Shown piece after piece: positions 1 to 64,000 of a stretch of 64,000 bases of DNA. Source of the stretch: Varunaivibrio sulfuroxidans (GTDB taxonomy: Bacteria > Pseudomonadota > Alphaproteobacteria > Rhodospirillales > Magnetovibrionaceae). How positions within the stretch are numbered: the stretch's first letter is position 1; every line of letters begins with the position of its first letter. The notes beneath the pieces were generated by a model that was not told the DNA's origin, made no database searches, and was given only the letters and a program-made list of their open reading frames with translations. The position numbers were made by a program, and so were the translations under genes. The stretch is taken from positions 698,614 through 762,613 of the forward strand of contig NZ_CP119676.1 in the NCBI RefSeq assembly GCF_029318635.1. Direction: 5' to 3'.

Positions 1-192
1 TACCGGGTGCCCCGGGAAATGACCCTGAAAGAAGGGCTCGTTAATGGTCACGTTTTTGACTCCCGTGGCGCCGACATCGGGCGTGATATCAACGACGCGA
101 TCAATCATCAAAAACGGGTAACGGTGGGGTATCATTTCCATGATCCGAACGATATCAATGCTTTCGGCAACAGTATTTGTCTCAGGACTCAT
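1..192 (-). CDS. fabZ: 3-hydroxyacyl-ACP dehydratase FabZ (N-terminal part, cut by window edge)
   Basis: The first 64 codons of FabZ are present; the gene runs off the left edge. FabZ dehydrates beta-hydroxyacyl-ACP in fatty acid elongation and shares its substrate pool with lipid A synthesis. The visible part holds the family hallmarks: [11 protein letters not shown] near residues 23-33 and the hot-dog active-site stretch GHFPGHP, whose first histidine is catalytic, near residues 57-63. The ATG overlaps the lpxD stop codon as ATGA, so the two are translationally coupled. The order skp-lpxD-fabZ matches the classical bam-lpx cluster, where lpxA normally follows outside this window. Confidence 0.95.
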
Positions 193-1235
193 CGGATGGA
201 CCCCTTGTCTTTCTTCTTTGTCAATGTACCCAGGCGGGCGACCTGCCGCCAAAAATCCTTCGCTGCGATGGCGGGGGAGCCGGCGACCGTGGCGCCGGGG
301 GCGATATCGCGCATCACACCGCTTTGCGCCGCCATCCGTGCGCCATCGCCGATCGTCAAATGCCCGGCGATTCCGACTTGCCCCCCAGCCACGACATAAT
401 TGCCCAGCTTCGTGCTTCCCGATATTCCGACCTGAGAGACCACGAAGCAGCCTCTTCCCATCTGTACGTTGTGCCCGATTTGGACCAGATTGTCGATCTT
501 ACAACCATCGCCGATCATGGTGTCCGGCCCCGTTCCCCGGTCTATCGTGGTATTCGCGCCAATTTCGACGTCGTCACCAATCAGCACACGTCCCAACTGC
601 GGAATTTTCAAATGATCGAGACTGCCGGGCGGGCGGGCGGGGGCGAAACCGAAACCGTCCTGCCCTATCCGCGCGCCGGGATGAACGATCGCCCGCGCGC
701 CGACCCGACTAAACTGAACCGTCACATTGGCGCCGATCCGGGCGTCATCGCCGATGACCACGCCTTCGCCGATCACTGTATTGGCGCCAATGTGGCAACG
801 CGCGCCGAGTTCCACGCCCTGCGCGATGACGACCCCGGCGTCCACCCGACACCCCGCCCCCAAACGTACGGTGGGATCGACATACGCCGAGGGATGGACC
901 GTTTCGGCGGGCGTCGTCATCGGGTAAAACGCCTGGGCGAGACGCGCATAGGCGCGATACGGCTCGTCGGTCACCAACAAGACCATACCCTCCGGCGCAC
1001 GCGGAGCTAAATCGGGATGCACGATACATGCGCCCGCCTTGCTTGCCGCGAAGGCGGCGGCGTAATTCTTATTGTCCAGAAAACTAATCTCGTCAGCCTC
1101 GGCCCGGTCCAGTGGCGCGACATCCCTGATCCGCCTGCTCTCGTCGGCGCAACGCGAAAGTTCGGCCTTGGCGATATCGGCGATTTGGCGAAGCGTCAAC
1201 GGACCCGCACAACTGAAAAAACGGGGATCCGCCAT
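189..1235 (-). CDS. lpxD: UDP-3-O-acylglucosamine N-acyltransferase LpxD
   Basis: LpxD adds the second, N-linked hydroxyacyl chain to UDP-3-O-acylglucosamine in lipid A synthesis, in the cytoplasm. The 348-residue product has the short N-terminal uridine-binding domain (about residues 1-100) and then a left-handed beta-helix of hexapeptide repeats with V/I-G spacing (about 105-310). The catalytic histidine is in IGHNVQMG. The C-terminal residues are lysine-rich. Length is normal for the family. It starts 3 bp after the skp stop codon and overlaps fabZ by 4 bp, so it belongs to one transcript with bamA, skp and fabZ. Confidence 0.96.
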
Positions 1236-1238
1236 GAC

Positions 1239-1817
1239 TTATTTATCCGGTTTGGCGACTTTGAAGGCCGGCAGTTTTTTGTCTAAACGTTCCAGGACAA
1301 TATCGGAAATGTCCAATGCCGTCGCATAAAAAATGGTTTGCTGCGCGTTCAACACCAGCGTTAGATGATTTTCCTCGGACACCTTTTTAATAACCTCGAT
1401 CAAGGCCTTGTTGATCGCCTCGTTGGCGGCGAGGCGAACCTTGTTGAGGGCTTGCAAGCGCTGCTGAACCTCGGCTTGAACCTTGCTCAGACGTTGTTCG
1501 AATTTTCGCCGCTCGGCGGCATAAGCCTCCGGAGCAAGGAGCGTGCGCTTGCGGTTCAATTCCTGTTCAACGCCACGCAGAGTATCTTCTTCCTTCTTGA
1601 TATCCTGTTGGATGGCGTCGTGATATTTTTTGATCTGTTCGCCGACATTTTTCGTGACCTTCGCCTTGGCCCGAATCATATCGAGATTAAGCAACGCAAC
1701 CTTGACCGCAACCTCTCCGCGGGCAGGCGCCGTTCCGGTCTTTTGTTGCGCGAAGGCCGGAGGGGTCATCGCCAATGTGACCAACGTAAATAAGGCGGCG
1801 AGGAATGTACGCATCAC
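1239..1817 (-). CDS. skp: OmpH/Skp-family periplasmic chaperone
   Basis: A 192-residue exported protein that fits Skp/OmpH, the trimeric periplasmic chaperone that holds unfolded outer-membrane proteins for the BAM complex. It has an N-terminal signal peptide ending in AFAQ near residue 24. A long charged helical region follows (about 60-150), rich in K, E, Q and R, that would form the tentacle coiled coils, with a short beta-forming end. Skp is weakly conserved, so the call rests on size, export signal, charge pattern and the position between bamA and lpxD, which is its usual place. Confidence 0.88.
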   Translation of the reverse strand: MMRTFLAALFTLVTLAMTPPAFAQQKTGTAPARGEVAVKVALLNLDMIRAKAKVTKNVGEQIKKYHDAIQQDIKKEEDTLRGVEQELNRKRTLLAPEAYAAERRKFEQRLSKVQAEVQQRLQALNKVRLAANEAINKALIEVIKKVSEENHLTLVLNAQQTIFYATALDISDIVLERLDKKLPAFKVAKPDK

Positions 1818-1906
1818 GTCATAACCTTTTTTAAAAAACGGGTTAAGTATGGGTCTTTTGAACAGGAAAATTAGATTTGACCCGAAGAAACAACCATGAT
1901 TCAGGC

Positions 1907-4207
1907 CTAGAATCTGGTCCCGATATTAACGCGCATGACTTCGCTCTTGTCATATTTTTCATGTAACACGGGCCAAGCGAAATCGACGCCGATCGGTCCG
2001 ATCGGCGAAGACCACGAAAGACCAAAACCTGCCGAAGCGCGCAACGATCCAGTATTTTGCACTTCCGAACTGCTCGGAACGATCTTACCGATCGACCCGA
2101 AATCGGTGAAGACATGCCCGGCGACCCCCAATTCCTTCGGCAGTCCAATGGGAAACGACGTTTCCAACGAGCCGCTATAAAACCATTGTCCGCCCAAAGC
2201 ATCTCCTGATACCCGGTCGCGAGGCCCGACGCCGGAAGAGGCGAACCCCCTGAGGTCGTCGCCACCTAAGAAAAAACGATCGAGAATCGTCACGTTGCCC
2301 GACAAAGGCATCACATATCCCGTCGCCCCACGCAAATGCGCCACCCAGCCATCGGCGTATTGGTAGTACGTGGACCCATCAATCCGATTGCGGAAATATT
2401 TGGAATCGCCGCCCAATCCCGCCAAGTCGGTGGTCAACTGCGCAAACACGCCCTCGGTGGGGTTGCGTTTATCGTCCCGCGTGTCGTACCCCAACGTATG
2501 GGTAACCTCCGACAGCATCCGTTTGCCCGCTTGAGCCTTGATGAACGTCGAAGCCGTATCCTTGACGCTATCCACCTGATTGCTACGCAGCGTATAACGC
2601 CATCCCTGGGTCAGGGTATCGGTCAACGGATAATGCGCCCGCAGAGCGAAACCGGTCGATTTCGAATTGAACGAACTGGTGGATTGACGGTTGCTCGCGG
2701 TATGGAAAATGTCGAATCCCGCGGAAATATCCCGGCCGAGGAAATAAGGCTCGGTGAAGCTAAGATTGACGGTACTCTGCGATTGTGCGATTTGCGTGCT
2801 CAAACTCAGGCTACGTCCGGTGCCCAGCAGGTTGCGTTCGCGAATACTCGCCCCAACCAAAGCCCCGTTGGTGGTTGAATATCCGGCGGTCAACGACAAT
2901 GCTCCGGTGGATTTTTCCTTTACCTTGACATTGATCACCGTCTTATCGGGCGCGCTTCCGGGGACTTGTTCGACGTCAACTTTCTTGAAAAAATCCAAAT
3001 CCTGAATGCGTTTTTTCGACCGGCGCAGTTTCGCAGCGTCGAAGGCGTCGCCCTCAACGAGACGAAATTCGCGGCGAATAACCCTATCCAAGGTGCGCAC
3101 ATTACCGGAAATATTGATCCGTTCGACAAACACCCTGGGGCCTTCATCGACCTGATATGTGATATCGATCACGTGTTTCTTACGGTCGCGGTTGATGCGC
3201 GGACGAATATCGACGAAGGCATACCCCAGATTTCCGACTTGCGCCGTCATCTTTTCGACGCTTTTATCCACGGCGTCGGCGTTGTACCAGTCGCCCCGCT
3301 TGAGGGTGTTTTCGCGCATCAAGGTCGCGCTGGTCAGATTGCGCAATTTGACCGCCACCTTAACGTTCCCGACGCGATAGCGCGGACCTTCATCGACGGT
3401 GTAGGTGATGAAGAACGCCTTATGATCTGGCGTCAATTCGGCGACCGAGGAGGAAACACGAAAATCGGCGTAGCCATTTTTTAGGTAAAATCGACGAAGC
3501 AACTCGCGATCGTACGTCAGTCTATCGGGATCGTAGGTATCGTCGGAACTTAAAAAGCGATACCACCGCGTTTCCTTGGTCCTGATAACGTCGCGCAGGT
3601 CGGAATCGGTAAACGCATGGTTGCCCACGAACCGAATATTCTGAACCCTTGTTACATCACCTTCGTGAATTTCGTACACCAAATTGATGCGGTTCTGATC
3701 CAATTGGATCACTTTAGGCTCGACCGTGGCGGCGAAACGCCCACTGCGCCGATACAACGTCAAAATCCGCTCGACATCATTCTGCACCTTGGTACGCGTA
3801 TAGATAACCCGCGGACGCAATGAAATTTCGGCCTTTAGGTCTGCCGTCTTGATCCTTTTGTTGCCCTCGAAGGCGATCTCGTTAATTACTGGGTTTTCAA
3901 CCACGTCAACCACAAGAACATCACCGTCTCTGCGAATCGTGACGTCGGCGAACAGGCCGGTCGCAAACAAGCTTTTTAGGGATTTATCAATGCGTTCGGG
4001 ATCGAACGCATCGCCCTTATGGATCAACAAATACGAACGAACCGTCCCCGGTTCGACCCGACGAGCGCCCTCAACTCGAATTTCACGCACCACCCCGCCC
4101 GTTTGCACGCCCGTTTGTGGACTCGTTTGCGCAAGGCCCGGCGACGCGAATAAGAATCCGCCCGCAACAACTGTCAGAAACAGGAAAAAACGCGCCAGTA
4201 CCAGCAA
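1907..4207 (-). CDS. bamA: Outer membrane protein assembly factor BamA
   Basis: BamA is the central, essential subunit of the BAM machine that folds beta-barrel proteins into the outer membrane. The 766-residue product has a signal peptide ending GLAQ near residue 27, then five POTRA domains (about 38-430; the first begins VVREIRVEGARRVEPGTV), then a 16-strand barrel. The barrel has the lid-loop motif LRGF near residue 645 and the C-terminal aromatic signature ending in phenylalanine that BAM itself recognises. Length is typical. It lies between rseP and skp, as in most proteobacteria. Confidence 0.97.
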   Translation of the reverse strand: MLVLARFFLFLTVVAGGFLFASPGLAQTSPQTGVQTGGVVREIRVEGARRVEPGTVRSYLLIHKGDAFDPERIDKSLKSLFATGLFADVTIRRDGDVLVVDVVENPVINEIAFEGNKRIKTADLKAEISLRPRVIYTRTKVQNDVERILTLYRRSGRFAATVEPKVIQLDQNRINLVYEIHEGDVTRVQNIRFVGNHAFTDSDLRDVIRTKETRWYRFLSSDDTYDPDRLTYDRELLRRFYLKNGYADFRVSSSVAELTPDHKAFFITYTVDEGPRYRVGNVKVAVKLRNLTSATLMRENTLKRGDWYNADAVDKSVEKMTAQVGNLGYAFVDIRPRINRDRKKHVIDITYQVDEGPRVFVERINISGNVRTLDRVIRREFRLVEGDAFDAAKLRRSKKRIQDLDFFKKVDVEQVPGSAPDKTVINVKVKEKSTGALSLTAGYSTTNGALVGASIRERNLLGTGRSLSLSTQIAQSQSTVNLSFTEPYFLGRDISAGFDIFHTASNRQSTSSFNSKSTGFALRAHYPLTDTLTQGWRYTLRSNQVDSVKDTASTFIKAQAGKRMLSEVTHTLGYDTRDDKRNPTEGVFAQLTTDLAGLGGDSKYFRNRIDGSTYYQYADGWVAHLRGATGYVMPLSGNVTILDRFFLGGDDLRGFASSGVGPRDRVSGDALGGQWFYSGSLETSFPIGLPKELGVAGHVFTDFGSIGKIVPSSSEVQNTGSLRASAGFGLSWSSPIGPIGVDFAWPVLHEKYDKSEVMRVNIGTRF

Positions 4208-4266
4208 GAAATCCCCCCGGGATCAAGATATTTCAATGGGGTCGAACACGAAACGACAGACCGAGA

Positions 4267-5424
4267 TCATAGCCCCCCGAAGCGCGCGAACAGCCGCACA
4301 AAATCGTTCCAGGTCGCGAAGATCATAAGGAGGAATACCAGAACCAACCCAAAACGAAAACCGTATTCTTGGGTGCGCTGACTGAGAGGCCGTCCACGCA
4401 ACGCCTCAAAAGCGTAAAAGACCAGATGGCCCCCGTCGAGCATCGGCACGGGAAACAAGTTGAGCAGCCCCAAGTTGACGGAAAAGGCCGCCGCCAGCAT
4501 CATCATATTGATCAACCCGGTTTGCGCCACATCGGCGGAAACGATGGCGATGCTGATCGGCCCACCCAATTCGTTGGCGTTGCGCGTGCCTCGGATCATC
4601 TGTCCCAAGGCGTCCATGATCCCCGCCGTCATGGCGTAAGTCCGCCCGACGCCATGCTCGACGGCCTGAACGATTCCCATGCGTTGATAGATCACCTGAG
4701 CGGGATCGGGGCTCACGCCAAGCAGGCCGATGACCCGCGGGGCCACCCCTTTTTGCGAGGCCTCAAGCACATGACGCGCCGGAGTCGCGTCAAGGGTTAT
4801 GTCGCGGTTGTTCCTGACAATATCGAAACGTAAGGATTTTCCCGGATTCCGGCTGACGATATTGCGTAAATCGTCAAACCAGCGAATCGCCTGGCCGTCA
4901 ATCGCGACAATGGTGTCGCCGGTTTTAAAACCAGCGGCGGCGGCGGCGCTATCGGGCTGTATTTGCCCAACCCCGGACAAGGGCTTAGGCGTGCCGACGG
5001 CGGCGAACAACCCCGTCATCACGACGATAGCGAACACAAAGTTGGCCAAGGGGCCGGCAAAAACGATGGCCGCGCGCTGCGCCAGACGCTTGTGATGGAA
5101 AGAAACCGCCCGTTCCTCGGGGGTCATAGGGCGATCCTCGGCATCGTCAACGCCGGTCACCATATCGCCCTCGCCAAACATTTTCACGTATCCGCCCAGC
5201 GGCACCATGCTCACCTTCCAGCGGGTGCCCCGCCGATCGGTACGCCCCCACAATTCGGGTCCGAAACCGATGGAAAACACTTCGATCCGCACCCCGTTAT
5301 AGCGGGCGACCAAGAAATGTCCCATCTCGTGGACGAAAACCAATACCGTGATCAAAGCCAGAAACGGAAGCGTGTTTTCCGTAACCGACGTCGCCATCGA
5401 ACCGATCAAATTCAGGAAGGTCAT
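4267..5424 (-). CDS. rseP: Site-2 intramembrane metalloprotease RseP
   Basis: RseP is a membrane-embedded zinc protease that cleaves anti-sigma factors and leftover signal peptides. The 385-residue product has the zinc site HEMGH at residues 32-36 in the first transmembrane segment. A PDZ domain lies around residues 120-200 (GFKTGDTIVAIDGQAI), and the second metal motif NLFPVPMLDGG lies near residue 320. It has one PDZ domain rather than the two of the E. coli enzyme, which is usual for alphaproteobacteria. Its place between dxr and bamA is the standard order. Confidence 0.96.
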   Translation of the reverse strand: MTFLNLIGSMATSVTENTLPFLALITVLVFVHEMGHFLVARYNGVRIEVFSIGFGPELWGRTDRRGTRWKVSMVPLGGYVKMFGEGDMVTGVDDAEDRPMTPEERAVSFHHKRLAQRAAIVFAGPLANFVFAIVVMTGLFAAVGTPKPLSGVGQIQPDSAAAAAGFKTGDTIVAIDGQAIRWFDDLRNIVSRNPGKSLRFDIVRNNRDITLDATPARHVLEASQKGVAPRVIGLLGVSPDPAQVIYQRMGIVQAVEHGVGRTYAMTAGIMDALGQMIRGTRNANELGGPISIAIVSADVAQTGLINMMMLAAAFSVNLGLLNLFPVPMLDGGHLVFYAFEALRGRPLSQRTQEYGFRFGLVLVFLLMIFATWNDFVRLFARFGGL

Positions 5425-5473
5425 GTGTCTCTTCTTACCTCAAATGCACGAATGTTTTCGTTTGCGCCGATTG

Positions 5474-5540
5474 CCCTCGACGCATGGCGAAATACCGGCG
5501 TCGAGGGGTATCATATCTTGGAATTTCCAAGGGCGCGCCC
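5474..5540. repeat. Cluster of three consecutive palindromes between dxr and rseP
   Basis: Three inverted repeats lie side by side in the spacer. First is a perfect 10-bp stem CCCTCGACGC/GCGTCGAGGG (5474-5483 and 5498-5507). Second is the near-loopless CTTGGAA-T-TTCCAAG (5517-5531). Third is the 10-bp palindrome GGGCGCGCCC (5531-5540), which ends two bases before the dxr stop codon. No U-run follows, so this is not a classical terminator. It could shield dxr mRNA from exonucleases or modulate read-through into rseP. Confidence 0.6.
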
Positions 5541-5542
5541 CC

Positions 5543-6748
5543 TCAGGGCCGTGCGGCGGCCACGCGATCGACTTCCAGGCGCGCCACCCTGCGCGCTTCC
5601 CCATCCAGGGCCATGACGTTTTCAAGGCTATCGACTGGCGCGCCGGGAAGCAACTGCAGAGTCTGCTCGACAATGCCCGCAATATCGAGAAAACCAATCT
5701 TGCGCTCAAGAAACGCGGTGACCGCGACCTCATTGGCGCCGTTGAGAACGGTTGGCGCGCCGCCCCCAAAACGGAGACTTTCGCCCGCCAAACGCAAAGC
5801 GGGAAAGCGCGCGATGTCCGGCGCTTCGAACGTCAACTGACCGATTTCGGATAGCGACAATCTGGCTGACGGGGCGTGCATGCGCTGTGGCCAACTCAGG
5901 GCGTAGGCGATCGGCGTGCGCATATCCGGCGCACCCAACTGAGCCAAAACCGAGCCATCGACGTACGAGACCATCGAATGGATCACCGATTGCGGATGGA
6001 CCAAGGTTTCCAGGCGCTGATGACCGACCGGAAACAGATGATAGGCCTCGATCAATTCCAGCCCCTTATTCATCATCGTCGCGCTGTCGATCGATATCTT
6101 GGCGCCCATGTCCCAGTTGGGGTGGGCGCAGGCCTGTTCCGGGGTCACCGCCGCCATGCGCGCGATATCCCACGTCCGAAAGGGGCCGCCCGACGCCGTC
6201 AGGGTCACTTTTTCGACGCCATCCACGCGATCGAAATCGAACACCTGGAAAATAGCGCTATGTTCGGAATCCACCGGCAACAGGGTGGCGCCGTGGGCGC
6301 GCACCTCGGCCATCATCAGCTCGCCCGCCGACACCAGGCATTCCTTGTTGGCCAAGGCGACCACCGCCCCCCGGCGCGCGGCGGCCAGCGTCGGGCGCAA
6401 GCCGGCGGTGCCGACGATCGCCGCGACGACGATATCGCTGGGCAACCGGGCGGCGTCGATCACCGCCTGGGCGCCCGCCGCAACCTCGATGCCGGTTCCC
6501 GCCAGAGCGGTCTTCAGGGCGGCGAACATGCTTTCGTCGGCAACGACGCACAACTCCGGGCGAAGCCGCCGCGCTTGATCCGCCAAGAGGGAAACGTTGC
6601 GCTTGGCGCACAACGCCGTGACGGTGAACTTTTCGGGATTTCTCTCGACCACATCCACCGTATTGCAGCCGACCGATCCCGTCGCCCCCAAAATGGTCAC
6701 GCTTTGGGGATGTCGCAGAACCGCCGGCTGGGATTGGGCTATAGCCAT
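5543..6748 (-). CDS. dxr: 1-deoxy-D-xylulose 5-phosphate reductoisomerase
   Basis: Dxr makes 2-C-methyl-D-erythritol 4-phosphate, the committed step of the MEP isoprenoid pathway, using NADPH and a divalent metal. The frame extends upstream, but the ATG at 6748 gives a 401-residue protein with the NADPH loop GATGSVG at residues 21-27. It has GAGGAG about 10 bases before the ATG. Other hallmarks are ALANKECLVSAG, LPVDSEHSAIFQ (metal ligands) and TASGGPFR. The start overlaps the end of cdsA by 10 bp. Undecaprenol made by the neighbouring uppS depends on this pathway. Confidence 0.96.
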   Translation of the reverse strand: MAIAQSQPAVLRHPQSVTILGATGSVGCNTVDVVERNPEKFTVTALCAKRNVSLLADQARRLRPELCVVADESMFAALKTALAGTGIEVAAGAQAVIDAARLPSDIVVAAIVGTAGLRPTLAAARRGAVVALANKECLVSAGELMMAEVRAHGATLLPVDSEHSAIFQVFDFDRVDGVEKVTLTASGGPFRTWDIARMAAVTPEQACAHPNWDMGAKISIDSATMMNKGLELIEAYHLFPVGHQRLETLVHPQSVIHSMVSYVDGSVLAQLGAPDMRTPIAYALSWPQRMHAPSARLSLSEIGQLTFEAPDIARFPALRLAGESLRFGGGAPTVLNGANEVAVTAFLERKIGFLDIAGIVEQTLQLLPGAPVDSLENVMALDGEARRVARLEVDRVAAARP

Positions 6749-7422
6749 AGCAATACGTTGCTCCTCAGCAGGGCGTTTATCAAGGCGGTCACCAAAATCG
6801 CGCTCAACAAACCATCGACGCGATCGAAAAGACCGCCATGACCGGGAATGATGGCCCCGGAATCCTTGAGGCCAAACCGCCGCTTGACCCAAGATTCGAA
6901 CAGATCCCCGCCCTGTGAAACAGCGCCGATAAAAGCGCTGAACGCCGCCCAGCCCCATAGCGCGGGCGCGGCGGCGAGAAAATAACCGATCGCGGCGCCG
7001 CACGCCGCCGCGCACGTCATGCCCCCGATTAACCCCGCCCAGGTCTTTTTTGGGCTGATTTTAGGGGCCAGTTTAGGACCGCCTATGCTTAGCCCGAAAA
7101 CGTAGGCCCCGATGTCCGTGGCCCAAACCGCGCCAAACAACCACGTCACCGTCAGAAAGCCACTTTCGGTATCGCCGCGCAGCCACATGAAAGCGATGCA
7201 GGCAAGGCCGACATACCCCACCCCCAAAGTCAACCACGACGGACGCCCGCCGACCATCGCCGACCATTCGTAAATCAAAACGGCCCCGCCCGCGACGACC
7301 ATCACTTCAAAATAGGGTGTTCCCGCGAAAACGGCCCAAATCGCCAGTGGCGCCAAAACGACGGCCGAAGCCACCCGCGTCAAGGCCTTAAGGGCGGTTT
7401 TTTCAGCCACGGACGGCGCCAT
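6739..7422 (-). CDS. cdsA: Phosphatidate cytidylyltransferase CdsA
   Basis: CdsA makes CDP-diacylglycerol, the precursor of all phospholipids, at the inner membrane. I place the start at the ATG at 7422 (MAPSVAEKT), giving 227 residues; the frame also runs 29 codons further upstream, inside uppS, with little family character. The protein is mostly hydrophobic, with about six membrane segments. It carries the CdsA signature as SWVKRRFGLKDSG followed by PGHGGLFDRVD near the C-terminus. It is at the short end for the family. It overlaps uppS by 20 bp and dxr by 10 bp, consistent with coupled translation. Confidence 0.93.
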   Translation of the reverse strand: MAPSVAEKTALKALTRVASAVVLAPLAIWAVFAGTPYFEVMVVAGGAVLIYEWSAMVGGRPSWLTLGVGYVGLACIAFMWLRGDTESGFLTVTWLFGAVWATDIGAYVFGLSIGGPKLAPKISPKKTWAGLIGGMTCAAACGAAIGYFLAAAPALWGWAAFSAFIGAVSQGGDLFESWVKRRFGLKDSGAIIPGHGGLFDRVDGLLSAILVTALINALLRSNVLLWL

Positions 7423-8155
7423 AGCGTCGATCGCGTTGGTCGAATTCCTCAAGCGTGGCGGAAAAAACGGCGGCGGAAAAATCGGGCCATAGGGTATCGA
7501 CGAAAACAAGCTCGCTATACGCCATCTGCCACAACAGGAAGTTGCTGACGCGTTTTTCCCCGCTGGTGCGGATCAGCAGATCCGGGTCGGGAATATCGTC
7601 GGTATACAGACGCCGGGAGAACGCATCTTGATCAATATCTTCAGGGACGATCTTGCCCGAGCGCACATCTTCGGCCAGGGCGCGCGCCGCGCGCACGATT
7701 TCGTCCCGCCCGCCATAGCTGAGCGCGATAATCAGATCAAACCGGGTGTTTTGCGATGTCAACGTTTCGCTATCGTCGATCAACGCCCGAATATCCTCCG
7801 GCAGGCGGGCGCGATCGCCGATCACGCGAAGACGGATACCCTTCTTGTGCAACTCGCTGATTTCACGGCGAAGATAAAAACGGATGATCCCCAAGAGGTC
7901 GCGAACCTCGCCGTCGGGACGTTTCCAGTTTTCCGACGAAAAACCAAACAAGGTCAGATAACGAACGCCTTTGTGAACGGCCTCTTCGACCACGCCGCGC
8001 ACCGCCTCAGCACCGCGTTTATGTCCCGCCGTGCGGGGCAGCCCGCGCGCCTGCGCCCATCGTCCGTTACCATCCATAATGATCGCAACGTGACGCGGCG
8101 TTTGCCCGTCCATCGTCTGCGTTTGCAACGAAACAGCCTTCATTTCGCCATCCAC
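7403..8155 (-). CDS. uppS: Undecaprenyl diphosphate synthase (cis-prenyltransferase)
   Basis: UppS extends farnesyl diphosphate to the C55 lipid carrier for peptidoglycan and LPS. The 250-residue product has IIMDGNGRWA with the catalytic aspartate at residue 28. It also has the cis-prenyltransferase motifs TAGHKRGAEAV, LFGFSSENWKRP and the C-terminal RTSGEKRVSNFLLWQ. A second in-frame ATG at codon 15 is an alternative start that would leave the enzyme intact. It lies between frr and cdsA, the standard proteobacterial order. Confidence 0.96.
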   Translation of the reverse strand: MDGEMKAVSLQTQTMDGQTPRHVAIIMDGNGRWAQARGLPRTAGHKRGAEAVRGVVEEAVHKGVRYLTLFGFSSENWKRPDGEVRDLLGIIRFYLRREISELHKKGIRLRVIGDRARLPEDIRALIDDSETLTSQNTRFDLIIALSYGGRDEIVRAARALAEDVRSGKIVPEDIDQDAFSRRLYTDDIPDPDLLIRTSGEKRVSNFLLWQMAYSELVFVDTLWPDFSAAVFSATLEEFDQRDRRYGAVRG

Positions 8156-8190
8156 TCTCTATTCGGCGTTATCAGTGTCATCCTGCCGGA

Positions 8191-8760
8191 TTAAACCTGC
8201 ATGATTTCTTCTTCCTTATGAGCAAGCACGGTATCGATCGATTTAATGTGTTCATCGGTCAAATCTTGCACATTTTGCCCGTGGTCATGCTGCTGATCAC
8301 TGGAAATCGCACCGTCTTTTTCGGCCTTTTTCAGTTCATCCATGGCATGACGGCGCACGTTGCGCACCGCGATGCGCGCCTCTTCGGCATACTTACCCGC
8401 AATTTTGGTGATTTCACGGCGACGTTCTTCATTCAGCGGCGGAATAGGGATCCGGATCAGCTGCCCGTCAACCGCTGGGTTCAATCCCAGGCCGGCCTCG
8501 ATGATCGCCTTTTCGACCGCCTTGACCATCGAACGGTCCCAGACCTGAACCGACAACATTCTGGGTTCGGGAACCCCCACCGTGCCGACCTGGGCCAGCG
8601 GCATCGCCGCGCCGTAGGCTTCGACGGTCACCGGTTCGAGCAGACTGACCGACGCCCGACCCGTGCGCAAGCCGCCGAATTCCTTGCGCAACATTTCGAC
8701 CGCGCCTTCCATACGTTTGCGCGTGTCTTTCATCAAACCATCAATATTCGCGTCGGCCAC
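8191..8760 (-). CDS. frr: Ribosome recycling factor
   Basis: RRF works with EF-G to split the post-termination ribosome. The product is 189 residues, against about 185 for the family. It shows the three-helix-bundle sequence with conserved [22 protein letters not shown] and [15 protein letters not shown]. It sits 57 bp downstream of pyrH and 35 bp upstream of uppS, with no hairpin terminator seen in either gap, so it is probably cotranscribed from the pyrH promoter. Confidence 0.97.
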
Positions 8761-8817
8761 GATCCTAACCCCTTAAAAAAAACGACTGCTCTTTGGTGAA
8801 GTGGGCTGAATATAACG

Positions 8818-9543
8818 TCATTCGATAATGGTGCAATGCCCTTCGCCGCGCACCACATCGGCGAAAGCGCCTTCTTTATGTATGGAAAAGACCAAAATCG
8901 GAAGCTCATTTTCGCGCGACAAGGCGATCGCCGAGGCGTCCATGACCCGTAAATTTTGGCTCAGGACCTCCTGATAGCTGAGCGTATCGTAACGCACGGC
9001 GTCGGGGTCTTTTTTCGGATCGGCGCTGTAGACCCCGTCAACCTGGGTGCCTTTCAGCAAGGCGTCGCAATTCATTTCCACCGCGCGCAGGGCCGCCGCG
9101 GTGTCCGTGGTGAAATACGGATTCCCCGTTCCGGCGGCGAAGATCACGATCCGGCCTTTTTCCAAATGACGCACGGCCCTGCGGCGAATGTATGGTTCGC
9201 AAACCGTGGTCATCGGGATCGCCGATTGCACCCGGGTCGGCACGCCCAAACTTTCCAACAAACTCTGCATGGCGAGCGCATTCATCACAGTGGCCAGCAT
9301 GCCCATGTAATCGGCGGTCGCCCGTTCTATTTTCGTCGCCGCCGCGGACATGCCGCGGAAAATATTACCGGCGCCGATCACCAAACAAACCTGAACGCCC
9401 ATATCGTAAACGGATTTAACTTCGCCGGCGATCCGTTCCACGGTGTCGGTATCCAAGCCGTATTGCTGATCGCCCATCAACCCTTCGCCCGATAATTTGA
9501 GCAACACGCGCCGGTATTTCGGGGAAGACGTCGGTAACGACAT
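8818..9543 (-). CDS. pyrH: Uridylate kinase PyrH
   Basis: PyrH phosphorylates UMP to UDP and is a hexameric, UTP-inhibited and GTP-activated enzyme of the amino acid kinase fold. The frame runs further upstream, but the ATG at 9543 has a strong GAGAGGA before it and gives 241 residues, the usual length. Motifs visible are [11 protein letters not shown] (phosphate binding), GAGNIFRG, and [15 protein letters not shown]. It follows the tsf terminator, so it should have its own promoter in the spacer 9544-9680. Confidence 0.96.
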
Positions 9544-9679
9544 GAGTATCCTCTCGCTTTTTATATTTTCAACATGACGGATTTTATGAAAAACCACGAC
9601 GCGGAGCCAGCGCTTTAACTCTGGCGTGCAGCCGAACCTGATCGAAGCGCCCCGAACGACGCCAAGCACCGGATATATC

Positions 9680-9717
9680 GAAAAAAAAGCGGGGCGACCC
9701 GATAGAGCCGCCCCGCC
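9680..9717 (-). terminator. Rho-independent terminator after tsf
   Basis: On the minus strand an 8-bp perfect stem GCGGGGCG/CGCCCCGC (9689-9716 on the plus strand) encloses a 12-base loop and is followed by eight U residues. It lies 23 bp after the tsf stop codon and closes the rpsB-tsf transcript before pyrH. Confidence 0.92.
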
Positions 9718-9739
9718 TTACGATCACCCGGACAAAATG

Positions 9740-10663
9740 TCAAGCTCCGGCGGCGGCGGCCACCTCGGCTGCGAAATCGTCTTCCTTTTTGTCGATCCCC
9801 TCGCCGAGGCCAAAGCGGATAAATCCACCGACCGCAAGCTCCGCGCCCAATTCCTTGGCTTTCAACTCGACCGCTTTGGCGACCTTGTTTTCGCCGTCGA
9901 TGACAAAAGTTTGTTCCATCAAGCAGACTTCTTCGTAATACTTGCGAATTCGCCCTTCGATCATCTTGGCGATAATTTCCTCGGGGCGTCCAGATTCACG
10001 GGCCTGATCGCCGATGACCGCTTTTTCGCGTTCGATCAACGCCGGATCAAGATCGTCACGGCTCAACGACGCCGGATTGGTCGCGGCGACATGCATCGCG
10101 ATCTGTTTAGCGAACGCGATCAGAGGTTCCGCGGCGGCGCGCGACTTGATCGCCACCAAAACGCCGATCTTGCCGACCCCCTCGCCACTGGCGTTATGAA
10201 CGTACGGGGCGACAACACCTTCGGCGACACTGATTTTGTCCATCCGGCGCAAGCTCATGTTCTCGCCGATGGTCGAAATCAAATGGGTCAGTTCTTCCCC
10301 TACGGTCCGCCCGGTTCCGGGATAGGCGCAAGTCTTCAGGGCGTCCATGTCGGCGACATTCAACGCCAACTTGGCGACAGAGGCCACAAACCCCTGAAAG
10401 GTTTCGTTACGTGCGACAAAATCGGTTTCCGAATTAACCTCGACGATCGCTCCATTGCCACCGTCGACGGCGACACCGACGAGTCCTTCGGCGGCGACGC
10501 GACCGGCCTTCTTGGCCGCGGCGGCCAGCCCCTTGGTGCGCAACCAATCGACGGCCGCCTCGATTTCACCATCGGTTTCCGACAACGCCTTCTTGCAGTC
10601 CATCATCCCCGCGCCGGACAATTCGCGCAGTTCCTTAACCAGGGCGGCAGTAATCTGTGCCAT
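9740..10663 (-). CDS. tsf: Translation elongation factor Ts
   Basis: EF-Ts is the nucleotide exchange factor for EF-Tu. The 307-residue product has the N-terminal UBA-like helix bundle ([21 protein letters not shown]) and the diagnostic EF-Tu-contact motif [10 protein letters not shown] near residue 80, followed by the two core subdomains. It follows rpsB by 54 bp, the near-universal order, and ends at a strong terminator. Confidence 0.97.
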
Positions 10664-10717
10664 ACTTCTTGTTCTCCAGTAAAATTATTCGTCCGCCAAC
10701 GAAGAGAAAGCGGCGGA

Positions 10718-11557
10718 TCAGGCGCCGGTCCCTTCCGTGGCGGGAGCGACGACTTCCGCGGCGTCCGCCACCGGGGCGGCGGGGGTCTCGACCGGAGCCG
10801 CGGCGGGCAACACCTCGACGGGGGCTTCCTCGGCGGCGCCCAAGTCGCCGCCGCTGGCGGTGACTTCAGCCTGGATGCCGTCCAAAACGGAACCGACCAT
10901 CAGATCGCAATAGGCGCTGATCGCGCGCAGGGCGTCGTCATTGCCGGGGATCGGATAATCGACGCCGTCGGGAGCGCTGTTCGAATCGAGAACGGCGACT
11001 ACGGGAATGCCCAACTTATTCGCCTCGGCGACGGCGATCGATTCCTTGTTGGTATCGATGACCACCAGGATATCGGGAAGACCGCCCATTTCCTTGATGC
11101 CGCCCAATGCGCGTTCGAGCTTATCGCGCTCACGGGTCAGTTGGAGCAGTTCCTTCTTGGTCAGGCCCTGGGTTTTCTCGACGCTGGACATCTGATCGTC
11201 CAGTTCACGCAGGCGCTTGATCGACTTGGAGATGGTTTCCCAGTTGGTCATCATGCCGCCGAGCCAGCGGTGATTGACGTAATACTGACCGCAGCGCTGC
11301 GCCGCTTCGGCGACCTTGCCCGAGGCCTGGCGCTTGGTGCCGACGAACAACACGCGCCCGCCGCCGGCAACGACGTCGCGCACGGCCTGCATGGCGCGAT
11401 ACATCAAGGGCACGGTCTGCTGCAGATTGATGATGTGAACCCCGTTGCGCACGCCGAAAAGAAACGGCGCCATTTTCGGGTTCCAACGGCGGGTGTTATG
11501 CCCAAAGTGCACGCCCGCTTCCAAGAGCTGACGCATGGTAAAAGTCGGCAAAGCCAT
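10718..11557 (-). CDS. rpsB: 30S ribosomal protein S2
   Basis: S2 binds late to the 30S head-platform junction. I start it at the ATG at 11557 ([20 protein letters not shown]), which has AAAGGACAG upstream; the frame continues 39 codons upstream without family character. The 279-residue product has the S2 core to about residue 230, including [17 protein letters not shown] and VDTNKE. A low-complexity tail rich in A, P, V and E follows and ends EGTGA. Alanine/proline-rich S2 tails are common in alphaproteobacteria. Confidence 0.96.
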
Positions 11558-11737
11558 TTTATCTGTCCTTTTCCGGTTGTTCCTCCGCGGGCGCGGCCCC
11601 TTTTGGGGCACCGGAACGGCTTGGTGTGAACATGCACTCCCCGCCGCAAACCCGCGTGTGAAATTGCGCACCATTTGCGCATAACGAAACCACGACCGCG
11701 CGAACGCATAAAAGCGCCCGCACCGACGTATGGGCGG

Positions 11738-11766
11738 GTTCTACCGTCGTCGCGGCGTTAACGCAA
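11738..11766 (-). promoter_or_regulatory. Candidate sigma-70 promoter for rpsB-tsf
   Basis: Minus-strand TTGCGT, 17-base spacer, TAGAAC, about 180 bases before rpsB and just after the candidate dnaE terminator. Each hexamer is a partial match to the consensus; the spacing and the position support it. Confidence 0.45.
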
Positions 11767-11790
11767 GGGAAATTCGCGTGATTCCGAGGG

Positions 11791-11808
11791 AAAAGCGGAA
11801 CTTTCCGC
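11791..11808 (-). terminator. Candidate terminator after dnaE
   Basis: Minus-strand GCGGA-AAGT-TCCGC followed by TTTTCCC, about 60 bases after the dnaE stop codon. The stem is short (5 bp), but the tetraloop, U-run and position fit a weak intrinsic terminator. Confidence 0.5.
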
Positions 11809-11866
11809 CTTAGCCGTGCACGGCGACGCCCTGCGTGAGCATACCGTGCGGCGCATGCCCACGGAC

Positions 11867-14800
11867 CTATAGCTCCTGAACATCGGACACGCCCACCATG
11901 AGACGAACGGATTGAAGGATGTCGGGGGTGATGTTGTAGCGCCCCTTGAGATTGATTTCGACCTCGTTTAAGGCGTCCAGACGGGCGGCGACGCGCACCT
12001 CGCCCTGGCCTTTGCCTTGGACTTCCCCCAAAAGACCGGCCAAATTCGGCAGTGCGGTCGGGGCATCGATCACGATTTTCAACCCGCTGGCGGTGCGCGC
12101 CGTGACCTTGTCCAAAAGCTCCATGGAATGGGCGGTCATCCGCGGGGTGTCACCTTCGAACTGCACGGCGGCCTTGATAAACAAGGAATTTCCCGGAACC
12201 AACATCTCGGCGGCCTGGCTCAGCACCTCGGAAAACACCGTCACTTCAAACGCGCCCGAGGCGTCGGAAAACTGCACGAACGCGAATTTATTGCCCTTGG
12301 CCGACACCATCTCGCGCTTGGAAACCATGGTTCCCGCCAGATTGACCGCGCCCGAGCGGCCCTGCGACAGGACCTGGGCGATCGGCTGGGCCTTGATCCG
12401 TTCCAGGCTTTTGCCGTAAGCGTCCAGCGGATGGGCGGACAGATAGAACCCGATCGCCGAAAATTCCTCGCGCAGGCGGTCCATTACCGACCAGTCCGAA
12501 ACTTCGGGAAGCCGCAAGGCCGGGGCCGGGGTCGCTTCGCCGCCGAACAGGCCGATTTGGTCGCTTTCGCGCTCGCGCGTGGCGGCGCTGGCGTGTCCCA
12601 GAACGACGTTGACACCCTCCAACAGTTGCCTACGATTGGAATTCAGGCCGTCAAAGGCCCCGGCGCGCACCAAATTTTCCAAGGATCTTTTGTTGACGGC
12701 GTGACCATCCAAACGAGAGGCGAACGCGTTGATATCACGGAAAAGGCCGCCTTTTTCGCGTTCTTCGACGACCGAGCGCATCGCCGCCTCGCCCACGTTT
12801 TTAATGGCGGCCAAGGCATAGCGTATGGCCACGGCTTTGTTGTCCCGATCACGCTCGACCTTAAAAAAAACCGAAGACTTATTGATATCCGGGGTATGGA
12901 GGGGGGCGCCGATGCGCACAAGCTCCTGTCGATATCCCCCAAGCTTATCGGTATTGGTCATGTCCAGGGTCATCAGGGCGGCCATGAATTCGAGGGGGTA
13001 ATTGGCCTTCATATACGCCGTCTGGTAGGCCACCAGGGCATAGGCGGCGGCATGGGACTTATTGAAACCGTAGCCGGCGAACTTGGCGACCTGATCGAAA
13101 ATTTCATCGGCCTTGGCGCCGGGTACTCCGCGCGCCTCCGCGCCTTCGACGAACAGGACCCGCTGTTTGTCCATTTCCTCCTTGATCTTTTTGCCCATCG
13201 CCCGGCGCAACAGGTCCGCGCTGCCCAGGGTGTAGCCGGAAAGTTCTTGGGCGATCTGCATCACCTGTTCCTGGTAGATCATGATGCCGAAGGTCTCCTT
13301 GAGGATGCCTTCAAGCGTCGGATACAGGTAATCGGGCGTCTCCTCGCCGTGCTTGCGCTTGATATAGCTGGGGATGTTTTCCATCGGCCCCGGACGATAC
13401 AAGGCGACGACGGCGATGATATCCTCGAAGGTATCGGGCCTGAGCTGACGCAGGACGTCGCGCATGCCCTGGCTTTCCAACTGGAACACCCCCGCCGTCT
13501 CGGCGCGCGCCAGCATCGCGAAGGTCGTTTTGTCGTTCAACGGGATGGTCGAAAGGTCCACCTCGGCCCCGCCCTCGGCGGCGAATTCGACCGCCTTGGC
13601 AAGAACGGTCAGGGTTTTCAGGCCCAAAAAGTCGAACTTGACCAGCCCCGCCGATTCCACCCATTTCATGTTGAACCCGGTCACCGGCATGTCCGAGCGT
13701 GGGTCGCGGTAAAGCGGCACCAGTTGGTCGAGCGGGCGGTCGGCGATAACCACGCCGGCGGCATGGGTCGAGGCGTGGCGATACAGCCCCTCGATCGGCA
13801 GCGCGGTATCGACCAGGCGCTTGACCGTTTCGTCGCCGCGGATCATTTCGCGCAATTGCGGCTCGGCGTTGATCGCCTCGCTCAGGGTCATCGGATTGGC
13901 CGGATTGCTGGGGATCAGCTTGGAAATTTTATCGACCTGCCCGTACGGCATTTCGAGCACCCGCCCGACGTCGCGGATCACGGCGCGGGCCTGGAGCTTT
14001 CCGAACGTGATAATCTGGGCGACCCGGTCGCGGCCGTATTTTTCCTGAACGTAATGAATCACTTCGTCGCGGCGATCCTGGCAGAAATCGATATCGAAAT
14101 CGGGCATGCTGACGCGTTCGGGATTGAGGAAGCGTTCGAACAGCAACCCGAAGCGCAACGGATCGAGGTCGGTGATCGTCAGCGCCCAGGCCACCACCGA
14201 ACCCGCGCCCGAGCCGCGCCCCGGCCCGACGGGGATGCCCTGCTCCTTGGACCACTTGATAAAATCCGAAACGATCAGAAAATATCCGGGAAAGCCCATC
14301 TGGACGATGATATTGAGTTCGTAGTCCAGACGCTCGAAATAGGGTTTTGCCGCCGCTTCACGCGCGGCGGCGTCCATGTCCGCCGACCACACCTGGGTTT
14401 CCAGGCGGGCGATCAGGCCGGCGTGCGCCTGGGTGCGCAGCTCATCCTCCTCGGTCTTGCCTTGCCCGCAGTCGAAGGGCGGCAAAATGGGCGCGATCTT
14501 ATCGACCTTAAAGGCGCAGCGTTTGGCGATCACCAAGGTATTGGCGATCGCCTCGGGAAGGTCGGCGAACAGGGCCTTCATTTCCCCGGCCGACTTGAAA
14601 TAGTGTTCTTGCGTTAGCTTGCGCCGCTCGTCCTGCGAGACGTAGGCGCTTTCGGCGATGCAGATCAGGGCGTCGTGGGCGGTGTACATTTCCTTGTCGG
14701 GGAAAAAAACTTCGTTGGTGGCGACCAACGGCAGGTCGAGATCGTAGGCGAGATCGAGGAACGCTTCCTCGGTGCGTTTTTCATCGCCTAAGTCGTGGCG

Positions 14801-15346
14801 CATCAGTTCGACATACAAACGCCCCCGATAAATTTCCGCCAGGCGGCGCATCAGCTTTTCGGCGTCGTCCGCGCGGCCCTCCAAGAGCAATCGCCCAACC
14901 GGCCCGCCGGGGCCGCCGCTAAGCGCGATGACGCCCGCGCCGTGGGCCGCCAAATCGTCAAGCGTCACCTTGGGATCATCGACATCCTCGCCGTCGAGGT
15001 AGGCGCGGCTGAGCAATTTCAAGATATTGCCATAGCCCGCGGCGTTTTGCGCCAGCAGCACCAGCGCCGGCGTGCGCGCGCGTTCTTTGGGCGCGGTGCG
15101 CGGTGCGCGTGGCTCGTCGGCGCCAAGATCGACCGCCACTTGACAACCGATGATCGGCTGCACGCCGCCGTCCGACGCGGCCAAGGAAAACTCCAGGGCG
15201 CTGAACAGGTTGTTGGTGTCGGTCACCGCCACCGCGGGCATGCGGTTTTCCCGGCACAAACGCACCAGATCCTTGATGCGTGTCGCGCCTTCAGAAAGCG
15301 AATAAGCGGAATGAACCCGAAGATGAACGAAATCTGCATGTGCCAT
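11867..15346 (-). CDS. dnaE: DNA polymerase III alpha subunit (DnaE1)
   Basis: DnaE is the replicative polymerase of the chromosome. The ATG at 15346 (MAHADFVHLRVHSAYSLSEG) gives 1159 residues, the normal length; the frame extends 33 codons upstream without similarity. Domains in order are the PHP domain (about 1-280), the C-family polymerase palm with GPGRGSGAGS and the catalytic acidic motif PDFDIDF near residue 390, thumb and fingers (ESQGMRDVLRQLRP, GYGFNKSHAAAYA), a helix-hairpin-helix region, and a C-terminal OB fold (VNLAGTMVSKREM). No intein is seen. Proximity to lolCD and proS is a common alphaproteobacterial arrangement, although here three unknown genes lie between. Confidence 0.97.
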   Translation of the reverse strand: MAHADFVHLRVHSAYSLSEGATRIKDLVRLCRENRMPAVAVTDTNNLFSALEFSLAASDGGVQPIIGCQVAVDLGADEPRAPRTAPKERARTPALVLLAQNAAGYGNILKLLSRAYLDGEDVDDPKVTLDDLAAHGAGVIALSGGPGGPVGRLLLEGRADDAEKLMRRLAEIYRGRLYVELMRHDLGDEKRTEEAFLDLAYDLDLPLVATNEVFFPDKEMYTAHDALICIAESAYVSQDERRKLTQEHYFKSAGEMKALFADLPEAIANTLVIAKRCAFKVDKIAPILPPFDCGQGKTEEDELRTQAHAGLIARLETQVWSADMDAAAREAAAKPYFERLDYELNIIVQMGFPGYFLIVSDFIKWSKEQGIPVGPGRGSGAGSVVAWALTITDLDPLRFGLLFERFLNPERVSMPDFDIDFCQDRRDEVIHYVQEKYGRDRVAQIITFGKLQARAVIRDVGRVLEMPYGQVDKISKLIPSNPANPMTLSEAINAEPQLREMIRGDETVKRLVDTALPIEGLYRHASTHAAGVVIADRPLDQLVPLYRDPRSDMPVTGFNMKWVESAGLVKFDFLGLKTLTVLAKAVEFAAEGGAEVDLSTIPLNDKTTFAMLARAETAGVFQLESQGMRDVLRQLRPDTFEDIIAVVALYRPGPMENIPSYIKRKHGEETPDYLYPTLEGILKETFGIMIYQEQVMQIAQELSGYTLGSADLLRRAMGKKIKEEMDKQRVLFVEGAEARGVPGAKADEIFDQVAKFAGYGFNKSHAAAYALVAYQTAYMKANYPLEFMAALMTLDMTNTDKLGGYRQELVRIGAPLHTPDINKSSVFFKVERDRDNKAVAIRYALAAIKNVGEAAMRSVVEEREKGGLFRDINAFASRLDGHAVNKRSLENLVRAGAFDGLNSNRRQLLEGVNVVLGHASAATRERESDQIGLFGGEATPAPALRLPEVSDWSVMDRLREEFSAIGFYLSAHPLDAYGKSLERIKAQPIAQVLSQGRSGAVNLAGTMVSKREMVSAKGNKFAFVQFSDASGAFEVTVFSEVLSQAAEMLVPGNSLFIKAAVQFEGDTPRMTAHSMELLDKVTARTASGLKIVIDAPTALPNLAGLLGEVQGKGQGEVRVAARLDALNEVEINLKGRYNITPDILQSVRLMVGVSDVQEL

Positions 15347-15567
15347 GATGGCGCAAGGATTCCACATTCCGCGCCCCAAGTCAGCACGCGTTGTGGGCGA
15401 GCGACCGTTTATCCACAACATTTCGCCGTCATATCGCGCCGCCATGAAACGGCGATGCGGCGCCCGCCCACCAGCCCGCCCGGGGCGGGCTTGCCTTCCG
15501 CCGCCGTTAATGGTTATAAAAAGGTGTGTATTAGAAAAATATATTATTCTTGGTTGAGCGCCCCATT

Positions 15568-16221
15568 ATGAAGAATTCATATTTTCGCACCGCCGCCATG
15601 AGTTTGGTGACGGGGATATTCGCCGGAACGCTTATCTTCTCCACGGCCTCAGCGGCCTCTCCCGGTGCACAGGTCGCCCCACCGCCACGGACGGAAGCCC
15701 CATACCCGACGCAAATAAAACCCGTGGCATTGGAAAAAGGCCGCCTGATCCTGCCCGAGAGACCGAAACTCAGCGCACCCGATGTTCTCGCGAGGAACCT
15801 CTCGGAAAATTTTTACGAAGAAACTTATGTCTATAACCTAAAGGGTTTTTTTCTTTCCATTGATCTTGGGTTTATCCGTTTTGAAGAACAGCGCAGTGGT
15901 GGGTACGCACAGATATCCGACCATAATTTTCGTGACCTCGCCCGCACGTTTTCGCAGACATACACGCCCATTCCCTTTAAAACGATGAAAATCCAAACCC
16001 TCGGAACGACAAAATACGCGCAATTCCCGACCAAGGGAGGACGCAATTGCGTCGTATTTTCCCGCGTTTTCGGAAAGAACCGTGGTCCCAAGCTCACCTC
16101 GGCCGTCATGATGGGCGTTTTATGCGATATCAACGGTTCCCCCGACGATCTCCTTGGAAAGCTGGTGTCCTTCTACATTGAGAAGATCACGCTGCGAGAA
16201 AAAGCACCCCCCGCGAAATAG
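15568..16221 (+). CDS. Exported protein of unknown function, paralogue 1 of 3
   Basis: A 217-residue protein I cannot assign to a named family. The ATG at 15568 (MKNSYFRTAAMS) begins a Sec signal peptide cut after TASAA near residue 29; there is no lipobox cysteine. The mature part shares a clear pattern with the next two genes: RLILPxRPxLSAP, a central LGFIRFEE-GGYAQ-FRDLA, PIPFKTMKIQTLG, and two cysteines (NCVVFSR and VLCD) that may form a disulfide. It ends KITLRE. It lies divergent from dnaE with an AT-rich upstream spacer. Function is unknown. Confidence 0.8.
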   Translation: MKNSYFRTAAMSLVTGIFAGTLIFSTASAASPGAQVAPPPRTEAPYPTQIKPVALEKGRLILPERPKLSAPDVLARNLSENFYEETYVYNLKGFFLSIDLGFIRFEEQRSGGYAQISDHNFRDLARTFSQTYTPIPFKTMKIQTLGTTKYAQFPTKGGRNCVVFSRVFGKNRGPKLTSAVMMGVLCDINGSPDDLLGKLVSFYIEKITLREKAPPAK

Positions 16222-16239
16222 CGCCGCACAGGAGACATC

Positions 16240-16875
16240 ATGAAAGTGTTCAATATCACCATCGTCGCCATCGCCCTCGGGGGGATTTTAAGCGGCTGCG
16301 CCGCGCCTCAAGGGAGCGTCGGCATTCTCGATGCGCCGACGCCCAACCCTTCGCTCGACAATGACCGGGGCGTACCCGTCGCCCAATGGCAGAGCCGCCT
16401 GGTTCTACCGGTAAGGCCCCTGCTTTCCGCGCCGCGGATATTCAGAAAAGAAGAAGCACCGGGGCGTTTGCGGGAAGTTTATCTTTACGATCTCACCGGA
16501 TTTATCCAATTCCAACGCATCGGCCTGCTCTGGTTGGACGAACGCCGCACGGAAGGATACTCTCAGTTAGACGACCCACAGTTTCGTTCCTTGGGCAAAG
16601 TCATGTCCCGAAAGTTTACCTACGTTCCCTTCGACAACATGAAAATCGAGACACGAGGCGCGGTCAAATACGCCGCCTTTAGGTCCGACCACGACCGACC
16701 GTGCGTTCTGTTCTCCCGCCCCATCGGTGAAAAAAAGGGCGCGGCGCGCGCCGGCGCCATGATCATCGGGTCGTTTTGCGACAGCTCCCGTTATGGGACG
16801 GACGAATTGAAAAAATTGGTCACTTATTATGTTGGGAAAATCACCCTGCGGGAGAACGCCGTCGGCGCACGTTAG
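16240..16875 (+). CDS. Lipoprotein of unknown function, paralogue 2 of 3
   Basis: A 211-residue lipoprotein starting 18 bp after paralogue 1 with AGGAGA before the ATG. The signal peptide ends in the lipobox LSGC, so Cys21 should be lipidated. The mature domain repeats the family pattern: SRLVLPVRPLLSAP, DERRTEGYSQ, FRSLGKVMSR, VPFDNMKIETRG, RPCVLFSR, SFCDSS and KITLREN. The two downstream cysteines are conserved with both neighbours. Its first 67 nucleotides differ at only one position from those of paralogue 3, although the mature parts are strongly diverged. Function unknown. Confidence 0.8.
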   Translation: MKVFNITIVAIALGGILSGCAAPQGSVGILDAPTPNPSLDNDRGVPVAQWQSRLVLPVRPLLSAPRIFRKEEAPGRLREVYLYDLTGFIQFQRIGLLWLDERRTEGYSQLDDPQFRSLGKVMSRKFTYVPFDNMKIETRGAVKYAAFRSDHDRPCVLFSRPIGEKKGAARAGAMIIGSFCDSSRYGTDELKKLVTYYVGKITLRENAVGAR

Positions 16876-16956
16876 CCCCCGTACAATAAAAAGATACAAT
16901 AAAAAAACCTGCTCTTGATCACAGTTAGCTCTTTTCACGATCAGACTGGAAATATC

Positions 16957-17544
16957 ATGAAAGTGTTCAATATCGCCATCGTCGCCATCGCCCTCGGGGG
17001 GATTTTAAGCGGCTGCGCCGCGCCCGGCAAAACCGGTAAACACGGCGCCTATGCCATGAGCGGGCAATACCTCGGCAAGGACACCCGCCACGAAATCACC
17101 CCCGCCGAAAGCCGTCTTATTTTGCCCGCGAAACCCGCCTTGAAAATCGATAAAATCATTGCCGGGGACGTCGGCCCCAATCGCTATGAAGAATCCATCA
17201 TGTTTAAAGGCCTTGGCTTCGCGCGCTACGAAGAAGTTTACCGAGGCGGGTTTGGCCAGGTATTCGACCGTCACTTTCGTAAGTTGGGCGCACAATTGAG
17301 CAAAGTCGTCATCCCCGTTCCCTACAAAACCCTCACGATCAAAACGAAGGGAAGGATGAAATATGCGACCTTTACCACCAAATCGCGCCCCTGCGTCCTG
17401 TTCGCACAGCAGGTCGGAGAGAAAGGGTACCGCGACCGCACGCCGGGAATGGTCACGGGGCTAATTTGCGATCGGCCTGGGTTTTCCCCCGAACGCTTGG
17501 CGTTCCTAATCACCTCGTACATCGCCAAGATTAAAAAGCGCTGA
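16957..17544 (+). CDS. Lipoprotein of unknown function, paralogue 3 of 3
   Basis: A 195-residue lipoprotein; I start it at the ATG at 16957, which aligns with paralogue 2, rather than at an earlier in-frame codon. Lipobox LSGC again gives Cys21. The mature part has SRLILPAKPALK, GFARYEE, GGFGQVFDRHFRKLG, PVPYKTLTIKTKG, RPCVLFAQ and LICDRP, and it lacks the C-terminal TLRE of the other two. The 81-bp gap before it has an imperfect repeat of TACAATAAAAA. It runs convergently toward lolD. Function unknown. Confidence 0.8.
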   Translation: MKVFNIAIVAIALGGILSGCAAPGKTGKHGAYAMSGQYLGKDTRHEITPAESRLILPAKPALKIDKIIAGDVGPNRYEESIMFKGLGFARYEEVYRGGFGQVFDRHFRKLGAQLSKVVIPVPYKTLTIKTKGRMKYATFTTKSRPCVLFAQQVGEKGYRDRTPGMVTGLICDRPGFSPERLAFLITSYIAKIKKR

Positions 17545-17584
17545 GGTCCACCGTCTTCATCCAGGGTCAGGACCTAGTCGCGGC

Positions 17585-18265
17585 TTAAACCGCCACCAGA
17601 TGACCGTCTTCGAGGCGCACGGTCCTGTCCATGCGCGCCGCGAGGTCGGGATTGTGGGTCGCGATCAGGGCGGCCAGACCGGCGTCGCGGGCCAACGTCA
17701 GAAGCATGTCGAACACGGTTCCCGCGGTGTCGGGGTCGAGGTTTCCGGTCGGCTCGTCGGCGAGTAGGAGGCTCGGCCCGTTGGCCAACGCGCGGCCGAT
17801 GGCGACGCGCTGCTGTTCGCCGCCCGACAGGCGCGCCGGGCGGTGGTCGGCGCGGGCGGCGAGTCCCAAGGCGTCCAGCATTTTCGCCGCCCGACCGCGA
17901 GCCTCGGCCTTGCCGCGACCGGCGATAATTTGAGGGATGGCGATGTTCTCCAGCGCCGAAAATTCGGCCAACAAATGGTGGTACTGATAGACGAAGCCCA
18001 AATGGTCGCGGCGCATCGCCGTCAAGCGGTCATCGCCCAGGGCGGTACAGTCCTCGCCGACGATGCACACCACGCCGCCGTCGGGCTTTTCCAGCAGTCC
18101 CGCAATTTGCAGCAGGGTCGATTTGCCCGCCCCGCTGGGTCCGACCAGGGCCACGATTTCCCCCGGATGGATGACCAGATCGCACCCCTTGAGCACCTCC
18201 AGCGCGTCGCGTCCCTGAAGGAAGGTGCGCCGGACCGCGCTCAACGCCAAAACCGGATTACTCAT
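17585..18265 (-). CDS. lolD: Lipoprotein-releasing ABC transporter ATPase LolD
   Basis: LolD powers release of outer-membrane lipoproteins from the inner membrane to LolA. The ATG at 18265 gives 226 residues. The frame carries GPSGAGKST (Walker A), [15 protein letters not shown] (ABC signature), [13 protein letters not shown] (Walker B) and the switch histidine in IATHN. It overlaps the lolC stop by 8 bp, so the two are coupled. It ends convergently with the lipoprotein cluster, whose products would be clients of this system. Confidence 0.95.
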
Positions 18266-19502
18266 AGCGCAAGGCCTCCGCCGGATCGATGCGCGCCGCC
18301 CGCCACGACGGGTAAATCGTCGCCAAAACAGACAGCCCCAGCCCCATTGCGACCACCGCAACGACCTCGGCGGGATCGACCCGCGAGGGCAATTGCGAAA
18401 GGAAGTAAATCTCGGAGGAAAACAGCTGCGTTCCGGTCAGGCCCTGTATCCACTGGCGAATTTGCTCGATATTGGTGGCGATCGCTAGGCCCAAAATCAA
18501 TCCAGCGAAAGTGCCGATAAAGCCGATCCCCGCCCCGGCGATGAAAAAAATCCGCATGATCGTTCCGCGCGTCGCCCCCATCGTGCGCAAGATGGCGATA
18601 TCGCGGCCTTTGTCCTTCACCAGCATGATCAAGCTGGAAACAATATTGAAGGCGGCGACCACGATAATCAGCGTTAGGATCAAGAACATGACGTTGCGTT
18701 CGACCTCGACGGCGTTGAAAAAACTGGCGTTGGCCTGTTGCCAGTCCTGTATGTTGACGCCGCCGCCCAAGGCTTTGGCGATCGCGCCGGCGACGTGCGT
18801 CGCCCGCGTCGGATCGTTGATGAAGACCTCGATATTGGTGACCGCGCCGGGCAGACGGAAATAGGTCTGCGCCGCCTTGAGCGGCATGAAGATAAAGCTC
18901 GAATCGTATTCGTACATGCCGACGTCGAAAGTCGCCACCACCGTATAGGCGCGCATTCTGGGCACGGTGCCGAAGGCCGTCACCTGCCCCTTGGGCGAAA
19001 TCAGCGTGATCCGGCCGCCGACGCCGACGCCCATGTTGCGCGCCAATTTATCGCCGATGACGATGGCGTCGGGGCCGGAAAAATTGGCCAACGAGCCGCT
19101 GACGATATGATCGGCGACGATCGCCCGGCTTTTCAGGTCGGCGGGTCTGACGCCGCGCACGGCGGCGCCGCCCGCGGCGTTTTTCGAGGTCGCCATAACC
19201 TGCCCTTGGATCAGCGGAAACGCCGCGCGGACGCCGGGAACCGCCTTGATCTTCGCCGTCCACGGGTCGTAGTCGGTCAACTCCGAACTTTGACTATAAA
19301 CGCCGAGATGCCCGTTCAGCCCCAAAATCCGGTTCAGCAGTTCCTCGCGAAAACCGTTCATCACCCCCATCACGATAATCAAGGTGGCGACGCCCAGGGC
19401 GATGCCCAGCAGGGAAAACCAGGCGATCACGGAAATAAACCCCTCCCGCCGGCGCGCCCGCAGATAACGAAAGGCCACCATCCATTCGAGGGCTGAAAAC
19501 AT
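18258..19502 (-). CDS. lolC: Lipoprotein-releasing ABC transporter permease LolC/LolE
   Basis: A 414-residue permease with an N-terminal membrane helix, a large periplasmic MacB-like domain (about 45-270), and three C-terminal helices typical of FtsX/LolCE. Motifs include [16 protein letters not shown] and [16 protein letters not shown]. Alphaproteobacteria usually have one LolC/E-type subunit that acts as a homodimer, and only one is seen here. The ATG overlaps the proS stop codon as TGATG; a GTG one codon earlier is the alternative start. Confidence 0.94.
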
Positions 19503-20812
19503 CACGAAGCGAACCTTTCGACGACCGCGGCGATGGGCATTTCGATCCGTTCGCCGTCGGCTCGATTTTTGACCTCGGCGATGCCGTTCTTCACCCCGCG
19601 CGGCCCGATCACCACCTGCCAGGGCAGCCCGATCAGATCCATGTCGGCGAATTTAGCCCCGGCCTTTTTATCGCGATCGTCATACAACACCTCGACCCCG
19701 GCGCGGCGCAAGTCGCGATACAGCGTATCGCACGCGCTCGTGCACGCCTCGTCGCCATAACGCAGATTGATCAGGCCGACTTTGAACGGGGTCACGCTTT
19801 CGGGCCAGATGATGCCGTTGTCATCGTGCGAGGCTTCGATGATCGCCCCCACCAGGCGCGAGACGCCGATCCCGTACGAGCCCATCTCGACGGGAATTTC
19901 CTCCCCCTCGGAGCCGGTGACGACGGCGTTCATGGGCTTGGAGTACTTGGTCGAAAAATTGAAAATGTGGCCGACCTCGATCCCTCTCGCGGTCACCAAA
20001 TCGTCGCCCAAAGCGGCGGCCTGTTCGCTGTCGTGAATTTCGTCGGTGGCGGCGTAAAGCGATGTCCAACGATCGACGATGGGCTGCAGATCGCCATCGT
20101 AATCGACATCCTCGGGAACTTCGAAGTCGAGGAAGTCCTTATGGCAGTAGACTTCGGACTCGCCGGTCTCGGCGAGCACCAGGAATTCGTGGCTCATGTC
20201 GCCGCCGATGGGACCGGTGTCGGCGCGCATCGGAATCGCCTTCAGGCCCAGGCGCGCGAAGGTGCGCAGGTAGGCGACGAACATTTTATTGTACGAACGC
20301 CGCGCCCCGGCGTTATCGAGATCGAACGAATACGAATCCTTCATCAAGAATTCGCGCCCGCGCATGACCCCGAAGCGAGGGCGGATCTCGTCGCGGAATT
20401 TCCACTGAATATGGTACAGCAGCTTGGGCACGTCCTTGTAGCTGCGCAGCGCGCCACGGAAAATATCGGTGATCTGTTCCTCATTGGTGGGGCCGTACAG
20501 CATGTCGCGCTGATGGCGGTCGCGAATACGCAACATCTCCGGCCCGTAGGCGTCATAGCGTCCGCTTTCGCGCCACAGGTCGGCCGACTGGATGGTCGGC
20601 ATCAACATTTCCTGCGCCCCGGCGGCGTCCTGTTCCTCGCGCACGATTTGTTCGATTTTCTTCAACACCTTTAGCCCCATCGGCAGCCAGGAATAAATCC
20701 CGGCGCTGGCCTGGCGGACCATGCCCGCACGCAGCATCAGGCGATGCGAGGCGATTTGCGCCTCGGCCGGTGTTTCTTTTAACGTGGGAAGGAAGTAGGC
20801 GGATAAGCGCAT
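19502..20812 (-). CDS. proS: Prolyl-tRNA synthetase, short alphaproteobacterial type
   Basis: Charges tRNA-Pro. The ATG at 20812 ([19 protein letters not shown]) gives 436 residues. Class II motif 2 ([23 protein letters not shown] region) and motif 3 ([13 protein letters not shown]) are present, and an anticodon-binding domain follows. The roughly 180-residue editing insertion of the E. coli enzyme between motifs 2 and 3 is absent, as is usual in alphaproteobacteria, which rely on free-standing editing factors for Ala-tRNA-Pro. It is coupled to lolC. Confidence 0.96.
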
Positions 20813-20951
20813 AAAAAACCCCGAAAAACAAATGCCCACGCGAACGCGGCGCAAACAAACCGTGAAGCCGCCGACTTTAGGCGATGGCGCCCCCCGCCGC
20901 AATGGCGCGCACACGCCAAACCATCAAATTTTTATAAAACAGAAAGACAAA

Positions 20952-21446
20952 TCAGGGCCCATAGGCGCGGCGGCAGGCCTTGGCGATGGCCTCGGCGTCT
21001 TCGTCCTTTAGCGGTTTGTCGTCCACATACAATTTTCCATCCTTGACGCCGACGGTCCACAGCTTGCTCGTCGCCGAATAGCCCAGGGCGTCCAGGCCGT
21101 ATCTTTTGGCGATATCGACGCCGAAATCGATCACGATGTTCTGCGGCACGGCAAACGGCGACGTTGCGCCGTTCAGGTCCGCCGGGGCGACCGGCTTGCC
21201 GTTGACATCGACGCCCGGCGTGTACGCCCCGCCATCGGCGGGGACGACCGAGGGCAATTGGGCGCAGGCTTCTTTGCTGACGGAGACTTTCGTCGCGGCT
21301 TCGTCTTGCGCCGCACCGCCCCGCCGGGCCGTTTGAGGCGCGGTTTGAGACGCGAGACCGTCGCCATGGGCGAAATCGACAAGAATACCGCCTGGAACAA
21401 TCACCCATAGCCCCCACAGCCAAATCACGATAAGAAAACGTTTCAT
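20952..21446 (-). CDS. Exported or membrane-anchored protein of unknown function
   Basis: About 164 residues from the ATG at 21446 (MKRFLIVIWLWG); an ATG 15 bp further upstream is possible. A hydrophobic N-terminal segment (residues 2-24) is a signal peptide or anchor. After a low-complexity stretch, the C-terminal 110 residues look like a folded domain: CAQLPSVVPADGGAYTPG, VNGKPVAPADLNG, IDFGVDIAKRYGL, and the end EAIAKACRRAYGP. I do not recognise the family. It is divergent from the purine permease and lies 139 bp before proS on the same strand. Confidence 0.7.
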   Translation of the reverse strand: MKRFLIVIWLWGLWVIVPGGILVDFAHGDGLASQTAPQTARRGGAAQDEAATKVSVSKEACAQLPSVVPADGGAYTPGVDVNGKPVAPADLNGATSPFAVPQNIVIDFGVDIAKRYGLDALGYSATSKLWTVGVKDGKLYVDDKPLKDEDAEAIAKACRRAYGP

Positions 21447-21593
21447 TTTTATGACCGCCATAACATCACTATACTGCCCGCCGGCCGGCGCGGGAACTCC
21501 CAAGACCAAGACAAGCCGACACAATCACGACGTTGGCGCGTCACCAGGGGAACGCCATCGTCACATCGACCAAAGCCTTAGAGGGAACATAGC

Positions 21594-22889
21594 ATGCTTG
21601 AAAACTTTTTTCGCCTGTCCGAGCACGACACCACGGTGCGCCGGGAAATACTCGCCGGGGTCACCACGTTCCTGACCATGGCCTATATCATCTTCGTCAA
21701 TCCCGAAATGTTGTCGCAGGCGGGCATGGACAAGGGGGCCGTGTTCACCGCGACGTGCCTCGCCGCCCTCATCGGCACCGCGGTCATGGGTCTGTACGCC
21801 AATTACCCGGTGGCCTTGGCCCCGGGCATGGGGCTGAATGCCTACTTCACCTACGTCGTCGTTTTGGGCAGCGGGTACACATGGCAAGTCGGTCTGGGCG
21901 CCGTCTTTATTTCCGGCACCATCTTCCTGACGCTTAGCATCCTGCCCGTGCGCGAATGGATCATTAACGCCATTCCCAATTCGATGAAAATGGCGATCTC
22001 GGCGGGCATCGGTCTGTTTCTTGCCATCATCGGATTGAAGAACGCCGGAATCGTCGTCGCCAATCCGGCGACGTTCGTCACTTTGGGTAATTTGACCAGC
22101 CCGACGGTGCTGCTGTCGTGCCTGGGCTTCATCATGATGGCGGTGCTCAGCGCACGCAAGATTCCCGGCGGGATCATCATTTCCATTTTGGCCGTGACTC
22201 TGATCGGCATGGCGAGCGGCCTGAGCCATTTCGTCGGCATTTTCGCCATGCCGCCGTCGGTCATGCCGACTCTGTTGCATATGGACATCATGGGCGCCTT
22301 GAATATCGGCCTGCTTACGATCGTCTTCGCTTTCCTCTTCGTCGATCTGTTCGACACCGCCGGCACCCTGGTCGGGGTCGCTCATCGGGCGGGGTTGCTC
22401 GATAAAGACGGAAAGCTTCCGCGCCTCAACCGCGCCCTGATCGCCGACAGCACGGCGACCCTGGCCGGGGCCGCCCTGGGCACCTCGACGACGACCAGCT
22501 ATATCGAAAGCGCCGCCGGTATCGACGCCGGGGGACGCACCGGATTGACCGCGGTGACCGTCGCCGCGCTGTTCGCCCTGGCATTGTTCCTGTCGCCGCT
22601 GGCGCACAGCATTCCGGGCTTCGCCACCGCCCCCGCCTTGGTTTTCGTGGCCAGCCTGATGGTGCGCGGCCTGGCCGAGATCGACTGGAACGACATCACC
22701 GAGGCCGCGCCCGCCCTGGTCACGGCGATCACCATGCCGCTAACCTTCTCGATCGCCAACGGCATCGGTCTGGGCTTTATCACCTATGCCGCGATCAAGT
22801 TGTTCTCCGGCAAAGCCAAGGAAGCCGGACCGGCGATCTTCGTGCTCGCCCTCGCCTTCATCGTCAAATTCGCCTACGTCGGCGGTTAA
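21594..22889 (+). CDS. NCS2-family (AzgA-like) purine permease
   Basis: A 431-residue inner-membrane protein with about twelve hydrophobic segments. The start MLENFFRLSEHDTTVRREIL is followed by AGVTTFLTMAYIIFVNP, the signature of the AzgA/GhxP branch that imports adenine, hypoxanthine or guanine with protons. Other conserved pieces are ALAPGMGLNAYF, FLFVDLFDTAGTLVGV and ALGTSTTTSYIESAAGI. The exact base cannot be told from sequence. The gene stands alone and ends at a hairpin shared with tag. No purine riboswitch was seen in the 147-bp upstream spacer. Confidence 0.92.
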   Translation: MLENFFRLSEHDTTVRREILAGVTTFLTMAYIIFVNPEMLSQAGMDKGAVFTATCLAALIGTAVMGLYANYPVALAPGMGLNAYFTYVVVLGSGYTWQVGLGAVFISGTIFLTLSILPVREWIINAIPNSMKMAISAGIGLFLAIIGLKNAGIVVANPATFVTLGNLTSPTVLLSCLGFIMMAVLSARKIPGGIIISILAVTLIGMASGLSHFVGIFAMPPSVMPTLLHMDIMGALNIGLLTIVFAFLFVDLFDTAGTLVGVAHRAGLLDKDGKLPRLNRALIADSTATLAGAALGTSTTTSYIESAAGIDAGGRTGLTAVTVAALFALALFLSPLAHSIPGFATAPALVFVASLMVRGLAEIDWNDITEAAPALVTAITMPLTFSIANGIGLGFITYAAIKLFSGKAKEAGPAIFVLALAFIVKFAYVGG

Positions 22890-22901
22890 GTACACTTCCC
22901 G

Positions 22902-22941
22902 CCCCCAAAAAGTTCCCTCTTTTCGGGGGGCCTTTTGGGGG
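22902..22941. terminator. Bidirectional hairpin between permease and tag
   Basis: CCCCCAAAA (22902-22910) pairs with TTTTGGGGG (22933-22941), giving a 9-bp stem with an A/U-rich base. It lies between the convergent permease and tag genes and can serve both strands. Confidence 0.65.
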
Positions 22942-22957
22942 GCGCCCGGTGTGAAAA

Positions 22958-23524
22958 TTACGATGCGTCTCCCGCGTAAAAGGCGCGCCCGACCGCCATC
23001 CATGGCGGGTCCAACGCCCGGATGGCGTCGTAGGCCGGGCAATCCTCACGGTGGGTGCCGGGCAGATAGCCGATGCTCATCAAAAATTCGCCGGTAATCT
23101 CACCGCCGGTGAACTTGAAGGTTTTCTTGAACAGCTTCACCCAATCGCTCTTGACGCGGGGGTGTTGGGCGGCGAGCCAACCGGCGAAGCCTTTGTGACT
23201 GGCGCGCAGGGCCTGAATGCGCCGTGCGTTCTCGATAATCGCGGCGATTTTAAGCCGATTGCGAATTATATCAGAATCGCCGAGCAGACGTTCGACATCG
23301 TCGGCCCCGAACGCCGCCACGGTATCGACATCGAACCCGGCGAAGGCGCGCCCGATCGCTTCGCGTTTTTTCAAAATCAACAACCAGGATAACCCGGCCT
23401 GGAAAATTTCCAGCGCCAGACGTTCGAACAGGGCACTTTCCGCGTTTAAGGGAAAGCCGTATTCCCTATCGTGATAGGGGCCGTGGATGGGATGCCCCTT
23501 AGCTGCGTCGCAATACCAATTCAC
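22958..23524 (-). CDS. tag: DNA-3-methyladenine glycosylase I (Tag)
   Basis: Tag removes 3-methyladenine from alkylated DNA. The 188-residue product, of normal length, has the zinc ligands of the family: Cys5 and a histidine near residue 18 at the N-terminus (WYCDAAKGH, YHDREYGFP), and THREDC near residue 163. The helix-hairpin-helix region includes LFERLALEIFQAGLSW with the conserved catalytic glutamate. The start is 17 bp from the nested inverted-repeat element that separates it from the upstream methyltransferase gene. Confidence 0.95.
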   Translation of the reverse strand: MNWYCDAAKGHPIHGPYHDREYGFPLNAESALFERLALEIFQAGLSWLLILKKREAIGRAFAGFDVDTVAAFGADDVERLLGDSDIIRNRLKIAAIIENARRIQALRASHKGFAGWLAAQHPRVKSDWVKLFKKTFKFTGGEITGEFLMSIGYLPGTHREDCPAYDAIRALDPPWMAVGRAFYAGDAS

Positions 23525-23541
23525 GCCTTTTCCCCCTGACC

Positions 23542-23737
23542 CTCGTCACCTGGAACTGAAACGGTTCATATATGACACACGGAAAAAGGCTTCGGCTAGG
23601 AAAGGCCCGCGCCGTGATGCGGGAACATCATAAGCGGACCGTGACGACGTCCGAAGCCTTTTTCCGTGCGCCCAAACGATCATAGAGGCAAAGCGGCCCC
23701 CCATACGGCGCGCCGTATTTCAGTTCCAGGTGACGAG
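23542..23737. repeat. 196-bp element of nested perfect inverted repeats
   Basis: The outer arms are 20-bp perfect inverted repeats (23542-23561 and 23718-23737). Inside lie 18-bp perfect arms (23578-23595 and 23651-23668) that enclose two smaller hairpins: CCCGC/GCGGG (23606-23610, 23619-23623) and GGAC/GTCC (23637-23653). A 16-bp palindrome ATACGGCG/CGCCGTAT (23703-23718) abuts the right outer arm. The element fills almost the whole gap between the methyltransferase stop codon and tag. It could be a non-autonomous mobile element (MITE-like), a REP-type sequence or a multi-branched RNA. No clear target-site duplication was found. Confidence 0.75.
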
Positions 23738-23738
23738 C

Positions 23739-24350
23739 CTACGCCCTTTTATATCCGGTCAGCCCGATCAGCGCCGACATGCCTCTATGCCCCGGACCTT
23801 CATCGACCTCTCGCTCTTCCTCGGCGATTTCAAGTTTTTCTAAAATGGTAAATGTTCCTTCGAGAAGCGCGCGCGTGTACAAATTTTCAAGACGGCGCGG
23901 CCCGCCGGTGCCGTATTCGAGCTGTTTTGGCGTATACCCTTGGAGGATCAGCAGTCCGCCCGGTTTTAAAGCCCTCAGCATGCCCGCCCATTTTTGCGCC
24001 CGTTGGTCGGGATCGCTGAATTGGGTGAAAATTTCAACGACGACGTCAAATTGCGCCTCGGGGTAGGCCCATTGATGAACGTCGGCGCGTTCGATGCGCA
24101 TGGTCACGCCGTATTCATCGGCCAGAGCGCGAGCCTTCACCTGGGCGGCGGGGGAAAAATCGAGGGAAAGCACATCCAGCCCCCGACGCGCCAACCAGAC
24201 GCCGTTGCGCCCCTCACCGTCGGCGACGACCAGAACATTCCCATGTTCGGGAAGTTTATCCGCGTTGGCGACCAGGAAGGTGTTGGCCTCCTTGCCGAAA
24301 ACGTAATGATCGGACGAAAAACGATTTTCCCAATCTTCAAAAGCGCTCAT
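23739..24350 (-). CDS. Class I SAM-dependent methyltransferase (TehB-like)
   Basis: A 203-residue soluble protein with the Rossmann methyltransferase core: motif I VVADGEGRNGVWLARRG near residues 41-57, an acidic residue ending strand 2 (LSLDFSP), the IERADVHQW loop, VVVEIFTQF and LKPGGLLILQGYTP. The N-terminal SSDHYVFGKEANTFL is typical of the TehB-like thiopurine/tellurite-type group. The substrate is unknown. Its stop codon directly abuts the inverted-repeat element. It starts 26 bp after the end of the methylmalonyl-CoA epimerase gene. Confidence 0.85.
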   Translation of the reverse strand: MSAFEDWENRFSSDHYVFGKEANTFLVANADKLPEHGNVLVVADGEGRNGVWLARRGLDVLSLDFSPAAQVKARALADEYGVTMRIERADVHQWAYPEAQFDVVVEIFTQFSDPDQRAQKWAGMLRALKPGGLLILQGYTPKQLEYGTGGPRRLENLYTRALLEGTFTILEKLEIAEEEREVDEGPGHRGMSALIGLTGYKRA

Positions 24351-24376
24351 TTTGACTCCAGCTTAAATACATACCG

Positions 24377-24781
24377 TCATTTTTCTTCGAGTTCGATCAA
24401 GGTGCCGCAAAAATCCTTGGGATGCAGGAACAAGACCTGTTTGCCGTGGGCGCCGATTTTCGGTTCGCCATCGCCGAGCACCCGATCGCCGCGCGCCTTC
24501 AAATGATCGCGGGCGGCGAGGATGTCATCGACTTCGTAACACACGTGATGCACGCCCCCGGAAGGGTTCTTGGCCAAAAAATTAGCGAGCGGCGAGGCCG
24601 CGCCCAGGGGTTCCAACAGTTCGATCTTGGTGTTGTCCAGGGTGACGAAAACCACGCGCACGCCGTGATCGGGCTGATCGCTGGGCGGAGAAACTTCCGC
24701 GCCCAGGGACTCCTTGTATATTCGGCTCGCCTGGGCGACATTACCGACCGCGATGGCGACATGATTAAGCCTTCCGATCAT
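24377..24781 (-). CDS. mce: Methylmalonyl-CoA epimerase
   Basis: Interconverts the (S) and (R) forms of methylmalonyl-CoA, linking propionyl-CoA breakdown to succinyl-CoA. The ATG at 24781 follows GGAAGGACG and gives 134 residues, the family length. It is a vicinal-oxygen-chelate protein with metal ligands in LNHVAIAV (start), GGVHHVCYEVDD (middle) and GTLIELEE (end), plus the KIELLEPLG strand. In many alphaproteobacteria mce lies between rnj and proS; here extra genes (methyltransferase, tag, permease, unknown) separate mce from proS. Confidence 0.93.
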   Translation of the reverse strand: MIGRLNHVAIAVGNVAQASRIYKESLGAEVSPPSDQPDHGVRVVFVTLDNTKIELLEPLGAASPLANFLAKNPSGGVHHVCYEVDDILAARDHLKARGDRVLGDGEPKIGAHGKQVLFLHPKDFCGTLIELEEK

Positions 24782-24890
24782 CGTCCTTCCCTTCACTCAA
24801 AAACGGCGCACCGGATTTCACACCGACGGCGCGATCATGGCGCGCCAACGTGGCCAGATTATGACCGAGCGCAGGGCATCGAAACTGCGC

Positions 24891-26567
24891 TTAATCCTCG
24901 ATCGGCCCAAGGCGAATCATCTGCACCTTGACCACGGCGTTCTTATTCAAGCTATTTCGAAAATAGCGCCGCACTGCGATGCGCACCGCCTCGCTGATTT
25001 GGTCGTCCTGGCTTCGGGCTTTTTTCGACAACGTATCGACGACGTTCGCGGCGATATCGACAGCGCCGTCCAGAAGGTCCGTCTCGGACGGATCGAGAAG
25101 GCCCGTCGTCGTGATTTGCGGGTCCGCAGCCAAGATGCCATCGTCCTCGACGACCACGCTGACCACCGCCTCGCCATTAAACAAAGAACGGGTGCGTCCG
25201 CGCACCAGCTCACTATCGAGAGGAACCAAACGGTTGCCCTCCAGGGTCAACCGCCCGCTGGGCACCTCCTCGATGATCGCCGCGTCGCCCGGGGCGAGAC
25301 GGATCATACCGCCGTTTTCATTAACCACCGCCTGCGTCACCTGACAGGTTTTGGCGAGACGGGCGTGTTCGGAAATATGACGCAGCTCACCGTGTACGGG
25401 AACCGCAATCTTAGGACGGACACGTTGGTACATGCGCACCAGTTCGTCGCGCGCAGGATGGCCCGAAACATGGACGAAGGCGTCTTTTTCGGTCACCACA
25501 TGAATGCCGCCACGCACCAGCCGATTTTGCATTCGCCCGATCACCACCTCGTTTCCGGGAATGATGCGCGATGAAAAAATAACCGTATCCCCCTCGTTCA
25601 ATGTTAAACGCGGGTGATCGTCGGCGGCCATGCGCGCCAGAGCGGCGCGCGGCTCGCCCTGCGATCCGGTGCACACGATCAGGGTCTTGTCACGGGGCAG
25701 GAAACCGGCGTCGTCTTCTTCGAGGAATTTCGCGGTGTCTTGAAGGTAGCCGTTATCGCGCGCCGCCGCCACCATCCGTTGAAGAGAACGGCCGGACAAA
25801 ACCACGTCGCGCCCACAAGCCTTGGCCGCACGAGCGACGGTTTCGATCCGGGCGACATTGGATGAAAAACACGTCACCACGACACGTTGATCGGCCGCGG
25901 CAATAATTTTGGTCAGGCTTTCGAGCAGGTCGCCTTCTGAACCCGATGTTCCCGGCGTGAAAACGTTGGTCGAATCGCAGACCATCGCGAGGACGCCCTC
26001 GTCACCCAGTTTTTCCAGCCCCGCTTCATCCGAAGCCGCGCCCAGGACGGGGTCGGGATCGAACTTCCAGTCCCCGGTATGCAGGACCGTGCCCAGCTTG
26101 GTGCGGATGGCGATCGCGTTGGGTTCGGGGATCGAATGGGTCAGCGTGATCAATTCCATATCGAACGGACCGACGGAAAATTTCCCGCCCAACGCAATGA
26201 CCGTGATCTTGGCCTCTTTGACGAGTCCCGCCTCGGCCAGTTTGTGCCCGACGATCTGCGCCGTGAACGGGGTCGCGTAAATCGGCGGGCGTCCGATCTT
26301 TTCCCACAAGTGGGCGACCGCGCCGATATGATCCTCGTGGGCGTGGGTGAGCACCAGTCCCGCTAGGCGGTCCTTATGTTCGACGATATAGTGCGGGTCG
26401 GGCATCATCACATCGACGCCGGGCAGCATGGCGTCGCCGAAAGTAATGCCCAAATCGACCATTACCCATGTCACATCCCCCGGTGCGCCAAAGCCATAGA
26501 GGTTGAGGTTCATGCCGATTTCGCCTGCGCCGCCCAAGGGCAGAAACAACAGTTCTTCTTGTGCCAT
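24891..26567 (-). CDS. rnj: Ribonuclease J
   Basis: RNase J is a 5'-3' exonuclease and endonuclease for mRNA and rRNA processing. The 558-residue product has the metallo-beta-lactamase zinc site HAHEDH at residues 75-80, HTGDWKFD, the beta-CASP domain (SSNVARIETVARAAKACGRDVVL; SQGEPRAALARMA), HVSGHPARDEL and VPVHGE, and a C-terminal domain. Alphaproteobacteria have one RNase J beside RNase E, and this genomic place after coaX is typical for it. Confidence 0.94.
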   Translation of the reverse strand: MAQEELLFLPLGGAGEIGMNLNLYGFGAPGDVTWVMVDLGITFGDAMLPGVDVMMPDPHYIVEHKDRLAGLVLTHAHEDHIGAVAHLWEKIGRPPIYATPFTAQIVGHKLAEAGLVKEAKITVIALGGKFSVGPFDMELITLTHSIPEPNAIAIRTKLGTVLHTGDWKFDPDPVLGAASDEAGLEKLGDEGVLAMVCDSTNVFTPGTSGSEGDLLESLTKIIAAADQRVVVTCFSSNVARIETVARAAKACGRDVVLSGRSLQRMVAAARDNGYLQDTAKFLEEDDAGFLPRDKTLIVCTGSQGEPRAALARMAADDHPRLTLNEGDTVIFSSRIIPGNEVVIGRMQNRLVRGGIHVVTEKDAFVHVSGHPARDELVRMYQRVRPKIAVPVHGELRHISEHARLAKTCQVTQAVVNENGGMIRLAPGDAAIIEEVPSGRLTLEGNRLVPLDSELVRGRTRSLFNGEAVVSVVVEDDGILAADPQITTTGLLDPSETDLLDGAVDIAANVVDTLSKKARSQDDQISEAVRIAVRRYFRNSLNKNAVVKVQMIRLGPIED

Positions 26568-26576
26568 ATAGATTAT

Positions 26577-27353
26577 CTATGTCCGATTACGTTTGAAAAT
26601 GGAATACAGACCGCGAAGGGTGAGATCGGGGTCCGCGCAAGAAATGACGTCGGTGGCGTCACTGAAGAGGGCCGCCAATCCCCCCGTCGCCACCACGTCC
26701 ATGGGCTTGGCGTATTCGTCGCGTATACGCCGCACGATCCCCTCGATCATGCTGACATACCCCCAGAAAACGCCTGACTGCATGGCGGAGACGGTGCCCT
26801 TGCCGATGACGTGCTTGGGCTTGGCGATGGCGACGCGGGGCAATTGCGCCGCCGCCATGTGCAGCGCCTCAAGGGACAGATTGATCCCCGGCGCGATCAC
26901 TCCGCCGATATAATCGCCGTTGTCGTTCATCACGTCGAACGTCGTCGCCGTACCGAAATCGACCACGATCAGCGGCCCGCCGTAACGCTCGAACCCGGCG
27001 ATGACGTTGACCAAGCGATCGGCGCCGACCTCTTCGGGGTTGTCCATCAGCACGCGAATGCCCAGGTCGATCACGTCGCCCTCGCCAACCACCAAGGGGT
27101 CGCAGCCATAATACTTGCGGCACAGGGTTTTTAGCGTGAACAGGGATGACGGAACGACGCTGGCGATGATCGCGTGATGAATTTCCCGCGGTTCGATCTC
27201 CGCCAGCGCCAGCAATTGGTTCAGCCATACCCCCAACTCATCGGGCGTGCGCGCGCCGCCCGTCGAGGCGCGCCACTCCCCCTTCAAATCGCCGCCCGAA
27301 TCAAAGACCGCGAAGACCGTGTCGGTGTTGCCTGAATCGATAGTTAACAGCAT
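26577..27353 (-). CDS. coaX: Type III pantothenate kinase
   Basis: Phosphorylates pantothenate, the first step of CoA synthesis, with the feedback-insensitive type III enzyme. The ATG at 27353 (MLLTIDSGNTDTVFAVFD) gives 258 residues; the frame has ten further upstream codons without similarity. The ASKHA-fold phosphate loops are DSGNTDTVF at residues 6-14 and VDFGTATTFDV near residue 130; GAVxGxD-like substrate residues appear as EEVGADRLVN. It lies 9 bp before rnj and follows birA, a conserved order in this class. Confidence 0.94.
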   Translation of the reverse strand: MLLTIDSGNTDTVFAVFDSGGDLKGEWRASTGGARTPDELGVWLNQLLALAEIEPREIHHAIIASVVPSSLFTLKTLCRKYYGCDPLVVGEGDVIDLGIRVLMDNPEEVGADRLVNVIAGFERYGGPLIVVDFGTATTFDVMNDNGDYIGGVIAPGINLSLEALHMAAAQLPRVAIAKPKHVIGKGTVSAMQSGVFWGYVSMIEGIVRRIRDEYAKPMDVVATGGLAALFSDATDVISCADPDLTLRGLYSIFKRNRT

Positions 27354-27570
27354 GGCTCCTCCTAGCACGTCTTGGGGGGACACCGCTAGAGCACGAAGGC
27401 GGCGAAGCTAAATAAATGCCGTATTCTCCCCGCCGATGCGCATCTCCTCGCCGTCCTCGCCTTCATTCACCATCCGAAGACGCGAATCTCAAGGGAACCA
27501 TAATAGAGAAAAAATACAATACAATATAACGGGATGGCGGTTTTCTGGCGTCCCCAATACCGCCATGGAG

Positions 27571-28377
27571 TCAGGAGATTTCTACCGGTCGATCCGCCGG
27601 GAAGACTTCCCCGGCGACGATGCGCCGCCGCCCGCCCGCCATGTTCAAGACCAGGGCGCCATCTTCATCCAGGGTTTCGAAAATTCCTTCGAGGGTTTCC
27701 ACGCCAAGGCGCACCCGAATGGGCTTTCCCAGACCCGCACCATGCGCCAGCCAAGCACGACGCACGGGGCCGAACCCCAAGGTCCGCCATGTCGCCATGT
27801 GGGTGAGAAAACGTTGTGCGACAGATTTTAGGATCGTTTCACTATCCAGACCATGCCCCCCTTCGCGGGCCATCGAGGTGACGGGATAATCCACATCCTC
27901 CGGTCCCGGGCAGTGAGCGACGTTGACCCCCATACCGATAATCATCCAGTCCAGATCACCGTTCGTATTCAGTGCCGATTCAACAAGAATTCCCGCGGCC
28001 TTCCGTCCCTCAATAAGCACGTCATTGGGCCATTTACAGGTCACGAAAGCGCTTCGTGGCAAGGCGTGGCGCATCGCGTCGGCGATCGCAAGAGAGGCGA
28101 CGAAACCGATCTGCATGGCGCTTTCAGCCCGAATGGGGGGGCGCAAACATTCCGGGGAGCGATCAGGACTGATGAGAAAAGAGGCATGAAGATTGCCCTC
28201 GGGCGACATCCAATGTCGCCCCCGCCGGCCCCGCCCCGCCGACTGGCGGCGCGCCCATATCGCCAATGGTCCGCGGTCGCCGGCCTCGGCGCGACGCCGC
28301 GCCTCGGCATTGGTGCTGTCGATATCGTCAAACGCCAACACGCGAAAAAAATCAGGAAAAACGGGTGCGTCGGTCAT
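27571..28377 (-). CDS. birA: Biotin--[acetyl-CoA-carboxylase] ligase, without DNA-binding domain
   Basis: Attaches biotin to carboxylase carrier proteins. From the ATG at 28377 it is 268 residues, with the biotin/ATP loop GRGRRG at residues 48-53, KWPNDVLIEGRKAAGILVE, and the small C-terminal SH3-like domain (IRVRLGVETLEGIFETLDEDG). There is no N-terminal winged-helix domain, so it is a group I ligase and not a biotin repressor. It follows nuoN by 62 bp. A 217-bp AT-rich spacer separates it from coaX, and no confident promoter was found there. Confidence 0.94.
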   Translation of the reverse strand: MTDAPVFPDFFRVLAFDDIDSTNAEARRRAEAGDRGPLAIWARRQSAGRGRRGRHWMSPEGNLHASFLISPDRSPECLRPPIRAESAMQIGFVASLAIADAMRHALPRSAFVTCKWPNDVLIEGRKAAGILVESALNTNGDLDWMIIGMGVNVAHCPGPEDVDYPVTSMAREGGHGLDSETILKSVAQRFLTHMATWRTLGFGPVRRAWLAHGAGLGKPIRVRLGVETLEGIFETLDEDGALVLNMAGGRRRIVAGEVFPADRPVEIS

Positions 28378-28439
28378 CGGATCTGCCCGGGAGGGGCGTC
28401 CCCCCCGACCCCACGCCGGAGGGGAGCGCTCAAAAGCAC

Positions 28440-29939
28440 TTAGAACAAGGCCCGCGACGCGACCGAAGCGACGTTTAATAGAGCCGACGGATAGATGAAA
28501 AACACCAAAATCGCCACCATCGAGATCAAAATCACCCACTTGACGCCTCGACCGATTTCGGTTTCCAAAGGCTCGCCCGGCGCATCAAAATACATGATCT
28601 TAACGATCCGAATATAGAAGAACGCCGACACGACACTGGCCAGCACGCCGATCACGGCCAATGCGTAGAGGTGGGCCTCGATCGCGGACAGGAAGATATA
28701 CAGCTTACCGAAAAACCCTGCGAGCGGTGGAATTCCAGCCATGGAAAACATGAACACGGCCATCGCCGCGGCGACGAACGGATTGGTCCGCGATAGGCCC
28801 GCCAGATCGTAAATGTTCTCCACCATCCGATCGCCCCGGCGCATGGTCAAAATGCAGGCGAAGGTCCCGACGTTCATGAACAGATAGATCGCCATATAGA
28901 CCAACACGCCGTTAACGCCCGACGCGTTGCCGACGGCGACGCCGATCAGGGCGTAGCCGACATGGCCGATCGAACTGTAGGCCATCATCCGCTTGATATT
29001 GCGCTGGTTGATCGCGGCGAACGCCCCCAGCAACATCGAGGCGATGGCGATCACGATCACGATCTGCTGCCACTGTGCGCTCAGATCGCCGAAGGGATCC
29101 ATCAGAACCCGAATCAGCAAAGCGATCGCCGCCAATTTGGGGCCGATCGAAAAGAACGCGGTGACCGGCGTCGGCGCGCCTTCGTAGACGTCGGGCGTCC
29201 ACATATGGAAGGGTACGGCGGAAACCTTGAACGCCAGACCGGCCAAAATGAAAACGACGCCGATCGTCATCCCCGGCGCGATCGTCCCGGCATGTTTGAT
29301 CTGCCCGGCGATCGCGGCAAAGTCCACCGCGCCGCTAAAACCGTATATCAACGACGCACCGTAGAGCAGCATCCCGGACGCCAGAGCGCCGAGGACGAAA
29401 TATTTCACCCCCGCTTCGGAAGAGCGCAAATCGTCGCGACGGAACGCCGCCAAAATGTACAAGCTAAGGCTCTGCATCTCCAGGCCAATATACAGAGAAA
29501 TCAATGAGTTAGCGGAAACCATCATCATCATGCCCACGCTCGCAAGAAGGATGACGATGGCGTACTCGAACCGCGCGCTACCGTGACGTTCCATGTAATC
29601 CTGGCTAAGCACCAAGCAAAATGCCGAACCGATCAGGATCAGGATTTTAAAATAAACCGCGAAGGTATCGACGACGAACATGTTTTCGAACGTCACCATC
29701 CGTCCGCCCGATATGGTCACCACCAAGAGCACCGTCAGCAGCAAAACGATGACGCCCAGATTGGAAACCAATCGACCGGTCTTCGCCGCCCCCGATTTAC
29801 CGGAAATGGCCTTGGTGGATGCCGTGGCGGCCCTTGGCGCGCCGTGAAACACCCCCACCATCAAAAGCGCCATGGCGGCGATGGCCATGAATATCTCCGG
29901 CAGGGCGGGAATCACATTGGGAAGTTCTGCGATCGGCAT
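28440..29939 (-). CDS. nuoN: NADH-quinone oxidoreductase subunit N
   Basis: One of the three antiporter-like proton-pumping subunits of complex I. The 499-residue product has about fourteen membrane helices and the Mrp-type core ([56 protein letters not shown]), including the broken-helix lysine in [12 protein letters not shown]. It is the last gene of the nuo operon and is followed by birA. Confidence 0.97.
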
Positions 29940-29964
29940 GGGCCGTCATCCTCCAAAAATATCA

Positions 29965-31503
29965 CTATTGACCGACGAGCATGGAGACGGCGTGCGCCGC
30001 CAAGCCTCCGGTTTGCGCGCCAGTCTGCGCAGTGGTCACCTGACCGATCAGATTGGCCACGGAAACATGCATCACGTCCAGGAACGACGCCGGATAGATC
30101 CCCATCCACAGCACCAGGACAATCAGAGGGGCGAAGACAATTTTTTCGCGCAGACTCAAATCGAGCAATTTTTTAAGCTTGTCTTTATCCAAGACGCCGA
30201 AAACGACCCGGCGATAGAGGTACAGCATATACGCCGCCCCCAAGATCACCCCGGTCGCCGCCGCCGCCGCGACCCAACTGTTGACCTGAAACACCCCCAT
30301 GAGAACCAGGAATTCACCGACGAAACCGCTGGTCCCGGGCAACCCCACGGAAGCCAGCATGAACACCATGAACACCAAGGCGTACGCGGGCATACGATGC
30401 ACCAGACCGCCGTAGGCCGAAATTTCGCGGGTATGCACGCGATCGTAAATCACGCCGACCACCAGGAACAGGGCGGCGGACACGATGCCGTGGCTGAGCA
30501 TCTGATAGATCGCGCCTTCGATCCCCATGGTCGTCAGGGTAAAGGTGCCGACGGTCACGAACCCCATGTGCGCCACCGAGGAATAAGCGATCAGCTTCTT
30601 CATGTCTTTTTGGACCAGGGCGACCAGGGAGGTATAGATCACCGCGATAATCGACAGGGTGAACACCAAAGGCGTGAAAAAATGGGTGGCTTCGGGGAAC
30701 ATCGGCAGCGAAAAGCGCAAGAAGCCATAACCGCCGAATTTCAACAGCACGCCGGCCAAGATCACCGAACCGCCGGTGGGCGCCTCGACGTGGGCGTCGG
30801 GCAACCAAGTGTGAACCGGCCACATCGGGACCTTGACCGCGAACGAGGCGAAGAACGCAAGCCACAGCCAGAACTGCATATCCGCGGGGAAATGCGCCTT
30901 CATCAGGGTCGGAATATCCGTCGTTCCGGCGTAAAAGTACATCGCCAGCAAAGCCAGCAGCATCAACACCGAGCCCAACAGCGTATACAGAAAAAACTTA
31001 AACGACGCATAAACCCGGCGCGGGCCGCCCCACACGCCGATAATCAAAAACATCGGGATCAAAACGGCTTCGAAGAAGATATAAAAAATAACAATATCCA
31101 GCGCGGCGAAGGTGCCCACCATCATGGTTTCCAGAACCAGGAAAGCGATCATGTATTCCTTGACCCGCTCCTTGACCGAACGCCAGCTCGCCAGGATGCA
31201 AATCGGCGTCAACAGGGTCGAAAGCAACACGAACAACATGGAAATCCCATCGACGCCCATGTGATAGGAAATGTTGTAGGCAGGCATCCAGGCGACCCGC
31301 TCTTCGAACTGGAACGCCGCCGTGGTCGGATCGAAGGCGAACCAAAGATACAGCGACAGCAAAAAGGTTCCGAACGAGGCCCAAAGCGCCGTCATTTTGG
31401 CGTTTCGGGCGACCACTTCTTCGTCTCCGCTGATCATCAGGATAAAGAACACCCCGACCAGCGGCGCGAAGGTCACGAAGGACAATATGGGGAACTGCGT
31501 CAT
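29965..31503 (-). CDS. nuoM: NADH-quinone oxidoreductase subunit M
   Basis: Antiporter-like membrane subunit of complex I, 512 residues. The conserved glutamate of helix 5 lies in [12 protein letters not shown]. Other markers are [27 protein letters not shown], with the pump lysine, and [14 protein letters not shown]. It starts 18 bp after nuoL and ends 25 bp before nuoN. Confidence 0.97.
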
Positions 31504-31521
31504 GCGTTTTAACCCAACCTG

Positions 31522-33474
31522 CTAGATGAGATACCACGTCGCCATAAGCGCGACGCCGACCAACATGGCGAATGCGTAATGGTACAGGTATCCTGATTGA
31601 AGAAAGCTCGTACGATGGGCGATTTCCTCGCTCACGCTTGCGATCCCGTTGGGACCGACACCGTCGATAATCGCCTGATCGCCGGTTTTCCACAGTCCCC
31701 GGCCGATGAAGAAGGCGGGGCGGACGAACACGGCGTCGTACAGCTCGTCGAAATACCACTTGTTGTAAACGAAGGTGTAAATCGGCTTGAAGGCGGCGGC
31801 CAAAATCCCGGGAAGCGAGGGGATGAACATGTACATCACATAGGCGACGAAGATCCCCGCCCCGCCGACAACGGCGGGCAGATACTTCACCCAGGACGGC
31901 ACATGATGGATGCCTTCCATGGCCGGATGGATGGGGAGAATCTTAATCGCCTCACCCCAAAACGCCTCGGATCCGGCGCCGATGAAGCTTTCGACAAAGA
32001 GCCACCCCGCCAGAAGCGCCCCCAAGGCGAGGACGATCAGGGGGATCAGCATCACCTTCGGGCTTTCGTGGACATGCGCCAGGACTTTCTCGTCGGCGCG
32101 CGAAGCGCCGTGGAAGGTCATCAAAATCAAGCGCCAGGAATAGAACGCGGTCAGAAACGCCGCCGCGATCCCCATCCAGAAAGCGTATCCGCCGACCGTG
32201 CTGTGAGCGGCGTAGGCGGCCTCCAAGATGGCGTCCTTGGAGAAATAGCCGGCGAACGGCGGAACGCCGGAAAGCGCCAGCGAGCCCACCCACATCAAGA
32301 TATAAGTCACCGGAATCATCTTCCAGATGCCGCCCATCTTACGCATGTCCTGTTCGTCGGACATGGCGTGAATCACCGAGCCCGCACCCAGGAACAACAG
32401 GGCCTTAAAAAAGGCGTGGGTCATCAGGTGGAAAATCGCCGCCGAATAGGCCGAAACCCCGATGGCGAAAAACATATAGCCCAACTGCGAACAGGTCGAA
32501 TAAGCGATCACCCGCTTGATGTCGTTTTGCGTGCAACCGATGGTGGCGGCAAAGATCGCGGTCGATCCGCCGACAATGGTAATGACGTTCAGCGCCGTTT
32601 GCGAATATTCCAGCAGCGGCGACATCCTGGCCAGCATGAACACCCCGGCGGTCACCATCGTCGCGGCGTGGATCAAGGCGGAAACCGGCGTCGGGCCTTC
32701 CATGGCGTCGGGCAACCAGGTATGCAACCCCAACTGAGCCGATTTGCCCATGGCGCCGACCAGAAGCAACAATCCGATCACGGTCAGAGCGTGGAACTGA
32801 CCGCCGAAGACATTCAAGGTCGCCGAAGCAAGTTGCGGGGCATGGGCGAAGATCGTTTCAAAGTTGACCGAGCCGAAGACCTGATAAGTAGCGAAGATAC
32901 CGAGGGCGAAGCCAAAGTCGCCGACCCGGTTGACGACGAACGCCTTGATCGCGGCGGCGTTGGCGCTGGGCTTGGAATACCAGAACCCAATCAGAAGGTA
33001 CGACGCCAAACCGACGCCCTCCCAGCCGAAAAACAGCTGCACCAGATTGTCGCTGGTCACCAGCATCAGCATGAAAAAAGTAAACAGGCTGAGATAGCTC
33101 ATGAAGCGGGGCACGTCGGGGTCGTGATGCATGTAGCCGATCGAGTAAATATGCACCATCGCCGAAATCGTGGTGACCACGATCAACATCACCGCCGTCA
33201 GGGTATCGATCTTAAGCGCCCAGCTGAAATCGAGATTACCGGAATGGATCCAGGTAAACAGGGTTACGACATGGGCGTTGCCGCCGAAAATGACCTCCTT
33301 GAAGGTGATCCACGCCAGCACCATGGCGATCAGCAAGCCCGCCGAGGTCACCCACTGGGCGAGCCGGTCCAGATTGTGCTTGCGCGCCTTGTCCTCGGGC
33401 GAAACCGGCAGGAAGGCGATAATCCCGGCGATCACGCTGGCCAGAAGCGGCAGGAAAACGATGGAAGCAATCAT
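31522..33474 (-). CDS. nuoL: NADH-quinone oxidoreductase subunit L
   Basis: The distal proton-pumping subunit of complex I, 650 residues. It has the antiporter core (LLIGFWYSKPSANAAAIKAFVVNRVGDFG; SAQLGLHTWLPDAMEGPTPVSALIHAATMVTAG) and the C-terminal lateral helix extension (about 520-600) that braces NuoM and NuoN. It starts 8 bp after nuoK. Confidence 0.97.
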   Translation of the reverse strand: MIASIVFLPLLASVIAGIIAFLPVSPEDKARKHNLDRLAQWVTSAGLLIAMVLAWITFKEVIFGGNAHVVTLFTWIHSGNLDFSWALKIDTLTAVMLIVVTTISAMVHIYSIGYMHHDPDVPRFMSYLSLFTFFMLMLVTSDNLVQLFFGWEGVGLASYLLIGFWYSKPSANAAAIKAFVVNRVGDFGFALGIFATYQVFGSVNFETIFAHAPQLASATLNVFGGQFHALTVIGLLLLVGAMGKSAQLGLHTWLPDAMEGPTPVSALIHAATMVTAGVFMLARMSPLLEYSQTALNVITIVGGSTAIFAATIGCTQNDIKRVIAYSTCSQLGYMFFAIGVSAYSAAIFHLMTHAFFKALLFLGAGSVIHAMSDEQDMRKMGGIWKMIPVTYILMWVGSLALSGVPPFAGYFSKDAILEAAYAAHSTVGGYAFWMGIAAAFLTAFYSWRLILMTFHGASRADEKVLAHVHESPKVMLIPLIVLALGALLAGWLFVESFIGAGSEAFWGEAIKILPIHPAMEGIHHVPSWVKYLPAVVGGAGIFVAYVMYMFIPSLPGILAAAFKPIYTFVYNKWYFDELYDAVFVRPAFFIGRGLWKTGDQAIIDGVGPNGIASVSEEIAHRTSFLQSGYLYHYAFAMLVGVALMATWYLI

Positions 33475-33481
33475 GATGGTC

Positions 33482-33793
33482 CTACCCCTTCATCGCATGG
33501 ATGTCTTCGACCGCGATCGAGCCGCGATTACGGAAGTACACCACCAAAATCGCCAGGCCGATGGCGGCCTCGGCGGCGGCGACGGTTAAAATAAAGACGG
33601 AAAAAACCTGTCCGACCAGATCGTTCATGAACGATGAAAAGGCGACAAAATTAATGTTCACCGCAAGCAGCATCAGTTCGATCGACATCATGATGACGAT
33701 GACGTTTTTGCGGTTGAGAAAAATCCCGAAAATACCCAGCGTGAACAAAATCGCCGCCACGCTGAGGTAATGGCCAAGCCCGATTTCCAACAT
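33482..33793 (-). CDS. nuoK: NADH-quinone oxidoreductase subunit K
   Basis: A 103-residue three-helix membrane subunit of complex I, related to MrpC. The conserved glutamates are in [17 protein letters not shown] and [13 protein letters not shown]. Its ATG overlaps the nuoJ stop codon as TGATG, a coupled start. Confidence 0.97.
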
Positions 33794-34407
33794 CAGATGC
33801 CCCTTCCGCTCTCGACTTTTTTCAATTCCACGCTGTCCTCGGGACGCCGCGCGATCTGATCGGCGATGACCTGCTTACGCACGCCGGTGCGCCGGCGGTG
33901 GGTCAAAACGATGGCCCCGATCATGGCGACCAGCAGGATCAAGCCCGACGCTTCGAACAGGTAGATGTAATGGGTGTACAGCAACGCGCCCAGCGCCTGG
34001 GTATTGTGAATATCGGCGGGATGGGGGGCCATCGCTTGAAGCCCGTGCAACGCACCGGGCGCCATCTTCCAGGCCCCGACGATGAACAACAGTTCGGCCA
34101 GCAAAAGCAAGCCGACCGCCCCGCCGATCGGTAAATAGTTCAAAAAGCCCTGGCGCAGTTCGACGAAATTGATGTCGAGCATCATCACCACGAATAAGAA
34201 CAGCACGGCGACCGCTCCGACGTAGACCACGACCAGGATCATCGCCAGGAATTCCGCGCCCAACAGCACGAACAATCCCGCGGCGTTGAAAAAAGCCACG
34301 ATCAGGAACAACACCGAATGAACGGGATTCTTCGCCGATATCACCAGAACTCCCGACGCCACGGCCAAAATGGCGAACAGATAAAAGGCCAAGCCTTGGA
34401 TAATCAT
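33793..34407 (-). CDS. nuoJ: NADH-quinone oxidoreductase subunit J
   Basis: A 204-residue membrane subunit of complex I with five helices. The ATG at 34407 ([12 protein letters not shown]) fits the family better than the upstream in-frame codon. The core motif [18 protein letters not shown], with the pi-bulge helix of TM3, is intact. The C-terminal tail is charged and soluble. Confidence 0.95.
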
Positions 34408-34423
34408 CGTTTCCCCAACCTCA

Positions 34424-34912
34424 TCAACGGTACGGCGCGTCAGCGGCAATCCGCTCCGCGATTTCGGTTTCCCAACGCTCGCCGTTGGCGAGCAGCTTGT
34501 CTTTGTCGTACAAAAGCTCTTCGTGCGTTTCGGTCGCGTACTCGAAATTCGGCCCTTCGACGATGGCGTCCACCGGGCAGGCTTCCTGACACAGGCCGCA
34601 ATAGATGCATTTGGTCATGTCGATGTCGTAGCGCGTGGTGCGCCGCGAACCGTCGGCGCGCGGCTCGGCCTCGATGGTGATCGCCAGGGCCGGGCAAATC
34701 GCTTCGCACAGCTTGCAGGCGATGCACCGTTCCTCGCCGTTGGCATAGCGCCGCAGAGCATGTTCGCCGCGAAAGCGCGGGCTGATCGGCCCTTTTTCAT
34801 AAGGGTAGTTCAGCGTCACTTTCGGGCGGAACATATAGCGTAGGGTCAGCCACATTCCGGCCACCAATTCGGACAAAAACGCGGTGCGAACGCTTCGGTC
34901 GATGAAACTCAT
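34424..34912 (-). CDS. nuoI: NADH-quinone oxidoreductase subunit I
   Basis: The 162-residue ferredoxin-like subunit that carries clusters N6a and N6b. Two 4Fe-4S motifs are visible: [12 protein letters not shown] near residue 62 and [12 protein letters not shown] near residue 101. It passes electrons to N2 in NuoB. The length is normal for the 162-residue alphaproteobacterial and mitochondrial TYKY type. Confidence 0.97.
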
Positions 34913-34928
34913 TTAATCGCTCCTCTCA

Positions 34929-35945
34929 TCAACCACTGATCGGGGTCAGGCCGAAGGTCACCAGGACCCCCGCCACGACGACAACGGCAAGCAGGGACAC
35001 CGGCAGGAAGACCTTCCAACCCAGGCGCATCAACTGATCGTAGCGATAGCGCGGGAAGGTGGCGCGAACCCACAGGAAAAAGAACAAAACGAAGGCGGTC
35101 TTGAGGGCGAACCACACCGGACCGGGAAGCCAGTTGAACGGCGCGATATCAAGCGGCGCAAGCCAGCCGCCGAGGAACAGGATCGTGGTCATCCCGGCCA
35201 TCAAGATCATGTTGGCGTATTCGCCGAGGAAGAACATGGCGAAGCTGATCCCCGAATATTCGACGTTGAACCCAGCGACCAGTTCGGACTCCGCCTCGGC
35301 GAGGTCGAACGGATGACGGTTGGTTTCGGCCAACGTCGAGACGAAGAAGATCACGGCCATGGGAAACAGCGGGACGACGAACCAGACCGTCTTTTGCGCC
35401 ATCACGATGTCGGTCAGGTTCAACGAACCGGCGCACAACAACACGGTGATGATGACCAACCCCATCGATACTTCGTAGGAGACCATCTGCGCCGCGCTGC
35501 GCATCGAGCCCATGAAGGCGTAGCGGGAATTGGACGACCAACCGGCCATCAAGATGCCGTACACGCCGAGCGAGGAAATGGCGAACAAGAACAAGATGCC
35601 GACATTGATATTGGCCAACACCATCCCGGCGTCGAAGGGGATCACCGACCAGGCGACCAACGCCAGGGCGAAGGTCAGGACCGGGGCGATGAGAAACACC
35701 CCCCGATCGGCCCCGGTGGGGATGACCATTTCCTTGAGGAACAGCTTGGCCCCGTCGGCGAGCGGCTGCAACAAGCCAAACGGGCCGACCACGTTCGGCC
35801 CCTTGCGCAGGTTCATCGCACCGATCACCTTGCGTTCGGCGTAGGTCAGATAGGCGACCGCCACCAGGACCGGAAGAACGATCGCCACGATCTTGATCAA
35901 AATCCACAAAATCGGCCACAGATATGCGTTCCACAGCTCAACCAT
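34929..35945 (-). CDS. nuoH: NADH-quinone oxidoreductase subunit H
   Basis: The membrane subunit that forms the quinone-entry site with NuoB and NuoD. 338 residues and eight helices. Hallmarks are [40 protein letters not shown] and [13 protein letters not shown]. The ATG overlaps the nuoG stop region by 8 bp. Confidence 0.97.
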
Positions 35946-38004
35946 GGGTGCCGGTCCTTTCTTCGTCTTCGTTTAAGAAAGTGTCGATGCACTTGGCCAT
36001 CGTAATCGACGCCCGTGAAATCGGGTCGGTGCGGTAGAAATTCTCGACGCAGGAAACCAGCGGATGATCCGAGAAAACCTCCCCCTCGCCCGACAAGGGA
36101 AGCCACTTTGCCGGTGTGATCGCGTCTAACGTCGCGAAGACGGGATTGACCTCGGTCATCCGGCGGCGCACCTGATCCAGATTGTCGTAAGGCAGGGGTT
36201 TTCCCAAAACCGCGGACAGGGCGCGCACGATGGCCCAATCCTCACGCGCCTCTCCGGGCGGGAACACGGCGCGAAGGGTGCGCTGCACGCGCCCTTCGGT
36301 GTTGACGTAGGTGGCGTTTTTCTCGGTATAGGCGGCGGCGGGCAAAATGACGTCGGCGCGATGGGCCCCGACATCGCCGTGATGGCCCTGATAAACGACG
36401 AAGACATCGCCAAGATCGCTCATGTCTATTTCATCGGCGCCCAGTAGATAAAGCACCTCGATCGCGCCGCTCTTCGCCGCCTCGGCGATGGCGGGGGCCG
36501 CAAGCCCCCCTTTGGCGGGCACGAAACCGATATCCAGGCCGCCGACCCGGGCCGCGGCGCCGTGCAACACGTTAAACCCGTTCCAGCCGTCCTTGACGAC
36601 GCCCAGTTTTTCCACCAAGGCGCTCAACAGAGCCAAGATCGCCGCACCATCGGCTCGGGCCAGCGCCCCCTGCCCGACGATCACCATCGGCCGCGCGGCG
36701 CCCTTGAGAACGTCGGCGAAGGGATGCCCGCCGCCCGCGATGTCCCGCAAGACACCCAGGCCGTCGCCCAAATGTTCGTGACGGTAGGTAAGGTCCGCCT
36801 GGGGCCCGACGGCGGCGATTTTGACGCCGCCCTTAAGGTATCTTTTACGCAGGCGCGCGTTGATGATCGGCGCTTCGAGGCGCGGGTTCGACCCGACGAT
36901 GAGCACGGCGTCGGCCTCGTCGATCCCGGCGATGGTGGAATTGAACAGGTAACCGCCCCGATTGGCCGCGTCCAGAGGGGCGCCGTCCTGACGGCAATCG
37001 ATGTGCGGGGAACCCAGGTTGACCATCAGGTCCTTGAGGGCGCACATCGCCTCGACATCGGCCTGATCGCCCGCGATCGCCGCGATTTTATCGCCGCCGA
37101 GCGCCGCGACGCGGATTTGGATCGCGGCGAACGCTTCGTCCCAGGTGGCGGGGGCCAGCTTGCCGTCCTTGCGCACATAGGGCGTGTCCAGGCGCTGACG
37201 CTTCAACCCGTCATAGGAAAAACGCGCCTTGTCGGAAATCCATTCCTCGTTGACGTCTTCGTGCAGGCGCGGCAGGACGCGCATCACCTCGTTACCCCGG
37301 GCGTCGATGCGGATGTTGCTGCCCACGGCGTCGGTCACGTCGATGCTTTCGGTTTTTTTCAGTTCCCACGGACGCGCGGTAAAGGCGTAAGGGGCGCTGG
37401 TCAACGCGCCCACCGGACACAGATCGATCATGTTGCCCGACAGTTCCGACGACAACGCCCGGCCGACATAGGTGCCGACCTCCATATGTTCGCCGCGTCC
37501 GGTCGCCCCCAGTTCGGGAACCCCGGCGATCTCGGTGGCGAAACGGATGCACCGGGTGCAATGGATGCACCGGGTCATGGTGCCGTTGATCAGGGGACCG
37601 AAATTTTTGTTCTCGACCGCGCGCTTTTCTTCGTTGTAGCGCCCATGATCCGCGCCGTAGGCCATCGCCTGGTCTTGTAGGTCGCACTCCCCGCCCTGAT
37701 CGCAGATCGGGCAGTCGAGGGGATGGTTGATGAGCAAAAACTCCATCACCGATTGGCGCATTTTCTTGACCGCGTCGGTATTGGTGCGGATCACCATGCC
37801 CTCGCCGACAGGCTGGGCGCACGAGGCGACGGGCTTGGGCGCCCGCTCCATCTCGACCAGGCACATCCGGCAGTTTCCGGCGATCGTCAGACGTTCGTGA
37901 TAACAAAACCGGGGGACTTCGGCGCCGGCCTGTTCGCAGGCCTGAAGTACCGTCATCCCGGCTTCGACCTCGATCTCCTTGCCGTCAATCGTGAGCTTCG
38001 GCAT
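35938..38004 (-). CDS. nuoG: NADH-quinone oxidoreductase subunit G
   Basis: The 688-residue 75-kDa-type subunit. The N-terminal ferredoxin domain has [15 protein letters not shown] for the 2Fe-2S cluster, then a 4Fe-4S site with histidine ([17 protein letters not shown]) and [10 protein letters not shown] with a further cysteine for N5/N4. The C-terminal molybdopterin-oxidoreductase-like domain lacks cofactor function, as in mitochondria. The length is that of the mitochondrial-like form rather than the roughly 900-residue E. coli form. Confidence 0.96.
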
Positions 38005-38025
38005 TCGGGGCGTTCTCCTTAAAAC

Positions 38026-39315
38026 TTACGCGGCCTGGCCTGTTTTCTTAACCTGGCTTGCGACAATTTTCTTTTCGATCTCGGGGCGAAAATGACGGAT
38101 CAGACCTTGGATCGGCCAGGCCGCCGCATCGCCCAACGCGCAAATGGTGTGACCTTCCACTTGACGGGTGACTTCCTCAAGCAGATCTATTTCCTCGATC
38201 GAGGCATTGCCCTCGGCCATCCGCGCCATCATCCGCGCCATCCACCCGGTACCTTCGCGGCACGGCGTGCATTGACCGCAGCTTTCATGTTTATAAAACG
38301 CCGACAGACGGGAAATCGCGCGCACGATATCGGTGGATTTGTCCATCACCATCACCGCCGCGGTCCCCAGGCCCGAGCGCACCTCGCGCAGGCTGTCGAA
38401 ATCCATCAAAACGGTGTCGCAAATTTCCTTGGTCAACACAGGCACGCTGGAGCCGCCCGGAATCACGGCCAATAAATTGTCCCAACCGCCGCGCACACCG
38501 CCGCAATGTTTTTCCAGGAGCGTCTTCAGAGGAATGCCCATCTCCTCTTCGACGGTGCACGGATTGTTGACGTGACCGGAGATACAAAACAGCTTGGTGC
38601 CGGTATTCTTTTCCCGACCGAGACCGGCGAACCAGGCGCCGCCACGGCGCAGAATTTCCGGCACGACGGCGATCGATTCGACGTTGTTAACCGTCGTCGG
38701 GCAACCGTAAAGGCCGCAGTTCGCGGGAAACGGCGGTTTTAGGCGAGGTTGCCCTTTTTTACCTTCGAGGCTTTCGATCAGCGCCGACTCCTCGCCGCAG
38801 ATGTACGCGCCCGCACCGAGGTGGACGTACATGTCGAAATCCCACCCCGACTTGCAGGCGTTCTTGCCGATTAGACCGGCGTCATAGGCCTCGTCGATGG
38901 CGCGTTGTAGGGCTTCGGCCTCGCGGTGAAATTCGCCGCGGACATAGACATAGCAAGCCTTGGCGCCGATCGCGAAGGATGCGATCAGCGCACCTTCGAC
39001 CAGCTTGTGCGGTTCGGCGCGCAAAATTTCACGATCCTTACAGGTGCCCGGCTCGCCCTCGTCGGCGTTGACCACCAGATAATGGGGCCGTCCGTCGCTT
39101 TCCTTGGGCATGAACGACCATTTCATGCCGGTCGAAAAACCGGCGCCGCCACGCCCGCGCAGGCCCGAGGACTTGACTTCGTCGATGATCCAGTCGCGGC
39201 CCTTGGCGATGATCTTCGCCGTGCCGTCCCAATCGCCGCGCGATTGCGCCCCCTTCACGGAGGTGTCGTGCAGACCGTAGATATTGGTGAAGATGCGATC
39301 CTTATCCGACAACAT
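38026..39315 (-). CDS. nuoF: NADH-quinone oxidoreductase subunit F
   Basis: The 429-residue FMN- and NADH-binding subunit. [13 protein letters not shown] and [17 protein letters not shown] form the NADH/FMN site. The N3 4Fe-4S motif [12 protein letters not shown] lies near residue 345, with a fourth cysteine in [13 protein letters not shown]. It starts one base before the end of nuoE. Confidence 0.97.
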
Positions 39316-39918
39316 TCAAGCATCCTCCCCTTTTAGCGTGGTTAGGCCGGTCGCGGGCTCGCAGCCTTTGCGCCCGCTTTGCGATCCCGTCTTGGGACGT
39401 TCGCCCCGGGCCAGGGCGTCGAGCAGGTCCTCGACCGCCTGGGGCGTCAGATCCTCGTAATAATCGTCGCCGATCTGCAGCATCGGGGCGTTGACGCAAG
39501 CGCCCAGACATTCCGCCTCGGCCAGGGAAAATTCGCCGTCGGCGGTGGTTTCACCAACATCGATGCCGAGCTTGTTCTTACAGGTCGAGACCACCTCGTC
39601 GGAGCCGCGCAACCAACACGGCAGGTTGGTGCACACCTCGATATGATGGCGACCGACCGGCTTCAGGTTGTACATGGTGTAAAACGTCGCCACCTCGTAG
39701 ACCCGGATCGGCGGCATCGACAGCATCTCGGCGACGACGTCCATCGCCGCGCGGGGCAGCCAATTGTCGTGTTGGCGCTGCGCCAGGGCCAGCAAGGGCA
39801 TCACCGCGCTTTGCTGGCGTCCCTCGGGATACTTGGCGATAAAGGCCTGCGCCTTTTCCAAACTTTCCGGGGTAAAGGCGAAAGTTTCGGGCTGTTCAAA
39901 AGTCATATCACTACTCAT
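39316..39918 (-). CDS. nuoE: NADH-quinone oxidoreductase subunit E
   Basis: The 200-residue thioredoxin-like 24-kDa subunit that holds the off-path 2Fe-2S cluster N1a. Ligands are in [12 protein letters not shown], two cysteines five apart, and in [15 protein letters not shown]. Its ATG overlaps the nuoD stop as ATGA. A short charged C-terminal extension follows the core. Confidence 0.96.
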
Positions 39919-41093
39919 CGGTCAATTTCACCGAAAACGACGTCGAGCGAGCCGATCACCGCCACCGCGTCGGCCAGCATATGGCCCTTGGTCAGCATGT
40001 TCATGGCTTGCAAATGGGCGTATCCCGGCGCGCGAATCTTGCACCGATAAGGTTTGTTGGTGCCGTCGGAAACCAGAAAGACGCCGAACTCGCCCTTCGG
40101 CGCCTCGACGACGCTATAGGTCTCGCCGGCGGGCACGTGATAGCCCTCGGTATACAGTTTAAAGTGGTGGATCAGCGCCTCCATAGAGGTCTTCATATCG
40201 GCCCGGGGCGGCGGCGAAACCTTGCCGTCCTCGCACATCACGGGGCCGTCCGGCATATTTTCCAGGCACTGGCGCATGATCTTGACGCTTTCGCGCATTT
40301 CATACATGCGCAGCAAATAACGATCGTAGCAGTCGCCGTTCTTGCCCACCGGAATGTCGAACTCCATCTCGTCATAGCTGTCGTAGGGCTGCGATTTACG
40401 CAGATCCCACGCGACGCCCGAGGCCCTGAGGTTGGGGCCGGAAAAGCCCCAATCGAAGGCCTGTTCGGCGCTGACGACGCCGATATCCACGGTGCGCTGC
40501 TTGAAAATTCGGTTTTCGGTCAGCAGGGTTTCCAAGTCGTCGATCATCTGCGGATAGGCTTCGGTCCACGCCAGGATATCCTCGATCAAACCTTCGGGCA
40601 CGTCTTGGGAAACGCCGCCAGGACGGAAGTAATTCATATGCATGCGCGCGCCGCAAACGCGCTCGCAAAATTCCATCAACCGTTCGCGGTCTTCAAAGGC
40701 CCACAGCATCGGCGTCATCGCGCCAACGTCGATGGCGTAGGACGTGACGTTCAGGATGTGGCTCAGGATGCGGCCGATTTCGGCATACAGGATGCGAATG
40801 TATTGGCCGCGTTTGGGGACCTCGATCCCCAGCAGTTTTTCCGTCGCCAGGGCGAAGGCGTGCTCTTGGTTTTGCGGCGAGACATAGTCCAGGCGATCGA
40901 AATACGGCACCGCCTGGGTGTAGGTCTTGTGCTCGATCAGCTTTTCGGTGCCCCGATGCAGCAGGCCGATATGGGGGTCGGCGCGGTCGATCACCTCGCC
41001 GTCCATTTCCAGGACCATGCGCAAGACGCCGTGGGCGGCGGGATGCTGAGGGCCGAAATTCAGGGTCAGATTCTTGATATGATTGACGGACAT
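39915..41093 (-). CDS. nuoD: NADH-quinone oxidoreductase subunit D
   Basis: The 49-kDa-type subunit that forms the quinone pocket with NuoB. I start it at the ATG at 41093 ([22 protein letters not shown]), which gives 392 residues, and not at the earlier in-frame codon that overlaps nuo[13 protein letters not shown] carries the quinone-site histidine; the C-terminal [11 protein letters not shown] is the family end. Confidence 0.96.
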
Positions 41094-41097
41094 GACG

Positions 41098-41715
41098 TTA
41101 TGCGTCCCCCTCGCCTGCGGCGGCTTTTTCATCCCCCGGAAGAACGCGCTCGGGCCCTTCCCAGGGGCTGAGGTAATCGAAACTTCTAAATTCCTGGGTC
41201 AAGGCGACCGGCTCGTAGACGACGCGCTTTTTCTCGTCGTCGTAGCGCATCTCGACATAGCCCGTAAGCGGAAAATCCTTACGCAACGGATGACCCTGGA
41301 AACCATAATCGGTAAGTAGCCGGCGCAAATCGGGATGACCGGAAAACAACACCCCATAAAGGTCCCAGACTTCCCGCTCGAACCAGCCGGCGGTGCTGAA
41401 CACGCCGGTCACGCTGGGCACCGGGGTTTCGCCGTCGGTCTGAACCTTGACCCGGACCCGCGTGTTATGCGTCAAACTCAATAGGTTGTAGACGACATCG
41501 AAACGTTTTTCCCGCTGCGGATAATCGACGCCGCAAATGTCCATCACTTGCTTGAACCGACAGTTCACGTCGTCGCGCAGAAAGGTCAAAACCCTCACGA
41601 TATCGTCGGTGCGCGCATGAACGACAAGCTCACCCTGGGTCACGGCGGTCGCCAGGACCGCATCCCCTAGGGCTTCACCGATCATGTCTCCAAGTTCCTT
41701 GAGTGCCGCTGTCAT
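41098..41715 (-). CDS. nuoC: NADH-quinone oxidoreductase subunit C
   Basis: The 205-residue 30-kDa-type subunit of the hydrophilic arm. The signature [20 protein letters not shown] is followed by [18 protein letters not shown]. It is separate from NuoD, unlike the fused NuoCD of enterobacteria. It ends 4 bp before the nuoD start. Confidence 0.97.
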
Positions 41716-41752
41716 GGTCTGTCCCGTATCCTTGCTCGTTACCCCGCCACCT

Positions 41753-42292
41753 TTAACGGAGAATAGTTCCGGTCCGGCGGATCTTTTTCTGCAACTGCAA
41801 CACGCCGTAAATCAGCGCCTCGGCGGTCGGCGGGCAACCGGGAACGTAGATGTCCACCGGAACGACGCGATCACAACCGCGCACGACGGAATAGGAATAA
41901 TGATAGTATCCTCCGCCATTGGCGCACGATCCCATCGAGATCACGTACCGCGGTTCGGCCATTTGGTCGTAAACCTTGCGAAAGGCCGGCGCCATTTTGT
42001 TGGTGAGCGTCCCCGCGACGATGATCACATCGGACTGGCGTGGACTGGGGCGCGGCACGACGCCGAAACGGTCGAGATCGTAGCGGCTCATATAGGCGTG
42101 GATCATTTCCACTGCGCAACACGCCAAGCCGAAAGTCATCGGCCACAGCGAACCGGTGCGCGCCCAATTGACCACTTTGTCGAGGTTGGCGACGACGAAG
42201 CCGCGCTCTTTCAACGTATCGGTGACCTGACCAAGCACGACATCCTGCTGCGCGCCCGGCGGCAACGGCGCCAAGGGTTGCTCTATTCCCAT
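41753..42292 (-). CDS. nuoB: NADH-quinone oxidoreductase subunit B
   Basis: The subunit that carries the terminal 4Fe-4S cluster N2. The ATG at 42292 ([13 protein letters not shown]) has AAGGGGCG upstream and gives 179 residues; the open frame runs much further upstream through nuoA without family character. The unusual tandem cysteines [10 protein letters not shown], then MGSCANGG and VPGCPP, are the cluster ligands. It overlaps nuoA by 10 bp. Confidence 0.96.
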
Positions 42293-42648
42293 TCCAACGC
42301 CCCTTTCTTCCATTCGTATACAAAACCGATCGTCAAGATCGCGAGAAAGATCATCATCGACCAAAACCCAAACAACCCGATTTTCCCCAGACTGACCGCC
42401 CAGGGGAATAGGAAGGCTATTTCCAAATCGAAAATAATAAAAAGGATCGAGACGAGGTAAAACCGGACATCGAAGGGACGGCGCGCGTCCTCGAACGCCT
42501 CGAAACCGCATTCATACGCGGAATTCTTTTCCGGATCGGGTTTTTGATGCCCGATCAGCCAAGAGGCCGCCAGCATGAAAAACGCGATCGCGAAGGCGAC
42601 CCCTAAAAAAACCAAGATGGGAAAATATTGGCCGACGACAGCGTTCAT
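42283..42648 (-). CDS. nuoA: NADH-quinone oxidoreductase subunit A
   Basis: The first gene of the complex I operon, 121 residues with three helices. The quinone-site loop is [24 protein letters not shown], with the conserved cysteine. All fourteen subunits follow contiguously to nuoN with gaps of at most about 40 bp, so a single promoter upstream of 42648 may serve about 14 kb. Confidence 0.97.
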
Positions 42649-42891
42649 ATCCGCGAATCCCTCTGCCTAAGAAGATGATCTAATGCCGATCCCCCGGCAC
42701 ACCGCAAAAAAACGGCCACATCAAAACCGACGCGCCGTACGAACGTCATGGCGCGCATTAGGGAAAGTTCCGTCATGTCAACCGACCCCTTCGGTCGTTA
42801 TCGCCACACACCAACACGCACGAAAACCGACACTTCGGCCTTGCTCTAGTCAGCCCTAAAAACCAGACTGCGGCGAACCACATTCTTTATA

Positions 42892-42907
42892 AGGTTTTTA
42901 AAAACCT
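42892..42907. repeat. 16-bp perfect palindrome AGGTTTTT/AAAAACCT
   Basis: A perfect palindrome in AT-rich DNA, 240 bp upstream of nuoA (minus strand) and 6 bp before the ATG of the doubtful small frame at 42914. It could be an operator for a dimeric regulator or a hairpin in RNA. No second copy was seen in the window. Confidence 0.6.
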
Positions 42908-42913
42908 ATTCCT

Positions 42914-43096
42914 ATGCCAAATTTTAAAGACATCCTAAAAGACAACCCAGGATACTTTTCCATTCAGCAGCGTGAACCGTTTTGGATTGTGAAAATCAAA
43001 CACCGAGCTCCCTCCGGCAGAGGTGCAGCGAACTCTTCCCCGAACAACGCCGAGGCCAAGATCAATCGTACACATGCAAAAGCCGCGTGCAGATAG
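42914..43096 (+). CDS. Doubtful 60-codon frame
   Basis: Encodes MPNFKDILKDNPGYFSIQQ and a basic C-terminal half. There is no good ribosome-binding site and no recognised domain, and it lies in a spacer of unusual composition. It could be a remnant of a longer gene or chance. Listed because it is the only plus-strand frame of this size in the spacer. Confidence 0.2.
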   Translation: MPNFKDILKDNPGYFSIQQREPFWIVKIKHRAPSGRGAANSSPNNAEAKINRTHAKAACR

Positions 43097-43111
43097 CTAA
43101 GATCTAGAAAT

Positions 43112-43152
43112 GTAAAAGAACAATTCCACGATTACAAATAGTTATGGAATTG
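43112..43152 (-). terminator. Terminator of tRNA-Asp
   Basis: On the minus strand CAATTCCA pairs with TGGAATTG (43121-43152), and TTCTTTTACATTT follows. It lies 7 bases after the tRNA-Asp 3' end. Confidence 0.7.
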
Positions 43153-43158
43153 CTAATA

Positions 43159-43235
43159 TGGCGGGAGTGACGGGACTCGAACCCGCGACCTCTGGCGTGA
43201 CAGGCCAGCGCTCTAACCAACTGAGCTACACCCCC
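43159..43235 (-). tRNA. tRNA-Asp (anticodon GTC)
   Basis: A 77-base cloverleaf with encoded CCA. The 7-bp acceptor stem starts GGGGGTG, the D-arm is GCTCAGTTGGTTAGAGC, the anticodon stem is CTGGC/GCCAG with loop CTGTCAC (anticodon GTC), and the T-arm holds GGTTCGAGTCC. Its own terminator follows. Confidence 0.97.
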
Positions 43236-43639
43236 TTAGAGAAGAGGACACCTTCCATGGAGGAAAGCGTCGTGTCGTTAGGGACGGCGGTTTAGTAAAA
43301 CACCCCCCCATGAGTGTCAAGCACGCAAGTCGAGGTTTTCACTTTTTTCTTGGGATAACCCTAGGGCGACGGAAGGGAACCGATAGCTCCAACAGAACAA
43401 AGAACACAAACTAAAAATTATAAACATAAACATGTAAACATAAAGAATAATGAGACACCTTAATAAAAATTATTTAAGAGAATATGAATACTATTTTTAT
43501 TTACATACTATAACTATACACAGCCATAGTAGGAATTGCTGGTGTTCTATATTTGTCATGAAATTTGACATTTCATAAACAATCAACGAATATGCGCACC
43601 TCATTCACCAAAGATACTTACAAGCCATAAGGATTTATT
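43236..43639. other. 404-bp AT-rich leader upstream of the ABC importer
   Basis: No gene is visible. The stretch 43,400-43,600 is very AT-rich compared with its surroundings. It holds three close copies of AAACAT (about 43432-43451), several TATAAT-like hexamers and an inverted repeat near the binding-protein start. The minus-strand promoter of tRNA-Asp must also lie at its left end. Such a region suits an osmotically regulated promoter, but no specific site can be assigned. Confidence 0.45.
43558..43576 (+). promoter_or_regulatory. Inverted repeat upstream of the importer, possible operator
   Basis: ATGAAAT-TTGAC-ATTTCAT is a perfect 7-bp inverted repeat with a 5-bp centre, overlapped by a second one, TGTCA-N7-TGACA. 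It lies about 64 bp before the binding-protein ATG, where a dimeric repressor could act. No regulator gene is next to it, so the partner is unknown. Confidence 0.4.
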
Positions 43640-44668
43640 ATGATCAGGAAAGCAGTGGTTGGCGCCTGCGTCGTTGCGTTTGGCGGCGTGTTGTCCATGA
43701 ACCTCACCATGAGCACGGCGCGCGCGGCGTCCACCGCCGCGCCCCAGTGCGAAATCAACCGTCCTATTGTATTTTCGGATCTCAATTGGGACTCCAACCG
43801 ATTCCATACCGCCCTCGCCCGCTTCATCGTCGAAAAAGGTTATGGGTGTAAAACCGACGCAACCCCCGGCGACACCATGCCACTGATCATGGCGCTGATT
43901 CGTGGCGACAACGACGTCATGATGGAGCTGTGGGAAGAAAACGTTAAGGATGTCTGGCAAAAAGCCGAGAAGCAGGGCAAGGTCGAGAAGGTCGGCGTTA
44001 ACTTTCCCGACGCGGTTCAAGGATGGTTCATCCCCAAATACCTCGCCGAAGGCAAGGCCAAGGGCCTGAAAAGCGTCGCCGACCTCCCCAAATATAAAGA
44101 TCTTTTCCAGGACCCCGAGGAGCCCAGCAAGGGGCGTTTCACCAACTGCCCCGCCGGTTGGGGGTGCGAGGACGTCAACTCGAAAAAGCTCAAGGCCTAC
44201 GGCCTGCTGAAGGATTACACCAATTTCCGTGTCGGCACGGGCGCCGCGCTGGATGCGGCGATCGCCGGCGCCTACAAACGTAAAAAACCGATCTTGTTCT
44301 ATTATTGGGGACCGACCTGGATCATGGGCAAATACGACATGGTGCAGTTGCAGGAACCGAAATACGATCCCAAGGTCTGGGACAACTTGCTGAAAAACGA
44401 CAACGCGAAACAAGCCTGCGCCTACCCGGTCGTCGCCGTCGAGGTGGCGGTCAGCAAGCCGTTCGCGGACAAGGCGCCGAAGATCATCAATTTCCTATCC
44501 CACTATCACACCAATAATGCGATGGTTTCTCGGGCTTTGACGTACATGCAGGAAAACAACGTCTCGGCGAAGGACGCCGCCCTACACTTCCTGAAAACGC
44601 AACAAAAAGTGTGGACGAAATGGGTCCCCGCCGATGTCGCGAAACGGGTGGAAAGCGCCCTTAACTAA
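43640..44668 (+). CDS. proX: Glycine betaine/proline-type ABC transporter, substrate-binding protein
   Basis: A 342-residue periplasmic binding protein of the OpuAC/ProX group. The signal peptide ends STARAA near residue 29. The mature part has the family start PIVFSDLNWDSNRF, TDATPGDTMPLIMALIRGDNDVMMELW, WFIPKYLAE, and FYYWGPTWIMGKYD with aromatic residues suited to the cation-pi box for a quaternary ammonium. Cysteines at CPAGWGC may form a disulfide. The substrate could be glycine betaine, proline betaine, choline or a relative; sequence alone does not decide. It is the first gene of the importer operon and is followed by a strong hairpin. Confidence 0.88.
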   Translation: MIRKAVVGACVVAFGGVLSMNLTMSTARAASTAAPQCEINRPIVFSDLNWDSNRFHTALARFIVEKGYGCKTDATPGDTMPLIMALIRGDNDVMMELWEENVKDVWQKAEKQGKVEKVGVNFPDAVQGWFIPKYLAEGKAKGLKSVADLPKYKDLFQDPEEPSKGRFTNCPAGWGCEDVNSKKLKAYGLLKDYTNFRVGTGAALDAAIAGAYKRKKPILFYYWGPTWIMGKYDMVQLQEPKYDPKVWDNLLKNDNAKQACAYPVVAVEVAVSKPFADKAPKIINFLSHYHTNNAMVSRALTYMQENNVSAKDAALHFLKTQQKVWTKWVPADVAKRVESALN

Positions 44669-44683
44669 AATTTTCTTCGGACC

Positions 44684-44720
44684 AAATCCCCGACCCCATC
44701 CAAGACGGGGTCGGGGATTT
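44684..44720 (+). terminator. Strong hairpin between binding-protein and permease genes
   Basis: A perfect 14-bp stem AAATCCCCGACCCC/GGGGTCGGGGATTT (44684-44697 and 44707-44720) with a 9-base loop lies 15 bp after the binding-protein stop. No U-run follows. Such intra-operon hairpins usually protect the abundant binding-protein mRNA and reduce read-through to the permease. Confidence 0.8.
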
Positions 44721-44760
44721 GCTTCCAATAACTTCCAGCAACAGCAATGAGAAAAATATA

Positions 44761-45624
44761 GTGTTTCCGGAAAACTTCACGTTTTCGATTCGAAATCCAA
44801 TCAACACGGCGATCGATTGGTTGATTACCAATTTTGGCGATACCTTCGATGCCGTCGTCCACAACGTCCTCGCCGTCTTTGTTCCCATCGAGCAGGCTTT
44901 ACGACACACCCCGTGGTGGATCATCGTCCTGCTGGTTTTGGGTCTTTCGTACCACGCCAGCCGTAACTGGCGCCTGAGCGCAATGCTCGGCGCGTTGATG
45001 ATGTTGATCGGCGTCTTGGGGCTGTGGGACATGGCGATGCAGAGCCTCGCCCTGATGTTGGTTTCGACCGTCATTTCGGTTACAATCGGCATTCCCATCG
45101 GAATCGCCATGGCGGCGCATGACCGCCTGCGCGCGGCTGTTTTGCCCATTTTAGACATGATGCAGACCATGCCCAGTTTCGTCTACCTGATCCCGGCGCT
45201 GATGCTGTTTGGCCTGGGCATCGTGCCCGCCATTCTGGCGACGTTCATTTACGCCGTCCCGCCGGTGATTCGCCTAACCGACTTGGGAATTCGCCTCGTC
45301 GATCATGAAACGGTCGAGGCCGCCCGCGCCTTCGGCGCCAATCGGCGTCAAATTTTATTCGGCGTACAACTGCCCCTTGCGATTCCCAACATCATGGCCG
45401 GCGTTAATCAAACCACCATGATGGCCCTGTCGATGGTCGTCATCGCCTCGATGATCGGCGTGCGCGGGTTAGGTCAGGAAGTCCTTTTGGGTATTCAACG
45501 CCTGGATGTCGGACGCGGCGCATCGGCGGGCATCGCCATTGTCGCGCTGGCCGTCGTGCTCGACCGCATCACCCAAGCTTATGGAAAGCGCGCTCAGGCA
45601 TACAAACAAAAGGGACATGGATAA
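44761..45624 (+). CDS. proW: Glycine betaine/proline-type ABC transporter, permease
   Basis: From a GTG at 44761 it has 287 residues, the usual length; a TTG at 44719 in the same frame would lie inside the preceding hairpin, so I reject it. About six to seven membrane helices. The EAA-type loop for ATPase contact is EAARAFGANRRQILFGVQLPLAIPNIM. The N-terminal segment NPINTAIDWLITNFGDTFDAV is typical of ProW/OpuAB. The stop overlaps the ATPase ATG as TAATG. The start has only a weak ribosome-binding site, consistent with less permease than binding protein. Confidence 0.87.
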   Translation: MFPENFTFSIRNPINTAIDWLITNFGDTFDAVVHNVLAVFVPIEQALRHTPWWIIVLLVLGLSYHASRNWRLSAMLGALMMLIGVLGLWDMAMQSLALMLVSTVISVTIGIPIGIAMAAHDRLRAAVLPILDMMQTMPSFVYLIPALMLFGLGIVPAILATFIYAVPPVIRLTDLGIRLVDHETVEAARAFGANRRQILFGVQLPLAIPNIMAGVNQTTMMALSMVVIASMIGVRGLGQEVLLGIQRLDVGRGASAGIAIVALAVVLDRITQAYGKRAQAYKQKGHG

Positions 45625-46871
45625 TGCCCGAAGCAAAAAATAAAATCGAAGTCCGTAACGTCTTTAAGGTCTTTGGTAAAACGCCAAAGGCCATTTTGCC
45701 GATGGTCGAAAACGGCGCGGGCAAGGACGAAGTGCTGGAAAAAACCGGTCATACCATCGGCCTCAACAACGTCACCCTGTCGATCAAGGAAGGGGAGACC
45801 TTCGTCATCATGGGTCTGTCCGGCTCGGGAAAATCGACCCTAATCCGTCATTTCAACCGCCTGATCGACCCCACGTCGGGGGAAATCATCGTTGACGGAC
45901 AGGACGTCATCAAGATGGACATGAAAGCGTTGGTCGATTTCCGCCGCCACAAGATGAGCATGGTCTTCCAGCGCTTCGGACTGTTCCCGCACAGAACGGT
46001 ATTGAAAAACGTCGCCTACGGCCTTGAGGTGCAAAAAATCCCCCGCGCCCAGCGTAACGAACGGGCCCGCGAATGGATCGAAACGGTCGGCCTTTCGGGG
46101 TACGAAAACGCCTACCCAAGTCAGCTCTCGGGCGGCATGCAGCAGCGCGTCGGGCTCGCCCGCGCCTTGTGCACGGATCCCGACATCTTGCTCATGGACG
46201 AGGCGTTTTCGGCATTGGATCCCTTGATTCGCAGCGACATGCAGGACCAGTTGGTCGAACTACAGAAAAAGTTGCACAAAACCATCGTGTTCATCACCCA
46301 CGACCTGCACGAAGCCCTGCGCATCGGTGACCGTATCGCCATCTTGAAGGACGGCGAGATTCGTCAGATCGGCGAGCCGGAGGAAATTTTGATGCATCCG
46401 GCCGACGATTACGTCAATGCGTTCGTCCGCGATGTCGATCGTTCGCGGGTCCTCTCCGCGCGCTCGTTGATGAAAAAACCGCCGGTCGTCGTCAGCGAGG
46501 ACGCCTCGTTGAGCGAGGTCATTGAAAAAATCGCCGCCTCCAGCGCCAGCTATGCCTACGTTCAGTGTTCGCAAAACATCCTTCAAGGCGCGGTCACCGG
46601 CGAGACGGTACGCGCGGCGTCCCGGCAAGGCGAAGACGATCTGAAATCGCTGGTCCAGCCGATCCCCTCGGCAACGCCCGACACCATGCTCGCCGATCTG
46701 CTGTCCGACACCCTGCAATCGGACGTCCCGATCGCCATCATCGGCGACGATGGCCGTATTCGCGGCATATTGCCCCGCAAGACCATCCTCGCCGCCCTGT
46801 CCGAGAACGCCGCGCCCCCACCCGCACCGGACCAGACGCCACCCAATAAACCGTTTACAAACGCGGCGTAA
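45624..46871 (+). CDS. proV: Glycine betaine/proline-type ABC transporter, ATPase with CBS region
   Basis: A 415-residue ATPase. Walker A is GLSGSGKST at residues 64-72, signature LSGGMQQRVGLARAL, Walker B ILLMDEAFSALDP and switch FITHDLHEA. The N-terminal extension (about 1-50) is typical of ProV/OpuAA. A CBS-type regulatory region follows the ATPase (about 285-395), which in OpuA senses ionic strength. It ends PPNKPFTNAA. The gene order binding protein-permease-ATPase is the reverse of E. coli proVWX. Confidence 0.9.
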   Translation: MPEAKNKIEVRNVFKVFGKTPKAILPMVENGAGKDEVLEKTGHTIGLNNVTLSIKEGETFVIMGLSGSGKSTLIRHFNRLIDPTSGEIIVDGQDVIKMDMKALVDFRRHKMSMVFQRFGLFPHRTVLKNVAYGLEVQKIPRAQRNERAREWIETVGLSGYENAYPSQLSGGMQQRVGLARALCTDPDILLMDEAFSALDPLIRSDMQDQLVELQKKLHKTIVFITHDLHEALRIGDRIAILKDGEIRQIGEPEEILMHPADDYVNAFVRDVDRSRVLSARSLMKKPPVVVSEDASLSEVIEKIAASSASYAYVQCSQNILQGAVTGETVRAASRQGEDDLKSLVQPIPSATPDTMLADLLSDTLQSDVPIAIIGDDGRIRGILPRKTILAALSENAAPPPAPDQTPPNKPFTNAA

Positions 46872-47169
46872 CCGCGGGCTTTCACGTTTGTTTACCCATT
46901 TTGGCTTTTCGAGTACGCCGCCCCACCGAAAGATGGGACGGCGTACTCACAATGGGAGAACCCGCTCGCTCTTCAACCCTTCCGCCGGCAAGCCCCCCCC
47001 CGCAAATCAGCAAACCGCCGGTTCAACCCCGTGCTTCTTTGCCTCGTTTCCTACGGCATTAACAAAGGACATAAAGAAGATGTTCATGCCGACGTACGCC
47101 GCCAGGCTGGAAACAAGACCAAGCTGGAAACAAAACAAAGGGCATCCGACAGGCTCATATCGTTACCGG
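46872..47169. other. Spacer after the importer operon, with a long hairpin
   Basis: No gene is recognised. A hairpin at 46911-46948 has a 10-bp perfect outer stem GAGTACGCCG/CGGCGTACTC, one mismatch and four more pairs (CCCA/TGGG). It lies 40 bp after proV and is its likely transcript end, although no U-run follows on the plus strand. The rest (46,950-47,169) holds an 11-bp direct repeat GCTGGAAACAA and nothing else I can name. Confidence 0.5.
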
Positions 47170-47502
47170 TTATTTTTTGTAAAGACCGGAGATCATCAGA
47201 ACGTCGATCGCCGTGCCGGGAATATCAATCCCGCCGTCGATCAACGCCGCGATGAGGTCAAGAATCGCATCGATGCCCTCCGCAAGGTGGAAAACGCCCC
47301 CGGATCATTGAAACGACGCGCGTCGAATTGCTCAAACAGTCGGGAGGGGTAGTCAAAAGGGTCCTGACTTACAAGCGCTAACCTTACCCGACCGGGACGG
47401 GTCTCCCGCCTATCGAACGACCTTGGGCAGCGTCAGCGACGAACTGGCGGACATCCCCCACGGCCTGATAGGGGACGCCCTTTACGACGAAACCGGATGA
47501 AA
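47170..47502 (-). pseudogene. Degraded gene with two frameshifts, function unknown
   Basis: On the minus strand three consecutive segments in different frames read like one protein: GFVVKGVPYQAVGDVRQFV, then RLALVSQDPFDYPSRLFEQF with DARRFNDPG, then HLAEGIDAILDLIAALIDGG ending SGLYKK and a stop at 47170. Shifts fall near 47,400 and at a run of five G near 47,297. The 5' end is lost close to tRNA-Val. I do not recognise the family. Sequencing error in the G run could account for one shift but hardly both. Confidence 0.5.
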
Positions 47503-47538
47503 CCCCGAGACTCGGTGGCAAATATTGGTGGGTGGGAA

Positions 47539-47614
47539 TGGTGGGCGGTGACGGGCTCGAACCGCCGACATTCTCGGTGTAAACGAGATGCTCTTCCAAC
47601 TGAGCTAACCGCCC
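47539..47614 (-). tRNA. tRNA-Val (anticodon TAC)
   Basis: A 76-base cloverleaf with encoded CCA. Acceptor GGGCGGT, D-arm GCTCAGTTGGAAGAGC, anticodon stem TCTCG/CGAGA with loop TTTACAC (anticodon TAC), and T-arm GGTTCGAGCCC. Confidence 0.97.
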
Positions 47615-47690
47615 TTAAAATGCAATGCGTCCCATATCCGGGCGCCCGGCATGTCGGGATATGTCCGCCGGGTGAAAATCGCCCGATACC

Positions 47691-47710
47691 TTACGATATC
47701 TTACGATATC
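47691..47710. repeat. Tandem 10-bp repeat TTACGATATC x2
   Basis: Two exact copies, preceded by the related GCCCGATACC, about 75 bp upstream of tRNA-Val on its strand. It may be part of the tRNA-Val promoter region or a slippage product. Confidence 0.5.
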
Positions 47711-47852
47711 TTTTAGCGGACGTTCCCTCCCACTGGCGTCCGCCCCAATTTCGGCCCTCAAGAGCGATAGGACGCCTCTAAGCCTCACAACCTCGCCGTG
47801 GGGCGCAGAGTATCTTTGACGGGCCGTAAACTCAAGCTCTATGGAGGGTCGA

Positions 47853-47891
47853 AACAAAAAAAACCGGCCGCCCCAAAAGACAGCCGGTTTT
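47853..47891 (-). terminator. Rho-independent terminator after hupB
   Basis: Minus-strand AAAACCGGC pairs with GCCGGTTTT (47860-47891), extended by a U-run of eight. It lies about 25 bp after the hupB stop codon. Confidence 0.9.
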
Positions 47892-47915
47892 AAAGCATGC
47901 GTCGAAATGCGTCGT

Positions 47916-48188
47916 TTAGTTAACGGCGTCTTTCAGACCCTTGCCGGCCTTGAATTTCGGCTGATTGGACGCCGGAATGCTGATGGGCTCGCCGGTCCGG
48001 GGATTGCGTCCCTGAGACGCCGCGCGCTTGGCGACGCTGAAGGTGCCAAAACCAACCAGACGCACTTCCTTTTTATCTTTCAAGGAGGACGTGATCGACG
48101 AGAAAACAGCGTCGACGGCTTTGGCGGCATCAGCCTTGGAAAGGCCGGTGCTTTCGGCGACGGCAGCAACGAGATCATTCTTATTCAA
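47916..48188 (-). CDS. hupB: DNA-binding protein HU
   Basis: A 90-residue nucleoid protein that bends and wraps [24 protein letters not shown] and [28 protein letters not shown], with the DNA-intercalating proline in the flexible arm, are diagnostic, as is [13 protein letters not shown] at the end. It follows lon, the usual order, with its own promoter expected in the 268-bp gap 48189-48456. Confidence 0.97.
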
Positions 48189-48386
48189 TGTAAGGCCCCC
48201 TTTATCGTCTATGTGAAATTAGACATTTTTGGAAAGGACCACGGGGGTTGTTCCGTGGCGATGTGTGATGGCGCACTTTAGATCGCCGGAAACACCGCCG
48301 TCAATCGTTGAACTGCACTTTTCCCCAGGTTTTTTGCGGGTTACAGCGCATTTTAGGAAAATACAATTATTCAAAACGAGAAGAAC

Positions 48387-48412
48387 CCCGGTGAAACAAA
48401 TAGTTCACCGGG
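48387..48412 (-). terminator. Hairpin after lon
   Basis: A 9-bp perfect stem CCCGGTGAA/TTCACCGGG with an 8-base loop, followed on the minus strand by GGTTCTTCTCGTTTTG. It lies 45 bp after the lon stop. The U-run is interrupted, so termination may be partial. Confidence 0.6.
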
Positions 48413-48456
48413 ATTCACTTTACTCTTTCATAGATGATTTATTTTTACCCCAAGAT

Positions 48457-50871
48457 TCAGTGGGTGAGCACTTCCTTACCGTCTTCGGCCTCGGCGGCCT
48501 TGGCCGCTGCGGCGACGGCGTCCGAGTCCTCGTTCCATTCGACCGGCGTAATCGGGTTGGCCAGGGCCACCTTGAGGACGTCGTCCACGGTGTTGACCGG
48601 AATGATTTTCATCCCCTTTTTGACGTTATCCGGAATTTCCGCGAGATCCTTTTCATTGTCCTTTGGGATCAGGACGGTCTTGATTCCGCCGCGCAGGGCG
48701 GCCAGGAGTTTCTCCTTCAGGCCGCCGATCGGGAAAACCCTGCCGCGCAACGTGATCTCGCCGGTCATGGCGACATCGCGGCGCACCGGATTGCCACTGA
48801 GCACGGAAACGATCGACGTCACCATGCCGACGCCGGCCGACGGACCGTCCTTCGGAGTCGCCCCTTCGGGGACATGGACGTGAATGTCCTTCTTGGTGAA
48901 GACGTTGGGGTGGATGCCGAATGCCGGCGCCCGCGACTGCACGTAGGAGCGCGCCGCCTGGATCGATTCCTGCATGACGTCGCCGAGTTTCCCGGTGATC
49001 GTCATCTTACCCTTGCCGGGCACCATGATCGCCTCGATCGCCAGCAATTCGCCGCCGACCTCGGTCCAGGCCAAGCCGGTCGTGATGCCGACCAGATCGG
49101 TCTCTTCGATCTCGCCGAAGCGATAACGGCGCACGCCCGCGTATTTTTCCAAATTACGGGTGGTGACGGCGATCTTCTGAAGGTTTTCATCCATCAGAAT
49201 TTCCTTGATCGCCTTACGCGTCAGGTTCGCCAGTTCGCGTTCCAAGTTACGCACCCCGGCCTCGCGGGTGTAATAGCGGACCAAGTCGCGAAGGGCGGTG
49301 TCGGAAATCGACCATTCCTCGGCCTTCAGGCCGTGGGCGCTCATCTGTTTTTCAATCAGATGACGCTTGGCGATCTCCACCTTTTCGTCCTCTGTATAGC
49401 CGGACAGGCGGATAATCTCCATCCGGTCGAGCAGCGGCCCCGGCATGTTCATGGTGTTGGCGGTGGTCACGAACATCACATCGGACAAGTCATAATCGAC
49501 TTCCAGGTAGTGATCGTTGAAGGTGTTGTTCTGCTCCGGATCGAGCACTTCGAGAAGCGCCGAAGCGGGATCGCCGCGCCAGTCCTGGCCCATTTTATCG
49601 ATCTCGTCGAGCAAGAACATCGGGTTGGAGACCTTGGCCTTCTTCATGCCCTGGACAACCTTGCCCGGCATCGAGCCGATATAGGTGCGCCGATGCCCGC
49701 GAATTTCCGACTCGTCGCGCACGCCGCCGAGACTCATGCGCACGAATTTGCGCCCGGTCGCCTTGGCGATCGACTTGCCCAGCGACGTTTTGCCGACGCC
49801 CGGAGGGCCGACAAGGCACAAAATCGGACCCTTGATTTTCTTGGTTCGGCCCTGTACGGCAAGATATTCGAGAATGCGTTCCTTGACCTTCTCCAGGCCG
49901 TAATGGTCGGCGTCGAGGACCGTTTCCGCCTTTTTCAGGTCATTGTTGACCTTGGTCCGTTTTTTCCAGGGAATGCCTAGCATCCAATCCAGGTAATTAC
50001 GCACGACGGTGGCTTCGGCGGACATCGGGCTCATCGACTTAAGTTTTTTCAACTCACCCAGACACTTGTCGCGTGCTTCCTTGGACAGGCGCGTTTTCTT
50101 AATGCTCTCTTCAAGCTCGCCGGCCTCGTCGCGGCCATCTTCGGTTTCACCCAGTTCCTTCTGAATGGCCTTCAACTGCTCGTTCAGATAGTACTCACGT
50201 TGGGTCTTTTCCATCTGGCGCTTGACGCGGTTGCGAATTTTCTTTTCCACCTGCAAGACGCCGATCTCGGCTTCCATATAGCCGTAGACGCGCTCCAGGC
50301 GTTCGGCGGCGCCGTCGATCTCCAACAGTTCCTGCTTTTCCGAAATTTTCAACGCCAAATGCGAAGCTACGGTGTCCGCCAACTTCGAGGGGTCCTCGAT
50401 CTGGTTGATCGAAACCAGCGCCTCGGGCGGAATTTTCTTATTCAGCTTTATGTATTGTTCAAACTGGCCGACGACCGAACGCGATAATGCTTCGAGTTCC
50501 GAGGGGTCGGCCTCGGGTTCGACGATCACCTCGGCTTCGACCTGAAAGAAATCGGGATTATCGGCAAAGCGTTTGATGCGCGCCCGCTGACCGCCTTCGA
50601 CCAAGACCTTGACCGTTCCGTCGGGGAGTTTGAGCAACTGCAGGACCGTCGAAATCGTTCCCACCATGTAGATGTCATCCGATTCGGGGTCGTCCTGGGC
50701 GGCGTTTTTTTGCGCCACCAGCAGGATTTGTTTGTCGTCGCGCATGACGTCCTCAAGCGCGCGCACGGACTTCTCCCGCCCGACAAACAATGGAACGATC
50801 ATATGGGGAAAAACGACGATGTCGCGTAACGGCAAAACGGGATGGAAATTACCTACGGCGGGTACGGTCAT
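48457..50871 (-). CDS. lon: ATP-dependent protease La (Lon)
   Basis: A hexameric AAA+ protease that degrades misfolded and regulatory proteins. The ATG at 50871 has GAGG upstream and gives 804 residues; an ATG five codons earlier is possible. Domains are the N-terminal LON domain ([21 protein letters not shown]), a coiled-coil region, the AAA+ module with Walker [12 protein letters not shown] and arginine-rich [13 protein letters not shown], and the C-terminal protease with the Ser-Lys dyad in [11 protein letters not shown] and [15 protein letters not shown]. It follows clpX, with a terminator and an RpoH-like promoter between. Confidence 0.97.
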
Positions 50872-50955
50872 AGCGGCCTCGATCATTTGACGTATTGTGA
50901 TGACATCCGCCCCCGAATATCGGCAGGCGGATCATGAGCCTGTTTCCCGATAGAG

Positions 50956-50982
50956 ATGGCCCCCTCGCAAGACGCATTCAAG
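50956..50982 (-). promoter_or_regulatory. Candidate RpoH (sigma-32) promoter of lon
   Basis: Minus-strand CTTGAA, 15-base spacer, GGCCATCT. The alphaproteobacterial RpoH consensus is CTTG...CCATNT, so both elements match well. The predicted start would leave a leader of about 75 bases before lon, a known heat-shock gene. Confidence 0.65.
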
Positions 50983-51117
50983 GGTCAATGGGATAGAAAT
51001 GTAATGATAGAGCCTATTTTGTCCCCCAAACAGGATTTTCTTGTTTTTGTGCGTCATCTTCCCCGATTTTATCGGTAAAATTGCCGTGAAGACCCGTTAA
51101 AGGAGGGGGTGTCGGCC

Positions 51118-51155
51118 AAGAAAAAGCCCCGGAGACACGCTTATATCTCCGGGGC
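51118..51155 (-). terminator. Rho-independent terminator after clpX
   Basis: Perfect 10-bp stem GCCCCGGAGA/TCTCCGGGGC (51126-51155) with a 10-base loop and UUUUUCUU on the minus strand, about 40 bp after the clpX stop codon. Confidence 0.92.
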
Positions 51156-51196
51156 GGACATATTTCGCCCTCAACGACGAGGGAAACACGGCGCAT

Positions 51197-52462
51197 TCAA
51201 GCGCTGGATTCAACCTCGCCGGTGCGTTCGGCATAGATGTAAAGAGGTTTGGCGCCATCATCGACGACCTCGCGATTGACGACCACCTCCTCGACACTAT
51301 CCAAGCCCGGCAATTCGAACATCGTATCGAGCAAGATACCCTCCATGATCGAACGCAATCCACGTGCGCCGGTCTTGCGTTCAACGGCTTTTTTGGCGAT
51401 GGCCTTTAAGGCCCCCTCGGTAAAGCTCAGTTGAACGTCTTCCATTTCGAACAGGCGCTGGTATTGCTTCACCAGGGCGTTTTTCGGTTCGGTCAATATC
51501 TGGATCAGGGCCGCTTCGTCGAGGTCTTCCAGGGTCGCCAGCACCGGCAACCGGCCGACGAATTCGGGAATCAGGCCGAATTTCAGCAAATCCTCGGGCT
51601 CGACGTCGCGGAGGACCTCGCCGGTACGCCGGGCGTCAGGCTCGCGCACATCGGCGCCGAAACCGATCGAGGTCCCCTTGCCGCGGTTGGAAATGATTTT
51701 GTCCAACCCGGAAAAAGCACCGCCGCAAACGAACAGGATATTGGTGGTGTCCACCTGGAGGAATTCTTGCTGAGGGTGCTTGCGCCCACCTTGCGGTGGT
51801 ACGGAGGCGACGGTCCCCTCCATGATTTTCAACAACGCCTGTTGGACGCCTTCGCCCGAGACGTCACGGGTAATCGACGGGTTGTCGGATTTGCGCGAAA
51901 CCTTGTCAACCTCGTCGATATAGACGATACCGCGCTGCGCCCGTTCGACATTGTAGTCGGCCGATTGCAGGAGTTTCAGAATAATATTCTCGACATCCTC
52001 GCCGACATACCCCGCCTCGGTCAGGGTCGTCGCGTCGGCCATCGTGAAGGGCACATCCAAAATACGCGCCAGCGTTTGCGCCAACAACGTCTTGCCGCAA
52101 CCGGTCGGCCCGATCAACAGAATGTTGGACTTCGCCAATTCGACGTCATCGCTTTTGGAGCTGTGTCCGAGACGCTTGTAATGATTGTGCACGGCCACGG
52201 ATAAAACTCGTTTGGCGTACGGTTGCCCGATTACATAATCATCGAGAACGGTCTTGATTTCCGCGGGGGTCGGCACACCGTCGCCGGACTTCACCAACGC
52301 GCTCTTGTGTTCCTCGCGGATAATATCCATGCACAACTCGACGCATTCATCGCAAATGAAAACCGTCGGGCCGGCAATTAGCTTGCGGACCTCGTGCTGA
52401 CTTTTACCGCAAAAAGAACAATAAAGCGTATTTTTCGATTCGCCGCCGCTGGACTTGCTCAT
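51197..52462 (-). CDS. clpX: ClpXP protease ATPase subunit ClpX
   Basis: The AAA+ unfoldase of ClpXP; in alphaproteobacteria it helps drive the cell cycle by degrading regulators. The ATG at 52462 ([11 protein letters not shown]) gives 421 residues. The N-terminal zinc-binding domain has four cysteines in LYCSFCGKS and [10 protein letters not shown]. Walker A is GPTGCGKT near residue 120, Walker [10 protein letters not shown], then sensor and pore residues, and the IGF-loop region for ClpP contact. It follows clpP by 224 bp and ends at a strong terminator. Confidence 0.97.
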
Positions 52463-52686
52463 AAATGCTCCGTTCGAACGCCACACTCCCCAAGGGCTAT
52501 ATTAGCCGTTTGGCGAAGGGAGGCACAATCTCTAAAATCTATAAAGTCATTTTTCGTCATGTCCACCGCGGCTGCAAGCCGGAACAAAAACGAAAAATAC
52601 CCAGGAAACCTTTCCCCGATTTACTTGATATAGGCATCATCACAATCGGGAATAAGGTTTGTTTTCACAAAACCGGACAAGGGGCT

Positions 52687-53340
52687 TTAATCGACCTTGT
52701 CGGCCTGCTCGTCTTCACCGTCCTCGCTCTTCGGGCGCTGGGAAACGACCTCGTCGATCAAGCCGAATTCACGCGCCTCCTCGGGCGACATAAAGCGATC
52801 GCGTTCGAGTGCGTCTTCGATGGTGCTCAAGGGTTGCCCCGTGTGATGCACATAGATTTCATTCAGGCGATGGCGCAATTTAAGGATTTCCTTGGCCTGA
52901 ATTTCGATGTCGGAGGCCTGCCCCTGCGCGCCGCCGGAAGGCTGATGCACCATGACGCGGGAGTTGGGCAACGAATAGCGCTTGCCCGCCGCCCCCGCGG
53001 TCAACAACAACGACCCCATCGACGCCGCCTGACCGATGCACACCGTCGAAACGTCGGGTTTGATGTATTGCATGGTGTCGTAAATCGCCAATCCCGAAGT
53101 CACGACCCCGCCCGGCGAGTTGATGTAGAAGAAAATATCTTTCTTCGGATTTTCCGACTCCAGGAAAAGCAACTGGGCGCAAATCAAACTGGATACGCCG
53201 TCGTCAACCTGTCCGGTCAGAAAGATGATTCGCTCCTTCAAAAGGCGGGAAAAAATATCATATGCGCGCTCGCCGCGGTTGGTCGTTTCGACCACCATGG
53301 GCACGAGAGAACTCATATATGTTTCAACCGGATCGCTCAT
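52687..53340 (-). CDS. clpP: ATP-dependent Clp protease proteolytic subunit ClpP
   Basis: A serine peptidase that forms the ClpXP barrel. The ATG at 53340 ([20 protein letters not shown]) gives 217 residues; another ATG lies four codons upstream. The catalytic triad is the serine in [11 protein letters not shown], the histidine in [10 protein letters not shown] and an aspartate further on in the [11 protein letters not shown] region. The C-terminus is an acidic tail ([13 protein letters not shown]). Confidence 0.97.
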
Positions 53341-53368
53341 TGGTACGCACATCCTTTAAAGTCCAAAA

Positions 53369-53389
53369 GGTTGAGAAAAGGCCTCAACC
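53369..53389 (-). terminator. Hairpin with U-run upstream of clpP
   Basis: Minus-strand GGTTGAG-GCCTTTT-CTCAACC followed by TTTTGG, about 30 bp before the clpP start. It could end the tig transcript or act as an attenuator for clpP. Confidence 0.6.
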
Positions 53390-53392
53390 AAT

Positions 53393-53497
53393 GTGGGGGT
53401 GTCGCGGAGGAAAGTCCAGACCCACAACACAAACCCGACCGGCATTGCCCCAAGGCGCCGTGCGCGCGGCGAAAGCCGACCGGGTCGTTTGTGTCGT
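53393..53497. ncRNA. Structured intergenic RNA candidate between tig and clpP, with RNase P P4-like motif
   Basis: This part of the 190-bp tig-clpP spacer folds well. A long helix pairs 53424-53440 with 53483-53497 (ACACAAAC/GTTTGTGT plus GACC/GGTC around a CC bulge). Inside are GGC-ATT-GCC and CGCCG-TGCGCG-CGGCG, and GTGGG/CCCAC (53393-53397, 53421-53425) closes the left part. On the plus strand the 14 bases GCGGAGGAAAGTCC (53404-53417) equal the P4 segment of alphaproteobacterial RNase P RNA as I remember it. The rest of rnpB is absent, so this is at most a fragment or a mimic. Strand and function are not settled. Confidence 0.4.
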
Positions 53498-53530
53498 CGT
53501 CCGTCTCTCGATTTATGGCTCTACGCGTCT

Positions 53531-54997
53531 TTATTCGGCTTTCCCAGCGCTTTCGTCCTTCGCCTTGGCCGAGGTTTTCTTGGCGGCGGGCTTCTTGGCG
53601 GCGGCGGGTTTCTTGGCCGCCGCTTTTTTAGCGGGGGCCTTCTTGGCGGCGGCCTTCTTCGCCGAAGCCTTCGGGGAAACGTCCTCGTCCTCGGGGGCGA
53701 GCAGCGTTTCAACATCGACGACTTTGTCCGTCACCTTGGCCATCTCAAGGATAAAGTCGATTACCTTGTCCTCGAAAATCGGCGAACTGAGCTGCTGCAT
53801 CGCATCGGGATTTTGGCGGAAATAATCGATAACGGCCTGTTCTTGCCCAGGATAACGCTTCGCTTCTTGGAACATCGCCTTGTTGAGGTCTTCCTGAGAC
53901 ACCTTGATCTCGTTGGTCCGCCCCACTTCGGCGAGAACCAGACCCAAACGCACGCGCCGTTCGGCGATTTCCTCGAACTCGGCCTTGCGCTCGTCGTCGG
54001 ACTTTCCGTCGTCTTCCTCGTGGCCCGCTTTTTTGCTTTCCTCGAACTGCTTTTCAATGGACTCCAGTTCGCCATCGACTAGGCTCTGCGGCAATTCGAA
54101 ATCGTAGGTCACGGCCAAGGCGTCCAACAAGGCGCGCTTCAACTTCTGGCGAGAGACATCCTTGAACCCGCGCTCGTGCTCTTCGTTGATCGCTTTTTTC
54201 AGGTCGTCCAGAGTATCCATGCCGGCCTTTTTGGCCAATTCGTCGTCGATCTGCGCGGGCGCGGTTTCGCGCAACTCCTTAACCTTGACGTCAAACACCG
54301 CATCCTTGCCGGCCAGATCCTCGGCGCCGTATTCCTTGGGAAAGGATACCTTCACTTCAATGTCGTCGCCGGCCTTGACGCCGATCAGTTGCTCCTCGAA
54401 GCCGGGGATGAAGCTGCCCGAACCCAATTCGAGGGAATAATCCTCGGCCTTGCCGCCGGGAAACTCGACGCCATCCACCTTGCCGACGAAGTCGATCACG
54501 ACGACGTCGCCGGTTTTGCTTTTACGCGCGCCTTTAATCGGCTCGGCGGTTTTATAAGCCTCGGCCATGCGATCGAGCGATTTTTGAAGCTCGGCCTCGT
54601 CCGGTTTGGCGATCAAGCGTTCCAAGGAAATTTTCGAAAAATCCGTTAGCTCTATGGCGGGCAAAACCTCCAGGGCGATGGTGTATTCTAGGTCTCCGCC
54701 CTCATCGAATTTGGTGACTTCAATCTTGGGCTGCTGGGCCGGACGCAGGGCGTGATCGGTTAAAACCTGGGTCGATGTTTCATTTACCGCGCGTTCGAGC
54801 ACCTCGCCCATGACATTGGCGCCATAGCGCTTACGAACCAGGGACATCGGCACCTTGCCGGGACGAAACCCAGGCAACTTGATTGTGGCCGACAGCTCTT
54901 TCAAGCGTTCCGTGACCTTGATCTCGACATCTGAGGCGGGAATCACTACGGCGAATTCCCTGCTTAACCCTTCGTTTTTCGTTTCAGTGACCTGCAT
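53531..54997 (-). CDS. tig: Trigger factor with lysine/alanine-rich tail
   Basis: The ribosome-bound chaperone. The ATG at 54997 (MQVTETKNEGLSREF) gives 488 residues. The N-terminal ribosome-binding domain has GFRPGKVPMSLVRKRYG with the signature loop, followed by the FKBP-type PPIase domain (about 160-245; VVIDFVGKVDGVEFPGGKAED) and the helical cradle. After residue about 435 a tail of about 48 residues repeats AAKK/PAKK units, like histone H1 or nucleoid proteins. Such tails occur in some alphaproteobacteria. It is the first protein gene of tig-clpP-clpX-lon and follows tRNA-Leu. Confidence 0.95.
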   Translation of the reverse strand: MQVTETKNEGLSREFAVVIPASDVEIKVTERLKELSATIKLPGFRPGKVPMSLVRKRYGANVMGEVLERAVNETSTQVLTDHALRPAQQPKIEVTKFDEGGDLEYTIALEVLPAIELTDFSKISLERLIAKPDEAELQKSLDRMAEAYKTAEPIKGARKSKTGDVVVIDFVGKVDGVEFPGGKAEDYSLELGSGSFIPGFEEQLIGVKAGDDIEVKVSFPKEYGAEDLAGKDAVFDVKVKELRETAPAQIDDELAKKAGMDTLDDLKKAINEEHERGFKDVSRQKLKRALLDALAVTYDFELPQSLVDGELESIEKQFEESKKAGHEEDDGKSDDERKAEFEEIAERRVRLGLVLAEVGRTNEIKVSQEDLNKAMFQEAKRYPGQEQAVIDYFRQNPDAMQQLSSPIFEDKVIDFILEMAKVTDKVVDVETLLAPEDEDVSPKASAKKAAAKKAPAKKAAAKKPAAAKKPAAKKTSAKAKDESAGKAE

Positions 54998-55037
54998 TGG
55001 AATCCCAATCGGAGTGTTCAAAATGACGGACCGCCGC

Positions 55038-55069
55038 GCAAAACTTCATGATCGCAAAACTTCATGATC
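55038..55069. repeat. Tandem 16-bp repeat between tRNA-Leu and tig
   Basis: Two exact adjacent copies of GCAAAACTTCATGATC, ending 64 bp from tRNA-Leu and 41 bp upstream of the tig start. It looks like a recent slippage duplication in the tig leader or promoter. Confidence 0.7.
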
Positions 55070-55132
55070 GAAGAGGACGGCAATCCAAATTCATAAATGG
55101 GCTGCTCCCAAATTGATTAAGGAAGCGCCCCA

Positions 55133-55219
55133 TGGTGCGGGCGGAGGGACTTGAACCCCCACGGCGTCACCGCCACCAGGACCTAAACCTGGCGTGTCTA
55201 CCAATTTCACCACGCCCGC
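55133..55219 (-). tRNA. tRNA-Leu (anticodon TAG)
   Basis: An 87-base type II cloverleaf with encoded CCA. Acceptor GCGGGCG, anticodon stem CCAGG/CCTGG with loop TTTAGGT (anticodon TAG), a long variable arm TGGCGGTGACGCCGT and T-arm GGGTTCAAGTCCC. It is upstream of tig on the same strand. Confidence 0.97.
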
Positions 55220-55304
55220 GAATACCTGCTCGCCCAGGCGCGGCGCACTTTAAACGAATGTATTTTCCTGTCAACGCATAGCGACATCGCATATTTTTTT
55301 CAAA

Positions 55305-56753
55305 TCAGGTTTTCAATAAAGCACGCACCGCGCCGGCGGCGGCGACACGGTCGTCGCGAGAATAAGCGTCGTGGTTGCTCTCGACATCGCTCAGGCGGTA
55401 GGCGTAGTTGATCATGATTCCGGCCGACTGCTCCAACCCTTTTTGCGAACGGTCGCCAAGCCAATTCAGGCGTTCCATCCGGGCGCCGTTGGACAGATGA
55501 AAATGCGCGACGGGGTCCAGGGCGCGGCCGTTTTTTCCTTTTTCCTCAATCAAATAGCGGGCGGCAAGACGAAGAAGCGGTGTTTTCAAGGCATCGCACG
55601 CGGCGGGCCTTTCCGCCCAATCCGCACGCGCCAGGATCCGGCCGAGAGGATGCATCCCGGCGTCACCGTCCGTGGACATGTCGTCCCCCCCTATTTTTTC
55701 GAGGGCGGTTTTTTCGTTCGCGCTAAGCAAGACCGCGCCCTCTTCCTCAATCACCAAATCGAGCCAGGCGCGAAACCCGGGGAGTGGCGACAGGGTTGCA
55801 AAATTTTTAAGCCCCTTCAATTCTCCGCTCAAAGTCTCGGCGACTCGCTTGATCAGGAAATTTCCGAAACTGATCCCAGCCAGTCCTTTCTGCGCGTTGG
55901 ATATGGAGTAAAATATCGCCGTATCCGCCTTTTCCGGGTCCATCACGGGGGCATTTTCGTCGAGCAGATCCTGGATATTTCCGGCAAGCCCGTTCATCAG
56001 GGCGACCTCGACGAAAATCAACGGCTCCGCGGGCATCCGGGGATGGAAATAGGCGAAACAACGCCGATCGGAATCGAGCCTGTTTTTCAGGTCGTCCCAA
56101 CTCTCGATGGCGTGCACCGCCTCATAAACCATCAGTTTTTCAAGTACGGCGGCGGGCGAACCATCCCAGGTGATGCGCCGCAGTTCGAGAAAATCGATAT
56201 CGAACCAACTGATCAACAAATCGCGCAGATCGTGTTCCAACGCCCGCAAGGACGGATCGTGGCGCGCGAGGACGATTAACTCGGCCCTCATATCGACTAA
56301 AAACTTAACCCCCTCCGGTAACGCATTGAAAAGGGTGAGAAGTCTCACCCTGGGCGCCTTCAAAGTCCGACGCAATTGGTATTCGGCCTGCCAACGGTCC
56401 TCGGCGTTCCGGGCGGCGCGGAAAGCCTCGACGGCCACCAGCAAGGCGTCTGAATCGATATCGAACTCATCGGCCAGCACCCTTAAAAAACGTTCCCGCC
56501 CCTTACCGTCAAGGGCGAGATAAGCCCGGCCAAGCGCCGCGGCGCGGGCGCGGGCCTTGACCTCCGTCCCTCGGGATTCGAGGCAAGCCTGCATTTGTTG
56601 ACGCAACCGGACGGCGTCGTCCTCGGGAAGATCGGGGCGCGACAGCGCACGCTCGGCGTCATACTCCGAACTGGCTATGGACTTCCATAACCCGCGCATA
56701 TTTTTCAACGCGCTATCAAAAAAACCGAATTTATTTTCACCAAGCATGATCAT
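55305..56753 (-). CDS. Malonyl-CoA decarboxylase
   Basis: Converts malonyl-CoA to acetyl-CoA and CO2, which prevents malonate build-up or tunes fatty acid synthesis. The 482-residue product has the N-terminal helical domain (about 1-160) and the C-terminal GNAT-fold catalytic domain. FGNFLIKRVAETLSGEL and SPLPGFRAWL are family motifs, and the catalytic region is VAHFHLSNGARMERLNWLGD, with the histidine. The start could also be the ATG two codons later. It begins 34 bp after the end of the NAD(P)HX repair gene and is probably in one transcript with it. Confidence 0.9.
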   Translation of the reverse strand: MIMLGENKFGFFDSALKNMRGLWKSIASSEYDAERALSRPDLPEDDAVRLRQQMQACLESRGTEVKARARAAALGRAYLALDGKGRERFLRVLADEFDIDSDALLVAVEAFRAARNAEDRWQAEYQLRRTLKAPRVRLLTLFNALPEGVKFLVDMRAELIVLARHDPSLRALEHDLRDLLISWFDIDFLELRRITWDGSPAAVLEKLMVYEAVHAIESWDDLKNRLDSDRRCFAYFHPRMPAEPLIFVEVALMNGLAGNIQDLLDENAPVMDPEKADTAIFYSISNAQKGLAGISFGNFLIKRVAETLSGELKGLKNFATLSPLPGFRAWLDLVIEEEGAVLLSANEKTALEKIGGDDMSTDGDAGMHPLGRILARADWAERPAACDALKTPLLRLAARYLIEEKGKNGRALDPVAHFHLSNGARMERLNWLGDRSQKGLEQSAGIMINYAYRLSDVESNHDAYSRDDRVAAAGAVRALLKT

Positions 56754-56786
56754 CTATCGCAACCTTCAATTTTGTGTCGGAGAGGG

Positions 56787-58349
56787 CTACTGGCGCCCCT
56801 CGCGAAACCGAGTGTTCATCAATGCATCGACATCCGCAAGCGCCTGGGGCAACAAATCTCCGATATCTTCGGCGATGAGCCCCCATCCCCCATGCTGGGC
56901 GGCGCGGCCATGGAGCCACACCGCCGCCCGCGCCGCGGCGTAGGGCGGCATTCCTTGTGCGAGCAATCCAATAAGAACGCCCGCCAGGACGTCTCCGGAG
57001 CCGGCCGTCGCCAGTGTCGGCGGGGCATTGGCGTTAATCGCGGCGCGCCCGTCGGGGGCGGCGATGACGGTGTCGGCGCCTTTCAAGACGACGACGGCGC
57101 CGCTTCTGCGGGCCGCGGCGCGGGCGCGCGTCAACTTCGATACGTCTTCAAGGTCCGCAAACAAACGGGCGAACTCCCCGGCGTGCGGCGTCAACACCAC
57201 CGGCCCATCGAACGTGGGGAATAAATCGCCGGGAGATTCGGCGTGGACGGTGAGGGCGTCGGCATCAAGCACGACCGGTTTCGCCGTCGCCAGCGCGGCA
57301 CGCGTCAAGGCGCGGGTTCGTTCCGCCGCGTCCCCCTCTCGTCCCGCGCCCGGACCAACCAGAACGGCGCCGACACGGCGATCCGTCATCGCTTTTTCAA
57401 AGGCGGCGACGCCGTCCACGGGTATTACGATATTGCCCGGATCGCCGGCGGCGTAGACGCCGAGCGCGGCGGGAGGCGCGGCGATCGTCACCAGCCCGGC
57501 GCCCGCCCGGCGCGCGGCGCGGGCGGCCAGGCGGGCGGCCCCGGTCATCTCCGCCCCGCCCGCGATCACGCCATGGCCACGTAGGTATTTATGCCCGTCG
57601 AGCGCGGGGATGGGAAACGACGACAACCAGGTATCCGGAGTATTCAATGTCGTCATCGGCCGAATTTCGCCCAGCGCCGCATCCGCGATGCCGATATCCC
57701 TGACGCATAGCTCGCCGCGTAACGCGCGTCCGGGAAACAGATAATGACCGGGTTTCCCCCTGAAAAACGTCACGGTTAAAACGGCGCGCGCCGCCGCGCC
57801 TAAAATTTCACCACTGTCGCCGTGAACGCCACTGGGCATATCGACGGCGACGCAATCCAGGCCGCGCGCGCCGATGGCCTCGATAACCGCGCACGCCACC
57901 CCCGCCAGGGGGCGGTCGAGACCGGCGCCGAACAGGGCATCGACCACCAGGACGGGGGCGTCGCCAAAATCCAACGAATCGGGACTCAGCGCCGCCGTTT
58001 CGCCGCGCCACTCGTGAAAATGATGGGCGGCGTCGCCGGAAAGAGCGTCCGGATTCGCCAACGAGGCGACGCGCACCGGCCACCCCGCTTCGGCGAGAGC
58101 GCGGGCGACGACGAAGCCGTCGCCGCCGTTGTTGCCCGGCCCGCACAGCACCACCACCGAACGGCGGGACCATTTTTTCAAAATTTCATCGGCCACCGTT
58201 CGTCCCGCCGCCGCCATCAAATCGCGTCCCGCGACGTCCCCCGCGATCGTCAACCGGTCGGCCATCGCCATTTCGGCGACCGTCAACAGCTCTTCCCGCC
58301 CAAAACCCGACGTAATATCCTCAAGATTTTCGGTCTGTCGCCACGCCAT
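56787..58349 (-). CDS. nnr: Bifunctional NAD(P)HX epimerase/dehydratase
   Basis: Repairs hydrated NADH and NADPH. The ATG at 58349 gives 520 residues. The N-terminal epimerase half (about 1-225) has CGPGNNGGDGFVVARAL and VDALFGAGLDRPL. The C-terminal ADP-dependent dehydratase half (about 240-520) has HKYLRGHGVIAGG, VLTPHAGEFARLF and the ribokinase-like site LATAGSGDVLAG. The fused form is the standard YjeF arrangement. It is divergent from dadA across a spacer with two sets of tandem repeats. Confidence 0.93.
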   Translation of the reverse strand: MAWRQTENLEDITSGFGREELLTVAEMAMADRLTIAGDVAGRDLMAAAGRTVADEILKKWSRRSVVVLCGPGNNGGDGFVVARALAEAGWPVRVASLANPDALSGDAAHHFHEWRGETAALSPDSLDFGDAPVLVVDALFGAGLDRPLAGVACAVIEAIGARGLDCVAVDMPSGVHGDSGEILGAAARAVLTVTFFRGKPGHYLFPGRALRGELCVRDIGIADAALGEIRPMTTLNTPDTWLSSFPIPALDGHKYLRGHGVIAGGAEMTGAARLAARAARRAGAGLVTIAAPPAALGVYAAGDPGNIVIPVDGVAAFEKAMTDRRVGAVLVGPGAGREGDAAERTRALTRAALATAKPVVLDADALTVHAESPGDLFPTFDGPVVLTPHAGEFARLFADLEDVSKLTRARAAARRSGAVVVLKGADTVIAAPDGRAAINANAPPTLATAGSGDVLAGVLIGLLAQGMPPYAAARAAVWLHGRAAQHGGWGLIAEDIGDLLPQALADVDALMNTRFREGRQ

Positions 58350-58362
58350 GGTGTTTTCCCGT

Positions 58363-58414
58363 CTATTGATTTCACGCCCGGCTATTGATTTCACGCCCGG
58401 CTATTGATTTCACG
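58363..58414. repeat. Tandem 19-bp repeat, 2.7 copies, in the nnr-dadA spacer
   Basis: CTATTGATTTCACGCCCGG occurs twice in exact tandem (58363-58381, 58382-58400) and a third time to 14 bases (58401-58414). It lies just upstream of the nnr start on its strand, so it extends that gene's leader and carries several ATTGA-like boxes. Confidence 0.85.
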
Positions 58415-58478
58415 ATGGTACTCCATGGCGGCGGCGGCTTGAAAGCCCATCGTCGCGGAGAACGGTTTCACGCACAAT

Positions 58479-58514
58479 TCCCGCTAAACTCACGTCTCCC
58501 GCTAAACTCACGTC
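58479..58514. repeat. Tandem 18-bp repeat x2 in the nnr-dadA spacer
   Basis: TCCCGCTAAACTCACGTC occurs twice in exact tandem, about 100 bp upstream of dadA and 65 bp from the other tandem set. The two sets are unrelated in sequence, which points to two separate slippage events. Confidence 0.85.
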
Positions 58515-58612
58515 GCTCCATCGCCCTGGATCACGAGAGCCTCCGGGCGTATAAACGAGTCTCCTCAAGTTCGCGGGGCCTTCCCTTTGCCTGTACGGAG
58601 TGTTTTTGCGCG

Positions 58613-59863
58613 ATGAAAGTCATTGTCCTCGGTGCCGGGGTCGTGGGAACGAGCACGGCCTATTTTCTCGCCAAGGCGGGAATGGACGTCCATGTCATCG
58701 ACCGCCAGGAAGGCGTCGCTCGGGAAACCAGTTTCGCCAACGGCGGTCAAATCGCCGCCAACCACGCCGAACCGTGGGCCGCGCCCAGCGTTTTGCCCAA
58801 GGCCTTGAAGTGGCTGGGCCGCACCGACGCACCCCTGCTCTATCACCTGCGCCTGGATCCCTCGCTTTGGGCATGGACATTGAAATTCCTCGCCAACTGC
58901 ACCCCGGGGCGCGAACGGCGAAACACCGTGCGCACGCTGCGCATCGCCCTATACAGCCGCACCATTTTACAGCGCCTGCGCCGGGAAACCGCGATCGAGT
59001 ATGACCATCTGGCGCGGGGCATCTTGAATATTTTCCACACCCCGAAAAGTTTCTCCGCCGGCGCGCGCGCCGCCGACGTGATGAGCGAACTGGGTTGCGA
59101 ACGACGGACCCTGGATCGCGGCGCCTGCCTCGATCTCGAACCGGCGTTGCGTTTTTCCGACGCCCCCTTCGTCGGCGGAACCTGGAGCCCCCACGACGAA
59201 AGCGGAGATTGCTTTTTGTTCACCCAGCGTATCGGCGAGATGGCGCAAAAGGAGGGCGCCCGTTTTCACTTCGGAACCACCGTTACGCGTCTCTTGGCGA
59301 AAGGCAATCGGGTCGGCGGCGTCGAGACCGCGACCGGGGTCGAAACGGCGGACGCCTATGTCCTGTCGCTGGGCAGCTACAGCCGAAAGATCGCCCAAGA
59401 CATGGGCCTGAACCTGCCGATTTATCCCGCCAAGGGATATTCCGTATCGATCCCCATCGAAAACGATGAAGGCGCACCGATGGTGTCGATCACCGATGAC
59501 GCGCACAAGTTGGTCCTAAGTCGCCTGGGCGGCATTTTCCGGATTGCCGGAACCGCCGAATTCGCGGGCTATGACACCACCATCGACCCTGTCCGAGCAC
59601 GCCAGACCCTGGACGCCGGACTACACCTGTTCCCCCGCGCCGGATCGCGCGATCGGGGCGAGTATTGGACCGGATTGCGCCCGGTGACGCCCGACAGCGT
59701 GCCGCTTCTGGGGCGCAGCCCGATCGAAAACTTGTACCTCAATACCGGACACGGGACCCTGGGTTGGACCATGGCGGCGGGATCGGGGCGCGTAATCGCC
59801 GATTTGATCGGTGGGCGCCGCCCCGAAATCGACCTAACGGGGTTGGGGATCGACCGCTTCTGA
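58613..59863 (+). CDS. dadA: D-amino acid dehydrogenase (DadA type)
   Basis: A flavoprotein that oxidises D-amino acids, chiefly D-alanine, to keto acids and passes electrons to the respiratory chain. The ATG at 58613 gives 416 residues; the frame extends 76 codons upstream without similarity. The FAD-binding site VLGAGVVGTSTAYFLAKAG is at residues 4-22, then SFANGGQIAANHAEPWAAPS, with DESGDCFLFTQRIGEMA, YPAKGYSVSIPI and WTGLRPVTPDSVPLLGRSP, and the C-terminal NTGHGTLGWTMAAGSG. No alanine racemase gene is next to it. Confidence 0.92.
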   Translation: MKVIVLGAGVVGTSTAYFLAKAGMDVHVIDRQEGVARETSFANGGQIAANHAEPWAAPSVLPKALKWLGRTDAPLLYHLRLDPSLWAWTLKFLANCTPGRERRNTVRTLRIALYSRTILQRLRRETAIEYDHLARGILNIFHTPKSFSAGARAADVMSELGCERRTLDRGACLDLEPALRFSDAPFVGGTWSPHDESGDCFLFTQRIGEMAQKEGARFHFGTTVTRLLAKGNRVGGVETATGVETADAYVLSLGSYSRKIAQDMGLNLPIYPAKGYSVSIPIENDEGAPMVSITDDAHKLVLSRLGGIFRIAGTAEFAGYDTTIDPVRARQTLDAGLHLFPRAGSRDRGEYWTGLRPVTPDSVPLLGRSPIENLYLNTGHGTLGWTMAAGSGRVIADLIGGRRPEIDLTGLGIDRF

Positions 59864-59919
59864 ACCCCCGGCGCAAGAAAAAAACTTGCTTTTCGAATTG
59901 GTTTCGACACCATAGCGCC

Positions 59920-60387
59920 ATGGATTACATCTTTCCCCTCGCCAACACGCTTCACGCCCTGGCCGCCGTTATCTGGGTCGGCGGCATGTTTTTCGCCCAT
60001 CAGGTCCTACGCCCCGCTTTGGGCGCCAACGAGCCCCCCGTCCGCCTGGGCATTTGGGGGCGGGTATTCGCACGCTTTTTCGTTTGGGTATGGCTTGCCG
60101 TGATTATTCTTCCCATCACCGGGTACGCCATGGTCTATGGCGATTTCGGCAGTTTCGAAAACGCCGGCATGCATGTCACCGTGATGCACGCCATCGGCTG
60201 GGTCATGATCGCCCTGTATCTGTACTTGTACGTCGTTCCTTACGGTCAGTACCGACAAGCCGTAAAGGCCGAGGATTGGCCTCGCGCGGGCAAAATTCTG
60301 CCCATTATTCGCCGCATCGTCGGTACGAATCTGGTCTTGGGCCTGATTACGATCGTCGTCGCGGTGTCGGGTCGTTTTTGGGGCTAA
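59920..60387 (+). CDS. CopD-like inner membrane protein
   Basis: A 155-residue protein with four predicted membrane helices. I start it at the ATG at 59920 (MDYIFPLANTLHALAAVIWVGG), 56 bp after dadA. Conserved histidines appear in TLHALA, FFAHQV and MHAIGW, consistent with a heme- or copper-binding bundle of the CopD superfamily (DUF2269/HemJ-like proteins have a similar layout). Its role is unknown. It ends 11 bp from the convergent hydrolase gene. Confidence 0.7.
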   Translation: MDYIFPLANTLHALAAVIWVGGMFFAHQVLRPALGANEPPVRLGIWGRVFARFFVWVWLAVIILPITGYAMVYGDFGSFENAGMHVTVMHAIGWVMIALYLYLYVVPYGQYRQAVKAEDWPRAGKILPIIRRIVGTNLVLGLITIVVAVSGRFWG

Positions 60388-60398
60388 GCGCGCCGTTC

Positions 60399-61649
60399 TC
60401 ACGCTTTTTCGTGGGTGACCTCGCGAATTTCCGAATGCAAGGTCCTGTGCACGGGGCACTTATCGGCGATTTCCAGCAACCGTTCCCGGCTTTGCCGATC
60501 GAGATCGCCGATGATCTCGATTTCGCGGTCGATGGTGTCGATCTTGCCGCTGCGCGTCTCACATTCGGCGCAATCCTCGGCATGGATTTTCTTATGGGAC
60601 AGGCGTACCGATACCCGCGCCAGCGGCCATTTCTTGCGCGCCGCGTACATCCGCAACGTCATCGCCGTGCATGCGCCGAGGGCCGCGAGAAGAAGGTCGT
60701 AGGGCGACGGCCCAAGATCGTCGCCCCCGGCGTCCTCGGGCTCGTCGGCGGTGATCCAGTGCGCACCCCCGATTGAAACCGCCTGAGCGTATATACCCTG
60801 GCCGCTTTCCGTGACCACCACTTCGCCGACACCCGCCGACGGGAACCGCGCAAAATCCTGGACGCTTTCATCGCCCCTGTCGGCGCTGATATAACGGTTG
60901 GACCATGCCGCGATGACGTCGGCGACATAGAAGGCGTCTTCCTTGCGGTGCAGCAAGTGATCGGCGTCATCCAGCGAGATAAAACTTTTCGGATGTTTCG
61001 CCGCCTGAAAAATCCGCTGCGCATTGTCGATGCCGACGATCTCATCGCGGGGACCGTGAAAAACCAAAAGCGCCTTGCCGAGACCGGCGATCGCCCCATT
61101 CAGGTTTTGCGCCGAGATATCGTCGAGAAAATGCTTCTTGATCGTAAACGGACGCCCGCCTAAGGAAACCTCGGCCTCGCCCTCGGCGTTAATTTCGTCC
61201 ATCGCCGCATGAAAATGACCGGCGACGTGGGAGGGATCGTGGGGCGCGTTGATCGTCACCACCGCCGCCGCCTGAGGAATGCGCGCCGCCGCCGCCAACG
61301 CGGCGGCCCCGCCCAGGCTGTGCCCGATCAAGATTTGCGCCGCGCCGTGGTTTTCGCTTAGAAACGTCGCCGCGGCGACGAGGTCCGCGACATTCGAGGT
61401 GAAGTTCGTATTGGCGAATTCGCCCTCGCTCGCCCCCAACCCGGTGAAATCGAAGCGCAGCACCGCGATACCGTGGGCGGTCAGTCCGCCGGCGACGCGC
61501 GCGGCGGCGAAAACATCCTTCGAGCAGGTAAAGCAATGGGCGAACAGGGCATAGGCCTTGGGCGCGCCTTCGGGAAAATCCAGCCGCGCCGCCAACATTT
61601 CGCCGTTTCCGCCCTGGAAGGTTACTTTTTCGCTTCGCGCCGCCGTCAT
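60399..61649 (-). CDS. Bifunctional alpha/beta hydrolase - OsmC domain protein
   Basis: A 416-residue fusion. The ATG at 61649 has GGAGGATCG upstream. Residues 1 to about 250 are an alpha/beta hydrolase with FAHCFTCSKD (oxyanion region), nucleophile elbow GHSLGGAAAL near residue 108, and acid/histidine region GPRDEIVG and DADHLL. Residues about 280-416 are an OsmC domain with the redox cysteines in LGACTAMTLRMYA and ADKCPVHRTL, which in OsmC reduce organic hydroperoxides. The fusion is a known architecture in proteobacteria. The two parts may act on lipid or ester hydroperoxides, which is inference. Confidence 0.9.
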   Translation of the reverse strand: MTAARSEKVTFQGGNGEMLAARLDFPEGAPKAYALFAHCFTCSKDVFAAARVAGGLTAHGIAVLRFDFTGLGASEGEFANTNFTSNVADLVAAATFLSENHGAAQILIGHSLGGAAALAAAARIPQAAAVVTINAPHDPSHVAGHFHAAMDEINAEGEAEVSLGGRPFTIKKHFLDDISAQNLNGAIAGLGKALLVFHGPRDEIVGIDNAQRIFQAAKHPKSFISLDDADHLLHRKEDAFYVADVIAAWSNRYISADRGDESVQDFARFPSAGVGEVVVTESGQGIYAQAVSIGGAHWITADEPEDAGGDDLGPSPYDLLLAALGACTAMTLRMYAARKKWPLARVSVRLSHKKIHAEDCAECETRSGKIDTIDREIEIIGDLDRQSRERLLEIADKCPVHRTLHSEIREVTHEKA

Positions 61650-61750
61650 CCGATCCTCCACCACAAAAAAACCACGACCGGCTTAACAAATGTCGCCGAG
61701 TCACGATAGGAGTTGAACACAGCAGCCACCTCGGGCACAACGGTAACGAT

Positions 61751-62590
61751 ATGAAATGGACCCATGCCCCGTTTATGAGCATTTGCGAGACCGGAGGCGT
61801 CGTCGTCAAGGAAGACGACGGTTGGTTGGCCCTACCCGACGGCGGGGACGGCGGCGCGATCGGCGCCTTTGAAGACCGCGCGGACGCCATGGCGGCGGTC
61901 GAGCACGATCACGGCGCACGCCTGTGCTGCGCCGATCGGCGGCGCGATCCGCAGCCGGGGGACGATTTTACCATCGACGACGTCGAAATCATCGACAAGA
62001 CGCGCGCCTTTCAAGGCTATTTCGCCGTCGATCGGTACCACCTGCGCCATCGGTTGTTCGATGGCGGCTGGTCGGAACCGATCCACCGTGAGGTCTTCGA
62101 ACGCGGGCACGCCGTGGCCGTGCTGTTGTTCGACCCGGCGCGAGACGTTCTGGTTTTCGTCGAACAATTCCGCCCCGGCGCCTTCGCCGCCCTGCGTGCG
62201 GGGGAAAGCTTGGCGGGTGGCGCGCCCTGGCTGATCGAATGCGTCGCCGGCATCGTCGAAAAGGGAGAAAGCCCCGAGGACGTCGCCCGCCGCGAAGCGT
62301 TCGAGGAGGCCCATTGCGAAATCGACGACCTGATTCCGATTTCCCGCTATTTCGTCAGTCCCGGCGGCGGATCCGAAACCGTCGCCCTGTATTGCGGCCT
62401 CACGCAAGCCCCCGAGAACGGCTCCCTGCACGGGCTGGCCGAGGAGCACGAGGATATTCGCGTCCTCTGCCTGGACGCCTCGGCGGCGGTATCCCGGCTC
62501 GAACAGGGGGGATTTAGCAACGCGCTCACCCTGATCGCCATGCAGTGGTTCGCCCTGAACCGGGTATCCTTACGAAAAAACGGATCGTGA
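61751..62590 (+). CDS. Nudix hydrolase, probable ADP-ribose pyrophosphatase
   Basis: A 279-residue protein. The Nudix box is GIVEKGESPEDVARREAFEEAHCEI near residues 177-200, with REAFEE binding the metal. Upstream are VFVEQFRPGAF and IECVAG, typical of the NudF/ADP-ribose type, preceded by FAVDRYHLRHRLFDGG and EVFERGHAVAVLLFD. The first 90 residues are longer than in NudF and look unusual; the start may be one of several ATGs. The C-terminal part has EEHEDIRVLCLDASAA. It is divergent from the hydrolase-OsmC gene by 101 bp. Confidence 0.85.
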   Translation: MKWTHAPFMSICETGGVVVKEDDGWLALPDGGDGGAIGAFEDRADAMAAVEHDHGARLCCADRRRDPQPGDDFTIDDVEIIDKTRAFQGYFAVDRYHLRHRLFDGGWSEPIHREVFERGHAVAVLLFDPARDVLVFVEQFRPGAFAALRAGESLAGGAPWLIECVAGIVEKGESPEDVARREAFEEAHCEIDDLIPISRYFVSPGGGSETVALYCGLTQAPENGSLHGLAEEHEDIRVLCLDASAAVSRLEQGGFSNALTLIAMQWFALNRVSLRKNGS

Positions 62591-62603
62591 CCCACTCCCG
62601 ACC

Positions 62604-62621
62604 CTAGGGTTCGGACCCTAG
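62604..62621 (+). terminator. Hairpin after the Nudix gene
   Basis: CTAGGGT-TCGG-ACCCTAG is a 7-bp stem with a stable tetraloop, 13 bp after the stop codon. No U-run follows, but a second terminator-like hairpin with a U-run lies 6 bp further on. Confidence 0.6.
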
Positions 62622-62627
62622 ATTAAC

Positions 62628-62648
62628 GCCCCGGCGTCCGGGCTTTTT
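62628..62648 (+). terminator. Intrinsic terminator after the Nudix gene
   Basis: GCCC-C-GG/CC-GGGC stem, triloop CGT, then TTTTTC. It separates the Nudix gene from cysK. Confidence 0.7.
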
Positions 62649-62733
62649 CTTGCATATTTCCTATCGCGTATATATTTTATAAATGTAATACTAATTTATA
62701 TGGTTATTTTTGTTTGTTTTACATAGAGGAAAC

Positions 62734-63735
62734 ATGAAAATCCGCAAAGGGTTCATCGGAACCATTGGAAACACCCCCCTCATTCATCTGAAAAAACTCT
62801 CCGAGGACACCGGATGCACCATTCTCGGCAAGGCGGAGTTTCTCAATCCCGGCGGCTCGGTGAAGGATCGCGCCGCGCTGTACATCATCCGCGACGGCGA
62901 ACGGCGAGGTCACCTGAAACCGGGAGGAACCATTGTCGAGGGCACCGCGGGCAACACCGGAATTGGTCTGGCCTTGGTGGGAAACGCCCTGGGCTATAAA
63001 TCCGTGATCGTCATCCCCGATACCCAAAGCCAGGAAAAAAAGGACGCCCTGCGCCTGTGCGGGGCCGACCTGCGCGAAGTTCCCGCCGCGCCGTATCGCG
63101 ACCCCAACAATTATGTCCATGTTTCCCGACGCCTCGCCGAGGAGCTTAACGAGAGCGAACCTCACGGCGCGTTCTGGGCCAACCAGTTCGACAACGTCGC
63201 CAACCGCCAGGCCCACATCGAGGGCACCGGCCCCGAAATTTGGGATCAGTGCGACGGTAAAATAGACGGCTTCGCCGCCGCCGCGGGCACCGGCGGCACC
63301 CTAGCCGGGGTGGCGATGGCGCTGAAAGAGCGCGATTCGACCATCATTACGGCCCTGGCCGATCCGATGGGCGCGGCGTTGTACCACTACTACAAATTCG
63401 GCTCCTTAAAAGCGGAGGGTTCCTCGATCACCGAAGGCATCGGACAAGGGCGCATCACCGCCAACCTAGAGGGCGCGCCGATCGACGAGGCGTTCCAAAT
63501 CCCCGATAGCGAAGCCCTTGAAATTATTTTCGACCTTATCCAGTATGAGGGGCTGGTGCTCGGTGGATCCAGTGGCGTCAATCTTGCCGGCGCGGTGCGT
63601 CTCGCCCGCCAAATGGGACCTGGTCACACCATCGTCACAATCCTGTGCGATTACGGATCACGCTATCAGAGTAAATTGTTCAACCCCGCATTTCTTCGTG
63701 AAAAAGGGTTGCCGGTTCCCCCGTGGATGGTCTAA
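62734..63735 (+). CDS. cysK: Cysteine synthase A (O-acetylserine sulfhydrylase)
   Basis: Makes L-cysteine from O-acetylserine and sulfide with PLP. The ATG at 62734 has AGAGGAAAC upstream and gives 333 residues; the frame extends a few codons upstream. GNTPLIHL is at the N-terminus, the PLP lysine is in NPGGSVKDRAALYII near residue 45, and EGTAGNTGIGLALVG is the substrate asparagine loop. GTGGTLAG (phosphate cup) and SSGVNLAGAVRLA follow. The preceding 80 bp are AT-rich, with several possible -10 boxes. The next gene is a sulfurtransferase, which suggests sulfur handling, but cotranscription is not shown. Confidence 0.93.
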   Translation: MKIRKGFIGTIGNTPLIHLKKLSEDTGCTILGKAEFLNPGGSVKDRAALYIIRDGERRGHLKPGGTIVEGTAGNTGIGLALVGNALGYKSVIVIPDTQSQEKKDALRLCGADLREVPAAPYRDPNNYVHVSRRLAEELNESEPHGAFWANQFDNVANRQAHIEGTGPEIWDQCDGKIDGFAAAAGTGGTLAGVAMALKERDSTIITALADPMGAALYHYYKFGSLKAEGSSITEGIGQGRITANLEGAPIDEAFQIPDSEALEIIFDLIQYEGLVLGGSSGVNLAGAVRLARQMGPGHTIVTILCDYGSRYQSKLFNPAFLREKGLPVPPWMV

Positions 63736-63782
63736 TCCCTTGGGGGAATTCCGCCATAAAATCAACAGGGAGCCTGCTATTC

Positions 63783-64000
63783 ATGGAGTTCGCCAATCCA
63801 GAAGCCTTGGTCGATTGCGCGTGGTTGCGCGATCATCTCGACGCCCCGGACGTGCGCATCGTCGATGCGACGTTTCATCTGCCCCATGATGACCGGGACG
63901 CCCGCGAAGAATATGGATTCCGCCATATTCCGGGGGCCGTACACTTCGACATCGACGAAATCGCCGATACCGATACCGACCTGCCCCATATGTTGCCCAG
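63783..64000 (+). CDS. sseA: 3-mercaptopyruvate sulfurtransferase (N-terminal part, cut by window edge)
   Basis: The first 72 codons of a rhodanese-type protein: MEFANPEALVDCAWLRDHLD, then IVDATFHLPHDDRDAREEYG and FRHIPGAVHFDIDEIADTDT. The early LVDCAWLRDHL and RHIPGAVHFDIDEIAD motifs are typical of the first rhodanese domain of SseA. It begins 47 bp after cysK in the same direction. The catalytic cysteine lies beyond the window edge, so the family call rests on the N-terminal motifs only. Confidence 0.88.
   Translation, partial: MEFANPEALVDCAWLRDHLDAPDVRIVDATFHLPHDDRDAREEYGFRHIPGAVHFDIDEIADTDTDLPHMLP

Follow-up and report, generated by a model that had tools for sequence, protein, structure and literature searches.

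A palindromic block between a methyltransferase gene and tag is probably a degenerate copy of a non-autonomous mobile element with a conserved double hairpin

The window analysed here, a stretch of 64,000 nucleotides from Varunaivibrio sulfuroxidans, contains a block of nested inverted repeats between a SAM methyltransferase gene and tag (Table 1). As originally described, the block comes within 1 nt of the methyltransferase stop codon at one end and within 17 nt of the start of tag at the other. An inverted-repeat search of the block returned exactly two perfect repeats, with the predicted 20-bp outer arms (23542-23561/23718-23737) and 18-bp inner arms (23578-23595/23651-23668). The claim that this symmetry exceeds chance is likewise borne out by folding, with z-scores of -8.55 on the plus strand and -8.93 on the minus strand; none of the 200 dinucleotide shuffles examined for each strand folds as well as the block itself. 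One further inverted repeat, 17 nt long (82%; 23681-23697/23773-23789) and probably a chance match, has one arm in the element's linker and the other at the end of the methyltransferase gene.

Table 1. Features of the window copy and its neighbours (window coordinates), and of two further CTAG-bounded sequences (coordinates within the loci named)
Feature	Position	Strand	Remarks
tag	22958-23524	minus	Pfam Adenine_glyco
Outer stem, left arm	23542-23577		First 20 nt pair perfectly with right arm
Hairpin A, conserved core unit	23578-23668	+	Match to R1 covariance model
Hairpin A internal loop, conserved CTAGGA side	23596-23601	+	
Hairpin A apical stem-loop, GTGATG...CATCAT	23614-23631	+	
Hairpin A internal loop, conserved GACGACG side	23643-23649	+	
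Linker and start of the putatively deleted hairpin B	23669-23702		
16-bp palindrome ATACGGCGCGCCGTAT, putative deletion scar	23703-23718		By-eye comparison with L002, L003 and L020
Outer stem, right arm	23718-23737		Ends in CGAG, the mirror of CTCG at the left end
SAM methyltransferase	23739-24350	minus	Pfam Methyltransf_25
Second CTAG-bounded repeat	L005 1565-1700; L003 from 1784; L009 1400-1490		
Third CTAG-bounded sequence (ends ...GGTCCTGACCCTAG)	L005 1430-1512; L006 1360-1505; L016 1450-1512; L010 1545-1565		

One explanation offered in the original prediction was a non-autonomous mobile element, and this alternative is supported both by dispersed copies in the same genome and, for other copies, by empty sites in congeners with target duplications. 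A 216-bp query against the 3.07-Mb genome recovered the window itself and three long matches (89-91%), along with numerous end fragments, so that the proposed copy search did find several dispersed copies. Near-complete copies of 285-291 bp are present at L002, L003 and L004/L020 (the last two being one copy), while hairpin B survives by itself in L008 and, in L007, with a portion of the linker still attached. Set beside the full copies, the window copy appears to lack most of hairpin B, with a junction at GCGCGCC repeats. The 16-bp palindrome is present as predicted, but by this comparison it would be the joint left by an internal deletion and would not form a functional unit by itself; short direct repeats could have mediated the deletion that removed hairpin B. 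Full copies in this genome have a longer linker (29-30 nt) than the usual 9-16 nt, and the left end of the window copy reads CTCG where other copies have CTAG. The window copy is probably immobile now.

The first copies from relatives came as weak DNA matches in two genomes (G017 and G026), and they share the same layout on unrelated stem sequences. A covariance model of the inner hairpin, R1, was built from an alignment of 12 hairpins, and it matches hairpin A of the window with a score of 76.2 bits (E-value 8.8e-17 over the 64-kb window, the window copy being one of the 12 training sequences). Across 85 loci, R1 produced 157 matches (E<=0.001), of which we used 151 after excluding six weaker ones that lay on the opposite strand of a stronger match. 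These comprise 65 pairs and 21 singles, and every pair is arranged plus then minus. The linker measures 9-16 nt in 61 of the 65 pairs and 29-36 nt in the other four (three of them from the genome of the window), and a clear outer stem of terminal inverted repeats is present in 61 of the 65. Addition of a second set brought the total to 98 pairs with 94 distinct cores; taking 36 nt for each outer arm, the 94 distinct elements are approximately 261-286 bp long, with a median of 267. The intact element, of about 267 bp, consists of an outer stem of about 36 bp that terminates at TA/CTAG or TNA, hairpin A, a short linker that usually forms a mini-hairpin (such as CCCGAAGGG or CCGTTTCGG), and hairpin B, which is hairpin A in inverted form. 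A single strand can therefore adopt a four-way junction, and three full elements folded as DNA gave z-scores of -12.2, -17.3 and -15.0.

Among 41 related genomes, including that of the window, 23 carry R1 matches (20 of 28 genera; E<=0.001), with 60 matches in G026. A survey of the class found matches in at least 39 of 385 genomes (E<=1e-5), a lower bound given the reduced sensitivity of scoring 11 candidates per genome, and a phylum-wide sample, which overlaps that of the class, found them in 8 of 398 (10 candidates scored). The sole carrier outside the class in this sample (G488, locus L359) displays the full layout by eye, with hairpin A alone reaching the model threshold. R1 further confirmed two plasmid-borne cases, a hairpin pair with TCA on either side in Agrobacterium sp. 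MA01 and a single hairpin in Thalassospira marina; the other plasmid and phage searches with family copies returned no match beyond these two records, and the window query gave only weak, chance-level matches to plasmids. At L361 and L362 (about 1400-1700), from two related class genomes with the same genus label (g42), a GCGTAGC...GCTACGC palindrome lies in the hairpin or its surroundings, which suggests nested repeats.

Covariation between the arms, proposed as a check at the tag locus, was examined across the family and proved strongly positive, indicating that the hairpins have conserved their folded shape. In the 12-hairpin alignment, both sides have changed in 25 of 33 pairs, and the covariation measures exceed those of all 500 shuffles and of every slid control. 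A set of 217 hairpins was reduced to 114 non-redundant sequences by clustering at 75% identity; in these, 88.0% of cells at 37 reference pairs are paired, compared with 57.7% in shuffled alignments (maximum 59.2%) and 36-41% in slid controls; double changes number 1324, compared with 431 (maximum 486) after shuffling. The arm sequences vary almost freely while complementarity is kept. Nearly invariant are AGG and ACG on opposite sides of the internal loop and GATG/CATC at the tip, and the letters of the AGGA/GACG loop could form G-C and tandem G.A pairs. Both hairpins show an excess of G.T over A.C (90 versus 26 and 96 versus 28), located at loop-proximal positions 10-16; since the basal ten pairs have no such excess (27 versus 21, summed by hand), we do not take this bias as proof of an RNA.

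For 11 copies from a single genus, the two flanks were joined and searched against 11 genomes of the same genus, yielding many matches that span the junction. At L287, TAA flanks both sides of TACC...GGTA where the empty sites have a single TAA/TAG, and at L302, TA flanks both sides of GAGC...GCTC where they have a single TA. L298 and L290 agree less well with a 2-bp duplication, L289 and L297 align poorly at the joint, and L288, L291, L294 and L296 gave no junction-spanning alignment among the loci fetched. No empty site for the window copy was found among the tag loci of relatives, because these relatives lack the methyltransferase. By eye, the insertions in L287, L292 and L302 coincide with the natural stop codon, and that in L298 lies 6 nt upstream. 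Of 176 sides examined, 128 flanks have an incoming open frame (>=240 nt), and in 46 of these its stop lies 0 to +4 from the stem edge. Insertion could have created some of these stops, as the element ends themselves contain TAG; for three copies, the empty sites speak against such an origin. The 3-bp flanks of a script-derived set of 21 TACC-type elements are identical in 7, reverse-complementary in 8 and different in 6; correction by hand, which removed five CTAG-type ends and fixed one mis-registered row, left 16 TACCA elements with 8, 3 and 5, respectively. In G345, the flanking dinucleotides differ among some recent copies, for which a simple TA duplication does not account.

The R1 core is found on at least ten unrelated outer ends, among them TACCAAG/TACCAC, TAGTACCCACT, AGTACTTACT, TAGTGGTCTGG, TAGTGTCCTGG, TAGTGTGGTG, TAGAGCNNTTCC, TTAGAGCCCGTCC, TAGGAGCCTATCTGAG, TAGGGTCCG, TAGCCCGGATTTCTCACC and the window type, GTCACCTGGAACTG. 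TACC-ended and GAGC-ended elements with this core occur together in one genus, which holds two duplication lengths, and the distance from TA to hairpin A is about 35-38 nt in nearly all elements. Neither an autonomous partner nor a mobilising gene was found in the genomes searched: the R1 core is present in none of 39 transposase loci, and among the 16 sites of the window-type end in its own genome, no pair brackets a gene and no insertion sequence has those ends. None of IS630 (PF13358; 11 of 41 genomes), Y1 (PF01797; 17 of 41) and DUF4096/IS5 (15 of 41) tracks the element or fits as a universal mobiliser, each of the three being lacking in several of the genomes with many elements. Among insertion sequences, IS630 and some subgroups of IS5 generate TA or TNA duplications. 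The IS630 copies of the order, including one in the genome of the window, have CTAGAG-type ends (CTAGAGC...-like), which within this family are similar only to the GAGC-ended class.

What the family shows is dispersal, exact insertion that duplicates 2 or 3 bp of target and often falls at stop codons, a conserved architecture and strong arm covariation. The block in the window is very probably a degenerate copy of such a palindromic, non-autonomous mobile element. The family as a whole is best read as a superfamily of non-autonomous, MITE-like palindromes that different transposases mobilise in trans. DDE-type enzymes that read the ends alone would mobilise them, probably of IS630 type for the TA-flanked GAGC class and, for the TACC class, of a kind that duplicates TNA; over time, one core would have gained many different ends. 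Because the arms drift while pairing and loops hold, we infer that the internal loop and tip work in a folded single strand, which might be single-stranded DNA that arises in replication or transfer, or else a host mRNA at its 3' end. Insertion at a stop codon, with duplication of that codon, would keep the host gene intact.

The terminal inverted repeats, the target duplications and empty sites (of other copies) and the multiple dispersed short copies are those of a MITE. Bacterial MITEs of the IS630/Tc1-mariner sphere, such as RUP, Correia/NEMIS and ERIC, are presented in PMC2229807 as small, non-coding, dispersed sequences with terminal inverted repeats, TA duplications and stable stem-loops, and the present family resembles them in size, dispersal, terminal repeats, TA duplications and stable stem-loops. 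It differs in having two inverted hairpins of about 92 nt with a conserved internal loop between the terminal repeats, and in combining many unrelated terminal repeats with a core common to many families of the class and found once outside it. Non-autonomous elements are usually defined by copied transposase ends, whereas here the folded core is conserved under heavy compensatory change and the ends differ, employing no fewer than two duplication lengths; the role of a MITE interior thereby becomes testable. Four-armed structures at many host stop codons are also candidate 3'-end regulators and candidate markers for strain typing in alphaproteobacteria.

A bolder extension, possible though doubtful, is that the double hairpin is a selfish cassette read by its structure: a host or transposon factor would recognise the folded strand, through the tandem-GA-like AGGA/GACG loop, the GATG tip and the four-way junction, and promote spread, while ends of unrelated transposases would be acquired repeatedly. 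Such a cassette would be a hyperparasite of insertion sequences with its identity in the fold and not in the terminal repeats, and its landing in stop codons would be harmless, since in one orientation or the other the targets TNA and YTAR read as stop codons.

A MITE of ordinary descent might also keep its arms perfect by template-switch (quasipalindrome) correction alone, with no selection on the fold. Flanks that are mirror images of each other (CTCG/CGAG in the window, CTGG/CCAG in L002 and TAA/TTA-type pairs elsewhere) look like target duplications altered by such correction between the arms, and the lack of a G.T excess in the basal ten pairs fits the same process. We nevertheless regard this account as unlikely to suffice, because mutation alone would not hold the features kept over 114 clusters with unrelated arms, namely the tip, the unpaired AGGA/GACG loop, the mini-hairpin in the linker and the length of the element.

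Movement as a REP/REPIN-type element, by a RAYT (Y1, HUH) transposase whose substrate is single-stranded DNA in folded form, would explain the inverted hairpin pairs, structure-conserving stems and dispersed copies, and head-to-head REP dimers are described for alphaproteobacteria in PMC3733652. We consider it improbable, and disfavour it on the absence of Y1_Tnp from carriers: the genome of the window, G031, G022, G034, G032 and G040 all have R1 matches and no Y1_Tnp. Nor do the long terminal repeats, the 2-3-bp duplications and the median length of 267 bp agree with a GTAG-tagged hairpin of 20-40 bp accompanied by a RAYT in the genome. REP and CGTC-tagged repeats, which the same source treats as 20-40-bp tagged hairpins, are comparable in their head-to-head palindrome dimers, their abundance in alphaproteobacteria and, for the CGTC type, the lack of a known dedicated transposase, and differ from the present elements in size, terminal repeats and target duplications (PMC3733652).

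Least probable is a multi-branched RNA specific to this locus, by which expression of the methyltransferase would be tied to that of tag: both genes do lie on one strand with the element between them, and the minus strand folds well, but the sequence is dispersed in its own genome, the 24 relative loci with tag have mce nearby in 18 cases and the methyltransferase in none, and R1 matches only 2 of 25 tag loci (that of the window and, in L263, a contig edge), which largely refutes the proposed coupling and makes the methyltransferase-element-tag arrangement local to this genome.

Rfam models gave only a sub-threshold isrK match in the window and only a serC leader in 14 family loci, each outside the element, which rules out a known Rfam family. 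Rhizobium-specific intergenic mosaic elements (RIME) and Bru-RS are alphaproteobacterial palindromic intergenic repeats, as are the elements studied here. The Caulobacter intergenic repeats (CIR) were reportedly described by Chen and Shapiro in 2003. No description of the present element was found in the open-licence literature, where the closest is CIR as summarised in PMC2229807: an alphaproteobacterial intergenic repeat of about 110 bp, in which a linker connects two long hairpin arms, as here, and which has, in that summary, no outer stem and a conserved GANTC. We reject identity with CIR on the size of about 267 bp, the outer stem of about 36 bp and the depletion of GANTC (5 of 114 hairpins, with 28.2 expected).

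Several loci contain additional CTAG-bounded sequences (Table 1). A second repeat, starting CTAGTGGATCG... and ending ...CAAACCACTAG, lies inside the hairpin A loop CTAG of the L005 copy and abuts family copies in L003 and L009. The third sequence adjoins family copies and is probably another subfamily, because in L006 it bears the same CTAGGAG / GACGACG loop. At L010 (1470-1550), a family end is fused to a terminator hairpin just downstream of an apparent tRNA gene, the join lying at a shared CCCTTTTTCCGTG.
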